DNA from: Sphingomonas ginsengisoli An et al. 2013
GTDB taxonomy: Bacteria > Pseudomonadota > Alphaproteobacteria > Sphingomonadales > Sphingomonadaceae
Assembly (NCBI RefSeq): GCF_009363895.1
Contig: NZ_CP045434.1
Location: 2,808,501 to 2,872,500 of the forward strand
Length of the DNA: 64,000 nucleotides
Direction of reading: 5' to 3'
Positions 1 to 64,000 of this stretch are shown here, one piece after another; the stretch's first letter is position 1; every line of letters starts with the position of its first letter. The notes under the pieces were generated by a model that saw nothing but the letters and a program-made list of their open reading frames with translations, made no database searches and had not been told where the DNA came from. The translations under genes and the position numbers were made by a program.

Positions 1-824
1 CCGGAGTTTACCGACAGGCCGCGACTACGAAGATGGAGACTTAGCTGCTTCAAGGCTTGTCTCGCTGTGAAGCGATCGCCGCAAGCGATCTTAATATCAT
101 CCATATAGCGAAAGTATTGGTAGCCGGACTCGATCATCGCTCGGTCGACCGGGAGCATGTAAACGTTAGCCAGGAAAGACGAGGCGTCCCGGTTTTGTGG
201 CAAACCGCAGCGTTCAGAGAAACACCACTCGGTCAGACACTCGAACAGGGCTGCAATGTGAGCGCGAATGTGTCCCTTTTCGACGGGCGAAGCGGCAAGC
301 TCCGGTATGAGCCCCTCTAAAGTTTGACGTAGAATGTTAAGATCGATGTTCTCGAAATAGTTGGTCAAGTCGGTTGAGAGGAGCACCGACCCCTCAACGA
401 GAGTGTTCCGAACCATGCCGGTGAAGTCCTGCCACGCAGGCACGGGCCGCCGAAACAGATAGCGATCAGCCGCAGAGCCGGAAGCTGCTCGATGGCTGAA
501 AACATTCCACGGCATCAGCGGATCATAAAAGGGCACCAGATACGAGGTGAGAGCGTGATAGAGAGCTCGATCGGCCAAACCTGTCTCTAGACCGTAGCGA
601 AGAGTGAAGTTGCCTTTCGGGATGTTAAGTATGGTGCGACGACCCGCTCGAAAGGCGCCATCGTTCCGTTGAAAGTTGTCTGCAATGATCTGCTCTACGT
701 GACCCCGGTCGAAGAGATCCTCGAATCTGAGAGGGTCCGGAAACCAGTCGTCGGCCAGGTCCCTCCGCAGCTGACGCAACACCTTGGCTTCGTCAAACTG
801 GATGGGGCCCAGGTCGATGGACAA
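1..824 (-). CDS. Reverse transcriptase, C-terminus beyond window edge (Abi/DRT-like candidate)
   Basis: RNA-directed DNA polymerase, 274 codons visible; the 3' part lies left of base 1. No ATG fits, but a TTG at 824-822 has GGGAG 5 nt upstream (834-830), and an in-frame TGA lies further upstream. Palm motifs are in order: a STDLTNYFENID block (first catalytic Asp), then GLPQNRDASSFLAN, then the YMDD box at residues 240-243 (bases 107-96). Block 4 departs from the usual GxPQGxxxSPxLxN of group II intron RTs, and no intron boundary is visible. This, with the position beside a tRNA, suggests an abortive-infection or defence-associated RT; that is inference. The missing C-terminus prevents assignment to a defined class. 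GC is clearly below that of neighbouring genes, a sign of transfer. Confidence 0.85.
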   Translation of the reverse strand, partial: MSIDLGPIQFDEAKVLRQLRRDLADDWFPDPLRFEDLFDRGHVEQIIADNFQRNDGAFRAGRRTILNIPKGNFTLRYGLETGLADRALYHALTSYLVPFYDPLMPWNVFSHRAASGSAADRYLFRRPVPAWQDFTGMVRNTLVEGSVLLSTDLTNYFENIDLNILRQTLEGLIPELAASPVEKGHIRAHIAALFECLTEWCFSERCGLPQNRDASSFLANVYMLPVDRAMIESGYQYFRYMDDIKIACGDRFTARQALKQLSLHLRSRGLSVNS

Positions 825-1083
825 GCTAACTCCCGCTAGCCGACGCAAAAAGCGTGGGCCTATCCGGCTAGGTAAATGTGGTCAGAATGCGAACCTAGTC
901 CAGAACTAATCCATGTTTCTACGGAAAGTTCGATGCGCGTCTCATCATGATGCATCCATGACGCATGGAAGCGCCGCAACTGGCTTGCAAACCGCGGGAA
1001 TCAGCGGAACACAGCCAAACGCAAAGGTTGTGACCTTTCATGCTCAATAGCCGGCATAACTGACTGAAAAGACCGAGAAAAGC
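825..1083 (-). other. Upstream region of the RT gene with nested inverted repeats
   Basis: About 260 bases without a convincing gene separate the RT start from the tRNA. A perfect 7-bp inverted repeat (836-842 with 865-871) encloses a second 4-bp stem (843-846 with 852-855) with an A5 loop. It ends two bases before the RT ribosome-binding site. The rest is AT-richer than the host genes. It could be the RT 5' UTR or part of a non-coding RNA template, which some defence RTs carry just upstream. No promoter is obvious. Confidence 0.4.
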
Positions 1084-1157
1084 TGGATGCCCGACGTGGA
1101 TTCGAACCACGATTGACGGAGTCAGAGTCCGTAGTCTTACCATTAGACGATCGGGCA
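1084..1157 (-). tRNA. tRNA-Gln (CTG anticodon)
   Basis: On the minus strand a 74-nt cloverleaf folds: acceptor TGCCCGA pairs with TCGGGCA, the T-loop reads GTTCGAATC, and the anticodon stem ACGGA/TCCGT closes the loop CTCTGAC with anticodon CTG. CCA is encoded at the 3' end. The 3' end faces the low-GC reverse transcriptase gene, the usual orientation when an element has integrated at a tRNA. Confidence 0.95.
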
Positions 1158-1303
1158 GCGCGCTCGCTTGCGGTGCGGGCGCTCACCTAGGTCCGGGCCG
1201 AGTGGCTGTCAACTTGCGGTCGGCGCCGACTTGAGCCTACAACGGTGGCAAGTCAGCCGGTTACCGCAAGGCAGCGCGGCGCAGGAAAGAAGACAGGTCA
1301 CCG

Positions 1304-2362
1304 ATGGCGTCGCACCCGACCGCCAGTGCGCCCCAGCCCCGCCCGTCGGCGGCCGCGGCCAACGCCAAGCTCCCGCCCCCCGGCGCGTCGCGCCACACCT
1401 ACGCCGCGATCGATCTTGGCACCAACAATTGCCGGCTGCTGATCGCCCGCCCCCACGAGGGCAGCTTTGTCGTGGTCGACGCCTTCAGCCGGATCGTCCG
1501 CTTGGGCGAGGGGCTGGCGAGTAGCGGGCGGCTGAGCACGGCGGCGATGGACCGCGCGGTGGAAGCGCTCGGGGTGTGCGCCGACAAGCTCAAGCGGCGC
1601 CGGGTCAGCCTTGCCCGCTCGGTCGCGACCGAGGCCTGCCGCCGCGCCGCCAACGGCCGCGACTTCATCGCCCGGGTCCACGACGAGACCGGGATCGCGC
1701 TCGAGATCATCCCCCCGCAGGAGGAAGCGCGACTTGCGGTGCTCGGCTGCCACAAGTTGCTCGAGCCGGGTGACGGGCCGGCGCTCATCTTCGACATCGG
1801 CGGCGGCTCGACCGAATTGGTGCTGGTCGAGCCCGGCGACGAGGAGGAAGGCGCGCCGCCGCGGATCAAGGCGTGGTGGAGCGCGCCGTGGGGCGTGGTC
1901 AGCCTGACCGAGAGCGAGGGCAAGGAAGCGCTCGAGGGGCCCGACCGCGTCGCCGCCTACCGCCGGATGGTCGAGCGGGCGCGCTACAGCTTCGCGCGCT
2001 TCGCCGAACTGCTGCCGAGCGAGGAACCCAACATCCGCCTGCTCGGGACCAGCGGGACGGTCACCACGCTCGCCTCGGTCCATCTCGCGCTGCCGAGCTA
2101 CGACCGCCGCGCGGTCGACGGGCTGCACGTGCCGATCGCGGCGATGCGCGAGATCAGCACGGCGATCGCGGCGATGGACGGGCCCGAGCGCGCGGCACTG
2201 CCGTGCATCGGTGCCGAGCGGGCCGATCTGGTGGTCGCCGGCTGCGCCATTTTGGAGGCGATTCTCGACATCTGGCCGGCGGCCCAGCTAGGCGTCGCCG
2301 ACCGCGGCATCCGCGAGGGTATCTTGCGCGCGCTGATGGCCCGCGACGGGTATCAGCTGTGA
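1304..2362 (+). CDS. ppx: Exopolyphosphatase / pppGpp phosphatase family (Ppx/GppA)
   Basis: ASKHA-fold phosphatase of 352 aa that hydrolyses polyphosphate or pppGpp. The N-terminal phosphate loop AIDLGTNNCRLLIA is at about residues 30-43, and the second phosphate motif FDIGGGSTEL is near residue 165. The first 25 or so residues are Pro/Ala-rich and probably disordered. It is a short form without the C-terminal HD domain of long Ppx proteins, as is common in alphaproteobacteria. The stop codon overlaps the GTG start of rlmE by 4 nt, so the two are co-translated. Ppx versus GppA specificity cannot be told from sequence. Confidence 0.9.
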   Translation: MASHPTASAPQPRPSAAAANAKLPPPGASRHTYAAIDLGTNNCRLLIARPHEGSFVVVDAFSRIVRLGEGLASSGRLSTAAMDRAVEALGVCADKLKRRRVSLARSVATEACRRAANGRDFIARVHDETGIALEIIPPQEEARLAVLGCHKLLEPGDGPALIFDIGGGSTELVLVEPGDEEEGAPPRIKAWWSAPWGVVSLTESEGKEALEGPDRVAAYRRMVERARYSFARFAELLPSEEPNIRLLGTSGTVTTLASVHLALPSYDRRAVDGLHVPIAAMREISTAIAAMDGPERAALPCIGAERADLVVAGCAILEAILDIWPAAQLGVADRGIREGILRALMARDGYQL

Positions 2363-3042
2363 CCCGGGTCAAGACCGCCAAGGGGCGCAAGGTCGGCTCA
2401 ACCAAGTGGATCCAGCGCCAGTTGAACGATCCCTACGTCAAGCGCGCCAAGGCCGAGGGCTATCGCAGCCGGGCGGCCTACAAGCTGATCGAGCTCGACG
2501 AGAAATACGGCCTGCTCAAGGGCGTCCGGGCGGTGGTCGACCTCGGCATCGCGCCGGGCGGGTGGAGCCAGGTGGTGCGCAAGAAGGCGCCGCTGGCGAA
2601 GGTGGCGGGAATCGATTTCCTGCCCGTCGACCCGCTCGACGGAGTGACGATCCTCCACTTGGACTTCACCGACGAGAGTGCGGATGCGCAGTTGAAGGCG
2701 GCCCTCGGCGGCGAGGCGGACCTCGTGCTGTCGGACATGGCGGCCAACACCGTCGGCCATCCGCAGACCGACCATTTGCGGACGATGGGGTTGGTCGAAT
2801 TGGGCCTCGAGTTCGCGATAGACGTGCTGAAGCCCGGCGGGGCCTATGTCGCCAAGGTGCTGGCGGGCGGGACCGACCACCAGTTGCTCGCCGAATTGAA
2901 GCGGCACTTCGCCACGGTGAAGCACGCCAAGCCCCCCGCCAGCCGCAAGGATTCGAGCGAATGGTATGTGGTCGCGCAGGGCTTCAAGGGCCGGGCTGCG
3001 GTTGAGGACAAGGACGAGGAAGCGACGGCGCAGAGCGCATGA
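2359..3042 (+). CDS. rlmE: 23S rRNA (uridine-2'-O)-methyltransferase RlmE (FtsJ/RrmJ)
   Basis: SAM-dependent methyltransferase of 227 aa that 2'-O-methylates a uridine in the ribosomal A-loop of 23S rRNA. The GTG start overlaps the ppx stop. The catalytic K-D-K-E tetrad is visible: Lys in SRAAYKL, Asp in LVLSDMAAN, Lys in AYVAKVL, Glu in SSEWYVV. The SAM-binding motif is VVDLGIAPGGWSQ. The C-terminal tail is acidic and variable. Length fits the family. Confidence 0.95.
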   Translation: MTRVKTAKGRKVGSTKWIQRQLNDPYVKRAKAEGYRSRAAYKLIELDEKYGLLKGVRAVVDLGIAPGGWSQVVRKKAPLAKVAGIDFLPVDPLDGVTILHLDFTDESADAQLKAALGGEADLVLSDMAANTVGHPQTDHLRTMGLVELGLEFAIDVLKPGGAYVAKVLAGGTDHQLLAELKRHFATVKHAKPPASRKDSSEWYVVAQGFKGRAAVEDKDEEATAQSA

Positions 3043-3054
3043 TCTGTGCCGCGA

Positions 3055-3155
3055 CGGGATGCGAAGTTTCCATGTTTCCCTGGTTCGGGGGTCGGCGGCG
3101 CCAATGCCGTTCCACCGCGGGAAGCGAAGTTTCCAAGTTTCCCTGGTTCGGGGGT
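3055..3155. repeat. Pair of 38-bp direct repeats
   Basis: Copies at 3055-3092 and 3118-3155 differ at only two positions and start 63 bp apart. Each contains two short GTTTCC motifs and ends in CCCTGGTTCGGGGGT. They lie just downstream of the rlmE stop, in non-coding sequence. A dispersed intergenic repeat family is likely but cannot be shown from one window. Confidence 0.75.
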
Positions 3156-3433
3156 GCCGGCCAACCGGTCAAACTTCACGAAGCTCGGCCATGAAGCGAC
3201 CGATGACATCGCGAAGAGGCGCGGCTGGCTGGGGGTTGCCGACGGTGCAAAGAGCGGGGCGCTGGTCGGCGCCATTCGCCAGCAAAACAGGCCAAATCCT
3301 ATTGTTCAAGCGGTAAGGGGGCGATGGCTCGGCGGGATTTTGCGAAGATGCGCGCGCGACGTCGGCGCGGCTGGCCCCTCCACCACCCCCTCCCCATCTT
3401 CGACGGGGAGGTTCTCCGATCAATCTTGGCGCT
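3156..3433. other. Intergenic region, nothing clear
   Basis: No start with a convincing ribosome-binding site and no conserved protein are seen. A minus-strand open frame at 3169-3423 (84 codons) has low-complexity Gly/Arg sequence at its start and ends in a Pro/Arg-rich segment; it may be non-coding or a gene remnant. Confidence 0.4.
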
Positions 3434-3859
3434 TTAGCGCGCCGCGCGGCTCTGCCAGAGGGCTGCCTTGCGCGGGTCGGGGGCGGTGCCGATGCCGTCG
3501 CGGTAGAGGGTGGCGAGGATGGCCATCGACGCGCGGTCGCCGTGGCCGGCGGCGCTCAAAAACCAGCGCACGGCCTCGGCCTGGTCGCGGGGGAGATATT
3601 CGCCGCGAATGAGCATCAGCCCCAAGGCGCGCCGCGCGCGATTGTCACCGCCCGCAGCAGCGCTGCGCATTGCCTCGACGCCCTCCTTGTCGTGGCCCGC
3701 GAGGAGGAGCCTGGACGCGCAGCCGAACTGCGCTTCGGCCCGATCGCAGTCGTCCACGACCACCGATGAGCCGAACTTGTGGCCGTCGGGGGGTACGGTG
3801 AAGCTCAGTGACGGCAGGGACGACAAGGCGGTTGCACCCAGGACAGCCAGCAGCAGCAT
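3434..3859 (-). CDS. Small secreted Sel1-repeat protein
   Basis: 141-aa protein with a hydrophobic N-terminus (residues 1-20) that reads as a signal peptide, then two Sel1-like (TPR-related) repeats: GVEAMRSAAAGGDNRARRALG and the following EAVRWFLSAAGHGDRASMAIL, each with the typical A..G...A spacing. The start is ATG with AGGAG 5 nt upstream. Such proteins are protein-interaction scaffolds in the periplasm. The role is unknown; no partner is obvious nearby. Confidence 0.75.
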   Translation of the reverse strand: MLLLAVLGATALSSLPSLSFTVPPDGHKFGSSVVVDDCDRAEAQFGCASRLLLAGHDKEGVEAMRSAAAGGDNRARRALGLMLIRGEYLPRDQAEAVRWFLSAAGHGDRASMAILATLYRDGIGTAPDPRKAALWQSRAAR

Positions 3860-3912
3860 GACGGACTCCTCGCTTACGTTCGCTCGGCACCATAACTAAC
3901 TTCGATCAAGAC

Positions 3913-4530
3913 TTATAGTTGCGAAGAGTCCATTCCGAGGTGCTCGCGGAGCGTGGCGAAGGTGCGGTTGGCGGCGGCGATGGCTTGGGTGCGGTCCGCC
4001 GAAGAAATGGCAGCGTCGAGGTAGTCGCGGACGTCGCGCCAGTGGGCGGCGGTCGCCTTGCCGTAGCTGCCGTGGAAGGCGGGTTCGAAGCCCAAGCGGT
4101 CGCGGACGTGGGCGGCGATGAGCTGGCCGCCGAGGGTTGAGCCTTCGAGGACGTAGAAAGCGCCGAGTGCCTCGGCGCGGGTGGTGAAGGGATAGGTCGG
4201 GGCGGCACCCAGCGGGCCGGGCGCGCTCCCGAGCGCGGCGAGGTCGCGCTCGAGCAGCGGCAGCTTGCGGCGGGGATCGACGAAGGCGGGGTCGGCAATG
4301 GCGGCGGCAAGCGCCGGCTCCCAGACGGCGTAGAAGGCGTGGAGGCGGGCGAGCCAGGCGGCGTAGGTCGCACGGTCGCCTGCCCAGTTCGTCCAGTCGA
4401 GCGCATCCTCGATCCGGTCGTGCTCGGCGCGGGTGCCCTCGCGCAGCAGGTCGGCGACGGCGGTCAGCGGGTCAGGTCCGGACGGTGAAGCAGGCGCCCT
4501 GGTCGCGGTCGTGGTCGACCTCGAGCTCAC
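3913..4530 (-). CDS. bphO: Biliverdin-producing heme oxygenase (BphO type)
   Basis: 205-aa bacterial heme oxygenase that opens heme to biliverdin, CO and Fe2+. The proximal heme ligand is probably His37 in TRAEHDRIEDAL, and the distal helix with its Gly-rich kink is YVLEGSTLGGQ. GTG at 4530 is the only usable start before the conserved domain, so the gene overlaps the 3' end of the phytochrome gene by 59 nt and is translationally coupled to it. That supplies the bilin chromophore next to the protein that binds it. The first 20 residues are a variable, Ser/Thr/Pro-rich extension. Confidence 0.93.
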   Translation of the reverse strand: MSSRSTTTATRAPASPSGPDPLTAVADLLREGTRAEHDRIEDALDWTNWAGDRATYAAWLARLHAFYAVWEPALAAAIADPAFVDPRRKLPLLERDLAALGSAPGPLGAAPTYPFTTRAEALGAFYVLEGSTLGGQLIAAHVRDRLGFEPAFHGSYGKATAAHWRDVRDYLDAAISSADRTQAIAAANRTFATLREHLGMDSSQL

Positions 4531-7090
4531 CGTCGATCTGCTTGAGCAGCGCGCGAATGACCCGCATGCCGAGCCCGCCGCTCTCGCGCTGGCGGGTCTC
4601 CCAATCCTCGGCCAGCCCTTCGCCCTCGTCGCACACGACCAAAGTCAGCTTGCCCTCGGGACCGCCGCGCAGGATCAGCTGGACCGGGCCGGTCCGCCCC
4701 CCCGGATAGGCATATTTGATGGCGTTGGTGACGAGCTCGGTGGCGATCAGGCTGAACGCGACCGCGGTGGTGCTCGACACCAGCAGATCCTCGTCGACGT
4801 CGACCTCGACCACGCCCTCGCGGCTCTGCACGCCGAGCGCGAGGTCGGCGCAGAGCTGACGCAGCGACTCGCCGAGATTGACCATCTGGTCGTCGCGCGC
4901 CTGGAGGCTGTCGTGGACTCGGGCGACGCTCATCACCCGCGCGTAGGTGTCCTGGAAAGCGGCCTTGGCCTGTTCGTCGGCGACCTGCCGCGACTGGAGC
5001 AGCATCACGCTGGCGACGATCTGGAGCGAATTCTTGACCCGGTGGTCGATCTCGCGCGCGAGCAGGTCCTTCTTCTCGAGCGCGTCGGCGAGGTCGCGGC
5101 TCTTGGTCCTCAGTTCGGCGATCTTGCGGCCCTGGCGGAGCGCGACCCGCTCGACCGCGGTGGCGAAGGCGGTGGCGGCATCGATCTGCCATTCCTCCCA
5201 CCGTTCGGAGCGGCCCGCGCGCTCCTCGACCCAGCGTTCGAACGAGCGGCGGGGGAGGACGGTGCCGGTGGCACTGTCGGCGAGCACCTTCTCGTTCGGA
5301 TCGCCGCCCCACACGACGGTCGAGGTGATCTGCGGCTTGAACCACAACAGAAGGTTGCGGCGGCCGGCGTCGATGAACACCGCCAGCAGCCCCGCGGCCT
5401 GGTCGCGCCAGCGTTGCGCCTCGGGCCAATGTTCGGAAAGGTCGGCGGTGACAAAGGCGCGGTTGTCCGGGGCGACCTCGCCGCGCAGCCAGTCGGCGAG
5501 CGCCAACAGCGACTGGATGTCAGGGGTGTGACCGACGGTGGCGACGCGCTCGCCGCTGATCACCGCCGCGCCGGTGCTGCGGAACAATTGGCCGAGGCTC
5601 ACGCCGTCGCGCGGGGCGAGCGTGGTGACGAAATCCTCGGCGCCGGCGAGCTGACGGAGCAGGGCGTTCTGCTGCTCAAGGCTGTCCTGCTGCTCGGCCC
5701 AGGCCAAGGTGGTGGCAAGCTCATGGACACGCAGCGCGAAGCCGTCGGTCACCAAGGTCGCCAGCGCGCGGGTCGGTGGGGTGACGTAGTGGGGGCGGCG
5801 ATGATGGCCGATCACCAGTCCCCACAGCTTCCCGTCGACCACGATCGAGATCGACATCGAACCGTTAACCCCGAGGTTGCGCTGATATTCGAGGTGGATG
5901 GGCGACAAGGCGCGTGAATAAGCGAGGCTGAGGTCAACGGGCGTATTGCCGGCCTGCGGGCGGGCGACCAGCGCGGCGGGCACCGCGTCGCGATCGACCA
6001 CGAAGCGGGCGGGGGCGTTGACGTAGAGGGCGCGGGCCTGGGCGGGGATGTCGGAGGCGGGGAAGCGCAGGCCGAGCAGCGAGGGGTAGGCGTCGGGATC
6101 GCGGTCCTCGGCCACCGCCTCGCCATTCCACTCCTCGTCGAAGCGATAGACCAGCACTCGCTCGAACCCGGTCATCGCGCGAACGTGCCGCGCGCATTGC
6201 TGGGCGGCGGCGGTTAGCGAGGGCGTCTTGCGGATCTCGAGCACCGCGTCGAGCGCCTGATCGGCCGAGGCTTCGGCGAAGTCGCCCGCCTGGTCGGGCA
6301 GCATCTCGAGCTCGACGATGAGGCGGTCGGCCTTGAAATGGACGGCGACCGCGAAGGGGCGCTTCTCGGGCCCAAGCGGGGAGGTGGTTCGCCACGGCCG
6401 TCCAGGGGAAGCGTCGGCGCCGTGCGCGCGGACATTGGCGATGCCAGCGATTATGAAAGGCGGGAAGAGGGTCGCCGCTGACTGACCGACGACGTCGCCG
6501 GAGGCGCGGCCGAGTGCGTCGGCGATATTGTCGCTGCAGGCAACGATCTCGTCGGTGGCGGGATCGATGACGACGGCGGCGGTGTGCGGCTGGACCGCGC
6601 CGGGGATGTGGATCGGCTCGAGCGCGCAGACGTCGGCGTCGACCGGCTCGGCACGAACCCGGCGGTCGACGGCATCGGCCGCAGCGAGCGCGGCGCGTCG
6701 CTGCGGGCTGGCCGCCATGAAACCGAGCTGGCGGACGAGCAGCCAGTAGCGCCCGGCCTCGGCGGCAGCGCGCATGGTCACCTCAACCCGCGCCGGCTCG
6801 TCGAACCCGAAGACGAATCCGAACACCGAGTCGAGATTGCCGCGGCGGACCCCGTCGAGGAAGCGACCGCGGAAGGAGGGCAGGTTGGTGCAGGGCGCGA
6901 CGTCGCGGAAGAAATCGCGACCGAGCACGCGTTCGCGCTGGCGGCCCGAAAAGCGGCTTTCGGCGGCGTTATACTTGTGGACGATGCCGTGCGCGTCGAC
7001 CTGGATGACGCCGAACGGCAGCGCGTCGAGCTGCTCGTCGCTCAGGCCGTCGGGCGTCAACGCCTGCTCTTCTTGCTCGGCCAACCACAC
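4472..7090 (-). CDS. Hybrid photoreceptor: PYP domain + bacteriophytochrome + HWE/HisKA_2 histidine kinase (Ppr-like)
   Basis: 872-aa light-sensing kinase. Residues 16-122 match photoactive yellow protein, including Tyr40, Glu44, Ser48, Arg50 and chromophore Cys67 in DVAPCT (equivalents of Y42, E46, T50, R52, C69 in Halorhodospira PYP). A bacteriophytochrome core follows: bilin-attachment Cys155 just before EPIHIPGAVQPH, GAF with PASDIP (Asp347) and SPIHLEY (His399), and PHY tongue WGGDP (594-598) with PRRSF. The kinase has phospho-acceptor His683 in EIDHRVKN and ATP-binding N and G boxes (N789, DEGEG 821-825). The GTG at 7090 touches AAGGAA; a TTG two codons later has ideal spacing and may be the true start. 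No response regulator, tyrosine ammonia-lyase or coumarate ligase lies nearby. Confidence 0.93.
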   Translation of the reverse strand: MWLAEQEEQALTPDGLSDEQLDALPFGVIQVDAHGIVHKYNAAESRFSGRQRERVLGRDFFRDVAPCTNLPSFRGRFLDGVRRGNLDSVFGFVFGFDEPARVEVTMRAAAEAGRYWLLVRQLGFMAASPQRRAALAAADAVDRRVRAEPVDADVCALEPIHIPGAVQPHTAAVVIDPATDEIVACSDNIADALGRASGDVVGQSAATLFPPFIIAGIANVRAHGADASPGRPWRTTSPLGPEKRPFAVAVHFKADRLIVELEMLPDQAGDFAEASADQALDAVLEIRKTPSLTAAAQQCARHVRAMTGFERVLVYRFDEEWNGEAVAEDRDPDAYPSLLGLRFPASDIPAQARALYVNAPARFVVDRDAVPAALVARPQAGNTPVDLSLAYSRALSPIHLEYQRNLGVNGSMSISIVVDGKLWGLVIGHHRRPHYVTPPTRALATLVTDGFALRVHELATTLAWAEQQDSLEQQNALLRQLAGAEDFVTTLAPRDGVSLGQLFRSTGAAVISGERVATVGHTPDIQSLLALADWLRGEVAPDNRAFVTADLSEHWPEAQRWRDQAAGLLAVFIDAGRRNLLLWFKPQITSTVVWGGDPNEKVLADSATGTVLPRRSFERWVEERAGRSERWEEWQIDAATAFATAVERVALRQGRKIAELRTKSRDLADALEKKDLLAREIDHRVKNSLQIVASVMLLQSRQVADEQAKAAFQDTYARVMSVARVHDSLQARDDQMVNLGESLRQLCADLALGVQSREGVVEVDVDEDLLVSSTTAVAFSLIATELVTNAIKYAYPGGRTGPVQLILRGGPEGKLTLVVCDEGEGLAEDWETRQRESGGLGMRVIRALLKQIDGELEVDHDRDQGACFTVRT

Positions 7091-7320
7091 TTCCTTGCGA
7101 CCTTCGGGGCTGTGCGGCGACCGTTGGTCGATGAACGCCGCACAGGCGTGACCCGGAGGAATTCCCTGTCACGCCGACCCATAGTCGGCTGCGGCGGTGA
7201 GGCAAGCACCGCGCGAGAAACTGTCCAACGGCGGTGCAGGCAAGGCAAGACGTTGTAACTGTTGCTGCTTCCGGCTTTGCGCTTAAGCTGGCGTGGCTGC
7301 GTCTAAGTGCGGGAGTTGCC

Positions 7321-9072
7321 ATGCGTTCGTCACGTCTCTGGTCGATCGGCGCGGTTGCGCTGGGCTGGGCATCGGGCGCCAGTGCGGCCTGCCACCTTAC
7401 CCAATATTTCGAGCTGCCGGTGACCATGTCCGGATCGCGCGCATTGGTCAGCGCCAAGATCGACGGACGCGAAGCGCGCTTCATCCTCGACAGCGGAGCC
7501 TTTTTCAGCACGCTCTCGCCGGCAACTGCGCAAACCTACAACCTCAAGCTCTCCAACCTGCCGCCCGAGTTCTACATGCGCGGGATCAATGGCGCGACCA
7601 GCGCGTCGCTGACCACGGTGCGGCGGTTCTCGGTCGGCGGGGTCGACATTCCCGACGTCAAGTTCCTCGTTGGCGGGACCGACTTCGGCCAGGTAGGTTT
7701 TCTCGGCCAGAACCTACTCGGGTTGGCCGATGCCGAATACGACCTCGGCCACGGGGTGGTGCGGGTGATCAAGCCGAGCGGGTGCAAGGTTGAGGAGCTT
7801 GGCTATTGGCCGAGCGAGCAGCCGCTGACGATCCTACCGATCGAGGAGCGGACGGCGACCCAGCCTCACATTGTCGCCACGGTGACGCTCAACGGGGTGC
7901 GGCTGAAGGCGGTGTTCGATACCGGGGCGCCGCTGTCCGCCATCACCATGGCGGCGGCGCGGCGGGCGGGGGTCACGCCGACCAGCCCGGGGGTGAAGGC
8001 GGCCGGCTTCACCTCGGGGCTGGGGACGCGGACGTTGCGCACCTGGCTCGGTCAGTTCGACAAGCTCGAGATCGGGGGCGAGATGATCCCGCACCCGCAG
8101 ATCCGCTTCAGCGAGGCCGAGTTCGCCGACGCGGACATGTTGATCGGCGCCGACTTTTTCCTCACCCATCACATCTACGTCGCCAACAGCGCCAAGCGGA
8201 TGGTGATGACCTACGACGGCGGGCCGCTGTTCGGGATCAAGCCGAGCGGCGCGCGGCTGACCAGTGGCCAACGGCTCGATCTGACCGATCGGAGCGCGGC
8301 GCCGACCGATGCCGACGGTTTCGCCCGGCGGGGAGCGGCGCTGCTCAGCACGCATCAGGTGAGCGACGCTTTGGCGGCGTTCGACCAGGCGGTCACGCTG
8401 GCCCCGACCAATGGCGATTACCTGCGGCAGCGCGCGGTGGCGCGGCTGGCCAATCGCCAGCCGCTGCTCGCCGCCGCCGATCTCGACAAAGCGGTGACGC
8501 TCAACCCGAATGACATTGAGGCGCATGGGCTGAGGGCGCAACTCAAGCTGTCGGCGCGCGACCCGGCGGGGGCCGCCGAGGATCTCCGCGCGCTCGACCG
8601 GTTGCTCCCGCCGGCGGCAAGCGAGCGGATGAGGATTGGCGGGATGGCCGATGCCGCCGGGCTGCCCGAGCTGGCGCTCGCCAATTACGACGCCTGGCTC
8701 AAGGCGCATACGGCCGATGCCAACCGGCCGACCGCGCTCAACGGGCGCTGCTGGGCGCTCGGGCAGCTCGGCCGCGACCTCGACCGGGCGCTGAGCGACT
8801 GCAACGCGGCGCTGAAGGCGCGGCCCAATGTGGCGGCCTATCTCGACAGCCGAGGGCTGGTGCGGCTGCGGCGCGGCGAGCTGCCGCTGGCGCTGGCGGA
8901 TTATGATGCGGCGATCCGGCTCAATCCGCAGAATGGCTGGAGCCTGCTGATGCGGAGCGTGGTCAAGCGGCGGATGGGCGACGCCGCAGGGGCCGATGCC
9001 GACCGCACAGCGGCGCTGCGTATCGCCCCGCTGGCCGCCGAGCGGGCGGCCAAGCTGGGGCTGACGAGCTAG
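7321..9072 (+). CDS. Secreted protein with two retropepsin-like aspartic protease domains and TPRs
   Basis: About 583 aa. The ATG at 7321 has GGGAG upstream and opens a signal peptide ending in ASGASAA; longer upstream starts would bury it. Two pepsin-like half domains follow: the first has FILDSGAFFS, the second AVFDTGAPLS, each with the D-S/T-G catalytic triad. Retropepsins act as dimers, so the tandem may form one active site inside a single chain. The C-terminal part holds several TPR units (for example AFDQAVTLAPTNGDYLRQRA). A periplasmic protease or binding protein is likely; the substrate is unknown. Its stop overlaps the convergent DsbA-like gene by 4 nt. Confidence 0.85.
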   Translation: MRSSRLWSIGAVALGWASGASAACHLTQYFELPVTMSGSRALVSAKIDGREARFILDSGAFFSTLSPATAQTYNLKLSNLPPEFYMRGINGATSASLTTVRRFSVGGVDIPDVKFLVGGTDFGQVGFLGQNLLGLADAEYDLGHGVVRVIKPSGCKVEELGYWPSEQPLTILPIEERTATQPHIVATVTLNGVRLKAVFDTGAPLSAITMAAARRAGVTPTSPGVKAAGFTSGLGTRTLRTWLGQFDKLEIGGEMIPHPQIRFSEAEFADADMLIGADFFLTHHIYVANSAKRMVMTYDGGPLFGIKPSGARLTSGQRLDLTDRSAAPTDADGFARRGAALLSTHQVSDALAAFDQAVTLAPTNGDYLRQRAVARLANRQPLLAAADLDKAVTLNPNDIEAHGLRAQLKLSARDPAGAAEDLRALDRLLPPAASERMRIGGMADAAGLPELALANYDAWLKAHTADANRPTALNGRCWALGQLGRDLDRALSDCNAALKARPNVAAYLDSRGLVRLRRGELPLALADYDAAIRLNPQNGWSLLMRSVVKRRMGDAAGADADRTAALRIAPLAAERAAKLGLTS

Positions 9073-9788
9073 CCCTTGCGGGCGCGGGCGGCGGCGATGG
9101 CGGCCTTGAGCGTGTCATAGCCGACCGCGCCGTTGAGCACCCGGTCGCCGACCACGAACAGGGGCGTGCCGGTCGCGCCCAGCTCGGTCGCGAGCTGGTA
9201 GTTACGCTTGAGCTCGCTCTCATATTCCGGGCTCTGCGGGATGGCGGCCGGAATGCCGGCGGCCTGCGCGGCCTGCGCTAGCGTCTGCTGGTCGGGGCGG
9301 CCGGCGGCGTAGAGCGCGTCGTGGAACACGGTGAACTTGCCCGCCTTGCTTGCCCCCAGCGCCATCCGCGCGGCGGCGATGCTGCCTTCGCCGAGGATCG
9401 GGAAGTCGCGATAGACGATCCTGAGGCCGGGGTCTTCCTTGAGCAGGCGGTCGAGCACCGGCAGCGAGGCTTTGCAGAAGCCGCAGGCGTAATCGTAGAA
9501 TTCGACCAGCGTCACTTCGGGCTTGGCGGCGCCCTGCCAGGACGAGCCGAACGGGGTTTCAAGCGCGGCGCGGTTGGCGGCGAGCGTCGGCGCATATTGG
9601 CGCTCCTTGAGGCTCTCGGAGGCGGCGATCAGCATGTCAGGATCGCGAACCATCGACTGGCGGACGTAGCGGTCGAACCAGCCGGCGTTGGCGCCGAGCA
9701 CCAGGACCAGCAGGGTCAGCAACGTGCCGCCGACCGCGCCCAGTAGCGCGGCGGGGAGGGGCGAGGGGGCCCGGGTCGGTTCGCTCAC
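9069..9788 (-). CDS. Membrane-anchored DsbA-family thiol oxidoreductase
   Basis: 239-aa thioredoxin-fold protein with one N-terminal membrane segment (about residues 13-32) placing the domain in the periplasm. The redox motif is C102-G-F-C105 after EFYDYA, and the cis-Pro loop is GTPLFVVG. Motif and layout fit the BdbD/ScsC-like branch of DsbA proteins, which oxidise or isomerise disulfides. The GTG start overlaps the stop of the upstream M48 protease by 4 nt, so both are made together, which suggests a shared envelope-folding role. The exact partner is unknown. Confidence 0.88.
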   Translation of the reverse strand: MSEPTRAPSPLPAALLGAVGGTLLTLLVLVLGANAGWFDRYVRQSMVRDPDMLIAASESLKERQYAPTLAANRAALETPFGSSWQGAAKPEVTLVEFYDYACGFCKASLPVLDRLLKEDPGLRIVYRDFPILGEGSIAAARMALGASKAGKFTVFHDALYAAGRPDQQTLAQAAQAAGIPAAIPQSPEYESELKRNYQLATELGATGTPLFVVGDRVLNGAVGYDTLKAAIAAARARKG

Positions 9789-11149
9789 TTGTTGTGCTTG
9801 CCCTTCTTGTCGACCTCGGCGCGCGACACCATGGCGATATCCTGCGCGCGAAGATAGTCGGGGGTGCCGGGCGGGATTCCGCGCATCGCGGTCTCGGCGC
9901 TGGCGAGCGCGAGCTTGGCGTCGCCCTCGAGGTTGAAACGCTCGGCGGTGGCGAGCGCGGCGCGGGCGATGTCGCCCTTATGCTCGTAGACCATGCCGAG
10001 CTGGTACCAGGCGAAGGGATTGTCGTTGTCGCGGTTGACCGCGGATTTGAGCACCCGCTCGGCTTCGGGATAGTTGCTGTCCTGCTCGGTCGCGATCAGC
10101 GCGTGGCCGAGCATGGCGGCGATCATCGGCTTGTCGGGGGCGGCGGCGACCGATTGGCGGAGCGGCTCGAGCGCTTCCTTGGGCTTGCCCGATTCGAGCA
10201 GCACCTGGCCCTTCAACTCGAGGAAATAGGGGTCGCCCGGGCGCAGCTTGAGCAGCGCATCGCTCTCGGCCAGCGCCTGATCCTTATAGGCCTGGCGATG
10301 GTAGGCGTAGGCGCGGGCGTAGTGGGCCGGGATCGACTGGTCGCTGACCGGGTAGGTGGCGAGGACCGCCTGCGGCTCGGAGATGAAGCCGATGAGCTTG
10401 GCGCGCACCCGCTGGAAGCGTTCCTCGAGCTTGGGATCGGTCTTCACATTCCAGGCGGCGTCCTTCTGGTAGAGGTTCTGCAGCGTCTGGATGCGCTCGG
10501 ACGAGAGCGGGTGGGTCTGGCCGTAGCTGTCGGTCTGATATTGGGCGAGGCGATACTCCTGGTTCTGCAGCTTCTTGAAGAATTCGAGGCTGCCGCGCCC
10601 GCTGATCCCGGCTTTGCTGAGGTAAGAGGCGCCGGCGAGGTCGGCGCTGGTTTCCTGGGTGCGCGAGAAGGATAGGAAGCTGCCCTGGGCGGCCTGCTGG
10701 CCGAGCGCCAGCGCGCCCATCGCCGCGTCGCCCGCGCCCGCCGCCATCGCGAGGCCGCCGAGCACCAGGCTGAGGATCTGGATGGCGGTGGCTTTCTTGA
10801 CCCCTTGGTAGATCCGGATCGAGTGGCCGCCGGCGACGTGGCCGAGCTCGTGGGCGATGACGCCCTGGACCTGGTTGGCATTGTCGGCGGCGGTGAGCAG
10901 GCCCGACTGGATATAGACCGTCTGGCCGGTCGCGACGAAGGCGTTGATCTCGGGGTCATTGATGAGGACGACCTTGACCGCGCGCGGGTCGAGCCCGGCG
11001 GCCTGGATCAGCGGCTTCGACATGTCGGCGAACAGCTGCTCGGTTTCGCTGTCGCGCAGGATCGCCTGCGCCGCGGCGGGCTGGGCCGCCGCCATCGACA
11101 GGACGAGCGCCAGCATCAGCCAGCGGGCGAACAGGGTCACGCGTCGCAT
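9785..11149 (-). CDS. Periplasmic M48 metalloprotease with TPR tail (BepA-like)
   Basis: About 454 aa. The chosen start gives MRRVTLFARW followed by a signal peptide ending in AAAQA; the longer frame adds 27 unconserved residues. The zinc motif HELGH is at residues 100-104, with the third ligand region in the TSADLAGASYLSKAGI segment. The C-terminal half is TPR-like. This matches BepA/YfgC, a chaperone-protease that acts on outer-membrane proteins such as LptD. It is coupled to the downstream DsbA-like gene, consistent with disulfide-dependent outer-membrane assembly, which is inference. Confidence 0.9.
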   Translation of the reverse strand: MRRVTLFARWLMLALVLSMAAAQPAAAQAILRDSETEQLFADMSKPLIQAAGLDPRAVKVVLINDPEINAFVATGQTVYIQSGLLTAADNANQVQGVIAHELGHVAGGHSIRIYQGVKKATAIQILSLVLGGLAMAAGAGDAAMGALALGQQAAQGSFLSFSRTQETSADLAGASYLSKAGISGRGSLEFFKKLQNQEYRLAQYQTDSYGQTHPLSSERIQTLQNLYQKDAAWNVKTDPKLEERFQRVRAKLIGFISEPQAVLATYPVSDQSIPAHYARAYAYHRQAYKDQALAESDALLKLRPGDPYFLELKGQVLLESGKPKEALEPLRQSVAAAPDKPMIAAMLGHALIATEQDSNYPEAERVLKSAVNRDNDNPFAWYQLGMVYEHKGDIARAALATAERFNLEGDAKLALASAETAMRGIPPGTPDYLRAQDIAMVSRAEVDKKGKHNK

Positions 11150-11234
11150 GGCGCGGGCTTGGGCGTGGGGGACTGAACGGGGCGTGAAAGCGGGCGCCCT
11201 CCCCGCTGCCGGGCAACGGGGAGGGGCCACGAAA

Positions 11235-13886
11235 TCAGCCGAAGGTGCGCTGCCACCAGCCTTGCCGGCGCGGGCCGGTGTCGGTGGAGTCGGCGGCGGC
11301 CGCCTCGTCGTTGCTCGGCGCGGGAGCGGGCTCGTCGGTCACCGGCTCGGGCGCGGGTTCGGCACTGACGGTCTCCGGCGCGGCGACGGCTTCGGCCACT
11401 GGGGCGTCCGCCTTCTTGGCGCGGCTGCGGCGCTTGGGCTTGGCCGGGGCTTCCGCGGCGGCTTCCTCGGCGACGACCGCGGCCGGCGTTTCGGGCGCCG
11501 CGTCGACGACCGGAGCGTCGAGCGTCGGCTCGGGCGCAGCGGCCTCGGCCTTGCGGGCGCGGGGACGGCGGCGGGCCTTCGGCCTCTCGTCTTCGCTCGA
11601 GACAGGCTTCTCCTCGGCAAAGGCCTCGACCGCGTCGGGCGAGGGGTCTTCCGACGGCACCGGCTCCTTCATCGGCGCTTCGTCGGGCGCGGGGAGGTCG
11701 GTGCCGGCGGCGTCGGCGACCTGCGCCTCGCCCCGTCCACCACGACCGCCGCGACCGCGACGACGACGGCCGCGCGAGGGCGCTTCCCCGTCACCGGCCT
11801 CGGCTTCCTCGACGATGTGCGCGGGCGTGTCGCCGGCGTCGAGCGCCGGCGCGGCAGTCTCGCCGTCACCTTCGCCCTCGGCCTCGTTGGCGAGCATTTC
11901 ACCGGCTTCCATCGGCTCGCCGTCACGGCGGCGATTGCGTCCGCCGCGGCGCCGACGCCGACGCCGACGCTTGCCGTCGCCGCCCTCGTCGTCCTGGCCA
12001 CGCTCCTCGCGCGGGCCGCGCTCGCCGCGCCGCTCCGCGGGCTCGTCCTCGGCCTCTTCCTCAAACTCCTCGTCCTCGAACTCGTCCTCCTCGACCGCGT
12101 CGACCGGGGTCGGCAGCGGCTGGGAGACGGGACGGGCGACCGGGCGCGGGCCCGAGCTGTCGACGCTCATCCGCGCACCTTCGAGGCTGGGATCAACCAG
12201 CACCTCGATCGAGACGCCGTAGCGGGCCTCGATGTCGGCCAGTTCGGCGCGCTTCTTGTTGAGCACGTAGATGGCGGCCTCGGCGCCGGCGCGCAGGCAG
12301 ACCTTTTCGCCGCGGCCGCGCGCGGCCTCGTCCTCGATCAGGCGGAGCGCTTGGAGACCCGACGAGGAAGCGGTGCGCATCAGGCCGGTGCCGTCGCAAT
12401 GCGGGCAGGGCTTGGTCGAGGCTTCGAGCACGCCGGTGCGCAGCCGCTGGCGGCTCATCTCCATCAAGCCGAAGCTCGAGATACGGCCGACCTGGATGCG
12501 GGCGCGATCGTTCTTGAGCGCCTCCTTCATCGCCTTCTCGACCTTCCGAACATGGCCGTTCTGTTCCATGTCGATGAAGTCGATGACGACGAGGCCAGCC
12601 ATGTCGCGCAGGCGCAGCTGGCGAGCGATCTCGTTCGCCGCTTCCAGATTGGTCTGGAAGGCGGTCTGCTCGATATTATGCTCGCGGGTCGAGCGGCCCG
12701 AGTTGATGTCGATCGACACCAGCGCCTCGGTCGGATTGATCACGAGGTAGCCGCCGCTCTTCAGCTGGACGAGTGGCTGGTACATCGCGCCCAACTGCTC
12801 CTCGACGCCGTAGCGCTGGAACAAGGGGGTCGCTTCGGAGTGGGCGGTGACGCGGCGGACGTGGCTCGGCATCAGCAGCTTCATGAAGCCGCGGGCGGCG
12901 CGATAGCCGTCCTCGCCCTCGACGATCACTTCCTCGATCTCACGATGATAGAGGTCGCGGATCGCGCGCTTGATCAAGTCACTGTCGCGATAGATGAGCG
13001 CGGGCGCGCTCGACTTGAGCGTCACCTCGCGGATCTCGTCCCACAGGCGGGCGAGATAGTCGAAGTCGCGCTTGATCTCGGTCTTGGTGCGCTGGAGCCC
13101 GGCGGTGCGGACGATGAGGCCCATCGTCTTGGGCAGCGCCAGGTCGGCCATGATCGACTTCAACCGCTTGCGGTCGGCGCCGTTGGAGATCTTCCGGCTG
13201 ATCCCGCCACCGTGCGAGGTGTTGGGCATCAGCACGCAATAGCGGCCGGCGAGGCTCAAATAGGTGGTCAGCGCGGCGCCCTTGTTGCCACGCTCTTCCT
13301 TGACGACCTGGACCAGCAGCACCTGGCGGCGATGGATGACGTCCTGGATCTTGTAGCGGCGGCGCAGATTCTGGCGGCGGCGACGCAGGTCGTCGGCCTC
13401 ATCGACCGCGGCGCGGCGGCCACCGCCACCGGTTTCCTCCGAGCGCGGGGCCGGCTCTTCGCCGTCCTCGTCGTCGTGATGGTCGTCGGCTTCGTCGGCC
13501 TCGTCGGGACGAGCCTCGAAGCCGTCATCGTCGTGATGGTCGTCGTCGTGCGGATAATCCTCGTCCGCCTGGGCGCGCAGCCGCTCTTCCTCGGCGGCGT
13601 GTTCGGCCTCCTCGCGGAGCAGCGCCTCGCGGTCCTCGCGCGGGATCTGGTAATAGTCGGGGTGAATTTCGCTGAAGGCGAGGAAGCCGTGGCGATTGCC
13701 GCCGTAATCGACGAACGCCGCCTGCAGCGACGGTTCGACCCTGGTTACCTTGGCGAGATAGATATTGCCCTTGAGCTGCTTGTGCTCGGCGGATTCGAAG
13801 TCGAATTCCTCGATCCGGTTACCCTTGGCGACCGCGACCCGGGTTTCTTCCGGGTGGCGCGCGTCGATCAGCATGCGCATTGTCAT
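11235..13886 (-). CDS. rne: Ribonuclease E/G family endoribonuclease (RNase E)
   Basis: 883 aa. The S1 domain near the N-terminus is interrupted by a long Asp/Glu/His-rich insertion (about residues 95-170), as in alphaproteobacterial RNase E. The catalytic Mg-binding aspartates are D393 in SIDINSG and D436 in VVIDFID. The Zn-link CPHC is at 494-497. The C-terminal 300 residues are low-complexity, alternating acidic stretches and Arg-rich patches, the degradosome scaffold and RNA-binding region. It initiates mRNA decay and processes rRNA and tRNA. The ATG has GGAG 8 nt upstream. Confidence 0.96.
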   Translation of the reverse strand: MTMRMLIDARHPEETRVAVAKGNRIEEFDFESAEHKQLKGNIYLAKVTRVEPSLQAAFVDYGGNRHGFLAFSEIHPDYYQIPREDREALLREEAEHAAEEERLRAQADEDYPHDDDHHDDDGFEARPDEADEADDHHDDEDGEEPAPRSEETGGGGRRAAVDEADDLRRRRQNLRRRYKIQDVIHRRQVLLVQVVKEERGNKGAALTTYLSLAGRYCVLMPNTSHGGGISRKISNGADRKRLKSIMADLALPKTMGLIVRTAGLQRTKTEIKRDFDYLARLWDEIREVTLKSSAPALIYRDSDLIKRAIRDLYHREIEEVIVEGEDGYRAARGFMKLLMPSHVRRVTAHSEATPLFQRYGVEEQLGAMYQPLVQLKSGGYLVINPTEALVSIDINSGRSTREHNIEQTAFQTNLEAANEIARQLRLRDMAGLVVIDFIDMEQNGHVRKVEKAMKEALKNDRARIQVGRISSFGLMEMSRQRLRTGVLEASTKPCPHCDGTGLMRTASSSGLQALRLIEDEAARGRGEKVCLRAGAEAAIYVLNKKRAELADIEARYGVSIEVLVDPSLEGARMSVDSSGPRPVARPVSQPLPTPVDAVEEDEFEDEEFEEEAEDEPAERRGERGPREERGQDDEGGDGKRRRRRRRRGGRNRRRDGEPMEAGEMLANEAEGEGDGETAAPALDAGDTPAHIVEEAEAGDGEAPSRGRRRRGRGGRGGRGEAQVADAAGTDLPAPDEAPMKEPVPSEDPSPDAVEAFAEEKPVSSEDERPKARRRPRARKAEAAAPEPTLDAPVVDAAPETPAAVVAEEAAAEAPAKPKRRSRAKKADAPVAEAVAAPETVSAEPAPEPVTDEPAPAPSNDEAAAADSTDTGPRRQGWWQRTFG

Positions 13887-14267
13887 GAAAAAGTCTCCGC
13901 TGGCGCGCCTGGCTACCGAGAGGCCGGCGCGCGCGTGATGAATCCAGCGCCGGCGCGGCGAGGCCGCGAGCGCTGGGAAGGATGATGAATTGTGCTGCTG
14001 CTGCGTCGACCATCCGCGAAGACGCGCCGTCGAGCTCTGAAAAGAGCTCCCGACGGGCGTTGGATTGGGTCATTGCAGCGTCAACCTGTACGATACCGCG
14101 GCGACTGGGTTTCCTGGATGGGAAGCCGCCCCGGCGCTGGTCCGCTCGCCTGCCTCACTCGAGGACCGGCGGGACCGACCATCGGCCTAGCATCCTCGCA
14201 CCCCTGCCGCAATGGCGGGGGCCGCCGCCGCTTTAAGATCGGTCAATAACGGGTTAAGCCCCGGCCC
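13887..14267 (-). promoter_or_regulatory. rne 5' leader / divergent intergenic region with a strong hairpin
   Basis: The 380 bases between rne and the divergent amidase gene hold no convincing gene. On the rne side a perfect 7-bp stem (14032-14038 with 14043-14049) with a 4-nt loop and outer GTC/GAC pairs lies about 145 nt upstream of the start. GC-rich palindromes lie nearer the start (about 13905-13980). RNase E mRNAs are commonly autoregulated through structured leaders, so a similar role is plausible but not shown. Confidence 0.4.
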
Positions 14268-15110
14268 ATGTGGGGGCGCAGAGCTGGAACGATCGCGCTG
14301 GCGCTGCTGGCGGGCTGCACGCGGCACGACGCGGGCGGCGACGTCGTTGGCGGGGACGCCGGGGGCAGCCTGACGCTAAGCCTGCCCGACCCACTGACCG
14401 ACGTCACGGTGACCGAGGCGCGGGTCCCGGGGCGGCCGCTGGTGGTGATCGACGCCGGGCATGGCGGGCGCGATCCCGGGGCGTCGGGCGTGACCAGCGG
14501 GATCAAGGAAAAGGAAATGACGCTGGCGGTGGCGCGCGAGCTGCGCGACCGGCTGGCGAAGGACGGGCGAGTCCGGATCGCGCTAACCCGCGCCGACGAC
14601 CGCACGCTCGCGCTCGACCAGCGCTCGGACATCGCGCGGCGGCTGGGGGCGGCACTGTTCGTCTCGCTCCACGCCGACAGCTCGAGCGAGCCCAATGCGC
14701 GCGGCGCGACCGTCTATTCGCTGTCGGAAGTCGCCTCGGATGCCGACGCCGAGCGGCTGGCGGCGCAGCAGGACGGCGCGGCCGGCGCGATCGGCCCGGC
14801 CAGCGGCGGGGCGCGGGCACTGCTCGCCGACCTCGCCATGCGCGACACGATGAGCGCGTCGGCCGATTTCGCGATGCGGCTGGTCGGGCAGGCCAAGGGC
14901 ACGCTGACGCTGCGCCCCGAGCCGCACCGCTTCGCCGCCTTCCGCGTGCTGCGCCGGGCCGAGGCGCCGGCGGTGCTGGTCGAGGTCGGCTATCTGTCGA
15001 ACGGCGCGGACGAAGCGATGCTGCGTGATCCCGCCCAGCGAGCGCGGATCGTCGCCACCCTGGCGCGCGCGATCGAGACGGAGCTGGCGGTCCGGGCGAC
15101 GGGCCGCTGA
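14268..15110 (+). CDS. N-acetylmuramoyl-L-alanine amidase (Amidase_3)
   Basis: 280-aa peptidoglycan amidase cutting the bond between N-acetylmuramate and L-Ala. The N-terminus ends in a lipobox-like LALLAGC (Cys about 17), so it may be an outer-membrane lipoprotein. Zinc ligands fit the family: His in VVIDAGHGGRDPGA, Glu in GIKEKEMTL, His in LFVSLHADSS, and a catalytic Glu in VLVEVGYLSN. No AMIN domain is present. It sits just before the PBP1A gene on the same strand, 45 bp apart, a cell-wall pair often seen in alphaproteobacteria. Confidence 0.92.
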   Translation: MWGRRAGTIALALLAGCTRHDAGGDVVGGDAGGSLTLSLPDPLTDVTVTEARVPGRPLVVIDAGHGGRDPGASGVTSGIKEKEMTLAVARELRDRLAKDGRVRIALTRADDRTLALDQRSDIARRLGAALFVSLHADSSSEPNARGATVYSLSEVASDADAERLAAQQDGAAGAIGPASGGARALLADLAMRDTMSASADFAMRLVGQAKGTLTLRPEPHRFAAFRVLRRAEAPAVLVEVGYLSNGADEAMLRDPAQRARIVATLARAIETELAVRATGR

Positions 15111-15155
15111 CGAGCCGCTTTCCCCGCCTCTTTCAAGTGGCTAGAGCAGCGTCCC

Positions 15156-17738
15156 ATGGACGCCATCGCGACACGTTCCGCCCATCCCTGGCTCGAGCGT
15201 CACCACCGTGCGGCCGACCGCGTTCGCGGCTGGTGGGGCCATCGCTGGGTGCGCTGGCTGACCTATGCGGTGGTGGTCTTCTATTTCGGCTTCCTGCTGG
15301 TGTGGGCGGTGTTCGCGCGCGAGATCCCGAGCTCGGAGAGTTTGCTCGCCTACCAGAACCCGTTGCCGACCAACGTCCGCGGTTATGACGGGCAGCCGAT
15401 CCAGACCTTCGCCCGCGAGCGCCGGGTCGAACTCAATTATGACGAGATGCCCAAGCTGGTGGTCGAGGCCTTCACCTCGGCCGAGGACAAGAACTTCTTC
15501 TCCCATGGCGGGATCGACTACACCGGCCTGATCGGCGCGGTATTCGACTATGGCACCAAGAAGGTCACCGGCGGCGGCCGCGCGCGCGGCGGCTCGACCA
15601 TCACCCAGCAGGTCGCCAAGAATTTGCTGCAGGACAACAGCTACAATGTCGGGCGCAAGATCAAGGAAGCGATCCTCGCCTTCCGGCTCGAGTCGACGCT
15701 GTCGAAGCCGCAGATCCTGCAGCTTTACCTCAACCAGATCTTCCTCGGCCGGAACGCTTATGGCGTGCAGGCGGCGGCGCGGGCCTATTTCGACAAGGAC
15801 GTCGATGAGCTGACCTTGCCCGAGGCGGCCTATCTGGCGGTGCTGCCCAAGGCGCCGAGCAATTACGATCCCGTCCGCGCGACCCAGAAGGCGCTCGACC
15901 GGCGCAACTATGTGCTGCGTGAGATGTCGCGCAACGGCTACATCACCGAGGCGCAGTGGCGCGAGGCGGCGGCGACCCCGCTCGGCACGATCGATTATGG
16001 CTCGAACCAGAAATTCCAGGAGCAGGGCGGCTATTTCACCGAGGCGGTGCGGCGCGAACTGATGGACAAGTTCGGCGAGAATGCCGCCGACGGGCCGAAC
16101 AGCGTCTACGCCGGCGGGCTGTGGGTGCGCAGCTCGATGGATCCCAAGATGCAGGATGCCGCGGCGGCGGCGCTACAGGAGGGGATGGCCAACTTTGACG
16201 GCGGTCGCGGCTGGCGCGACAGCGGCCTCAAGATCGACGTCAGCGGCGACTGGCGCGGGGCGCTCACCGCCGCGCCGCTCGGTCCGGGGTTCAAGGATTG
16301 GCGCAAGGCCGTCGTCATTCGCAAGAGCAGCGACTCCGCCGACATCGGCTTCGAGAACGGCACCACCGGGCGCCTCCCCGCAGCCAACGCGAGCCAGCCC
16401 AAACGCGGGGTTGGCGGGACCGCGTTCGGCTTCCTCGAGCCGGGCATGGTGATCGTGGTCAAGGACGGCGGCAACGGCGCCTACTTCCTCCGCTCGGTGC
16501 CCGAGATCGGCGGCGGGTTCATGGCCGAGGAAGTGCGCACCGGGCGGGTGCTGGCGATGCAGGGCGGGTTCGATTCGCGCGGCTCGTCCTATAACCGGGT
16601 GCTCCAGGCGAACCGCCAGCCCGGCTCGACCTTCAAGCCGATCGTCTATTACACCGCACTCAACAACGGCATGACGCCCGCCAGCATCATCCCCGATGCG
16701 CCCTTCTGCGTGTGGCAGGGGGCGGGGCTGGGCAATAAATGCTTCCGCAACTTCGACGGCGGCTATGCCGGGCCCAAGACGATGCGCTGGGGCGTCGAGC
16801 AGTCGCGCAACCTGATGACGGTGCGCACCGCCAGCCAGATCGGGATGCCCAAGATCATCGACACCGCGCTGAGGCTCGGCGTCGGCGACTATCGCAAGTC
16901 GCCCTACCTCTCGATCGCCTTGGGCGCGGGCGACACCACGGTGCTCAAGCTCACCAACGCCTACGCAATCCTCGCCAACCATGGTCGCGCGGTCAGCCCG
17001 ACGCTGATCGACTATGTCCAGGACCGCAACGGCAAGGTCATCTACCGGACCGACAATCGCTGCGAGGTCATGGGCAATTGCGACGAGTGGAACGGCGGGA
17101 TCATGCCGCGCCCGCCGGTTCGCTCGCGCCAGATCCTCGATGCGCAGGCGGCGTTCCAGATGGTCCACATCATGACCGGCGTGATCCAGCGCGGCACCGC
17201 GGTGGTACTGCGTGACCTCAATCGTCCGCTGTTCGGCAAGACCGGGACCACCTCGGGACCGACCAACGTGTGGTTCGTCGGCGGGACGCCCGACGTCGTC
17301 GCCGGAACCTACCTCGGCTACGACCAGCCGCGCTCGCTCGGCGGCGGGGCGCAGGGCGGGCGGATCGCGGCGCCGATCTTCAAGCAATTCGCGCAGGTGG
17401 CCTTCAAGGACGTCCCGCCGGTGCCGTTCATCGCCCCGCCGGGAATTCGCATGGTGCGGATCGACCGGGTGACCGGGCGCAAGGTGTTCGGCACCTTCCC
17501 GACGCAGGAAGATCCCAAGGCGGCGGTGATCTGGGAGGCGTTCAAGCCCGAGACCGAGCCGCGGCGCTCGTTCCGCCGCGGCGACGCCACCGACGAGCAG
17601 GGGGATTCCTCCGCCGACGGCGCGACCGCCGCGCCGCGCCGGGTGGCGGCAGTCCGACCTCGCCCGTCGGCGCACGCCGCCGCGACCGCGCAACCGGCGC
17701 AGGACGACTTCTTGCAGAGGCGGGGCGCCATCTACTAG
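15156..17738 (+). CDS. mrcA: Penicillin-binding protein 1A, bifunctional transglycosylase/transpeptidase
   Basis: 860 aa. A single membrane segment lies at about residues 34-54. The GT51 domain has catalytic Glu110 in SAEDKNFF and the motifs RGGSTITQQ and LNQIFLGRNAYG. The transpeptidase has Ser491 in GSTFK, and Lys695 in KTGTT. An OB-like loop sits between the domains. The C-terminus is Ala/Arg/Pro-rich and unconserved. The enzyme polymerises and cross-links peptidoglycan at the inner membrane. Confidence 0.96.
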   Translation: MDAIATRSAHPWLERHHRAADRVRGWWGHRWVRWLTYAVVVFYFGFLLVWAVFAREIPSSESLLAYQNPLPTNVRGYDGQPIQTFARERRVELNYDEMPKLVVEAFTSAEDKNFFSHGGIDYTGLIGAVFDYGTKKVTGGGRARGGSTITQQVAKNLLQDNSYNVGRKIKEAILAFRLESTLSKPQILQLYLNQIFLGRNAYGVQAAARAYFDKDVDELTLPEAAYLAVLPKAPSNYDPVRATQKALDRRNYVLREMSRNGYITEAQWREAAATPLGTIDYGSNQKFQEQGGYFTEAVRRELMDKFGENAADGPNSVYAGGLWVRSSMDPKMQDAAAAALQEGMANFDGGRGWRDSGLKIDVSGDWRGALTAAPLGPGFKDWRKAVVIRKSSDSADIGFENGTTGRLPAANASQPKRGVGGTAFGFLEPGMVIVVKDGGNGAYFLRSVPEIGGGFMAEEVRTGRVLAMQGGFDSRGSSYNRVLQANRQPGSTFKPIVYYTALNNGMTPASIIPDAPFCVWQGAGLGNKCFRNFDGGYAGPKTMRWGVEQSRNLMTVRTASQIGMPKIIDTALRLGVGDYRKSPYLSIALGAGDTTVLKLTNAYAILANHGRAVSPTLIDYVQDRNGKVIYRTDNRCEVMGNCDEWNGGIMPRPPVRSRQILDAQAAFQMVHIMTGVIQRGTAVVLRDLNRPLFGKTGTTSGPTNVWFVGGTPDVVAGTYLGYDQPRSLGGGAQGGRIAAPIFKQFAQVAFKDVPPVPFIAPPGIRMVRIDRVTGRKVFGTFPTQEDPKAAVIWEAFKPETEPRRSFRRGDATDEQGDSSADGATAAPRRVAAVRPRPSAHAAATAQPAQDDFLQRRGAIY

Positions 17739-17801
17739 GACGGCGGGACCAAACCCACCGTCCTACTCAGGGTGACGGGCACTCGAATCCAAGGACTTCC
17801 C

Positions 17802-18929
17802 ATGCGCGCCGAAGCGCAGGCTCATATCGACCAGATCAACGCCGCCACCCAGTTGCTGCGCCGCTTCCTCGACTGGGACCGCGCGCAGCGCCGGCTCGAG
17901 GAACTCAACGGCAAGGTCGAGGATCCGACGCTGTGGGACGATCCCAAGGCGGCGCAGGAGGTGATGCGCGAGCGGCGCCGGCTCGAGGAAGCGATCGGTG
18001 CGACCCGCAAGCTCGAGACCGAGCTGACCGACACCGTCGAGCTGATCGAGATGGCCGAAGCCGAGGGCGACGACGGGCTGGTCGACGACGGGGTCAAGAG
18101 CCTCGCCGAGCTCGCCGAGCGGGCCGAAAAGGACAAGGTCGCGGCGCTGCTGGCGGGCGAGGCCGACGCCAACAACAGCTATGTCGAGGTCAATTCGGGC
18201 GCCGGCGGGACCGAGAGCCAGGACTGGGCCGGGATGCTCCAGCGGATGTATTCGCGCTGGGCCGAGCGGCACGGGATGAAGGTCGAGCTGGTCGACTTCC
18301 ACGCCGGCGAGCAGGCCGGGATCAAGTCGGCGACCCTGCTGATCAAGGGCGAGAACGCCTACGGTAACTTGAAGGTCGAGAGCGGGGTCCACCGGCTGGT
18401 GCGCATCAGCCCTTACGACAGCTCGGCGCGGCGCCACACCAGCTTCGCCAGCGTATGGGTCTACCCGGAAGTCGACGACGACATCGACATCGAGATCAAC
18501 GAGAGCGAGCTTCGGATCGACACCTATCGCGCGTCGGGCGCGGGCGGGCAGCACGTCAACACGACCGACAGCGCGGTGCGGATCACCCACCTGCCGACCA
18601 ACATCGTCGTCCAGTGCCAGAACCAGCGCAGCCAGCACAAGAACCGCGCCGAGGCGTTCAAGCAGCTGAAGGCGCGGCTTTACGAGCTCGAGCTGCAGAA
18701 GCGCGAGGCCGAGGCCAACGCCAGTGCTGCCAGTAAGACCGACATCGGCTGGGGCCACCAGATCCGCTCCTACGTGCTCCAGCCCTATCAGCTGGTGAAG
18801 GACCTGCGCACGGGCGTCACCTCGACCGCGCCGGGCGACGTGCTCGACGGCGACCTCGACCGCTTCATGGCGGCGGCGCTGAGCCAGCGGGTGACGGGTG
18901 AGAAGGTCGACGTGGAGGATGTTGATTGA
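17802..18929 (+). CDS. prfB: Peptide chain release factor 2
   Basis: RF2, about 375 aa, terminates at UGA and UAA. The GGQ hydrolysis motif is in SGAGGQHVN. The anticodon-like recognition motif reads SPY ([12 protein letters not shown]) where E. coli has SPF. The frame is continuous, so there is no programmed +1 frameshift as in E. coli prfB. The chosen ATG has AAGGA 6 nt upstream; upstream in-frame starts lack one. The stop overlaps the TTG start of the next gene. Confidence 0.95.
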
Positions 18930-19621
18930 GGCAGGCGCTGCCGCTCGTCCTGCTGCTGACCGCCTGCCGGGCGCAGGCGGGGGGCGAGGCGGTGTTTCCG
19001 CCCGCCGGCCGCGACGTCGCGCCGATCGTCTCGGGGGCCTATTCGACCGAGGATGCGCGCGACCGGATCGGCGAGTTTGACCAGGTCATGGCGCAGAGCG
19101 GGGTCACCGCGGGCATGTCGGTCGCCGACGTCGGCGCGGGCGAGGGCTATTATACGGTGCGGCTGTCACCTCTGGTCGGACCGAGCGGCCGCGTGCTGGC
19201 GCAGGACGTGGTCGCCGCCACCCGCGATTCGCTGGCGCAGCGCGTCCAGCGCGAGAAGCTCGACAATGTCGCGGTGCGGCTCGGCCAGCCCGCCGACCCG
19301 ATGCTGCCGCCGGCCAGCTTCGACCGCATCTTCCTCGTCCACATGTATCACGAAGTGACCGACCCCTACGCCTTTCTTTGGCATCTGGTCGGCGGCCTGA
19401 AGCAGGGAGGCGAGGTGGTGGTGGTCGACGCGCTGCGCCCGGTGAAGCGCCACGGGATGCCGCCGCCCGAGCTCAAGTGCGAGTTCGCCGCGCTTGGCTT
19501 GAGCGCCGTCCGCTTCGCCCCGCTGCACGGCGGCGACAGCTATCTGATGAGCTTCAAACAGACGAGCGCCCGGCCGGCGCCGAGTGCGATCAAGCCCTGT
19601 TCGGACGGGCGATCGGGCTGA
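18926..19621 (+). CDS. Class I SAM-dependent methyltransferase, probable lipoprotein
   Basis: 231 aa. The TTG start overlaps the prfB stop by 4 nt. The N-terminus [10 protein letters not shown] is a signal peptide with a lipobox-like end, so the enzyme is probably exported and lipidated, unusual for a SAM enzyme. The methyltransferase core is clear: motif [14 protein letters not shown], then [13 protein letters not shown]. The substrate is unknown. Sphingomonads and other proteobacteria carry similar predicted exported methyltransferases, but no role is established to my knowledge. Confidence 0.8.
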
Positions 19622-19635
19622 GCTCATCTTCTAAA

Positions 19636-19662
19636 TTTTCACTTTTGGTGGAAAGTCGACAT
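19636..19662. repeat. Degenerate copy of a ~27-bp palindromic repeat (copy 1)
   Basis: Resembles the copy at 20268 at roughly 19 of 27 positions (core CTTTTGGTGGAAAG). It lies between the methyltransferase stop and the first orphan lipoprotein gene. Confidence 0.5.
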
Positions 19663-19689
19663 AGCCACCTTTATCGTTAGGTTCGCACG

Positions 19690-20262
19690 ATGGCGCCTGA
19701 CCGGCTCAGACGGGCAATCCTTCCATTGAGCCTGCTCACGGGAATATCTCTCTATCTCTACGCGTGCGTGCCAGTTCCGCTTGCCAATCTTCGTGCGGTC
19801 CACGTTCAACGGTTATCCGCAGCGGCATTGCCGGCCCAAGATGACCTTCGGGAAACCCTTGTCCAAAGAGGTGAGGCGGTTTGGAAGGTCACACTCGCCG
19901 GCAGCTCGGACTGGATAAATCAAATCCGCCGGCACGAGTTGAACGGTTACGCCGTCGTGGTTCCCTGCGATGCTCCAGACATCGAACTGTTCGCATCCGG
20001 CCCTTACCAAGGTATAACGAAGGTGTCGTACTACGGCCGGGGGTTCAATGCCCTCAGATCAACTGCGGGCGACACGACGTATGATCTCTACGTGCCTGAG
20101 ACCGGGACTTTTATCCTTAGAGCGGACGTCAATAAGCATATGTCCGATTACGATTTGGGTAGGGAACGGTTGAACCTCTGCGTCAGCTTGGCGGGCGGCG
20201 CGATGACTGGCGCATATGCGCGTTCGAACGAAGTGCGAGTGGAAGTCGGCAGGGCTCGTTGA
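19690..20262 (+). CDS. Hypothetical lipoprotein
   Basis: 190 aa, not recognised. A hydrophobic N-terminus ends in SLYLYAC, a plausible lipobox (Cys about 26). The mature part has no motif I know; it is soluble and mostly beta-like, with two further Cys residues. Base composition is clearly less GC-rich than the flanking genes and codon use is more even, suggesting later acquisition. Palindromic repeat copies lie on both sides. Confidence 0.65.
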   Translation: MAPDRLRRAILPLSLLTGISLYLYACVPVPLANLRAVHVQRLSAAALPAQDDLRETLVQRGEAVWKVTLAGSSDWINQIRRHELNGYAVVVPCDAPDIELFASGPYQGITKVSYYGRGFNALRSTAGDTTYDLYVPETGTFILRADVNKHMSDYDLGRERLNLCVSLAGGAMTGAYARSNEVRVEVGRAR

Positions 20263-20267
20263 CCGGA

Positions 20268-20294
20268 TGTCCGCTTTGGGTGGAGAGCGGCCAT
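20268..20294. repeat. ~27-bp imperfect palindromic repeat (copy 2)
   Basis: TGTCCGCTTTGGG followed by TGGAGAGCGGCC; the two arms CCGCTTT and AGAGCGG pair imperfectly. It lies directly after the first orphan gene's stop and before the second gene. Confidence 0.6.
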
Positions 20295-20327
20295 TCCGAG
20301 TTGCTCCGCTTTACGATAGCTTGTGGC

Positions 20328-20780
20328 ATGATAGGTCGGCTTGAAGTCGTTCTGACGTCCCTCGCGCTGGTTAGCTGTGCGCCACGTTCCCCTGATTTTA
20401 CGGCCGAGCTGACCGCGCCCTCAGGGGCGATGGTGGCCACTCTGGTTGGCTACCAGCCGAGAGGCACCATCGGGGGCTATCTGACGATTACGATCGCCGA
20501 ACCAGGCGACAAGAACGATCCGCAACTCACGTTTGGGCACATGCTCAACGTACACGCGGGCTGGATCGACGGCCACACGCTTGCCTTCGTCTATGACGCC
20601 CTCGAGCCTCGTCACACGCAATCACCAATCTATCCCACTGGACGGGTTGAAAGCGCAGTCGAGGTGGTCACCTGCAACAGCAAGTATCTGGACTGCTCGC
20701 CCCTGCTGCGGCGTCTTGCGAAAGGGCACACGCTGCTGATCAAGCAGTTTCCGGACGGTGACTGGCCACGCTTGAGCTAA
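20328..20780 (+). CDS. Hypothetical lipoprotein
   Basis: 150 aa from the ATG at 20328, which opens a signal peptide with lipobox LALVSC; a longer frame from 20259 would start inside the repeat and hide it. The mature protein is not recognised: a mixed-charge soluble domain with a Cys pair in TCNSKYLDC. It has lower GC than the host genes, like its neighbour. No clear ribosome-binding site is seen, so expression is uncertain. Confidence 0.6.
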   Translation: MIGRLEVVLTSLALVSCAPRSPDFTAELTAPSGAMVATLVGYQPRGTIGGYLTITIAEPGDKNDPQLTFGHMLNVHAGWIDGHTLAFVYDALEPRHTQSPIYPTGRVESAVEVVTCNSKYLDCSPLLRRLAKGHTLLIKQFPDGDWPRLS

Positions 20781-20807
20781 TGTCCGCAATGGGTCGAAAG
20801 CAGACCT
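20781..20807. repeat. ~27-bp imperfect palindromic repeat (copy 3)
   Basis: TGTCCGCAATGGGTCGAAAG then CAGACCT. It starts immediately after the stop of the second orphan gene, so each orphan gene is flanked by a copy. Confidence 0.6.
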
Positions 20808-20819
20808 TAGTTTCCCGCT

Positions 20820-21217
20820 CTACAGCAACCCCATCCGCCGCATGCTCGCGCATTCCTCGCCCGCGAGGATGAGGTGGTCGAGGAGGGTGATGTCGCAGGC
20901 TTCGGCGGCGCGGGCGAGGTCGCGGGTGGCGGTGCGGTCGATGGTGCGCGGGGCGAGTTCGCCGCGGGCCTGGCGGTGGGCGAGGACCAGGCCGGTACTG
21001 CCGATCCGGACGGCGTCGGTGAGGATGGCACGGGCGGGAAGGACGTGAGCGCCCGCGCCATCGGAGTAGGCGCTGAGATGAAGGCAGTGCGCGTCCTCAT
21101 CCAGATGCGCCACCCAACGGTGTCGGCCCGGGCGGAGGGATCGATGCTGCCGGCGAAAAAGGCGCGGGCGGCATCGACCCCGGCGAGGGTGGCTGGCGTT
21201 TCGGCACGCTGAAGCAC
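20820..21217 (-). pseudogene. radC-like JAB-domain gene, frameshifted
   Basis: A GTG at 21217 starts a frame reading [18 protein letters not shown], as in small RadC-like proteins. From about 21110 downstream the homologous sequence (RWVAHLDEDAHCLHLSAY to the end SMRRMGLL) continues in another frame, so a 1-nt shift breaks the gene. The JAB metal motif HxHPSGD also reads HRQARGE, removing zinc ligands. Both lesions indicate a decayed gene. A sequencing error could explain the shift but not the lost motif. Confidence 0.7.
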
Positions 21218-21326
21218 GACTCAAGTCATAGGCCCGCGCCCCGCCGGCCCGAAGCGAAGTCGAATCCGTTATGGAGGGAACCGCCGCCTCTCGCCTTGCT
21301 TGGGCGCGGCGGCTAGCATGGTGGCC

Positions 21327-22121
21327 ATGCAGGCTTATCACGAACTGATGCAGCGGGTGCTCGATGAGGGCGTGCCGCAGGCGGACCGTACCGGCACGGG
21401 GACGCTGTCGCTGTTCGGCGCGCAGATGCGCTTCAACCTCGCCGACGGCTTCCCGCTGGTGACGACCAAGAAGCTGCACCTGCGCTCGATCATCGTCGAA
21501 TTGCTATGGTTCCTGAACGGCGACACCAACGTCCGTTGGCTGCAGGAGCGCAAGGTCAGCATCTGGGACGAATGGGCCGACGCCGAGGGCGAGCTCGGCC
21601 CCGTCTACGGCAAGCAGTGGCGCGACTGGGAGACGGCGGACGGCCGCCACATCGACCAGATCAAGGAATTGGTCGACCTCATCCGGCGCGATCCCGCCAG
21701 CCGGCGCCAGATCGTCACCGCCTGGAACCCTGGCGAGCTGGGACAGATGGCGCTGGCACCCTGCCATTGCCTGTTCCAGACGCAGGTGGCGGCGGGCAAA
21801 TTGAACCTCCAGCTCTACCAGCGCAGCGCCGACCTGTTCCTCGGCGTGCCGTTCAACATCGCCTCTTATGCGCTGCTTACCCATTTGCTGGCGCGGGAGT
21901 GCGGGCTCGAGCCGGGCACCTTCGTGTGGACCGGGGGCGACGTGCATCTTTATTCGAACCATCTCGACCAGGCGCGGCTGCAATTGTCGCGCGAGCAGCG
22001 GGCGCTGCCCCAGCTCAGAATCAAGGACCGTGGGCAGGACCTGTTCGGCTACGAGCTCGAGGATTTCGTGGTCGAGGGCTATGATCCGCACCCGCATATC
22101 GCGGCGCCGGTGGCGGTATAA
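21327..22121 (+). CDS. thyA: Thymidylate synthase
   Basis: 264 aa. Converts dUMP to dTMP using methylene-tetrahydrofolate. The catalytic Cys is in [22 protein letters not shown] binds phosphate; [20 protein letters not shown] and the C-terminal [11 protein letters not shown] are canonical. The ATG at 21327 gives the usual N-terminus [12 protein letters not shown]; nine upstream codons are not conserved. A complete, typical gene. Confidence 0.97.
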
Positions 22122-22229
22122 CCAAGCGAAGCGTGACTTCTGAACGCCGAGTTGCCGGATAGTGAAAATTGCGGCTGCAACTAACCGGCTGCGCAACGGT
22201 TGTTCAGCGGTCAGACAGGAGAATTGACC

Positions 22230-22355
22230 ATGCTTCGCAAGGTAGTGACTTTGGCCCTGATCGGTAGCTCGCTGGCGATCGCGGCTTGCAACACCGTTCG
22301 CGGTGCCGCCAAGGACGTGAATTCGGCAGCGAATGCGGTCGACAACGCGATGTGA
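22230..22355 (+). CDS. Entericidin-like small lipoprotein (first of pair)
   Basis: 41-aa lipopeptide. AGGAG lies 8 nt upstream of the ATG. The signal peptide ends in the lipobox LAIAAC (Cys20), followed by NTVRGAAKDVNSAANAV, the entericidin A/B signature with amphipathic helix. In E. coli the pair acts as antidote and toxin affecting membrane integrity in stationary phase. Which copy would be which cannot be told here. Confidence 0.88.
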   Translation: MLRKVVTLALIGSSLAIAACNTVRGAAKDVNSAANAVDNAM

Positions 22356-22397
22356 TCCGGGCCATGGTCATTCCGCTTTTTGAGTAAGGGGATGATC

Positions 22398-22538
22398 ATG
22401 GTGAAGACTGTCGTTGCACTGGGTTTGATCGTGGGTTCGCTGGCGCTTGCCGCCTGCAACACCGTCCGGGGCGCAGCAGCCGATCTCAATTCGGCGGCGA
22501 CGTGCACCCAGAACACGATCAACGGCGGTCGCTGCTAA
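22398..22538 (+). CDS. Entericidin-like small lipoprotein (second of pair)
   Basis: 46-aa lipopeptide, paralogous to the gene 42 bp upstream. The ATG at 22398 has AAGGGG 6 nt upstream; the ATG at 22392 abuts it. Lipobox LALAAC, then NTVRGAAADLNSAAT. The tail differs from its twin: TCTQNTINGGRC adds two Cys residues, which could cross-link. A strong terminator follows. Confidence 0.86.
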   Translation: MVKTVVALGLIVGSLALAACNTVRGAAADLNSAATCTQNTINGGRC

Positions 22539-22571
22539 GTCAGCGTCGCAAACCTAGACAGGCGTTAAAGG

Positions 22572-22610
22572 AAAACCCCGCTGGAGCAGTAGCTCCGGCG
22601 GGGTTTTTCT
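22572..22610. terminator. Bidirectional rho-independent terminator
   Basis: A 16-bp stem with one mismatch (22572-22587 with 22592-22607), loop AGTA; T-rich ends on both strands (TTTTTCTTT on plus, TTTTCCTTT on minus). It ends the entericidin genes and backs up the rpoC end. Confidence 0.9.
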
Positions 22611-22631
22611 TTGTCGCGAGAAGGGCAGGAG

Positions 22632-22663
22632 CCTCCCCCGCCGGCGGGTGCCGGCAGGGGAGG
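22632..22663 (-). terminator. GC-rich hairpin downstream of rpoC
   Basis: A 14-bp stem with one mismatch (22632-22645 with 22650-22663) begins 10 nt after the rpoC stop. No T-run follows directly; together with the next hairpin it probably ends rpoBC transcription. Confidence 0.6.
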
Positions 22664-22673
22664 AGCCTCACGC

Positions 22674-26945
<4,272 letters not shown>

Positions 26946-27019
26946 CACTTACTCCTGCCCTGCGTCAGGGCTTCGAGTTTCTATTCCTGAAGGGGCGAAG
27001 GTGAGGGGCTTGGCGCCCC

Positions 27020-31189
<4,170 letters not shown>

Positions 31190-31487
31190 GGTTCTTCCTG
31201 CGCTCGGGACGCGCGGCATCGCCGCGGCCCTGTTCGTGGTTCCGGCGCGGTTCCCGTGAATTCCCCGCCATACGTTCGGACCGATGCGCGGTGCGGCCCG
31301 TGTCCCGGCGGGGACAGGAAAGGCCCCGGGCGCACGGCAAGGTGCGGCGGAGCCGTTATGTTTGTTGGATTGACCCCATCTACGCATCGGCGCGCCGATT
31401 GCAAGGGGCAAGCCGACCAAAATGGCGCCGCGTGGCTGGGCAAGCTGGCCAACCACTCTTTAAGAGCTGGAGCCTAGAGGAGCAGCC
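31190..31487. promoter_or_regulatory. Divergent intergenic region upstream of rpoB
   Basis: 298 bases with no gene of its own. It must hold the rpoBC promoter because the neighbouring gene is divergent. A weak candidate on the minus strand is TTGCAA, 16 nt, TAGATG near 31375-31405, leaving a leader of about 180 nt. An AT-richer patch at about 31355-31375 is the least GC-rich part. Confidence 0.35.
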
Positions 31488-32906
31488 ATGGCGAGCGCGC
31501 CCATTGATCCGACCGAACCCGCGGTTGCCGCGGCGACCGCACCCGGCGGACGGGCATGGCCGGTGGTCGTGCTGGCGCTGGCGGCGATGGCGATCCTGCT
31601 CATCTGGCCGGCGGTGCTGCTGCGCGACGGGGATACCGGCTGGCACCTAGGCGCGGGCGACTTCATCTGGCGCACCCGCACCATTCCGGCGGTCGACCCC
31701 TTCTCCTTCACCTTCCGCGGCCAGCCGTGGACCGCGCACGAATGGCTGTCCGAACTGCTGATGAGCGGCGCTTTCAGGGTGGGCGGCTGGAACGGGCTCA
31801 CGGTCCTGTTCGCGCTGGCCGCCGCGGGCACGCTGCTGCTGATCGGGCGCGAGCTGCTGCGCTGGCTGCCCCCGCGCTGGGCGGCGGTGGGGGTGCTGGT
31901 GGTGGGATTCGTCGGCGTGCCGCTGACGGTTGCCCGCCCACACCTGTTCGCCTGGGCGCTGTTCGCGGGCTGGTTGATCATCCTCCTGCGGGCGCGCGAG
32001 CAGCGCCGGGCGCCACCGTGGATTGCGCTCGCGCTGATGACGCTGTGGGCCAACCTCCACGCCAGCTACATCCTCGGGATCGGAGTGGCCGGCATCTTCA
32101 CGGTCGAAGCGCTGATCGACCATCGGCACGAGCCGCGGCTGGCGTTGCGCTGGGCACTCTGGGGGCTGCTGGCGATCGCCGCGACCGCGCTGACGCCGCA
32201 CGGGCTGCAGGGCTTCCTCTACCCGTTCCAGGTTCGCGACATGAAGGTGCTGGCTATCATCGACGAGTGGCGGCCCGCCGACCTGCGCGACACGCCCTTC
32301 CTGCTCTACGCCGCGCTGTTCTGGCTGTTTCTCGCCACTCGCTGGCGGCAGGTGTCGCCGCTGCGGCTGCTGCTGCTCGGCGGGCTGTTTGTGATGACGT
32401 TGCTCCACGTCCGCGACCAGATCTTGTTCGCCATCGCCGGCGCGCTGATCGCTGCGCCGCTGGCGGGATCCGGGCAGCATGACGCGCGCCTGCCTTGGCG
32501 GACGATTGTCCCGGTGCTTGGCCTGCTCGCGCTCGTCCGGATGATGGTGCCGTGGAGCCTGCCCAACTCGCCGGTCTTTCCGCTGGCGCTGATCGACCGC
32601 CTGCCCGCGTCGCTCAAGGCCCAGCCGGTACTCAACGACTATAGCATGGGTGGCCCACTGATCATGCGCGGGATCGCGCCGGCGATAGACGGGCGCGCCG
32701 ACATGTACGGCGACGACTTCACCTTCGCCCACCTCGCCATGCAGCGCGGCGACATGGCGAAGTTCCGCGCCTTCGTGCAGCGCTGGAACGTCGGCTGGAC
32801 CATCCTCACCCGCGACTCGCCGCTGGCGAAGAAGCTCGACCATGAGCCGGGCTGGCGGCGGCTGGCGTGGGACGCCAATGCCGTGGTGCACGTGCGGACG
32901 CGCTGA
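31488..32906 (+). CDS. Polytopic inner-membrane protein, function unknown
   Basis: 472 aa with about ten hydrophobic segments and a soluble C-terminal domain of about 100 residues. An early loop reads RDGDTGWHLGAGDFIWRT, and another conserved-looking loop is FTFRGQPWTAHEWLSE; acidic and His residues in the first loop recall GT-C glycosyltransferase-like proteins, but no firm assignment is possible. It is inserted on the opposite strand between rplL and rpoB. The RBS before ATG is GAGGAG. Confidence 0.75.
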   Translation: MASAPIDPTEPAVAAATAPGGRAWPVVVLALAAMAILLIWPAVLLRDGDTGWHLGAGDFIWRTRTIPAVDPFSFTFRGQPWTAHEWLSELLMSGAFRVGGWNGLTVLFALAAAGTLLLIGRELLRWLPPRWAAVGVLVVGFVGVPLTVARPHLFAWALFAGWLIILLRAREQRRAPPWIALALMTLWANLHASYILGIGVAGIFTVEALIDHRHEPRLALRWALWGLLAIAATALTPHGLQGFLYPFQVRDMKVLAIIDEWRPADLRDTPFLLYAALFWLFLATRWRQVSPLRLLLLGGLFVMTLLHVRDQILFAIAGALIAAPLAGSGQHDARLPWRTIVPVLGLLALVRMMVPWSLPNSPVFPLALIDRLPASLKAQPVLNDYSMGGPLIMRGIAPAIDGRADMYGDDFTFAHLAMQRGDMAKFRAFVQRWNVGWTILTRDSPLAKKLDHEPGWRRLAWDANAVVHVRTR

Positions 32907-32910
32907 CACG

Positions 32911-32943
32911 GAAAAGGGCGACCCCTTGCGGAGCCGCCCTTCC
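32911..32943 (-). terminator. Terminator downstream of rplL
   Basis: Stem AAGGGCG (32914-32920) with CGCCCTT (32935-32941); on the minus strand the stem is followed by TTTTCC. It separates the convergent rplL and membrane-protein genes. Confidence 0.8.
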
Positions 32944-32988
32944 CGATCACGGGCGCTTCAAGACACCCGCAAAAGCTTGGTAAGAAGC

Positions 32989-33366
32989 TTACTTGAGCTC
33001 GACGGTGCCGCCGGCTTCCTCGATCTGCTTCTTGATCTTCTCGGCCTCGTCCTTGTTGACGCCTTCCTTGACGGCCTTCGGCGCACCCTCGACGAGAGCC
33101 TTCGCCTCACCCAGGCCGAGGCCGGTGATCGCGCGGACTTCCTTGATGACGTTGATCTTCTTGCCACCGTCACCGGTGAGGATCACGTCGAACTCGGTCT
33201 TCTCTTCGGCGGCCGGGGCAGCGGCGCCGCCAGCGGCGGGGCCGGCAACGGCGACGGCAGCGGCGGCCGAAACGCCCCACTTCTCTTCGAGGGCCTTGGC
33301 CAGCTCGGCGGCCTCGAGGACGGTGAGCGCCGACAGCTGGTCGACGATGTTGTTGATGTCAGCCAT
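32989..33366 (-). CDS. rplL: 50S ribosomal protein L7/L12
   Basis: 125 aa. The N-terminal dimerisation helix, the Ala/Gly-rich hinge (about residues 37-55) and the C-terminal factor-binding domain with [20 protein letters not shown] are canonical. It forms the ribosomal stalk with L10. It follows rplJ after 54 bp. Confidence 0.98.
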
Positions 33367-33420
33367 TTGATACTCCTGTGCGGGCAGCGCCCGACTTGTT
33401 CATGCGTTGAAAACGAAAGG

Positions 33421-33933
33421 TCAGGCCGCTTCGGCGGCGTAAGCTCCAAAGACCCGGGCGAGCATTGCGCCAGGCTCGTTGATCGTGCGGGCAATCTTGC
33501 TCGCGGGCGCCTGGATGAGGCCCACGAGGGTTGCACGCAGCTGATCGAGCGAGGGCAGCTCGGCGAGCGCCTTGATCCCATTCACGTCGAGGACGGTCTC
33601 GCCCATCGCCCCGCCCAGAACCTCGAACTTGTCGGTGGTCTTGGCGAAATCCACGGCGACCTTGGCGGCCGCGACGGGATCGAGCGAAGTGGCGATCGCA
33701 GTGGGGCCCTTCAGCAAGTCGCCGATGGGCTGGTACTGCGTTCCGTCCAGCGCGATGAGAGCCAGGCGGTTCTTCGCAACCTTGAACTGCGCTCCGGCGT
33801 CGCGCATCCGCAGGCGCAGATCGGTGGACTGGGCCACCGACAGGCCGAGATTGCGGGTGACAACCACCACGCTGGTCTCGGCGAAGACCTGCTTCAGCTC
33901 GGCAACCAGATCCGCTTTTTCATTGCGATCCAT
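33421..33933 (-). CDS. rplJ: 50S ribosomal protein L10
   Basis: 170 aa. The ATG at 33933 has GGAG 5 nt upstream and gives [14 protein letters not shown], the usual L10 N-terminus; a long upstream open frame is leader sequence. The C-terminal helix ending FGAYAAEAA is the L7/L12 dimer-binding spine. It is expected to repress its own translation through the leader when in excess. Confidence 0.97.
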
Positions 33934-34217
33934 GCCAACTCCAAACATTGGCCGAGGTGTCGCCACCACGGCCGGCTTCAATGGCCCGCGTGCCGGCAGA
34001 ACCGGAACTCGGGCGACGACTGTCCGTGGGGTTGGGCGATCGGTGCGCTTCAACGCACGAGCGGGCAGGCGGCGTACCGGTGCCCGGATGATCTCTCTTC
34101 CCCGTCTCGGCTGCGAATTAAGCCCCTCGAGTGACCTCGGGACAGCAGCTGTCTCGGACGGCGCTCCGGCAAGCCGGAACGTGGGGGCGCCTATACGCGA
34201 AAGTGCCGCGGGTTCAA
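33934..34217 (-). promoter_or_regulatory. rplJL promoter and ~250-nt leader
   Basis: On the minus strand TTGAAC (34217-34212) and TATAGG (34195-34190) are 16 nt apart, a good sigma-70 promoter. It predicts a start near 34183 and a leader of about 250 nt before rplJ. That length matches the L10-binding autoregulatory leaders of many bacteria. The -35 box overlaps the last codons of the GNAT gene. The L10 kink-turn fold was not verified. Confidence 0.6.
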
Positions 34218-34744
34218 GGGGGTGTGGCGGTGCCGGGCCCGAGCGCGCGCTGCATGTAGACATTGTCGAGCCAGCGCTCGTGCTTCCAGCCGAGGCCGGT
34301 CAGCCGCCCGACCTCGCGGAAGCCGCAGCGGGCGTGGAGCGCGATCGAGGCAGGCTCGGCACCGCCGATCACCGCGACCATCTGGCGAAAGCCGCGCTGC
34401 TCGGCGGCAGCGATGAGCGCCTCCAGGAGCGCTGTGCCGAGCCCGCGCCCGGCGGCATCGGCGGCAACGTAGATGCTGTCCTCGCAGGCATGAGCGTAAG
34501 CCGGGCGGGGTCGGAACTGGCTGGCATTGGCCCAGCCAAGCAGCCGCTCGTCATCCTCGATCACCAGCCACGGCCAGCCGGGCTCGAGCACGGCCTGCAT
34601 CCGCCCGGCCATCGCCGCCGCGTCGGGCGGCTCGAGCTCGTAGCTGGCGGTGCCGTGACGGACGTGGTGCGCGTAGATGGCGGCCACCGCCGCCGCGTCG
34701 GCCAGGCGGGCGGGGCGGATGCGCGCGGTCGAAGGCCCGGTCAT
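34214..34744 (-). CDS. GNAT family N-acetyltransferase (PAT-like)
   Basis: 176 aa. The acetyl-CoA pyrophosphate motif is [16 protein letters not shown], and the C-terminal half ([20 protein letters not shown]) follows the phosphinothricin/methionine-sulfone acetyltransferase pattern. It transfers acetyl from acetyl-CoA to an amino group; the true substrate is unknown. It is a stand-alone gene between the rplJ promoter and a divergent small gene. Confidence 0.88.
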
Positions 34745-34854
34745 GGCGGCTAGCGATGCCGCCGACCGGTGGTCGCGCCAAGGTGAAAATCTGGCTCGCC
34801 TGCCCGCCTCATGCGTTGAGCCCCAGTAGCCACCCGATGACAGGAGGAGACCAC

Positions 34855-35316
34855 ATGGGCAGCGAGCGAGACGACCGATTTGACGAGCGCGACCGCGCCT
34901 TTTTCCGCGACGACCGGGCCGAGCATGGCGCGGTGCACGGCAATCTGATGGGCAATGCCGAGCACCGGGTGCGCGACTGGTTCGAAGGTCACGCCGACGA
35001 CCACGACGAGCCCTACCGCCGTTTCCGCCAACGCCACATTGCCGAGATGGATCGCGACTATGACGCGTGGCGGCAGGACCGACAGCACGACTTCCACCGC
35101 GAATTCGACGGCTGGCGCGCGCAACGCCAGCAGGGCCAGGCGGACGAAATGCCTGCGCTCGAGCTCAGCGACGCGGTGCACGCCACCGCGCCCGGCACGC
35201 CCGTCACTGCGGAGCAGCCGCCCGCAGCAAATTCGCCAGCATCGCGTCGCCGTGGGTCGTCAGGATCGACTCGGGGTGGAACTGCAGCCCCCACTGACGC
35301 GCCGCAGGATCGCTGA
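34855..35316 (+). CDS. Small hydrophilic hypothetical protein
   Basis: About 153 aa from ATG 34855 with AGGAGG upstream. It is extremely charged and rich in Asp, Arg, His and Gln (for example FRQRHIAEMDRDYDAWRQDR), without Cys, signal peptide or known domain; probably largely disordered or coiled. Its last 37 codons overlap the convergent trpG gene by 113 bp and look like a low-value tail, so the natural C-terminus may be newly extended. Function unknown. Confidence 0.6.
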   Translation: MGSERDDRFDERDRAFFRDDRAEHGAVHGNLMGNAEHRVRDWFEGHADDHDEPYRRFRQRHIAEMDRDYDAWRQDRQHDFHREFDGWRAQRQQGQADEMPALELSDAVHATAPGTPVTAEQPPAANSPASRRRGSSGSTRGGTAAPTDAPQDR

Positions 35317-35782
35317 ACGCCATCGCCATCCCGTCGATGCTTCCATGGACGGTGAAGCGTTCGGGAAGGTGGCGGGTGCAGAGCGAATGGTAGCGCCCGA
35401 TCCGTAGCGGATTGGGCAGGCCGGCGAATGGGCCGGCGCCGTCGTGCGGCAGCAGGGTCGCCTTGCCGTGGACCGGGTCGGCGGCACGCTCGACCCGGCC
35501 GCCGGCTTCCTCGACGATCGCCTGATGGCCGAGGCAGATGCCGATCAGCGGCACGCGTCCCTTCGCCAGCGCGATGAGCTCGAGGCAGCAGCCGGCGTCC
35601 GGCGGCGCGCCGGGTCCGGGCGAGAGCATGAGCGCCGCGCCGCTGTCTTCGGCCTGGGCGAGCGCCTCGTCGGCGGCGATGGTGTTGCGAAGGACGCGGA
35701 CCCTCGACCCCAACCGCTGCAGGCTCTCGACGAGGTTGAAGGTGAAGCTGTCGAGATTGTCGATCAGGAGGACGGGGGTCAT
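35204..35782 (-). CDS. trpG: Anthranilate synthase glutamine amidotransferase subunit
   Basis: 192 aa class I glutamine amidotransferase feeding ammonia to TrpE. The triad is visible: Cys in GICLGHQ, His and Glu in QFHPESI. The oxyanion strand is MLSPGPGAP. The ATG at 35782 overlaps the trpE stop by 4 nt. It could also serve PabB, as dual-use TrpG/PabA subunits do, but the operon argues for tryptophan. Confidence 0.93.
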   Translation of the reverse strand: MTPVLLIDNLDSFTFNLVESLQRLGSRVRVLRNTIAADEALAQAEDSGAALMLSPGPGAPPDAGCCLELIALAKGRVPLIGICLGHQAIVEEAGGRVERAADPVHGKATLLPHDGAGPFAGLPNPLRIGRYHSLCTRHLPERFTVHGSIDGMAMAFSDPAARQWGLQFHPESILTTHGDAMLANLLRAAAPQ

Positions 35783-37299
35783 GCCGCTTGTCCCAGCACC
35801 CCGAGCAAGGCCGAGGCCTTGGCGCGGGTCTCGGCCGCTTCGGACTGCGGATCGCTGTCGTGGACCACGCCGGCGCCGGCGCGGACGTGAGCGGTGCCGT
35901 CGATGACGAGTGTCGAGCGGATCACTACCGCGGTGTCCATGACCCCGTCGCCGTTCACCCACCCGACCGCGCCGCCGTAAGGTCCGCGGCGGGTGAGCTC
36001 GAGTTCGCGCAGCAATTGCATGGCGCGGATCTTGGGCGCGCCGGTCAGGGTCCCGACGTTGAGGCAGGCAGCGAGCGCGTCGAAGGCGTCGAGCCCGATC
36101 CTGAGCTTGCCGGTGACCGAGGAGACGAGGTGCATGACGCGCGAGAAGCGTTCGACGGTGAGCAGCCTGGCGACCCGCCGCGTGCCCGGCAGCGACACCC
36201 GCGCGACGTCGTTGCGGGCGAGGTCGACCAGCATCATGTGCTCGGCCAGTTCCTTGGTGTCGAGCCGCATCTCGGCCTCGAGCCGGTCGTCCTCGTCGGG
36301 GCTCGCTCCGCGCGGGCGAGTACCGGCGATCGGCTTGACCTCGACGGTGAGCGCGCCGCCGGCGGCGGCATCGCGGGCGAGGCGGACACTGGTTTCGGGG
36401 CTGGCGCCGAGCAGGGTGAAATCGGCGCCGCGGAGGTAGAAGCGGTAGCTCGACGGCTCGATGGAGCGAAGGCGGCGGTAGGCGTCGAGCGGGTCGGGGC
36501 AGGGGGCCGAAAAGGTCCGCGATGGGACGATCTGATAGACCTCGCCGGCGGCGATCGCTTCCTTCGCCTTGGCGACGGTGGCGGCGTAGGCGGAGTCATC
36601 GAGATCGGTGGTTGTTCCGGCTCGAACGCCGCTGGCGCCTCCGCCAGTCGCTGGCGCGACGGCCACCTCCCCATTGCTGCGCGACAGGGAGGAGCTCAAG
36701 GTCAGCATCTCCTCCAGCCGCTGCGCTGCATCGTTGGCCTGGCGCTCGTCGCCGCCGAACGCCGCGCACAGCAGCCGCGCCGCGCCGCCGGGCTCGATCA
36801 CCGCCAGGCTCTCGGGCACCCAGAACAGGTAATCGGGGAAGCCGAGCGGGTCGGCGGCGGCGGCGGGGATGGCTTCGCCGAATCCCGCCTGGTCGAAGCT
36901 GCTGACGCCGAGGACGAGCGCGCCGAACGGATCGGCCGGCGCGCCGCATGCCCCGAGCAACGCCCGCAGCGCGTGGAGCGGCGCGGGGGCGGCGAGCCTT
37001 TCCTCGGCGTCGTCGGTCGTCGGCACCGGATAGTCCAGGGTGAGTGTGCCCGACAGAGCGAGCCCCTGCCGGCGCGCCACTTCGGCGAGCAGGGCTGCGC
37101 CATTCGCGGTCAGCGCTTCGAGGGTGACCTGCCCATCGCGCGCCGAGGCGCGGACGGCGGCGGCGGTCATCACCAGCGTGCGGCCGTCATTGGCCTCAAG
37201 CAGGCCGGTGTCGGGCCGCGTGCCCCCGGCGCTCGCCGCGGCGTAGAAGGCGAGGGGATCGAGCCGGCCGCCGAGCCGCCGCTGGACGAGCCGGATCAC
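35779..37299 (-). CDS. trpE: Anthranilate synthase component I
   Basis: 506 aa from GTG 37299, which overlaps the aroG stop by 4 nt. Chorismate-binding motifs include [13 protein letters not shown] and [17 protein letters not shown] rather than PIKGT marks anthranilate synthase and not aminodeoxychorismate synthase (PabB). The N-terminal tryptophan-feedback motif, LLES in enteric TrpE, seems to read LLEA (residues 33-36), which might weaken feedback if the alignment holds. With TrpG it turns chorismate and glutamine into anthranilate. Confidence 0.93.
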
Positions 37300-38309
37300 A
37301 AGCTTCGCCCGACCGCGGCGGCGAGCGGCCGCAACCGGCCCATCAGGTCGGCGAATTGCTCGGGATAGAGCGATTGGGCGCCGTCCGACAGCGCCTTGGC
37401 CGGATCGCGGTGAACCTCGATCATCAGCCCGTCGGCCCCGGCCGCGACGCCCGCCAGCGCCATCGCCGGCACCAGCTCGCGCATCCCGGTGCCGTGGCTG
37501 GGATCGACGATCACCGGCAGATGGGTGCGCGCCTTGACGTAGGGCACGGCGTTGAGGTCGAGCGTGTTGCGGGTCGCAGTCTCGAAGGTGCGGATGCCGC
37601 GCTCGCACAGGATGACCTGATCGTTGCCGGCGCTGAGCAGATATTCCGCAGCCAGCAACCATTCCTGGATGGTGGCGGAGAGGCCGCGCTTGAGGACCAC
37701 GGGGCGGCGGGTCTGGCCGACCGCGCGGAGCAGGGCGAAATTCTGCATGTTGCGCGCGCCGACCTGGAGCGCGTCGGCCTGCGCCGCGACGACCTCGAGG
37801 TCGGCGGTGTCCATCACCTCGGTGACCACCGGCAGGCCAAGCTCGTCGCCGACCTCGCGCAGGATCGACAGGCCGGCGGGGCCGTGGCCCGAGAAGCCGT
37901 AGGGGCTGGTGCGCGGCTTGTAGGCGCCGGCGCGGAGCAGGGTCGCGCCGGCGTTCTTGGCGGCGAGCGCGCTTTCGTAAAGCTGGTCGCGATCCTCGAC
38001 CGCGCAGGGGCCGGCGATCACCACCAGCCGGTCGCCGCCGACCGGGACGCCGCCGACCTCGACCACCGTGTCATGCGGGTGGAGTTCACGGCTGACCAAC
38101 TTGTAGGGGGCGAGGATCGCCTTGACACTCTCGACCGCGGGATCGCTGTCGAGCGCCAGTTCGGCGAGTACGCGCTCGTCGCCCAGGGCGCCGAGCACGA
38201 CACGCTCGCTGCCCGGCATGTGGAGCGGCTTGAGGCCGGCGCCTTCGATTCGGGCAAGTAGCCGCTCGGCGCTGTCGGCGGGGGCGTCGGGCTTGAGAAC
38301 GATGATCAT
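37296..38309 (-). CDS. aroG: 3-deoxy-7-phosphoheptulonate (DAHP) synthase, type I-beta
   Basis: 337 aa. The first 70 residues look like the ferredoxin-like regulatory domain of type I-beta enzymes, followed by the TIM-barrel with [38 protein letters not shown] and [10 protein letters not shown]. It condenses PEP and erythrose-4-phosphate, the first step of the shikimate pathway. As first gene of the attenuated operon it is controlled by tryptophan supply. The gene symbol for this subclass varies (aroF/aroG). Confidence 0.93.
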
Positions 38310-38359
38310 GGCGGGGTCTGGTCCTGCGGAACGGGAGGGAAAGGCACCCGGCAGGTCAA

Positions 38360-38386
38360 CAAAAAACCCGCCGGAGGGGCGGGTCG
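38360..38386 (-). terminator. trp attenuator terminator
   Basis: Stem CCCGCC with GGCGGG around a short CCTCC-containing loop, followed on the minus strand by TTTTTTG. It lies between the leader peptide gene and aroG, 50 nt before the aroG start. When tryptophan is plentiful it should stop transcription. Confidence 0.88.
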
Positions 38387-38414
38387 GAGTTACTCGTCTG
38401 GTGGAAATACGAGT

Positions 38415-38483
38415 CTAGGCCGGCACGCCGCAAAGGAGCTGCCAGCGCCACCAGCGACGGGTCGGGAGAAGGGCGGTCGTCAT
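38415..38483 (-). CDS. trpL: trp leader peptide
   Basis: 22-aa peptide MTTALLPTRRWWRWQLLCGV followed by PA. Three Trp codons at positions 11, 12 and 14 within four codons are the sensing element of a tryptophan attenuator. The TGGTGG of codons 11-12 (38454-38448) is complementary to CCACCAG at 38404-38398, forming the classic 1:2 pairing. An alternative hairpin ACTCGT/ACGAGT around 38392-38415 overlaps segment 2. No ribosome-binding site precedes the ATG; the promoter suggests a leaderless mRNA, as reported for trpL in Sinorhizobium. Confidence 0.9.
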   Translation of the reverse strand: MTTALLPTRRWWRWQLLCGVPA

Positions 38484-38491
38484 CGCCGCCG

Positions 38492-38519
38492 TTCTTAACT
38501 GGCGCGCGGCACCCGTCAA
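38492..38519 (-). promoter_or_regulatory. Promoter of the aroG-trpEG operon
   Basis: On the minus strand TTGACG (38519-38514), 16 nt, TAAGAA (38497-38492). The expected start falls at or within two bases of the trpL ATG (38483). Confidence 0.65.
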
Positions 38520-38593
38520 GCGCGGCGTTGCTGTCGCGGTTGAGTCGGTGGCGGGAGCGGCGCCACGGCGGCGTCGCTCCCGCTTTGCGAGGT

Positions 38594-39001
38594 TCACTGC
38601 ACCCCGAACTTGATGGTGCCGTTCATCGCGAGCGCCCGATCGGCGTCGGTGGCGGTGCCACTGGCAAGGCGGCCGGCGCGGGCAACGGCGGCGGCCATCT
38701 GCGGCTGGGCCTGGCCCCAGGCGGCGTTGACGCACTGGGTGTTCCCGGTCGGCTCGGTGCTGTCGTAGCTCGGCTCGCACACGGTGCGAATCGCGCCCGA
38801 GACACGCTGGCGCAGCGTCACCTGCCCCGGCCGGTGAGCGAGATCGAGGTCGGCATAGCTCACCCGGGCGACGGGCACGTCATTCTCGATCGATGCGGTC
38901 ACCGTCACGTCGCGGGCGGCGGCGGGGCCGGCGGCGAGCAGCATGGCGCCACTGGCGCTGAGCGCGGCGGCGATCCCGAACAGCAATTTGGTCTTCAGCA
39001 T
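38594..39001 (-). CDS. UrcA family protein
   Basis: 135 aa. The ATG at 39001 has AAGGAG 8 nt upstream. The signal peptide ends in GPAAARD. The mature part carries VSYADLDLAHRPGQVTLRQR and IRTVCEPS with paired cysteines, the UrcA signature found in Sphingomonadales and Caulobacterales. Function is unknown; a periplasmic location is expected. It is not linked in strand context to a pathway here. Confidence 0.87.
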   Translation of the reverse strand: MLKTKLLFGIAAALSASGAMLLAAGPAAARDVTVTASIENDVPVARVSYADLDLAHRPGQVTLRQRVSGAIRTVCEPSYDSTEPTGNTQCVNAAWGQAQPQMAAAVARAGRLASGTATDADRALAMNGTIKFGVQ

Positions 39002-39010
39002 GGCTTGCAC

Positions 39011-39238
39011 TCCTTTGTCATACCCCGGCAGGAGTGGGGTAGAGGAGTAATACAGCGCTACAAATGTAACTTCCCGTCGACATCGGCGAATGCGCGCTGG
39101 GATCGGCAGGACGACGAACGGGCCTGCCGGCGCCCCTCGACGACCGGAGGGCGTCGACCAGCGGCGGTTGGGCGACGAACCGCCGGATGAACGGCCAAGA
39201 GGGGCGCACCGATGGCTGAACGAGGTCAGGAAGATGCG
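39011..39238. other. Intergenic region, nothing clear
   Basis: Sequence between the UrcA promoter and the terminator of the next gene. An AT-rich patch at 39040-39075 (GAGTAATACAGCGCTACAAATGTAAC) probably holds the UrcA gene promoter. No convincing gene is seen. Confidence 0.4.
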
Positions 39239-39269
39239 AAAACTCCCCCGCGGTTGGGCCGCGGGGGAG
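39239..39269 (-). terminator. Rho-independent terminator
   Basis: A perfect 11-bp GC stem (39243-39253 with 39259-39269), loop of five, then TTTT on the minus strand. It ends the small acidic protein gene. Confidence 0.85.
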
Positions 39270-39328
39270 CAATATCGCGGCGGGTGAACGGCTTAGCGGC
39301 GACAGCCGCCGCCTCCGCCGGTCGCGCC

Positions 39329-39595
39329 TTATTGTCCGGTCAGGGGCAGCGAGTCGCGGCGGCCGGGATCGTCGGCGTCGAGCTCCTCGATGTCGTCGCT
39401 CTCGAGCTCGGCCCCAGCGGCAGCGCCGGCCGCGTCGCCCTGTGCCTCGACCTCGTGCGCGGCGAGTTCGGCATTGATCGAATCGAAGGCGGTGCCCGCC
39501 AGCTCGCTCGGGCTGCTGAGCGGGTGGTCGTCGCCGAATTCCTTGTCGTCGGTGAGGTCGGCGGTCTCGTCCTGCGTCGGGTCGCGGTCGGTCAT
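39329..39595 (-). CDS. Small acidic hypothetical protein
   Basis: 88 aa, very rich in Asp, Glu and Ala (for example TQDETADLTDDKEFGDDHPL), no Cys, no signal, probably disordered. The ATG at 39595 has AAGGAG upstream. A short spacer and then its own terminator suggest a monocistronic gene. Not recognised. Confidence 0.75.
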   Translation of the reverse strand: MTDRDPTQDETADLTDDKEFGDDHPLSSPSELAGTAFDSINAELAAHEVEAQGDAAGAAAGAELESDDIEELDADDPGRRDSLPLTGQ

Positions 39596-39632
39596 GGTAA
39601 TCTCCTTCGCGACAGATAACGCGCTTGGGAGA

Positions 39633-40814
39633 TTAAAGAGCCTGCGCGGCGGCGTGCCCGCTCGCCCAGGCCCACTGGAAATTATAGCCGCCGAGCCAGC
39701 CGGTGACGTCGACCGCCTCGCCGATGACGTGAAGTCCCGGCACCGTGCGCGCCGCCAGCGTCTTCTGGTCGAGCGTGGCGGTGCTGACTCCGCCGGCGGT
39801 GACCTCGGCCTTGGCATAGCCTTCAGAGCCGTTGGGCATGAACCGCCAGTCGGCGAGGCGCTGCTCGGCCTCGGCCAGCCGTTGGTCGGGCAGGTTGGCG
39901 AGCTCGCCGCCAAGCGCAAGCCGCTCGGCGAGCGTCTCGGCGAGGCGGGCGGGGAGGTGGTGGGCGAGGACAGCGCCGAGGCGGCTGCGTGGGCGCTCGC
40001 GCTTGGCGGCGCGCAGCCAGCCGTCGGCGGCCTGCGGGAGGAAGTCGATCCCCACCGCCTGGCCGCGACGCCAGTAGCTCGACACCTGGAGGATGGCGGG
40101 ACCGCTCAAGCCGCGGTGGGTGAACAGCGCCGCCTCGCGGAAGGCGGCGCCGCCGCAGCGCGCCTCGACCGGCGCGGCGACGCCGGAGAGGGTGCGGAAC
40201 AGCGTCTCGCCGCCGCCGAGCGTCAGCGGGACCAGCGCCGGGCGCGGCTCGACCACCTTGAGCCCGAACTGCCGGGCGAGATCGTAGGCGAAGCCGGTGG
40301 CGCCAAGCTTTGAGATCGACGGGCCGCCGGTCGCGATCACCAGCGCGGGCGCGACCAAAGTGCGCTCGCCGATGGTCACGCGGAACTGGCCGTCGGCATG
40401 ATCGACCGCGCGGATGGCGTGGCCGAAGCGGAAATCGACGCCACCTTTGGCGCATTCGTCCATCAGCATGGCGACGATCTGGCGGGCGCTGCCGTCGCAG
40501 AACAATTGGCCGAGCGTCTTCTCGTGCCAGGCGATGCCGTGCGCCTCGACGAGGGCGAGGAAGTCCTGCGCGGTGTAGCGGCTGAGCGCCGAGCGCGCGA
40601 AATGCGGGTTGGCCGAGAGGTAGCGCTCGGGCGCGGTGCCGAGGTTGGTGAAATTGCAGCGGCCGCCGCCCGAAATGAGGATTTTGCGGCCGGGCTCGTC
40701 ATTATGGTCGACGACTGCGATCCGCCGGCCCCGCTGCCCGGCGACGCCGGCGCACATCAACCCGGCGCCGCCGGCACCGAGCACGATCGCTTCAAAGCTG
40801 TCGGTGGCGGTCAT
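39633..40814 (-). CDS. HI0933-family FAD-dependent flavoprotein (YhiN-like)
   Basis: About 393 aa. The FAD Rossmann motif VLGAGGAGLMCAGVAGQRG lies at the N-terminus, with GRKILISGGGRCNFTN, the family hallmark, and a C-terminal YNFQWAWASGHAAA FAD-binding end. The biological substrate of this family is not established. The ATG at 40814 follows a GTG one codon earlier; either could start. Confidence 0.9.
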   Translation of the reverse strand: MTATDSFEAIVLGAGGAGLMCAGVAGQRGRRIAVVDHNDEPGRKILISGGGRCNFTNLGTAPERYLSANPHFARSALSRYTAQDFLALVEAHGIAWHEKTLGQLFCDGSARQIVAMLMDECAKGGVDFRFGHAIRAVDHADGQFRVTIGERTLVAPALVIATGGPSISKLGATGFAYDLARQFGLKVVEPRPALVPLTLGGGETLFRTLSGVAAPVEARCGGAAFREAALFTHRGLSGPAILQVSSYWRRGQAVGIDFLPQAADGWLRAAKRERPRSRLGAVLAHHLPARLAETLAERLALGGELANLPDQRLAEAEQRLADWRFMPNGSEGYAKAEVTAGGVSTATLDQKTLAARTVPGLHVIGEAVDVTGWLGGYNFQWAWASGHAAAQAL

Positions 40815-40830
40815 CACGCGTTCCCATGAA

Positions 40831-40864
40831 CGAAAAAGGCCGGAGCGTCGCCGCCCCGGCCTTT
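40831..40864 (-). terminator. Terminator of rplKA
   Basis: Stem AAAGGCCGG (40835-40843) with CCGGCCTTT (40856-40864), then TTTTTCG on the minus strand, about 22 nt after the rplA stop. Confidence 0.9.
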
Positions 40865-40885
40865 CGCTTGCTCAGTCGTGGACGC

Positions 40886-41584
40886 TTAGGCTCCGGCGAT
40901 CTCTTCGAGCGCGAGCTTGACGCCCGGACCCATGGTCGAGCTCAGCGCCGCCTTCTGGAGGTACTTGCCCTTGGCGCCCGCCGGCTTGGCCTTGACGATC
41001 GCGTCGACGAACGCGTCGAAGTTCGCGCGCAGGTCAGCGGCGTCGAACGAGCACTTGCCGATGCCGGCGTGGATGATCCCCGCCTTCTCGACGCGGAACT
41101 CGATCTGGCCGGCCTTGGCGTCGGTGACCGCCTTGGTGACGTCCATGGTGACGGTGCCGAGCTTCGGATTCGGCATCAGGCCCTTGGGACCCAGCACCTT
41201 ACCGAGGCGGCCGACGACGCCCATCATGTCAGGAGTCGCGATGACGCGATCGAAATCGATCTGGCCGCCCTGGATGCTCTCCATCAGGTCCTCGGCCCCG
41301 ACCACGTCGGCGCCGGCCTTCTGGGCTTCCTCCGCCTTGGCGCCCTTGGCGAACACCGCCACGCGGACGGTCTTGCCGGTGCCCTTGGGCAGGTTGACGA
41401 CGCCGCGGACCATCTGGTCGGCGTGGCGCGGGTCGACGCCGAGATTCAGCGCGACCTCGAGGGTCTCGTCGAACTTCGAGGTGGCGAGGCTCTTGGCCAG
41501 CGCGATCGCCTCGTCGACGCCGTAGAGCTTCTCACGGTCGACCTGACCGACGGCGTTCTTCTGCTTCTTGGTCTGCTTGGCCAT
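40886..41584 (-). CDS. rplA: 50S ribosomal protein L1
   Basis: 232 aa. The L1 signatures [19 protein letters not shown] and [15 protein letters not shown] are present. It binds 23S rRNA at the L1 stalk and classically represses the rplKA mRNA. It starts 3 bp after rplK. Confidence 0.97.
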
Positions 41585-41587
41585 CGC

Positions 41588-42019
41588 TTAGCCCTCCACA
41601 ACCTGGAGGCCCATGGCGCGCGCCGAGCCTTCGATGATCTTAGTCGCCGCCTCAATGTCGTTGGCATTGAGGTCCTTCATCTTGGTCTCGGCGATCTGCG
41701 ACAGGGCCGAGCGCTTGATGGTGCCCGCGCTGACCTTGCCCGGCTCCTTCGAGCCCGACTTGAGACCCGCGGCCTTCTTGATCAGGAAGCTGGCGGGCGG
41801 GCTCTTGGTCGCGAAGGAGAAGGAGCGATCCGCATAGACGGTGATCACCGTCGGGATCGGCATGCCCTTTTCCATTTCCTGCGTCGACGCGTTGAACGCC
41901 TTGCAGAATTCCATGATGTTGACGCCGCGCTGACCCAGCGCGGGGCCGATCGGCGGAGACGGATTGGCGGCGCCGGCCGGCACCTGCAGCTTGATATAGC
42001 CGGTAATTTTCTTGGCCAT
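41588..42019 (-). CDS. rplK: 50S ribosomal protein L11
   Basis: 143 aa. [20 protein letters not shown] and the C-terminal RNA-binding domain ending [13 protein letters not shown] are canonical. It is part of the GTPase centre and needed for RelA activation. It is first gene of the rplKA pair; secE-nusG are not in the window. Confidence 0.97.
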
Positions 42020-42223
42020 GTCACTCTCGTTGTTGTGGTGTCGGACCGCGAATAGCAGCCAGGCACGCGAAGTTTAGCGGTTCAGGCGGGCAACTTGCGT
42101 CACCCTCCCGCAGGCGTTTTCCAGTGATGTGCTGGAGGCGGCGCCTCTAGCGAAGAGAGGGCGCGGAGGCAAGGGGAGGCGGGGGCCGGGCGAACGCGGC
42201 GGTTCGCCCGGCCCGCCAATCCC

Positions 42224-42559
42224 TTAGCGGTAGTAATAGCAGCGCTGCGGGGCGGTGATGCTGCGGTCGATCGCGCGGCCCGCGAAGGCGCCGCCGACCG
42301 CACCGGCCGCGGTGCCGAGCAGCCCGTGGCCGAGCAGTCCGCGCCCGAGCAGCGCGCCGCCGACGCCGCCGGCGATGAGGCCCGCGGTGCCATTCGAATG
42401 GCGGCAGGTCTTGTAGGCGTACCCGTAGGCCGTGCGGCCATGATAGCCGCGGCTGTAGTGGCGGCTGTGATGGGTCCGCGCCTCGACCGGCGCGGCCATC
42501 GTCGTCGCAGTGGTGGCCGCCAGCGCGGTGGCCGCGATCATGCGATTGAACGTCTTCAT
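42224..42559 (-). CDS. Glycine-zipper 2TM-like envelope protein
   Basis: 111 aa. Signal peptide ending near TTMAAPVEA, a His/Tyr/Arg-rich segment, then a glycine-zipper stretch GLIAGGVGGALLGRGLLGHG and GTAAGAVGGAFAGRAIDR, with terminal Cys. Such proteins associate with membranes and are common in the family. Function unknown. Confidence 0.8.
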   Translation of the reverse strand: MKTFNRMIAATALAATTATTMAAPVEARTHHSRHYSRGYHGRTAYGYAYKTCRHSNGTAGLIAGGVGGALLGRGLLGHGLLGTAAGAVGGAFAGRAIDRSITAPQRCYYYR

Positions 42560-42665
42560 CTTCTTTTCCCTTCCGAAGCTGAAGGGAGAGAATGGCCGAG
42601 CGGCACTGAACCCCCACTGAGGCGGCCGTTCATCTGGGATACGGGTCGGCGACCCGCCAAGCCTG

Positions 42666-43649
42666 TCAGTCGACCGCCAGCCAGTGCGACAGGTCGCGGC
42701 CGATCAGGCGGCCCAATTTGGCGGTGTCGGCGGCAAAGGCGTCGTGAATCTGCTGGCGCAGCGCGCGGTCTAGCACGACCTTGGGGGCGGGGACCTCGTT
42801 CCACTGGATCAACCGCTTGCGCGCGCGCATCACTGCAGTGACGGCGGGAGAGGGCGGCTTGCCCGACCCCTTGGCGAGGCGCGCCCGGAACCGGCGGCCG
42901 GCGAGCAGGCTCGTCACCAGTGGCGGCCGCTGGAGGAGGCGCTGGAGCCAGTGCCAGCGGACGCCCTCCGCCGCGCGCACCGCCGGAAACTCGCGGCGGC
43001 CGTCATCGGGCAGGCCGAGGAAGGCGAGCATGTCGGCATAGACCGCGGCCGGGCGGGCGACGAGGTCGTCGTGGACGACGACGTGGCAATGCTCGCGGCC
43101 GACCACGGCGAAAAAATGCTCCACCGCGTCGCCGAGCTTTCCGGCGAGGTCGTAGCGCAGCATCCGCGGGTCGAGCGTGCTCGACGGGATGCGGCGGCCG
43201 GCGGCGCGCTCGGGCACCAGTCGCCACGCCGCGGCGAAGCTTGGCGCGGTCTCGTCCCCGGTGACTAGATAGCGCTGGTGAAGCGAGGGGAGCATCTTCA
43301 TCGGATCGCGCACCGCGATGATAAATTTGGCCTCGGGCCACAGCTTGAGCAGCGGGGCGAGGCGATCGGCGCCGAACAGGTAGGAGACCGAGCCTTCCAT
43401 CAGCAGCTCGGCCGTGCGCCATTCGGGCCCGAAGAAGCGCTCGCAATAGCCCTGCTCGACGGTCTCCCGCAGCGTCGCCTCGTCCAGCCCGTCGAGATCG
43501 AAGATGGTGAAGTAATGCGGCTCCTTCGGCGACGAGAAGGTCACCGCCGGGTGGGTCATCAGATAATTGGCGAGACTGGTCGTCCCGCAGCGGGGCGCGC
43601 CGACGATCGCCGCCAGCGGAGGCCATCGCTCGCCCGGCGAGTCACTCAT
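42666..43649 (-). CDS. Sulfotransferase-family protein
   Basis: 327 aa. The 5'-phosphosulfate loop of PAPS-dependent sulfotransferases is IVGAPRCGTTSLANYLMTHP near the N-terminus, followed by KEPHYFT and the 3'-phosphate region AKFIIAVRDPMKMLPSLHQR. It likely transfers sulfate from PAPS to an envelope glycan or small molecule; the acceptor is unknown. Its stop-to-bamB order (3 bp after it) puts it downstream of bamB on the same strand. Confidence 0.88.
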   Translation of the reverse strand: MSDSPGERWPPLAAIVGAPRCGTTSLANYLMTHPAVTFSSPKEPHYFTIFDLDGLDEATLRETVEQGYCERFFGPEWRTAELLMEGSVSYLFGADRLAPLLKLWPEAKFIIAVRDPMKMLPSLHQRYLVTGDETAPSFAAAWRLVPERAAGRRIPSSTLDPRMLRYDLAGKLGDAVEHFFAVVGREHCHVVVHDDLVARPAAVYADMLAFLGLPDDGRREFPAVRAAEGVRWHWLQRLLQRPPLVTSLLAGRRFRARLAKGSGKPPSPAVTAVMRARKRLIQWNEVPAPKVVLDRALRQQIHDAFAADTAKLGRLIGRDLSHWLAVD

Positions 43650-43652
43650 CGC

Positions 43653-44972
43653 TTAGCGGAAGGCGTGCAGCCGAGCGCGATCATCGAGGATGTAGAGCGC
43701 GTTGTTGGCGACCACGGGGGCGAGGTGGACCCCGACCCCGACATTGGTCTGGCCCTGGACCGCGCCATTGTCGGGATTGACGCTGACCAGCGCGCCGGTC
43801 GAGCTGGCAAGCAGCAGGCGGCCGCCGGCGGCGACCGGACCGACGTAAGTGATGACGCCCGATTTGTTCTTGGGCTTCACGAAACCGGGAAGCTGGGTGA
43901 TCCAGCGGATCTTGCCGGTGTTTCGGGCGATCGCGACCAGTCGCGCGTCATCGGTCACGACGAACACCCAGTCGCCGACCACCGCGGGGGTGGCGATGCC
44001 GGCGATGTTGAGCTCCCAGATGCGCTGGCCCGACAGCAGGTCGATCGCGACCATCCGGCCGCCCTGGCCGACCGCGAACACCTGACCGTTGTCGATCACC
44101 GGCGAGGCGTCGATGTCCGACAGCGTCGCGACCGAGGTCGAGATCGAGGTCCGCGCGAGCGCGTCCTGCCAGACGGTGCGGCCGTTCTCGGCGCGGTAGG
44201 CGTTGAGCTCGCCCGAGCTGAAGCCCGCGACCACGGTCGACTGGGCGAGCGCCGGGGCGCCGGTACCGAACACGCCGGCGATCTCGAGGCTGGCGGGGTT
44301 GGTCCAGTTGGTGGTGCCGTCGACCGCTTTCAAAGAGGTGATCTGGTTGTCCTGGCTCATCACATAGACGTTGGTGCCGTCGACCGACGGTGCGCCGCGC
44401 AAGGGGCCGCTCATCCGCACGGTCCAGGCGATCCCGCCGGTGTCGGTGGCGAGCGCGGCGACATAGCCGAGGCCGTTGGTGGCGAAGGCGCGTCCGTTCG
44501 AGACGGCGACGCCGCCGCCGAACAGCGAGGCGTTGTTGCGCTTGCTGGTGCCGAACTGGGTCGCCCACAGCTGGCGGCCGCTGTTGGCGTCGAACGCGCG
44601 CACGGTCGAGCTGGTGTCGATGGTGAAGACCTTGCCACCGTCGACCACCGGAGCCGCCGCGAGCCGCTCGTTGGGGCGGTCACCGCCGCCGACGCTGGCG
44701 CTCCACGCGAGGTGCAGGCTGGCGGGCAGCGCGACGTGGCCGATCGCCTTGCTCGGCGTGCCGCCAGGCTGCGGCCAGTCGGTGTTGACGGTCGCGTCGG
44801 GCAGCGAAAAGGCCTCCGCAGCGGTCGCCGGATCGACCGCGATGTCGGCGTCGCGCGTGAGGACCGAGGTCCGGTTGCCGACCACCGGTGTCTTCTTGGG
44901 GTGGCCCTTGAAGGTGTTGCAGCCGCTCAAGAGCGCGGCCGCGATCATCACTCCGACGAGGCTCTTCTTCAT
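43653..44972 (-). CDS. bamB: Outer membrane assembly factor BamB
   Basis: 439 aa lipoprotein, lipobox LLSGC, then a PQQ-like eight-bladed beta-propeller with repeated W and A-rich blades (for example GRQLWATQFG, GTTNWTNPAS, GQRIWELNIA). It supports BamA in inserting outer-membrane beta-barrels. The ATG at 44972 starts the signal peptide directly. The TPR gene lies 23 bp upstream, the usual order. Confidence 0.94.
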   Translation of the reverse strand: MKKSLVGVMIAAALLSGCNTFKGHPKKTPVVGNRTSVLTRDADIAVDPATAAEAFSLPDATVNTDWPQPGGTPSKAIGHVALPASLHLAWSASVGGGDRPNERLAAAPVVDGGKVFTIDTSSTVRAFDANSGRQLWATQFGTSKRNNASLFGGGVAVSNGRAFATNGLGYVAALATDTGGIAWTVRMSGPLRGAPSVDGTNVYVMSQDNQITSLKAVDGTTNWTNPASLEIAGVFGTGAPALAQSTVVAGFSSGELNAYRAENGRTVWQDALARTSISTSVATLSDIDASPVIDNGQVFAVGQGGRMVAIDLLSGQRIWELNIAGIATPAVVGDWVFVVTDDARLVAIARNTGKIRWITQLPGFVKPKNKSGVITYVGPVAAGGRLLLASSTGALVSVNPDNGAVQGQTNVGVGVHLAPVVANNALYILDDRARLHAFR

Positions 44973-44995
44973 GTGGGTCACGTCCGTGCTGATCC

Positions 44996-45697
44996 TTACT
45001 GGCCGGCGACGAGCCCGCTGGCGGCGTCCACGCCCAGCGAACTGGCGAGTTGCAGCGCCCGCGAGCGGATGCCGCCCGGAACTTGATTGTCTTGCGCGAC
45101 GCGGGCGAACATCCGCCCCGCTTCGGCCTTGCGATTGGCCTTGAGCAGCGCGGCGCCGGTCATCTCGCCGGCGGTGCCGAACCACGGATTGCCGGGCTGC
45201 GCGAACGGCTGGAGCCGGGCGATCACGTCGTCGGGCTTGAGGCTGTCGAATTCGATGGCGGTCTGGCGGATGAGCGCGGCATCGCGGACCGACTGCGGTT
45301 GGTCCTTGTCGTCGGCGACCGCCTTGTAGGAGGCGAGCGCCTTGGCACGGTCGCCATTGCTCTGCGCCAGCGCGCCCTGGATCATCTGCGCCAGGCCGCT
45401 ATATTCGTCGTTGCCGCTGTCGGCGATCGCCTGGAGCTGGTCCTGCACCGGCTTGCCGTTACGCCCCGACGAGACGTCGTTGAGAACGGCCAGCAATTTC
45501 TCGCTCTGCTCGGCCGCCTGCTGGCGCTGATGCTCCTGCCACCACAGGAAGGCGCCGGCGGCGATGATGAACAGCACGAGTGCGCCGATCAGCCAGCTGC
45601 CGTAGCGCTTGACGAAATTCTCGGCCTGGTCGCGGCGCAGATTCTCGTCGACTTCGCGGATGAAGCTTTCGTTGGTTTCGCCGGGAGCCAGAGCCAA
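44996..45697 (-). CDS. YfgM-like TPR protein
   Basis: 233 aa. Cytoplasmic N-terminus, one membrane segment (about residues 33-52, GSWLIGALVLFIIAAGAFLW) and a periplasmic TPR domain. It matches YfgM, an ancillary chaperone that interacts with the SecYEG/PpiD complex and lies before bamB in many proteobacteria. Confidence 0.9.
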   Translation of the reverse strand: MALAPGETNESFIREVDENLRRDQAENFVKRYGSWLIGALVLFIIAAGAFLWWQEHQRQQAAEQSEKLLAVLNDVSSGRNGKPVQDQLQAIADSGNDEYSGLAQMIQGALAQSNGDRAKALASYKAVADDKDQPQSVRDAALIRQTAIEFDSLKPDDVIARLQPFAQPGNPWFGTAGEMTGAALLKANRKAEAGRMFARVAQDNQVPGGIRSRALQLASSLGVDAASGLVAGQ

Positions 45698-45832
45698 GGA
45701 TGCGGACTTTCAGATGATCAGAAGAACGGTCGCCACACCCTCTTCACCCGAGCGCGGATGAACAGAAGCTTGGCAGCGAAGCGCGTCTAGAGGCTTTTGC
45801 GCGCGAGGCAAAGGGGAGCGCCGGCGGCCGCC

Positions 45833-46702
45833 TCACGCCTTGGGGCGATAGGTCTGGTCGGCGGTGGGGAAGCGGCGCTCGCGCACTTCGCCGGCATAGG
45901 TCGCGACCGCCTCGGTGATACGGGTGGCGAGATCGTCGTAGCGTTTGACGAACCGCGGGGTGCGCTCGAACAGGCCGAGCATGTCCTCGGTCACCAGCAC
46001 CTGGCCGTCGCACCTAGCCGAAGCGCCAATGCCGATCACCGGCGGCTCGACCGCTCCCGCGACCTCGGTGGCGATGTCCTCGAGCACGCCTTCGACCACG
46101 ATGGTGAAGGCCCCGGCCTGGGCGATCGCGCTGGCGTCGGCCTTGATCTTGGCGGCCTCGGCCTGGTTGCGGCCGCGCGCGCCGTAGCCGCCGAGCGCGT
46201 TGACCGCCTGCGGGGTCAGGCCGACATGGCCGATCACCGGAATGCCGCGCTCGGTGAGGAAGCGGACGGTCGGCGCCATCGCCTCGCCGCCCTCGAGCTT
46301 GACCGCCGCGCAGCCGGTCTCCTTCATCACCCGCGCCGCGCTTTCGAACGCCTGCTCGGGTGAGGCCTCGTAGCTGCCGAACGGCATGTCGACCGCGACC
46401 AGCGCGTGCCAGCTGCCGCGCACCACCGCGGCGCCGTGCGCGCACATCATCTCGAGCGTCACCGGCACCGTCGAAGGCAACCCGTAGATCACCTGGCCAA
46501 GGCTGTCGCCGACCAGCAGCAGGTCGCAATGCGGATCGAGCAATTGCGCCATCCGCATCGTGTAGGCGGTCAGCATGACGATCGGCTCGGCGGTGACGCC
46601 TTCGGTCTTGCGGCCCTTGAGGCCCGGCACGGTCATTCTTTTGCCGGGGACCGGTGACGGAGTGGCTCTGCTGGTGGCGGTGTCGAGGGTGAAGGTGCTC
46701 AT
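45833..46702 (-). CDS. panB: 3-methyl-2-oxobutanoate hydroxymethyltransferase
   Basis: 289 aa, first step of pantothenate synthesis (ketoisovalerate to ketopantoate). Canonical motifs: [42 protein letters not shown], and [20 protein letters not shown]. The first 22 residues are an extension over the usual length; a shorter start is possible. Confidence 0.95.
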
Positions 46703-46795
46703 GGCGCAAGGTCTCTAGCGTAACCGTCGCGCGGAGTCTTCGAGTGGTCACGCCAGGTCCACCGTGGTGCCATCTGGCGCGTCTATAAGACGCTC

Positions 46796-46984
46796 ATGGA
46801 TGAGGAACTCGACTATCATCGCAGCCGCGCCAATCGCGAACTCAACCTCGGGCTTGCCAGCAGCGCGATCCGCGTCGCCCGCGCCCACCTCCAGCTGAGC
46901 TCGCTCCATTTCAAGAAGATGCGCGAGATCGAATTGCGCTCGCAGCACGCCGCCGTCCGCGCGGAGCCGCCCTTCGTCCTTTAG
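46796..46984 (+). CDS. Small hypothetical protein
   Basis: 62 aa, helix-forming, Arg/His/Leu-rich: starts MDEELDYHRSRANRELNLGL. No hydrophobic segment, no Cys, no known domain. It is convergent with the histidine kinase, with a 4-nt overlap of stops. It appears coding (no low complexity) but is not recognised. Confidence 0.6.
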   Translation: MDEELDYHRSRANRELNLGLASSAIRVARAHLQLSSLHFKKMREIELRSQHAAVRAEPPFVL

Positions 46985-48351
46985 GCGGCGGCGTCGCTCT
47001 TGCGGGCAAGCGGCAGCTCGAGCTCGGCGTTGAGCCCGGGGCGATTGTCGCTCAGCACCAATTTGCCGTCGTGGAGGTGGGCGATCGCCTGCACCAGCGC
47101 GAGGCCGAGGCCGGCGCCCTGCCGTGAGCGGCTGGGGTCGAGGCGGCCGAACCGGCGACGGGCTTCTTCAAGGCGCTCAGGCGGAATGCCGGGGCCGCGG
47201 TCGGCGACGCCCATCCGCAACACGTCCCCGTCGCCGGCGATGAAGACGCGGATCTGGCCGCCGGCGGCGCCGTAGGCGAGCGAATTCTCGATCAAATTGC
47301 TGAGCGCCTGAGCGAGCAACTGGCGGTGACCGGCGAGGGTCGGCACCCGCGCGGCGCCGTCGAAGATCAGGGTGACGCCCTGTTCCTCGGCGACCGGCTC
47401 GTACATCTCGACCAGCTCGCGGCCGAGCTCGTCGGGATCGAAGCGGGTGAACTGGCTGCGCGCGGTCATCGATTCGGAGCGGCCGATCTCGAGCACGGTG
47501 GTAAGCACGCGCATCAGCGAATCGGCCTGGGCGATGACGTTGCCGAGGAGGAAGTCGCGCTCGCGCTCGTCGCTCGCATTGACCGCTGCGTCGGCGGCCG
47601 AGCGCAGTCGGCTGACCGGTGAGCGCAGGTCGTGGGCGAGGCTGTCGGTGAGCATCCTGAGCTCCTCCATCAGCGTGGCGATGCGGTCGAGCATGTGGTT
47701 GATCTGACGCGACAGGCCGGCGAAGGCGTCGCCGCCGGTGGTCGGCGCGGCCAGCCGCTGGGCGAAGTCCCCGGCCCCGAAGGCGCTGGTCACCCCGACG
47801 ATGTCGCGCACCCGTCGCTCGACGAACTGGGCGAGCAGCCCGCCGGTCAGCAGCCCAAGCAGCACCGCGATGGCGAGGCCGATCAGCAGCGAGCGTTCAA
47901 GGATGTCGCGGACCGCAATCTCCTCGCCGGTCAAGCGGCCGGTCAGCAGCCAGTGCTGGCCGTCGATCGGGACCAGCCGGACCGATGCCTCACGGGCAAC
48001 CGAGTCGCCGCGCAGGTGGACCTTGACCGTGAGATAGCCTTCCTTGGGGCCGTCTTTCCATTCGGGCTCGGCGCCCAGCGACCCCACCAGCGGCGTGCCG
48101 TCGCGGTCGAGGATCGCGACCACCGCCTGCGGATCGTTCTGCAGGTCGGCGTCGACCACCGCATTGCGCAAACCGCCGAGGCCGCGACTGCGGTAGACGT
48201 CGGCCAGCGCCTCGCCCTGCTCCTGTTCCTGCTGGACGCGGCTCGACGACATTTCGTCGTGCGTGCGGAAGTTGACGAAGCCGATGACGGCCAGGTTCGA
48301 CGCCAGCGCGAGCAGCCCCGCGAACAGGGCGATGCGCAGCGTGATCGGCAC
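46981..48351 (-). CDS. Sensor histidine kinase (HisKA/HAMP)
   Basis: 456 aa. Membrane segment at 7-27, a periplasmic sensor of about 120 residues, a second membrane segment near 154-174, then HAMP. Phospho-acceptor His240 in SLAHDLRSP, N box SNLIENSLAYG, G boxes DRGPGIPPERLEE and GAGLGLALV. GTG start. It follows the response regulator after 9 bp. Signal unknown. Confidence 0.92.
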   Translation of the reverse strand: MPITLRIALFAGLLALASNLAVIGFVNFRTHDEMSSSRVQQEQEQGEALADVYRSRGLGGLRNAVVDADLQNDPQAVVAILDRDGTPLVGSLGAEPEWKDGPKEGYLTVKVHLRGDSVAREASVRLVPIDGQHWLLTGRLTGEEIAVRDILERSLLIGLAIAVLLGLLTGGLLAQFVERRVRDIVGVTSAFGAGDFAQRLAAPTTGGDAFAGLSRQINHMLDRIATLMEELRMLTDSLAHDLRSPVSRLRSAADAAVNASDERERDFLLGNVIAQADSLMRVLTTVLEIGRSESMTARSQFTRFDPDELGRELVEMYEPVAEEQGVTLIFDGAARVPTLAGHRQLLAQALSNLIENSLAYGAAGGQIRVFIAGDGDVLRMGVADRGPGIPPERLEEARRRFGRLDPSRSRQGAGLGLALVQAIAHLHDGKLVLSDNRPGLNAELELPLARKSDAAA

Positions 48352-48360
48352 GTGCCTGGC

Positions 48361-49041
48361 TTACGCCGCGAGCATGTAGCCGGCGCCGCGCACCGTGTGC
48401 AGCAGGGGCTTCTCGAACCCGTCGTCGAGCTTGCGGCGCAAGCGGCTGACGTGAACGTCGATGACGTTCGTCCCTGGGTCGAAGTGATAGTCCCACACCT
48501 TTTCGAGCAGCATGGTGCGGGTCACCACGCGCCCGGCGTTGCGGGCGAAATATTCGAGCAGGAGGTACTCACGGGGCTTCAGGTCGAGCTTCTTGCCGGC
48601 GCGGCGGACGCTGCGCGCGAGCGGGTCGATTTCGAGATCGGCGACGGTCAGCTTGGGGTCGACGTTGACCCGCGCCTCGCTGCGGCGGAGCAGCGCATTG
48701 GCGCGCGCCAGCAGCTCGGCGAAGGAGAAAGGCTTGACCAGATAATCGTCCGAGCCGCTTTCCAGCCCGTCGATCCGGTCGCCGACCGAGGCCAGCGCGG
48801 AGAGCACCAGCACCGGCGTCGTCAGCCCCGCCGCCCGCAGCGCCTTCAACACCGCGATCCCGTCGAGGCCCGGCAGCATGCGGTCGAGGATGATGAGGTC
48901 GAATTGGCCGTCGGTGGCGCGGTAGAGGCCGTCCTGGCCGTTGGCGGCATGCTCGACGCTATGCCCCTCCTCGCTCAACCCGCGAGTCAGGTAGGCCGCC
49001 GTCTCGGCGTCGTCCTCAACGATCAGAATTTTGCGGCCCAT
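48361..49041 (-). CDS. OmpR/PhoB-family response regulator
   Basis: 226 aa. Receiver domain with Asp53 in IILDRMLPG and Lys in VKPFSF; winged-helix effector with YLLLEYFARNAGRVV and the recognition helix NVIDVHVSRLRRKLDD. ATG at 49041 with GAGG upstream. It forms an operon with the kinase and probably autoregulates through the direct repeats upstream. Confidence 0.93.
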   Translation of the reverse strand: MGRKILIVEDDAETAAYLTRGLSEEGHSVEHAANGQDGLYRATDGQFDLIILDRMLPGLDGIAVLKALRAAGLTTPVLVLSALASVGDRIDGLESGSDDYLVKPFSFAELLARANALLRRSEARVNVDPKLTVADLEIDPLARSVRRAGKKLDLKPREYLLLEYFARNAGRVVTRTMLLEKVWDYHFDPGTNVIDVHVSRLRRKLDDGFEKPLLHTVRGAGYMLAA

Positions 49042-49090
49042 TGCCACCTCTCGAACCGCACCCTGGTGCATGACTGTAACAATGCCCGGC

Positions 49091-49133
49091 CAAACTGGAA
49101 ACATGCTGCATCCCGCCAGGCAAGCTGGAAACA
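49091..49133. repeat. Two 13-bp direct repeats upstream of the response regulator
   Basis: CAAACTGGAAACA (49091-49103) and CAAGCTGGAAACA (49121-49133) differ at one base and start exactly 30 bp apart. They lie 50-92 bp upstream of the response regulator start. On the minus strand TTTCCA in the nearer copy is 17 nt from TACAGT, a possible promoter. Confidence 0.55.
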
Positions 49134-49301
49134 GGGGGTGTCCCAACACCCGCCCGACGGGATGCAGCGAGGCTCGACCGGCTTAGAACGAAGGGAGTCT
49201 TCGCCGGACGAACCTATCTCGTCAGGGCAAAGATGTAGTCGCACCGGCTTGTTTACGAGGTGGAATCGCCATGAAACATTGTTCATGGCGGGGGCAGGAG
49301 C

Positions 49302-49877
49302 TCAGCCCTCGATGACGACCTTGGTGCCGAGCTTGGTCAGCCCGTAGAGCTTCTCGGCGAACTTGTACGGCAACCGCACGCAGCCGTGGCTGGCAGGATA
49401 GCCGGGCAGCGGGCCGGCGTGGAAGGCGATGCCCTTGCTGTCGTACATCTGCATGAACGGCATCGGCGCATTGTCGTACTTGCGGCTGTAGCCCTTCACC
49501 TTCTTGTTCATCACCGCCCAGAAACCGAGCGGGGTCTCGCGGCCCTTCTTTCCGCTCGAGATGGTCGACACTCCGACCAGCGCCTCGCCCTTGTAGACGT
49601 ATAAGGTCTGGGTGAGCAGGTCGATGACGACGCGGGCATCGCCGTCGGGGATGGTCGCGGCGAAGCGATAGTCGCCGGGCCGCATCGCCATCGGCCCGAA
49701 GGTCGCCAGCGCATCCTTGCGCGCCTGGGGGGCGAAGCCGTTGGTCCATTTGTATGGCAGTTCGGCGACCGCCGGCGGCGGGGCCTGGACGACCTGGCGC
49801 GGAGCGGTGGCGCAGCCGGCGAGCAGGCTGGCGACGAGCAGGGCGGCAAGCCGCGAGGTCGTGAAAAGAGCGCGCAT
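49302..49877 (-). CDS. L,D-transpeptidase (YkuD), lipoprotein
   Basis: 191 aa. ATG at 49877 opens a signal peptide with lipobox LLAGC (about residue 22). The catalytic motif SHGCVRLP is present; the YkuD domain includes FHAGPLPGYPA. It cross-links peptidoglycan or attaches lipoproteins to it. It is on the minus strand and lies upstream of the response-regulator operon. Confidence 0.92.
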   Translation of the reverse strand: MRALFTTSRLAALLVASLLAGCATAPRQVVQAPPPAVAELPYKWTNGFAPQARKDALATFGPMAMRPGDYRFAATIPDGDARVVIDLLTQTLYVYKGEALVGVSTISSGKKGRETPLGFWAVMNKKVKGYSRKYDNAPMPFMQMYDSKGIAFHAGPLPGYPASHGCVRLPYKFAEKLYGLTKLGTKVVIEG

Positions 49878-49944
49878 ATCCGCCGATCCAGCCGAGCCGG
49901 GAGCGTCCGTCAAGTCACTGGTAAACGGGCGATTACCCGTTAAC

Positions 49945-51543
49945 TCACCCGCCGATGCCGGTGTGCGCCGGCGGCGGGTTCAAGTGGCTCCAGATGCTGC
50001 TCACCACCACCGAGCCTTCGCCGACCGAGGAAGCGACCCGCTTGACCGACCCGGCGCGGACATCGCCGACCGCGAAGATGCCGGGGTGCGAGGTCTCGAA
50101 CCCGCTGCCGCCGCCGACCTCGCGCCCGGTGCGGACGAAGCCCTTGGGGTCGAGTTCGACCAGTCCCGACAGCCAGTCGGTGTTGGGCGCGGCGCCGATC
50201 ATGATGAATAGCGCCGAGGCGGGCAGCGTCTCTTCGCCGCCCGCGCGGTCGATCCGCACCGCCGACAGATGCGCCTCGCCCTCGAGCCCGGCGAGCTGGC
50301 TGTGATAATGGATGGTGATCCGCGGGTCGGCCTCAAGCCGGTCGCGCAGATAGGCGCTCATGCTCGCCGCGAGCGAAGAGCCGCGCACCAGCAAATGGAC
50401 GTGGCGCGCGGTCCGCGACAGGTACATCGCCGCCTGGCCCGCGCTGTTGCCGCCCCCGATCACCACCGCCTCGGTCTCGCGGCAGAAGCGCGCCTCCATC
50501 TCGGTCGCGGCATAATAGACGCCGGCGCCCTCGAACTCCTCGAGCCGGTCGATCGGCAGGCGGCGGTACTGGACCCCGGTCGCGACCAGGATCGCGCGGG
50601 CGCACAAAGTGGTGCGGTCATCGAGCGTGGCGCAGAAGCCGTCGGCGGTCTTTTCCAGCCCCTCGACCCGCCGCGGCATGGCGAAACGGGTGCCGAACTT
50701 CATCGCCTGGATCTGCCCGCGGAAGGTGAGGTCGGCGCCCGAGATGCCGGTCGGGAAGCCCATGTAATTCTCGATCCGGCTGCTGGTCCCGGCCTGGCCG
50801 CCGATCGCGCTGTCCTCGACCACCAGCGCGCTCAGCCCCTCCGAACCGGCATAGACCGCGGCGGCGACCCCCGCCGGCCCGCCGCCGACGATCAGCAGGT
50901 CGAGCTGCTCGCCATGACCCGGCTCGATGTGGAGGCCGAGGCGCTCGGCGAGGCAGCGGGTGGTCGGGGGCACGATCGGCTCACCCGCGAAGGTGACGCC
51001 GGGGCGGCCGCCCGGACCGTCGGCGGGCGGGGCGGTGCGGAAGGCGATGCGGTTGCGCGAGAGGAAGCTCGCGATCCGGTTGATCCCGACGTCCTCGTCG
51101 ACCCCGAACAGCACCACGCTGCTGCGTCCCTCGGCGACGATCATCCGGCGGCGGGCGGCGAACACGGTCAGCACATGGTCGGAGATTTCGGGGACCTGCC
51201 CCATCAGGGTCAGCATTGCCGGACGCGGCACCTCGAGCGTGCGGGTGGCCATGCTGGCGCGCATCGGAATCGTCATCGGCGCGCCGCTCAGGAAGCTGAG
51301 CTCGCCCATGAACTGGCCGGCGCGCAGCACCGATTCCATCATCCGCAAATTGGTGTCGGGGTCGACGACCTCGATCTCGCCGTCGAGCACCAGCACGAAG
51401 CGATCCTGCGGGGCGCCGGCCGCGAGGACGGTTTCGCCCGCCTCATAGGTGCGCTCCGCCCCGACCGCGCGCATTGCCGCCAGCTCCTCCTCGCGGAACG
51501 GCACCGGCCGCATCGCCGTCAGGTCGTCGCCGATCGATTCCAT
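49945..51543 (-). CDS. Cyclic-nucleotide-binding domain fused to thioredoxin-reductase-like flavoprotein
   Basis: 532 aa. Residues 1-150 form a cNMP-binding domain (DRFVLVLDGEIEVVD, RAGQFMGELSFLSG). Residues 205-520 are thioredoxin-reductase-like: FAD motif LLIVGGGPAGVAAAVYAG, NADPH motif AVVIGGGNSAGQAA, and C-terminal HPGIFAVGDVRAGSVKRV. The redox CATC motif of true thioredoxin reductase is replaced by AATE (in GVYYAATEME), so it cannot act as a classical enzyme on thioredoxin. Perhaps a cNMP- or phosphate-signal-controlled oxidoreductase; role unknown. Confidence 0.88.
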   Translation of the reverse strand: MESIGDDLTAMRPVPFREEELAAMRAVGAERTYEAGETVLAAGAPQDRFVLVLDGEIEVVDPDTNLRMMESVLRAGQFMGELSFLSGAPMTIPMRASMATRTLEVPRPAMLTLMGQVPEISDHVLTVFAARRRMIVAEGRSSVVLFGVDEDVGINRIASFLSRNRIAFRTAPPADGPGGRPGVTFAGEPIVPPTTRCLAERLGLHIEPGHGEQLDLLIVGGGPAGVAAAVYAGSEGLSALVVEDSAIGGQAGTSSRIENYMGFPTGISGADLTFRGQIQAMKFGTRFAMPRRVEGLEKTADGFCATLDDRTTLCARAILVATGVQYRRLPIDRLEEFEGAGVYYAATEMEARFCRETEAVVIGGGNSAGQAAMYLSRTARHVHLLVRGSSLAASMSAYLRDRLEADPRITIHYHSQLAGLEGEAHLSAVRIDRAGGEETLPASALFIMIGAAPNTDWLSGLVELDPKGFVRTGREVGGGSGFETSHPGIFAVGDVRAGSVKRVASSVGEGSVVVSSIWSHLNPPPAHTGIGG

Positions 51544-51647
51544 GTATTCGCGCTCCGCCGGCTGGTGAAGGTCTTAGGTGAGGGAGATGCCCGGGCAGGG
51601 CAAGAGTTCGTCTTGGCAGCGTAACGAGCGCGCTCTAGCGCGGCCTC

Positions 51648-52364
51648 ATGACGAACGAGACCGCCGATCGCGCCAGCCTCGAGCCGCCGCTCGAACCCTT
51701 TCCGCTGGGCAAGCGGCTGGCCGGCGAGGCGCTCGGCACCGCGCTGTTGCTGGCGATCGTGATCGGCTCGGGCATCATGGGGCAGCGGCTGAGCGGCGGC
51801 AACGACGCGATCGCCCTCCTCGGCAACACGCTCGCGACGGGCGCCGGGCTGGTCGTGCTGATCACCATCTTCGGGCCGCTGTCGGGCGCGCACTTCAACC
51901 CGGCGCTGACCCTGGTCTTCTGGCTGCGGCGCGAGATCGGTGCCGGCCATGCGCTCGCCTATGCAGCGGTGCAGCTCCTCGGCGCGGTGCTCGGCGTCTG
52001 GGCGGCGCATCTGATGTTCGGTGAGCCCGTCTGGCAGGTCTCGACCAAGCTGCGCGCGGCGAGCGGGCAGGGCTGGTCGGAGGTCGTCGCGACCTTCACG
52101 TTGGTGCTGGCGATCCTCGGTTCGCTGCGCTTCCGGCCCGACGCCACCCCGCTGATCGTCGGCCTCACCATCACCAGCGCCTACTGGTTCACCGCCTCGA
52201 CCAGCTTCGCCAACCCGGCGGTGACGCTTGCGCGCAGTCTCAGCGACACCTTCGCCGGCATCGCCCCGGCATCGGTGCCGTTGTTCATTGGCGGGCAGCT
52301 GGTGGGCGCGGTTCTCGGCGGCTTGCTCGGTCGCTGGCTGTTCGGGCAGGAGACGCGGCCATGA
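51648..52364 (+). CDS. Aquaporin/MIP family channel, probable AqpS-type
   Basis: 238 aa, six membrane segments. The two NPA boxes are HFNPALT and FANPAVT. It overlaps arsC by 4 nt. In Sinorhizobium an aquaglyceroporin of the ars operon lets arsenite leave the cell after arsenate reduction, taking the place of ArsB. By analogy this channel may do the same; water or glycerol transport is the alternative. Confidence 0.88.
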   Translation: MTNETADRASLEPPLEPFPLGKRLAGEALGTALLLAIVIGSGIMGQRLSGGNDAIALLGNTLATGAGLVVLITIFGPLSGAHFNPALTLVFWLRREIGAGHALAYAAVQLLGAVLGVWAAHLMFGEPVWQVSTKLRAASGQGWSEVVATFTLVLAILGSLRFRPDATPLIVGLTITSAYWFTASTSFANPAVTLARSLSDTFAGIAPASVPLFIGGQLVGAVLGGLLGRWLFGQETRP

Positions 52365-52771
52365 GCGACTTTCCCATCACCATCTATCACAACCCCAAGT
52401 GCGGCACCTCGCGCAACGCGCTCGCGATGATCGAGGCGGCGGGGTATGAGCCCACCGTCGTCGACTATGTGAAAGTGGGCTGGACCCGCCCGCAGATCGA
52501 GGAGATCCTGGCTGCCATGGGTGCGGGGCCGCGCGACATCCTGCGCGCCAAGGGCACGCCCGCCGAGGAGCTTGGCCTGCTCGACGACGGCGTCAGCGAC
52601 GATGCGATCCTCGACTCGATGGTGGCGCACCCGATCCTGGTCAACCGGCCGATCGTGGTGACGCCCAAGGGCACCGCACTGGCGCGGCCGTCGGAGAAGG
52701 TGCTCGAGTTGCTCGACCGGCAGCCCGAGGGCTTCACCAAGGAAGACGGCGAGGTGGTGAAGCCGCGCTGA
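52361..52771 (+). CDS. arsC: Arsenate reductase, glutaredoxin-dependent (ArsC)
   Basis: 136 aa. Catalytic Cys in HNPKCGTSRNA, and the Arg-containing PILVNRPIVV loop are canonical. It reduces arsenate to arsenite using glutaredoxin. Its start overlaps the aquaporin stop (ATGA). No arsR is visible nearby, so regulation is unclear. Confidence 0.93.
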   Translation: MSDFPITIYHNPKCGTSRNALAMIEAAGYEPTVVDYVKVGWTRPQIEEILAAMGAGPRDILRAKGTPAEELGLLDDGVSDDAILDSMVAHPILVNRPIVVTPKGTALARPSEKVLELLDRQPEGFTKEDGEVVKPR

Positions 52772-52788
52772 GGGGCGGCCTGCCGGCC

Positions 52789-52840
52789 GAGTGAGCTGGC
52801 CAGAACCGTCCCCCGGACGGTTCTGAGTCCAGGCTCACTC
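52789..52840. terminator. Long hairpin between convergent arsC and guaA
   Basis: A perfect 11-bp stem (52801-52811 with 52815-52825), loop CCC, inside an outer 8-bp inverted repeat (52789-52796 with 52833-52840). It overlaps the guaA stop. No T-run, so termination is likely but not certain. Confidence 0.55.
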
Positions 52841-54394
52841 CCATTCAATCGTGCCGGGGGGCTTCGACGTATAGTCGTAGACCACCCGGTTGATGCCCTT
52901 GACCTCGTTGACGATGCGGGTGGCGGCGCGGCTGAGGAATTCGCTGCTGAACGGGTAGACGTCGGCGGTCATCCCATCGACGCTCGTCACCGCCCGCAGC
53001 GCGCAGACATAGTCGTAGGTGCGCGCGTCGCCCATCACGCCGACGGTGCGGACGGGGAGCAGCACCGCGAACGCCTGCCAGATGGCGTCGTAGAGACCGG
53101 CGTTGCGAATTTCCTCGAGGTAGATGGTGTCGGCGCGGCGGAGGATGTCGCACTTCTCCTTCGAGACCTCGCCCGGGATGCGGATGGCGAGGCCGGGGCC
53201 GGGGAAGGGGTGGCGGCCGACGAAGGCTTCGGGAAGGCCGAGCTCGCGGCCAAGCTCGCGCACTTCGTCCTTGAACAGCTCGCGCAGCGGCTCGACCAGC
53301 TGCATGTTCATCCGCTCGGGCAGGCCGCCGACATTGTGGTGGCTCTTGATCGTCACCGACGGCCCGCCGGTGAAGCTGACGCTCTCGATCACGTCGGGAT
53401 AGAGCGTGCCCTGCGCAAGGAACTGGGCGCCGCCGATCTTCTTCGCTTCATGCTCGAAGACGTCGATGAAGGTCTTGCCGATGAACTTGCGCTTGGCCTC
53501 GGGATCGCTGACTCCGGCGAGGCCGCCCAGGAACAGCTCCTCGGCCTCCACATGGACCAGCGGGATATTGTAGCTGTTGCGGAACAGCGAGACGACCTGT
53601 TCGGCTTCGGCCGCACGCATCAGCCCATGGTCGACGAAGACGCAGGTAAGCTGCTCGCCGATCGCCTCGTGGATGAGGACCGCGGCGACCGCGCTGTCGA
53701 CCCCGCCCGACAGGCCGCAGATGACCTTGCCCGAACCGACCTGCTCGCGGATGTCGCGGATCTTGGCCTGGCGGTAAGCCTCCATGCTCCACTCGCCGCC
53801 GCAGCCGCAGATGTGGCGCGCGAAGTTGGCGAGCAGCTTGCCGCCGTCGGGGGTGTGGACCACCTCGGGGTGGAACATCAGGCTGTAACGGCGGCGAGCC
53901 TCGTCGGTGGCGATGGCGAAGGGGGCGCCTTCGGAGGAAGCGACCACCGAGAAGCCCTCGGCGAGGCTCTCGACCCGGTCGCCGTGGCTCATCCACACCT
54001 GGTGCTTCTCGCCGACCTGCCACAGGCCGTCGAACAGGGCGGACGGGGCGACCACCTCGATGAAGGCGCGGCCGAATTCCTTCTGGTCGGAGGTGACGAC
54101 GGTGCCGCCCAATTGCTGGTGGAGCGTCTGCTGGCCGTAGCAGATGCCGAGCAGGGGCAGCCCGCTGTCAAACAGCACCTGCGGGGCGCGCGGGCTGTCC
54201 TCCCAGGTGACCGAGGACGGGCCGCCCGAGAAGATGATGCCCTTGGGGTTGAGCCGGTGGAACGCCTCTTCGGCGGCTTTGAAGGGGGCGATCTCGCAAT
54301 AGACCCCGGCCTCGCGCACGCGGCGGGCGATGAGCTGGGTCACCTGGCTGCCGAAATCGACGATGAGGAGGGTTTCGGCCGGCTGCAGGGTCAC
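52835..54394 (-). CDS. guaA: GMP synthase (glutamine-hydrolysing)
   Basis: 519 aa. Glutamine amidotransferase domain with Cys85 in GICYGQQ; ATP pyrophosphatase with P-loop [12 protein letters not shown]; dimerisation domain ending [13 protein letters not shown]. Converts XMP to GMP. GTG start. Confidence 0.97.
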
Positions 54395-54419
54395 GTGAGG
54401 GGGCGCCTTTCGTGCAACG

Positions 54420-54452
54420 AAAAAGTGCGCGGACCCCTAGGGCCCGCGCACT
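54420..54452 (-). terminator. Rho-independent terminator
   Basis: Stem GTGCGCGG (54426-54433) with CCGCGCAC (54445-54452), then TTTTTCG on minus. It ends the Gly/Tyr-rich protein gene. Confidence 0.88.
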
Positions 54453-54474
54453 CCTTTGTCACCTGAGGCGGCGC

Positions 54475-55038
54475 TTAGTAGCGATAGCCGTAGGCGTTGA
54501 AGCGGCGACGCTGGAACTGGAGGTCGCTGATCCCGCCGCTGCGGACGTCGACCTTGCAGTTGAACCACACGTCGGGGGTGCCGCCGTTGTAGGCGCCTGC
54601 GTAGCCACCGCCATAACCGCCGTAATTGCCGCGGAAGCCGGCAACCCCGGCCCAGCCGTGAACGCGGATGTTACCCTTGCCGGTGCGCTGGACCGATTCG
54701 ATCTGCGTCACGCGGGCGCCGCCGCCGCCCCAATTGCCGTAGCGGTTATAACCGCCATAGCCGCCGTTGAGGCGCTGCTCGGCCGCGCGCGAGCATTGGT
54801 TCACCGCATAGCGCTCCGGCCCATAATCGAAGCCGTTGTACTGGTAGGCGCCGCCGTTCCATGTGCCGCGCAGAATGTTGTTGAGGATCGAGCCGACGAT
54901 CACGTCGCCCGCGCCGCCGCCGTAGCCGTAATTATAGCCGCCACCGGGATAATATTGCGCCGCGGCGGGGGCCGCGAGACCGACGGTGGCGGCAGCGGCA
55001 ACCGCGCCACCGATTACAATCGAACGAAGAGCCTTCAT
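54475..55038 (-). CDS. Secreted Gly/Tyr/Asn-rich protein
   Basis: 187 aa. ATG with AAGGAG upstream; signal peptide ending APAAAQ. Long low-complexity GGYGG and YNYGYGGG stretches, plus a better-ordered C-terminal part with two Cys (NQCSRA and FNCKVD) and GKGNIRVHGW. Resembles envelope proteins of Sphingomonadales of unknown function. Confidence 0.75.
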   Translation of the reverse strand: MKALRSIVIGGAVAAAATVGLAAPAAAQYYPGGGYNYGYGGGAGDVIVGSILNNILRGTWNGGAYQYNGFDYGPERYAVNQCSRAAEQRLNGGYGGYNRYGNWGGGGARVTQIESVQRTGKGNIRVHGWAGVAGFRGNYGGYGGGYAGAYNGGTPDVWFNCKVDVRSGGISDLQFQRRRFNAYGYRY

Positions 55039-55247
55039 GGCCTCACTCCTTATGCACTCAGGCGGGCCCTCCCGCCGACAGTCGGCCTTGTCGGCGAATC
55101 GTTCTGCACCCGGACTGAAGGGCTGGTTGCCCTCCGTTCAGGTGCGTGCGACGATCCGGCTCAGCGCAGCCTGGGTCACCCACCTAAGCCCGCGAACATC
55201 GTTTCGGTTCCGATTGTTGTGAGGTCGTAACAGCCACGGAGGTCATT

Positions 55248-56363
55248 ATGGGTAACCGGTTTCGCGTCGCCGTCGCATTGGCTACCATTGCCGCTGCCAG
55301 CCCTGCGCTGGCGCAGGCCGGCAAACTGATCGCCGCCGAGCCGATGGCCGAGACCCCCGCCGGCGTGCAGGCGTGGAAGATCCGCTACCTGACCACCGAC
55401 ACCCGTGGCCGGCCGCGCGAGGCGACCGGGATCGTCATGGCCCCGCGCGAAGCGGTGCCGGCGGCAAAGCGCAACGTCATCGCGTGGACCCACGGCGCCT
55501 GGGGTTCGGCCGAGAAATGCGCGCCCTCGCTCAGCCCCAATTTCTTCAATGCCACCGCGGCGACGGTGGCGGTGCGCCAGGGCTATGTGGTGGTGGCCCC
55601 CGACTATATCGGGCTCGGCAGTCCCGGACCGCATCCGTTCCTGGTCGGCCCGGCGACGGCGCGGGCGGTGCTCGATTCGGTCCGCGCCGCCGGCGGCATC
55701 CCGGGCGCGGCGGCGGGCAAGCGCTTCGCGGTGTGGGGCGAGAGCCAGGGCGGCCATGCGGCGCTGTGGACCGGCCAGCTGGCGAGTTCGGCCGGCGCCG
55801 GGCTCGAACTGGTCGGGGTGGCGGCGGCGGCGCCGCCGACCGATCTCGGCGCCAACCTCCGCCAGGCGAGCGACGCCAATGCGCGCACCTTCCTGATGGC
55901 CCTGGCCCTCGACAGCTGGTCCAAGGTCTACGGAATCCCGCTGCAAGTGGGGGCGCGGCGCACGCCGGGGATCATCCAGCGCTTTGCCGGCAATTGCGTG
56001 GTGATCGGCAGCAAGCCCAAGCTCGGTGCCATCCTCGGGATGCTGGCGATGCGGCAAGATCTGAAGCGAACCGACCTCGCCACCCTGTCGCCCTGGTCGA
56101 ACTACATCCGCTCGAACAGCCCGACGCCGAGCAGCCGGGTGCCGGTGATGTTCGCGCAGACCGCGACCGATCCGATCGTCTCGTCGGCGGTCACCCGCGC
56201 CTTCGCCCAGAAGATGTGCGCCAGCAGGGTGCGGGTGAGCTACCTCGGGCTCCCCGGCGGCGACCATGCGTCGTCGGCCAAGCAGAGCGCGACCCAGACC
56301 ATCGCCTGGATCCGCGACCGCTTCGCGGGGCGGCCCGCACCCAATCAGTGCGGGCGCTTTTAG
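55248..56363 (+). CDS. Secreted alpha/beta-hydrolase, secretory-lipase-like
   Basis: 371 aa with signal peptide ending SPALAQA. Nucleophile motif GESQGG, Asp in FAQTATDPIV, and His in PGGDHASS form the probable triad. Two Cys pairs suggest disulfides. The family (LIP) hydrolyses esters; the substrate is unknown. Confidence 0.85.
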   Translation: MGNRFRVAVALATIAAASPALAQAGKLIAAEPMAETPAGVQAWKIRYLTTDTRGRPREATGIVMAPREAVPAAKRNVIAWTHGAWGSAEKCAPSLSPNFFNATAATVAVRQGYVVVAPDYIGLGSPGPHPFLVGPATARAVLDSVRAAGGIPGAAAGKRFAVWGESQGGHAALWTGQLASSAGAGLELVGVAAAAPPTDLGANLRQASDANARTFLMALALDSWSKVYGIPLQVGARRTPGIIQRFAGNCVVIGSKPKLGAILGMLAMRQDLKRTDLATLSPWSNYIRSNSPTPSSRVPVMFAQTATDPIVSSAVTRAFAQKMCASRVRVSYLGLPGGDHASSAKQSATQTIAWIRDRFAGRPAPNQCGRF

Positions 56364-56364
56364 C

Positions 56365-56784
56365 CTAGCGCTTGAGCGAGTCGCGGATCTCGCGGAGGAG
56401 CAGGATCTCTTCCGCCGGGGCGGCGTCCTCGACCTTGCGGCCCATCGCGCGGTTGGCGGCCTTGACCAGCAGGAAGATCAGGAAGGCCAGAATGACGAAC
56501 TTGATCACCGCGGTGATGAAGGCGCCGTAGCCGAGCAGCGCGACGCCCGCTTTCTTGAGCGCGGCATAGTCGGTCGGCGAGCCGGTGTAGTTGGCGGGAA
56601 TGTCGCCCAGCCGCACGAAATAGCTCGAGAAGTCGAGGCCGCCGGCGACCTTGCCGAGGAGCGGCATGATGATGTCGTCGGTCAGCGAGCTGACGATGGC
56701 GGCAAAGGCGGCGCCGATGATCACGGCGACGGCCAGGTCCATGACATTGCCACGGGCGATAAAAGCCCGGAATTCACGAAACAT
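56365..56784 (-). CDS. mscL: Large-conductance mechanosensitive channel
   Basis: 139 aa. ATG at 56784 is 8 nt after GGAG; a GTG three codons earlier abuts the site. N-terminal helix FREFRAFIARGNVMDLAVAV, two membrane helices, and a C-terminal bundle LLLREIRDSLKR are canonical. Opens on hypo-osmotic shock. Confidence 0.96.
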   Translation of the reverse strand: MFREFRAFIARGNVMDLAVAVIIGAAFAAIVSSLTDDIIMPLLGKVAGGLDFSSYFVRLGDIPANYTGSPTDYAALKKAGVALLGYGAFITAVIKFVILAFLIFLLVKAANRAMGRKVEDAAPAEEILLLREIRDSLKR

Positions 56785-56851
56785 CGGCTTCACTCCTCGA
56801 TTGGGGCGGCCGCATCATGTCATGCGAACCGCCCCGAGCGAAGCCCCGAAC

Positions 56852-59002
56852 TTAGCGGATGGCGAGGCCGGTGTATTTCGCCAGGAACGCCTGCACGTCG
56901 CTGCTTTCCTCGATGATCTTGTCGGTCGGCTTGCCCGAGCCGTGGCCGGCGCGGGTCTCGATCCGAATGAGGTGCGGCTGGCCGTTGGGGTCGGCGTGTT
57001 GGAGCGCCGAGATGTACTTGAAGCTATGCCCCGGGACGACGCGGTCGTCGGTGTCGGCGGTGGTCACCAGCACCGCCGGATAGCGCACCCCCGTCTTGAT
57101 GTTGTGATAGGGCGAATAGGTCAGCAGTGTGCGGAAGTCGGCTTCCTTGTTGGGATAGCCATAGTCGTCGACCCAGTAGCGCCCGGCGGTGAAGCGGTCG
57201 AACCGCAGCATGTCCATGACGCCGACCGCGGGGTGGGCGGCGGCGAACAGGTCTGGCCGCTGGTTGACCACCGCGCCGATCAGCAGGCCGCCGTTGGAGC
57301 CGCCCTCGACCGCGAGCTGGTTGGCCCCGGTGATGCCCTGCGCCTTGAGATATTCGCCCGCCGCGATGAAGTCGTCGAACACGTTCTGCTTGTGGCTGAG
57401 GCGGCCGGCGTCGTGCCACGCCTTGCCGTACTCGCCGCCGCCGCGGATGTTGGCCTGCGCCCACACGCCGCCCTGCTCGACCCAGGCGAGGCGGGTCGGC
57501 GAGAAGCTCGGCGTCAGCGAGATGTTGAACCCGCCATAGCCGTAGAGCAGCGTCGGCGCCGGGCCGGTGGTGCCCTTCTTGCGGACGATGAACAGCGGCA
57601 CGCGGGTGCCGTCCTTGGAATTGTAGAAGCGCTGCTCGACGGTGATGTCGTCGGGGTTGAAGGTCAGCTTCGGGCTCGCCCACGGCGTCGCCTGCCCACT
57701 CGCCACGTCATAGCGATAGATGGTGGTCGGGCGGTTGAAGCTCGAGAAAGCGAAGAAGGTCTCATTGTCCTTGTCCTCGCCGCCGAAGCCCGAGGCGGTG
57801 CCTAGCCCGGGCAGCGCGACGGTGCGGACCAGCTTGCCGTTCAGATCATGGACGTGGACCGCCGACTTGGCGTCCTCGAGATAGGAGGCGATCAGCCGCC
57901 CGCCGACCAGATTGACCCCGTCGAGCGTCGCCGCCTGCTCGGCGATCACCGTGCGCGGCTGCGGATTGGCCTGCGCGATGTCGAGCGAGACGACGCTCAA
58001 TCGCGGCGCACCCTTGTTGGTCTGGAAATAGAAGGTGGTGCCGCGGCTTCCGATCGGGCTCCATTCGTCGGTCAGCCCGCCGATCAGCGTGCGCGGGGTC
58101 CAGTTGGGTGATTTCAGGTCTACCACCCGTACTTCGTTGCGGTTGTCGGTGCCCTCGGTGGTGAGGATCAACAGGTAACGCCCGTCCTCGGTGACCATCC
58201 CATAATGCCCGCGCTTGGGCAGGTCGGGGGTCGCATAGACCTTGCGGTCGGCGCTCTGCGGCGTCCCGAGCTTGTGGAAGTAGATGGTGCTGTTCTCGTT
58301 GGTCGCCTGGAAGGTGGCGCCCGCCGGCGGCTCGGGGAAACGGGTGTAGAAGAAGCCCGAGCCGTCCTTCATCCAGTCGCCGGCGCTCGTCTTGACCCAC
58401 TTGATCTCGTCGCTGGTCGGCTGGCCGGTGGCGACGTCGATCACCTTGACCGTGCGCCAGTCGGTGCCGCCGTCCTGGACCGAGTAGAGCAGATATTTGC
58501 CGTCCTCGCTCGGTGTCCATTCGGCGAGCGCGGTGGCGCCATCCTTGCTCCACGTGTTGGGGTCGGCGAGCAGCCGCTCACGCCCGTTGAGGCTGTCGCG
58601 GACGTAGAGCGGCGACTGGTTCTGCAGGCCGGTATTGCGCTGGTAGAAGTAGCGGCCGCCCTTCTTCACCGGGGTCGCGGTGCGCTCGTAATTGTAGAGC
58701 TCGGTCATCCGCGCCTTGAGCGTGTCGCGGCCGGGGAGGGTGGCGAGGAAGGCGTTGGTGACGCCGTTCTCGGCATTCACCCAATTGCGCACCTCGGGCG
58801 AGTTGCGGGCGTCGGTCTCGAGCCAGCGATACGGGTCGGCGACGACGGTGCCGAAAATGGTGTCGCTGACATTCTCGCGGCGGGTCTGCGGATAGGCGAG
58901 CGCGCTCGGCGCGGCGGTCGAGGCGGCAGTCATGGGGGCGGCAATTCCGATGCTCGAGAAAGCGGCGATCGGCAACGACAGCAAGAAAAGATGGTGACGC
59001 AT
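56852..59002 (-). CDS. Prolyl oligopeptidase family serine protease (S9A)
   Basis: 716 aa. ATG at 59002 starts a signal peptide (MRHHLFLLSLPIAAFSSIG). N-terminal beta-propeller, C-terminal hydrolase with GGSNGG (Ser), DTDDRV (Asp) and GHGSGKP (His). Exported peptidase cleaving after proline in short peptides. The upstream frame of 33 codons is not conserved. Confidence 0.94.
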   Translation of the reverse strand: MRHHLFLLSLPIAAFSSIGIAAPMTAASTAAPSALAYPQTRRENVSDTIFGTVVADPYRWLETDARNSPEVRNWVNAENGVTNAFLATLPGRDTLKARMTELYNYERTATPVKKGGRYFYQRNTGLQNQSPLYVRDSLNGRERLLADPNTWSKDGATALAEWTPSEDGKYLLYSVQDGGTDWRTVKVIDVATGQPTSDEIKWVKTSAGDWMKDGSGFFYTRFPEPPAGATFQATNENSTIYFHKLGTPQSADRKVYATPDLPKRGHYGMVTEDGRYLLILTTEGTDNRNEVRVVDLKSPNWTPRTLIGGLTDEWSPIGSRGTTFYFQTNKGAPRLSVVSLDIAQANPQPRTVIAEQAATLDGVNLVGGRLIASYLEDAKSAVHVHDLNGKLVRTVALPGLGTASGFGGEDKDNETFFAFSSFNRPTTIYRYDVASGQATPWASPKLTFNPDDITVEQRFYNSKDGTRVPLFIVRKKGTTGPAPTLLYGYGGFNISLTPSFSPTRLAWVEQGGVWAQANIRGGGEYGKAWHDAGRLSHKQNVFDDFIAAGEYLKAQGITGANQLAVEGGSNGGLLIGAVVNQRPDLFAAAHPAVGVMDMLRFDRFTAGRYWVDDYGYPNKEADFRTLLTYSPYHNIKTGVRYPAVLVTTADTDDRVVPGHSFKYISALQHADPNGQPHLIRIETRAGHGSGKPTDKIIEESSDVQAFLAKYTGLAIR

Positions 59003-59118
59003 GGTACCCCGCGTGGAGAAGGAGAAGCGGCGCACGCTAGGCGCGCCGGCGGAGCGGTCAAGCGTCCGTCGACCGGCGGCGGTGGTCGAATTGCCGTCCA
59101 TGCGCTAGGGCCGCGGCC

Positions 59119-60468
59119 ATGCCCCTGCCCACCGTTGCCATCGTCGGCCGACCCAATGTCGGCAAATCCACCCTGTTCAACCGGCTGGTGGGCAAGCGGA
59201 TCGCGCTGGTCGACGACCGGCCGGGGGTCACCCGCGACCGGCGCGAGGGCGACGCGACGCTCCTCGGGATGGACTTTAGGGTGTTCGACACCGCCGGCTT
59301 CGAGGACGAAGATCCCGCCAGCCTGCCCGGCCGGATGCGGCGCCAGACCGAGGCCGCAGTGCGCGAGGCCGACGTCGCCCTGTTTCTGATCGACGCGCGC
59401 GAAGGGGTCACTCCGCTCGACGAGGAAATCGCCAACTGGCTGCGCGCCGAAGACGCGCCGGTGATCGTCGCCGCCAACAAGGCGGAAGGGCGGCAGGGCG
59501 AGGCCGGGCGGATGGAGGCCTATGCGCTCGGCCTGGGCGAGCCGATCGCTATCTCGGCCGAGCATGGCGAAGGGGTGGTCGACCTGTTCGAGAGCCTGCG
59601 CCCCTTCCTCGAGCGCGAGCACGTCGAGCCCGAGCCCGAGGAAGACCTCGAGAGCAACGACCGCCCGCTCCACATGGCGATCGTCGGCCGCCCCAACGCC
59701 GGCAAGTCGACGCTGGTCAACAAGATGCTCGGCGAGGAGCGGATGATCACCGGACCCGAGGCCGGCATCACCCGCGACAGCATCGCGATGGACTGGCAGT
59801 GGGAAGGCCGCGAAATCCGGCTGGTCGACACCGCCGGCTTGCGCAAGCGCGCCAAGGTCGACGACAAGCTCGAGCGGCTGTCGGCCGCCGACACCCGCCG
59901 CTCGATCGACATGGCCGAAGTCGTCGTCCTCCTGCTCGACGCCACCCGCGGCCTCGAGGCGCAGGACCTGCGCATCGCCGACGAAGTGGTCGATGAGGGT
60001 CGCTGCCTGCTGATCGCGCTCAACAAGTGGGACGTCGCCGAACATGCGTCCTCGCTGTTCAACGGGGTCAAGGCCGCGCTCGAGGAGGGCCTTAGCCAGC
60101 TGAAGGGCGTGCCCGTCCTCACCGTTTCGGCCAAGACCGGCAAGGGCATCGACCAGATCGTCAAGGCGGCGTTCGAGCTGCGCGCCAACTGGAACCGGCG
60201 GGTCACCACCGGCGAGCTCAACCGCTGGTTCGAGCGCGCGGTCGAGGACAATCCGCCGCCGGCCGCGGGCGGCAAGCGGATCAAGCTTCGCTACATCACC
60301 CAGATCAAGAGCCGCCCGCCGACCTTCGTGGTATTCGGCAGCCGGGTCGACAATCTGCCCGAAAGCTATCGCCGCTACCTGCTCAACTCGATGCGCCGCG
60401 ACCTTAAACTGGGGCCGGTGCCGCTCCGGATGAGCCTTCGCAGCCCCAAGAATCCGTTCGACCGCTAA
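59119..60468 (+). CDS. der: Ribosome biogenesis GTPase Der (EngA)
   Basis: 449 aa with two tandem G domains: GRPNVGKSTLFN and GRPNAGKSTLVN, each with NKxE/NKWD-type motifs and DTAG, plus a KH-like C-terminus. Needed for 50S assembly. Elsewhere it often follows bamB; here it lies 14 kb away. Confidence 0.97.
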   Translation: MPLPTVAIVGRPNVGKSTLFNRLVGKRIALVDDRPGVTRDRREGDATLLGMDFRVFDTAGFEDEDPASLPGRMRRQTEAAVREADVALFLIDAREGVTPLDEEIANWLRAEDAPVIVAANKAEGRQGEAGRMEAYALGLGEPIAISAEHGEGVVDLFESLRPFLEREHVEPEPEEDLESNDRPLHMAIVGRPNAGKSTLVNKMLGEERMITGPEAGITRDSIAMDWQWEGREIRLVDTAGLRKRAKVDDKLERLSAADTRRSIDMAEVVVLLLDATRGLEAQDLRIADEVVDEGRCLLIALNKWDVAEHASSLFNGVKAALEEGLSQLKGVPVLTVSAKTGKGIDQIVKAAFELRANWNRRVTTGELNRWFERAVEDNPPPAAGGKRIKLRYITQIKSRPPTFVVFGSRVDNLPESYRRYLLNSMRRDLKLGPVPLRMSLRSPKNPFDR

Positions 60469-60503
60469 CGCCCTCTTTACCCTTTGGGGCCTAGGTCGGG
60501 GAC

Positions 60504-60959
60504 GTGGACGAGCAAGCGAACGAACTGCGCGAAGAGGACCTCAAGGTCGTCGACTGGGTGCACTTCGAGAAGAGCCGGGCCGAGCTCGGCCCGGGCTTCA
60601 TCCGAATCCTCGGCTATTTCCGTGAGGATGGGGTCAAGTCGGTCCGCGAGATCGAGGACGCGATGCACCGCCAGGACACGGTGGCGCTGGTCCGTCCGGC
60701 CCACACCATCAAGGGCGAAGCGCGCCAGTTCGGGGCCGAGCCGCTGGCGAAGGTCGCCGAGCTGATCGAAACCACCGCCCGGCTGTGCGTCGAGACCCGC
60801 CGCTTCCCCGACGAACTCGTTCCCCATGTGGTCGAGCTCCGCCGCACCTTCGCCAAGACCGTCGAACTCTTCGACCGGGTCACCAACCCCCTCCAGAGCC
60901 GCCGCCCCGCCGGCGGCTTCGGCAAGAAGTCGGCCGGCCAGGGCTTCGGCCGGATCTAG
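60504..60959 (+). CDS. Hpt-domain phosphotransfer protein
   Basis: 151 aa, GTG start. Helical bundle with phospho-acceptor His in VRPAHTIKGEARQFGAEPL, the classic Hpt motif. The C-terminus is basic and Gly-rich. It follows der by 35 bp with no kinase or regulator next to it; it may bridge distant partners, for example ChpT-like phosphorelays, which is inference. No gene symbol assigned. Confidence 0.88.
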   Translation: MDEQANELREEDLKVVDWVHFEKSRAELGPGFIRILGYFREDGVKSVREIEDAMHRQDTVALVRPAHTIKGEARQFGAEPLAKVAELIETTARLCVETRRFPDELVPHVVELRRTFAKTVELFDRVTNPLQSRRPAGGFGKKSAGQGFGRI

Positions 60960-62221
60960 GCTCCCGCCACCGCCGGCGCGCGCTTACCTTTGCGCATCGG
61001 CTGCAGCGACCCGCGGCTCAAGGACCGCCACAGCCACTCGAGCGGGCCGTAGTGGAAGCGCTCGAGCCATGGCTTCGACCAGGTCAGCATGACTAGCCAG
61101 AGGACGGGCGCCAACAGCCACGCCTCGAAGCGCGAGACGCTGCCGTAGAGACCGAGCCCCCAGCCGTAGAAGACGAAGCTCGCGACGATGCTGGTACCCA
61201 GATAGTTCGAAAAAGCGCAGCGGCCGGCGGCGGCGATCCACTGGGCGAGCGGACCCATCCGGCGGCCGAGCAGGATGATCAGCGCGGCGTAGCCGAGCGC
61301 CATCTGTACGCGGAACGGCGCGAGCATAAGGAAGCCGCCGAACACCACCGGCACGTAGAAACGGGTCTGCACATCGGCCCAGGCGAGTGCGGTGAAGACG
61401 ATTGCCCCGACAACCAGCCCGACCCAGGCGATCTTGCGATAGGCCGCGTCGCTCCAGACGCCGGTGAACAGCCCGCTCTTGAAGCAGGCCATGCCGAGCA
61501 GCATGAGCCCGAGCGTCTCCGGGCCGATGAAGGGCAGGCTGCCGAACGGCTCGCCGCCGCGCTCGCTGACCATCTGGGTCAGGCGGCCCACGAACCCGCC
61601 GCGATAGACGGCGAGGTCTTTCACGAAGTCGGTCGGCAGCGGATAGAGGAGGCGGCCGATCTGGTTCCAGTCGGCGATCTGGTCGGCGGTCGCGCGCGCC
61701 GAATGGGCGAGCAGGTCGGCCTCGCGCAGATGAAGGGTGAAAGCGGCGAACAGGATCATGTTGGCGATAATCAGCCCGCCGCCGATCCAGCCGAGCTGGC
61801 GCGCGCTGCGGTTGCGGAAGAAGAAGGCGATCACGCCCATCGCGCCGTAGCTGAACAAGATGTCGCCGAACCAGATGAAGTAGAAATGGACGAGGCCGAA
61901 CCCCATCAGCACCAGCATCCGGCGGAAGTGCACCGCGGCGGCGTTCTGACCCGACGCTTCGGCGCGGTCGATCACCAGCAGCATCGACGCCCCGAACAGC
62001 ATGGAGAACAGGCTGCGCATCTTGCCGTCGATCAGGACGAGGTTGACCGCCCACAGCCACAGGTCGGCGCCGGTGTGGCCGCCGTATGCGCCGGGGTTGA
62101 AATACGCCCCCTCGATCATCGCGAAGGCGACCACGTTGACCGAGAAGATCCCCATCACCGCGACCCCGCGGATGAGGTCGAGCGTGGCGATGCGGTCGGC
62201 GGGAGCGGCGACGCTGCTCAT
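60956..62221 (-). CDS. DUF418-family membrane protein
   Basis: 421 aa from ATG 62221. About ten membrane segments; the N-terminus ATLDLIRGVAVMGIFSVN and the C-terminal DUF418 block (FSNYLGTSIV, GPLEWLWR) mark the family. It resembles acyltransferase-3-like proteins. Function unknown. The upstream frame is not conserved. It overlaps the previous gene's start by 4 nt. Confidence 0.86.
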   Translation of the reverse strand: MSSVAAPADRIATLDLIRGVAVMGIFSVNVVAFAMIEGAYFNPGAYGGHTGADLWLWAVNLVLIDGKMRSLFSMLFGASMLLVIDRAEASGQNAAAVHFRRMLVLMGFGLVHFYFIWFGDILFSYGAMGVIAFFFRNRSARQLGWIGGGLIIANMILFAAFTLHLREADLLAHSARATADQIADWNQIGRLLYPLPTDFVKDLAVYRGGFVGRLTQMVSERGGEPFGSLPFIGPETLGLMLLGMACFKSGLFTGVWSDAAYRKIAWVGLVVGAIVFTALAWADVQTRFYVPVVFGGFLMLAPFRVQMALGYAALIILLGRRMGPLAQWIAAAGRCAFSNYLGTSIVASFVFYGWGLGLYGSVSRFEAWLLAPVLWLVMLTWSKPWLERFHYGPLEWLWRSLSRGSLQPMRKGKRAPAVAGA

Positions 62222-62673
62222 GCGAGCGGCCGCGTGGCCGGCAGGAAGCGCGCGGCGATCAGCGCAGTCGGAATGCCGACGAGGATGAGGTGGGCGAACA
62301 ATTGTGTGCTGATCGCCAGCCCCGACGGCGGGAAGGGCGGGTGGAAGCGCAGCGGCACCACGACCAGATTCATGACGATGTAGGTGAGGAGGCCGTAGCC
62401 AAGGCCGCTCAGCAGCGGGCGGCGGAGCAGGATCGGCCACTGGCTGGCGAGGAAGACGAACACCGCGACCATGATCGCCATCAGCGCGTAGTGGACGACG
62501 AGGCCGAGCAGCGCGCCGCCGGTCTCCATCCCGCTCGCGGCGGGAAACGGCCCGCTGGCGACGTAGCGGAGCATCGCCCCGATCTCCTTGCCGCGGCTCA
62601 AGGTCAGAAAAATCGCGAGAAGGATGTCGAGCGTCCCGCAAAGCGCGGTGGCGAGTGCAATCGGCCTCAGCAT
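62218..62673 (-). CDS. Small polytopic membrane protein
   Basis: 151 aa, four hydrophobic segments (for example LATALCGTLDILLAIFLTL). Probably an unannotated conserved membrane protein of four helices. Translationally coupled to the downstream DUF418 gene by a 4-nt overlap. Not recognised. Confidence 0.72.
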   Translation of the reverse strand: MLRPIALATALCGTLDILLAIFLTLSRGKEIGAMLRYVASGPFPAASGMETGGALLGLVVHYALMAIMVAVFVFLASQWPILLRRPLLSGLGYGLLTYIVMNLVVVPLRFHPPFPPSGLAISTQLFAHLILVGIPTALIAARFLPATRPLA

Positions 62674-62743
62674 CCCAGTCCCCCGTTGCCCGCGGCCATC
62701 CTAACAGGACGACCGTGGGCGGGGTAGGGGGCGGCGCCGCCGC

Positions 62744-64000
62744 CTAGAGCTCGGCGCCCATCAGGCGGGGGAAGAAGCCCTCGTGCGCGGCGCGCAGGTC
62801 GGCGAGGCTGACCTCGGCCATGCCGTCGAAGCGGTCGGCTTCCCACTCGGCGACGTCGACGAACTTCAATTTGTCGCCGGTCACCGTGCCGACGATCGCG
62901 CACTGGATGCCCGCTGCGTCGCACGCCTGCTCGAGTGCGCTCAGCGCGGTCAGTTCCTCGTCATCGCTGACGGTGACGACGTAGACGCCCTGGTCCTCGC
63001 CGAACGCATCGGCGGCGAACGGCGCCCACAGCAGCAGCTCGGCGCCGAGCCCGCTTGCCAGCGCCATCTCGGCGATCGCCACCGCAGGGCCGCCGTCGGC
63101 GACATCGTGGACCGCGGTGACCATGTCGTCGGCGATGAGTTGGCGGACGAGGGTGCCGGCGGCAAGCTCGTGGTCGAGGTCGACCTCGGGCGGCTGGCCG
63201 TCCTGGCGGCCCTCGATCTCGCGCAGCCAGAGCGATTGGCCCAAGTGGCCGTTGCCGTCGTTGCGACGGCCGCCGATCAGGCAGATGGTGTCGCCCTCGG
63301 CCTTGAAGGGAATCGTCGCCGACTTGCGCCAGTCGGGCATCAGTCCGACCGCGCCGATCGCCGGGGTGGGCAGGATCGCGCTGCCGCCGCCGGTCGCCTT
63401 GCTCTCGTTGTAGAGGCTGACGTTGCCGCTCACGATCGGGAAGTCGAGCGCGATGCACGCTTCGCTCATCCCCTGCAGGCAGCCGACGATCTGGGCCATG
63501 ATCTCGGGCCGCTGCGGGTTGGCGAAGTTGAGGCAGTTGGTCACCGCCAGCGGGGTCGCGCCGACCGCCGACAGGTTGCGATAGGCCTCGGCGATCGCCT
63601 GCTTGCCGCCTTCATAGGGGTCGGCGAAGCAGTAGCGCGGGGTGCAGTCGGTGGTCATCGCCAGCGCCTTGTCGCTGCCGTGGACGCGAACCACCGCGGC
63701 GTCGCCGCCTGGACGCTGTACAGTGTCGCCGCCGACCTGCGTGTCATATTGCTCCCAGATCCAGCGCCGGCTGGCGAGCGCGGGCGAGCCCATCAGCTTC
63801 AACAGGTCGCCGGCGATGTCCTTGCTCTCGGGCAGCTCGCCGAGCGGCTTGACCTTGGCCCACGCGTAATAGTCATCCTGGCTGAGGTGCGGGCGATCGT
63901 AGAGCGGCGCCTCGTCCGCGAGCGGGCCCAGCGGAATGTCGGCGACGACCTCGCCCTGCCACTCAAGCTCCATCCGCCCGGTGTCGGTGACGGTGCCGAT
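62744..64000 (-). CDS. purL: Phosphoribosylformylglycinamidine synthase PurL (5' end beyond window)
   Basis: 419 codons visible, the C-terminal part of PurL (about 730 aa in full); the frame stays open to base 64000, so the N-terminus lies to the right. AIR-synthase-fold motifs include CTPRYCFADPYEGGKQAIAE, NCLNFANPQRPE, FPIVSGNVSLYNES, and VHDVADGGPAVAIAEM. It makes FGAM in purine synthesis with PurQ and PurS. Confidence 0.95.
   Translation of the reverse strand: MGTVTDTGRMELEWQGEVVADIPLGPLADEAPLYDRPHLSQDDYYAWAKVKPLGELPESKDIAGDLLKLMGSPALASRRWIWEQYDTQVGGDTVQRPGGDAAVVRVHGSDKALAMTTDCTPRYCFADPYEGGKQAIAEAYRNLSAVGATPLAVTNCLNFANPQRPEIMAQIVGCLQGMSEACIALDFPIVSGNVSLYNESKATGGGSAILPTPAIGAVGLMPDWRKSATIPFKAEGDTICLIGGRRNDGNGHLGQSLWLREIEGRQDGQPPEVDLDHELAAGTLVRQLIADDMVTAVHDVADGGPAVAIAEMALASGLGAELLLWAPFAADAFGEDQGVYVVTVSDDEELTALSALEQACDAAGIQCAIVGTVTGDKLKFVDVAEWEADRFDGMAEVSLADLRAAHEGFFPRLMGAEL

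Follow-up and report, generated by a model that had tools for sequence, protein, structure and literature searches.

A PYP–bacteriophytochrome–HisKA_2 histidine kinase and an overlapping heme oxygenase gene in Sphingomonas ginsengisoli: a candidate two-colour light receptor

Can a single kinase of Sphingomonas ginsengisoli collect both blue and red/far-red light, and to what response would it report? The question is raised by a gene pair in a 64,000-nt stretch of the genome (GCF_009363895.1, contig NZ_CP045434.1, positions 2,808,501 to 2,872,500 of the forward strand), hereafter called the window. As originally predicted, a heme oxygenase gene overlaps the end of the kinase gene; the overlap is 59 bases if the start is GTG 4530. 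The features of the pair, in window coordinates, are as follows.

4472..7090, minus strand: PYP-bacteriophytochrome-HisKA_2 histidine kinase gene, 872 codons when read from GTG 7090 (870 aa in the database prediction)
6728..7051, minus strand: PYP domain, residues about 14–121, with pocket residues Tyr40, Glu44, Ser48, Arg50, and Cys67; Met100 absent
6305..6628, minus strand: PAS_2 domain of the phytochrome, residues 155–262, starting at bilin Cys155
5744..6217, minus strand: GAF domain, residues 292–449, with a PASDIP motif
5132..5674, minus strand: PHY domain, residues 473–653, with a PRRSF motif
4841..5053, minus strand: HisKA_2 dimerisation/phosphoacceptor domain, residues 680–750, with His683 in HRVKN
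4478..4756, minus strand: HATPase_c domain, residues 779–871
3913..4530, minus strand: heme oxygenase (BphO-like) gene, if started at GTG 4530

In profile searches, the PAS_2, GAF, PHY, and HisKA_2 domains of the kinase chain all scored above their own Pfam cut-offs, and the kinase part exceeded those of both HisKA_2 (72.5 bits) and HWE_HK (32.4 bits). Together with the intact p-coumarate pocket residues, these profiles confirm the proposed hybrid, in which an N-terminal PYP domain precedes a phytochrome and a kinase; in the translation, the five pocket residues, Cys155, and His683 were all found where they had been placed. The phytochrome module has the PAS-GAF-PHY order, the N-terminal bilin Cys, and the DIP and PRxSF motifs of a bacteriophytochrome. 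Solved phytochrome cores match the chain with E values down to 5.5e-80, while the BphP equivalog model NF041576 gave 286 bits, under its cut-off of 1040. The HRVKN sequence at 683–687 follows the HRxxN motif of the HWE/HisKA_2 class to which Pak kinases belong, and Cys155, His683, and Asn687 are identical in all 40 aligned sequences. Full-length database relatives and the dN/dS ratios given below rule out a chance frame in GC-rich DNA.

The heme oxygenase, whose gene adjoins that of the bacteriophytochrome, scored 34.9 bits against PF01126 (cut-off, 23); no NCBIfam model matched it in the profile search. GTG 4530 is the only ATG, GTG, or TTG in its frame ahead of the conserved region, and the frame in a congener, G905, likewise starts with GTG. 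G905, S. jatrophae (G084), and two of three Methylobacterium loci also have an overlapping heme oxygenase–type frame 3′ of the kinase gene. The phytochrome module very likely binds biliverdin at Cys155.

Whether the N-terminal domain is a true PYP was assessed by profile and structure searches. Residues 14–121 scored 124 bits against TIGR02373, whose curated cut-off is 143, compared to 200 bits for Rhodospirillum centenum Ppr. Since this model matches only 20% of the PYP homologues found by BLAST in PMC9664959, the miss is weak evidence. PDB 1mzu (PPR) matches the domain with E = 8e-38, and all 33 chains among the structure matches listed are PYPs or PYP-derived. Both searches place the domain outside ordinary PAS domains and nearest to true PYPs, and an ordinary PAS domain is thereby ruled out. 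Tyr40, Glu44, and Cys67 align to the family triad Tyr42, Glu46, and Cys69 (Halorhodospira halophila numbering), and the PYP domain likely binds p-coumarate at Cys67. Ser50 goes with absorbance at about 434 nm in two PYPs according to the available part of PMC12826048; because Ser48 occupies the Thr50 position, the sequence suggests a similar maximum of about 434 nm here.

The original prediction held the loop before Met100 to be one residue shorter than in Halorhodospira. The chain is indeed one residue shorter there, but the deletion falls on Met100, which is itself lost (DE-P versus QMTP). In H. halophila PYP, loss of Met100 slows recovery. Because Met100 is missing, the PYP domain is, on balance, expected to reset slowly. 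Among the fusions examined, Met100 is present in 7/7 of HisKA type but 0/118 of HisKA_2 type; the latter set leaves out P0071 and P0085 (no PYP), P0118 (kinase motif unmatched by the pattern), and P0122 (no kinase part).

The kind of system is already known, as PYP-phytochrome-kinase fusions have been published: a 2025 count covers such proteins, HWE types among them (HWE-HK is listed 37 times in Table 2 of PMC12826048), and a 2022 paper describes the heme oxygenase next to them (PMC9664959). The window protein belongs by architecture to the PYP-Phy-HWE-HK group of the former and shares with it and with the methylobacterial Ppr of the latter the order of PYP, phytochrome, and HWE/HisKA_2 kinase; the methylobacterial Ppr also has a heme oxygenase nearby. 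However, the p-coumarate pocket is lost in many of the Methylobacterium proteins listed, whereas it is kept here, and the operon of methylobacterial ppr includes a DLD gene (PMC9664959), whereas no DLD frame was seen in the window operon. The label "Ppr-like" stands for the PYP-bacteriophytochrome-kinase architecture shared with R. centenum Ppr (P0126; PDB 1mzu for its PYP) but not for the kinase, which is HisKA (PF00512) in that protein and HisKA_2 here; R. centenum Ppr also has Met100. The protein is thus not a Ppr in the R. centenum sense of PYP, phytochrome, and HisKA.

That this would be the first such hybrid known in Sphingomonadales is not supported: homologues of the same architecture from Sphingomonas lenta (P0014; 64% identity, pocket kept) and S. 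jatrophae (P0041; 54%, residues at the Tyr42, Glu46, and Cys69 positions lost) are in databases, and PMC12826048 and PMC9664959 both describe the architecture. No word beginning with "sphingom" occurs in the main texts of those two papers. Identity to the window protein is 49 to 59% for named proteins from Roseomonas, Roseicella, and Methylobacterium, and a profile scan of genome contigs yielded 57 loci, three of which, all from Methylobacterium, match the whole fusion.

Phytochrome trees were built from 32 of 131 proteins and 10 of the 57 contig-scan loci, with SH-aLRT supports from a quick search; 17 further loci were tried, of which L116 gave no frame and L119 and L120 were unused. Whether their kinase is HisKA or HisKA_2, the PYP-fused phytochromes sampled cluster together and separately from 26 ordinary ones, and the core of R. 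centenum Ppr falls in the same group as that of the window protein. The first tree placed L114, which was not called PYP-fused, among the PYP-fused rows; the second gained three phytochromes and the G905 protein, whereas L114, L115, and L118 were dropped because their branches were very long. In a kinase tree of 31 rows, the fusion kinases form one group (98), with long branches among the others that limit its use to this grouping. Because PYP-fused phytochromes with either kinase form one group, one PYP-phytochrome sensor pair seems to have changed its kinase.

Our reading of the locus, to which we give a probability of roughly 0.55, is that it encodes a photoreceptor kinase for blue and red/far-red light that carries two chromophores and feeds the general stress response. 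It builds on what can be read directly from sequence: the domains, the pocket residues, the kinase class, the gene pair, purifying selection, and the presence of PhyR, NepR, and an EcfG-type sigma factor. The adjoining heme oxygenase would make biliverdin, which the phytochrome would bind at Cys155 to sense red/far-red light; p-coumarate on Cys67 of the PYP domain would provide blue-light sensing. Both light signals would reach the one HisKA_2 kinase (His683), from which phosphate would pass to PhyR-NepR-EcfG, directly or through an SdrG-type regulator.

PhyR-NepR-EcfG is the usual route for such kinases. About 95 kb from the kinase gene, the genome encodes PhyR, NepR, an EcfG-type sigma factor, and another HisKA_2 protein at one locus, where two EcfG-type promoter matches were found versus 0.15 expected. 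Among named kinase models, PhyK (NF051872) matches best, at 103 bits and thus well short of its cut-off of 750; in the structure search with the kinase part, the top four solved chains all bear the name blue-light-activated histidine kinase. In the accessible parts of the sources, Sphingomonas has Paks, HWE/HisKA_2-class kinases that carry HRxxN and target SdrG and PhyR (PMC5898713), and PhyR phosphorylation in Brucella is under the control of an HWE-family LOV kinase (PMC8092228). The Pak, PhyK, and LOV-HK general stress kinases thus have their class in common with the window protein, and some are light sensors; their light input in the portions seen of PMC5898713, PMC8092228, and PMC12148442 is LOV, whereas PYP and phytochrome are predicted here. 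The HisKA_2 class by itself is no proof of PhyR as the target, and the PhyR pathway is put forward tentatively, at slightly less than even odds.

In a somewhat unlikely alternative, the two-colour kinase would address a different regulator or a chemotaxis-like system instead of the general stress response. Such an output (CheW, chalcone synthase) was proposed for R. centenum Ppr, whose kinase domain binds CheW (PMC2993699, as far as available), but that domain belongs to a different class, HisKA. The window kinase is an orphan, with no neighbouring response regulator gene among the open reading frames listed, and the exact EcfG-type promoter pattern has no match in the 64-kb window, surroundings of the gene included; these observations favour another output, while PhyR, NepR, and the EcfG-type sigma factor in the genome argue against it.

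The blue channel of the two-colour reading depends on p-coumarate. The observation that no tyrosine ammonia-lyase (TAL) lies nearby extends to the whole genome: its sole PF00221 match is a HutH-type lyase above the hutH equivalog cut-off (645 versus 539), which rules out an overlooked TAL. Of 10 PF00501 matches, all but the 120-codon L094 were scanned, and none of these nine AMP-ligases carried a coumarate or feruloyl ligase label among its 25 best families, a result that may reflect a missing model. Judged by these searches, the host must obtain p-coumarate externally or make it with an enzyme that went unrecognised in the genome.

If the host cannot make p-coumarate, the receptor might be a bacteriophytochrome kinase whose intact PYP is mostly without chromophore; the domain would then have a structural role as a fold or dimer contact, or would sense external p-coumarate. 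This is unlikely. The lyase and ligase results fit it, as do sister lineages in which PYP is degenerate or absent and the phytochrome retained; the triad is not intact in 60/118 related fusions, and PYP is therefore dispensable in sister lineages. However, the three positions are kept together in the other 58, and dN/dS versus G905 is lowest for the PYP segment (0.165, compared to 0.204 for PAS-GAF-PHY, 0.181 for the kinase, and 0.355 for the heme oxygenase), values that indicate purifying selection on the gene pair. Moreover, TAL beside pyp is generally rare (5% of predicted pyp operons in PMC12826048; at least 10% of functional-PYP genes in the available part of PMC9664959).

A conditional form of the two-colour stress kinase is quite improbable. 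Because the host is without TAL, its blue channel would be armed only on uptake of outside p-coumarate, for example from plants; the Met100-free PYP would stay lit long, so that plant phenolics, recent blue, and red/far-red light would together act on PhyR-EcfG, with an existing PYP-phytochrome pair having either gained HisKA_2 or given it up in an exchange of kinases. Horizontal import is not signalled by base composition (70.3% GC in the gene pair versus 68.1%, SD 1.9, in 3.2-kb window pieces).

What is added here is the single group of PYP-fused phytochromes, the split of Met100 by kinase type, the constraint on PYP without TAL, and the presence of stress pathway genes. The signal relay of PYP receptors is a gap named in both PYP family papers, in the parts available (PMC12826048, PMC9664959), and the fusion clade offers a concrete, testable output, PhyR-EcfG. 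Similar receptors with an intact (58) or a decayed (60) PYP domain make a natural comparison set, and the Met100-free clade is a chance to test the role of Met100 in nature. At the flanks, an empty-site comparison with the congener G794 found one of 11 window genes, a neighbouring protease gene, in the stretch compared, and G905 has the same flanking genes as the window except for a small Sel1-repeat gene, unmatched there. The S. ginsengisoli genome, small and on one contig, gave one match each for PHY and PYP in the profile search and would make a convenient host.

The ppr gene of the window encodes a real and well-preserved fusion of photoactive yellow protein (PYP), bacteriophytochrome and histidine kinase. 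It belongs to an architecture already in print and does not represent a new kind. To this architecture, our analysis adds a Met100-free clade, an apparently single sensor pair combined with two kinase classes, evidence of constraint on PYP without a tyrosine ammonia-lyase (TAL), and a specific proposal for the output. The layout of the gene and its profile-matched domains is as follows.

7090 to 4472, minus strand: ppr gene, PYP-phytochrome-kinase fusion
Residues about 14-121, minus strand: PYP domain, then a short linker
Residues 155-653, minus strand: PAS_2-GAF-PHY
Residues 680-750, minus strand: HisKA_2
Residues 779-871, minus strand: HATPase_c

The residues named in the original prediction (Tyr40, Glu44, Ser48, Arg50, and Cys67 of the PYP pocket, bilin Cys155, and His683) were all correct when checked in the translated sequence. 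Among solved PYPs, R. centenum Ppr (1mzu, E = 8e-38) gives the closest match and ranks ahead of the H. halophila proteins; for the whole protein, bacteriophytochromes are the top solved chains. The heme oxygenase gene comes next after ppr; if it starts at its GTG codon, the two genes overlap by 59 bases. When the first ATG, GTG, or TTG of each frame was taken, the overlap was 26 bases in the congener G905, 22 bases in G084 (taken as S. jatrophae), and 4 bases at two of the three Methylobacterium loci, the third being L011. According to PMC9664959, such fusions always have a heme oxygenase nearby.

The PYP profile TIGR02373 matched 17 of 397 genomes of the window's family (E up to 1e-3), with two long frames of clear score, one in the window's genome and one in G084, besides six frames of 117 to 158 codons and nine weak matches. 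Whole-protein matches were found in 5 of 396 genomes of the order (E up to 1e-100); the PYP part was covered only in the window's genome and in G905 (78% identity), the remaining three genomes, from another genus, having a phytochrome kinase without PYP. At class level, TIGR02373 matched 47 of 385 genomes, and among the clear matches, only the window's PYP heads a long frame. Given these family, order, and class counts, the fusion gene is rare in the sampled genomes. In G905, ppr is flanked by the same genes, save a small Sel1-repeat gene that has no match there. Relatives named among the best 120 of 3328 protein matches include Sphingomonas lenta, S. jatrophae, Roseomonas, Belnapia, Paracraurococcus, Roseicella, Lichenihabitans, and many Methylobacterium.

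Pocket residues (H. halophila numbering) were compared in 118 fusions with the HRxxN-type motif, an uneven sample drawn from among the matches listed. In this sample, Tyr42, Glu46, and Cys69 were all retained in 58 proteins, Cys69 was present without Glu46 in 1, and Cys69 was gone in 59; none of the 118 had Met at position 100. The 58 pocket-intact fusions carried Pro (48), Glu (7), or Gln (3) at this position, and 21 pocket-intact proteins, including the window's, were also one residue shorter at this point. Met100 was present in all seven HisKA-type phytochrome fusions among the matches listed (P0125-P0131). However, the split is not a simple one: in at least four of the decayed proteins (P0096, P0101, P0107, and P0109), the alignment places a Met one position earlier, and Met100 is likewise missing from P0124, which combines a HisKA kinase with a C-terminal PYP but has no phytochrome. 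In H. halophila PYP, loss of Met100 strongly slows recovery; a literature search for M100A in PYP, with most subscription papers outside its reach, found nothing. Met100 is the proposed catalyst of chromophore re-isomerisation (PMC9664959) and a named candidate for natural tuning of color or photocycle (PMC12826048, section 5); the same section notes that Ser at position 50 accompanies about 434 nm in two characterized PYPs.

For 59 phytochrome cores, a maximum-likelihood tree was built. One of its branches (SH-aLRT of 100) separates the whole PYP-fused set, 33 rows including P0071 and P0085, now without PYP, from 26 other phytochromes; the 26 HisKA_2 rows form one group (support of 99). The first tree, of 58 rows including three very long ones, agreed with this, apart from the long row L114, which it placed with the fused rows. 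Both trees come from a quick search with SH-aLRT without bootstrap on a chosen protein subset with no GGDEF-type Ppd; the ordinary phytochromes were taken from 190 class genomes, one scan of a genome-contig collection, and the order-level whole-protein search. Because the fused rows form one side of the tree, the joining of PYP and phytochrome seems to have happened once, with the kinase class switched afterwards. P0071 and P0085 were placed inside the fused group and show, as judged from their sequences, that PYP can be lost within the clade. Both belong to the same receptor family and have no PYP match; the start of P0071 looks natural, just ahead of the phytochrome. Separately, three HRxxN phytochrome kinases without PYP from another genus of the family (L172-L174; regions L176-L178; G952, G945, and G924) have cores outside the PYP-fused group.

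Compared to G905, dN/dS was 0.165 for PYP (109 codons), 0.204 for PAS-GAF-PHY (501 codons), 0.181 for the kinase (213 codons), 0.243 for the linker (32 codons), and 0.355 for heme oxygenase (180 codons). PYP is thus under strong constraint. In the window's genome (one contig of 3.04 Mb, completeness 100), PYP and PHY have one match each, and the single aromatic lyase match exceeds the hutH cut-off; the one lyase of G905 (family-level match) scores nearly the same. No lyase was found in G084 or the genome of L011, both with decayed PYP, nor in that of L012. Where a single-domain PYP exceeds the cut-off, four of the five genomes had a family-level lyase match; all these genome numbers are too small for a trend. 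The HutH-type lyase at L002 (1462-2994) has no obvious hut partner in the frame list of the surrounding 4.4 kb; we know of no action of this lyase on tyrosine. A pyp gene without a nearby TAL is common in print (PMC9664959; PMC12826048).

The fusion's kinase class drives the alphaproteobacterial general stress response (PMC5898713 and PMC12148442). HisKA_2 has seven matches in the window's genome, ppr among them, and one locus combines a further HisKA_2 protein, NepR, PhyR, and an EcfG-type sigma factor; we read this HisKA_2 protein as PhyT-like from its position and hydrophobic start. The EcfG-type promoter pattern had two matches at the PhyR locus (0.15 expected) and none in the 64-kb window (1.03 expected), and no regulator frame was seen beside ppr in the list of open frames; for this reason, we only infer, from kinase class and genome content, that the ppr kinase may act on PhyR. 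The phrase "general stress" occurs in the main text of neither PMC9664959 nor PMC12826048, and "PhyR" is absent from that of PMC9664959. The literature search, with the same limited reach, returned no title tying a PYP-phytochrome fusion to the general stress response or PhyR and no paper on PYP and bacteriophytochrome in Sphingomonas; a wider search found no such fusion in a title or abstract opening among the matches listed. PMC8092228 cites work from 2019 on light and the stress response of Erythrobacter litoralis, which reportedly may involve a phytochrome kinase; a search for the genes concerned, again with limited reach, found nothing.

PYP-like domains were also seen in other settings. 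L126 (664 codons) and L127 (590 codons), open frames from two alphaproteobacterial genomes, carry the domain C-terminally; Gln replaces Glu46 in them, and Ile precedes the Cys. Longer frames that end in a PYP domain are L128 (G740) and P0124, the latter also with a HisKA kinase. Six short PYP-like frames of 58 to 72 bits occur in Sphingomonadaceae (L070, L071, L072, L073, L074, and L075 in G317, G140, G029, G134, G112, and G286, respectively). The five compared in the correct frame (L070, L071, L072, L073, and L075) keep Tyr42, Glu46, Cys69, and Met100, have AQC instead of APC, and lack Trp119, a pattern that resembles clade C of PMC9664959.
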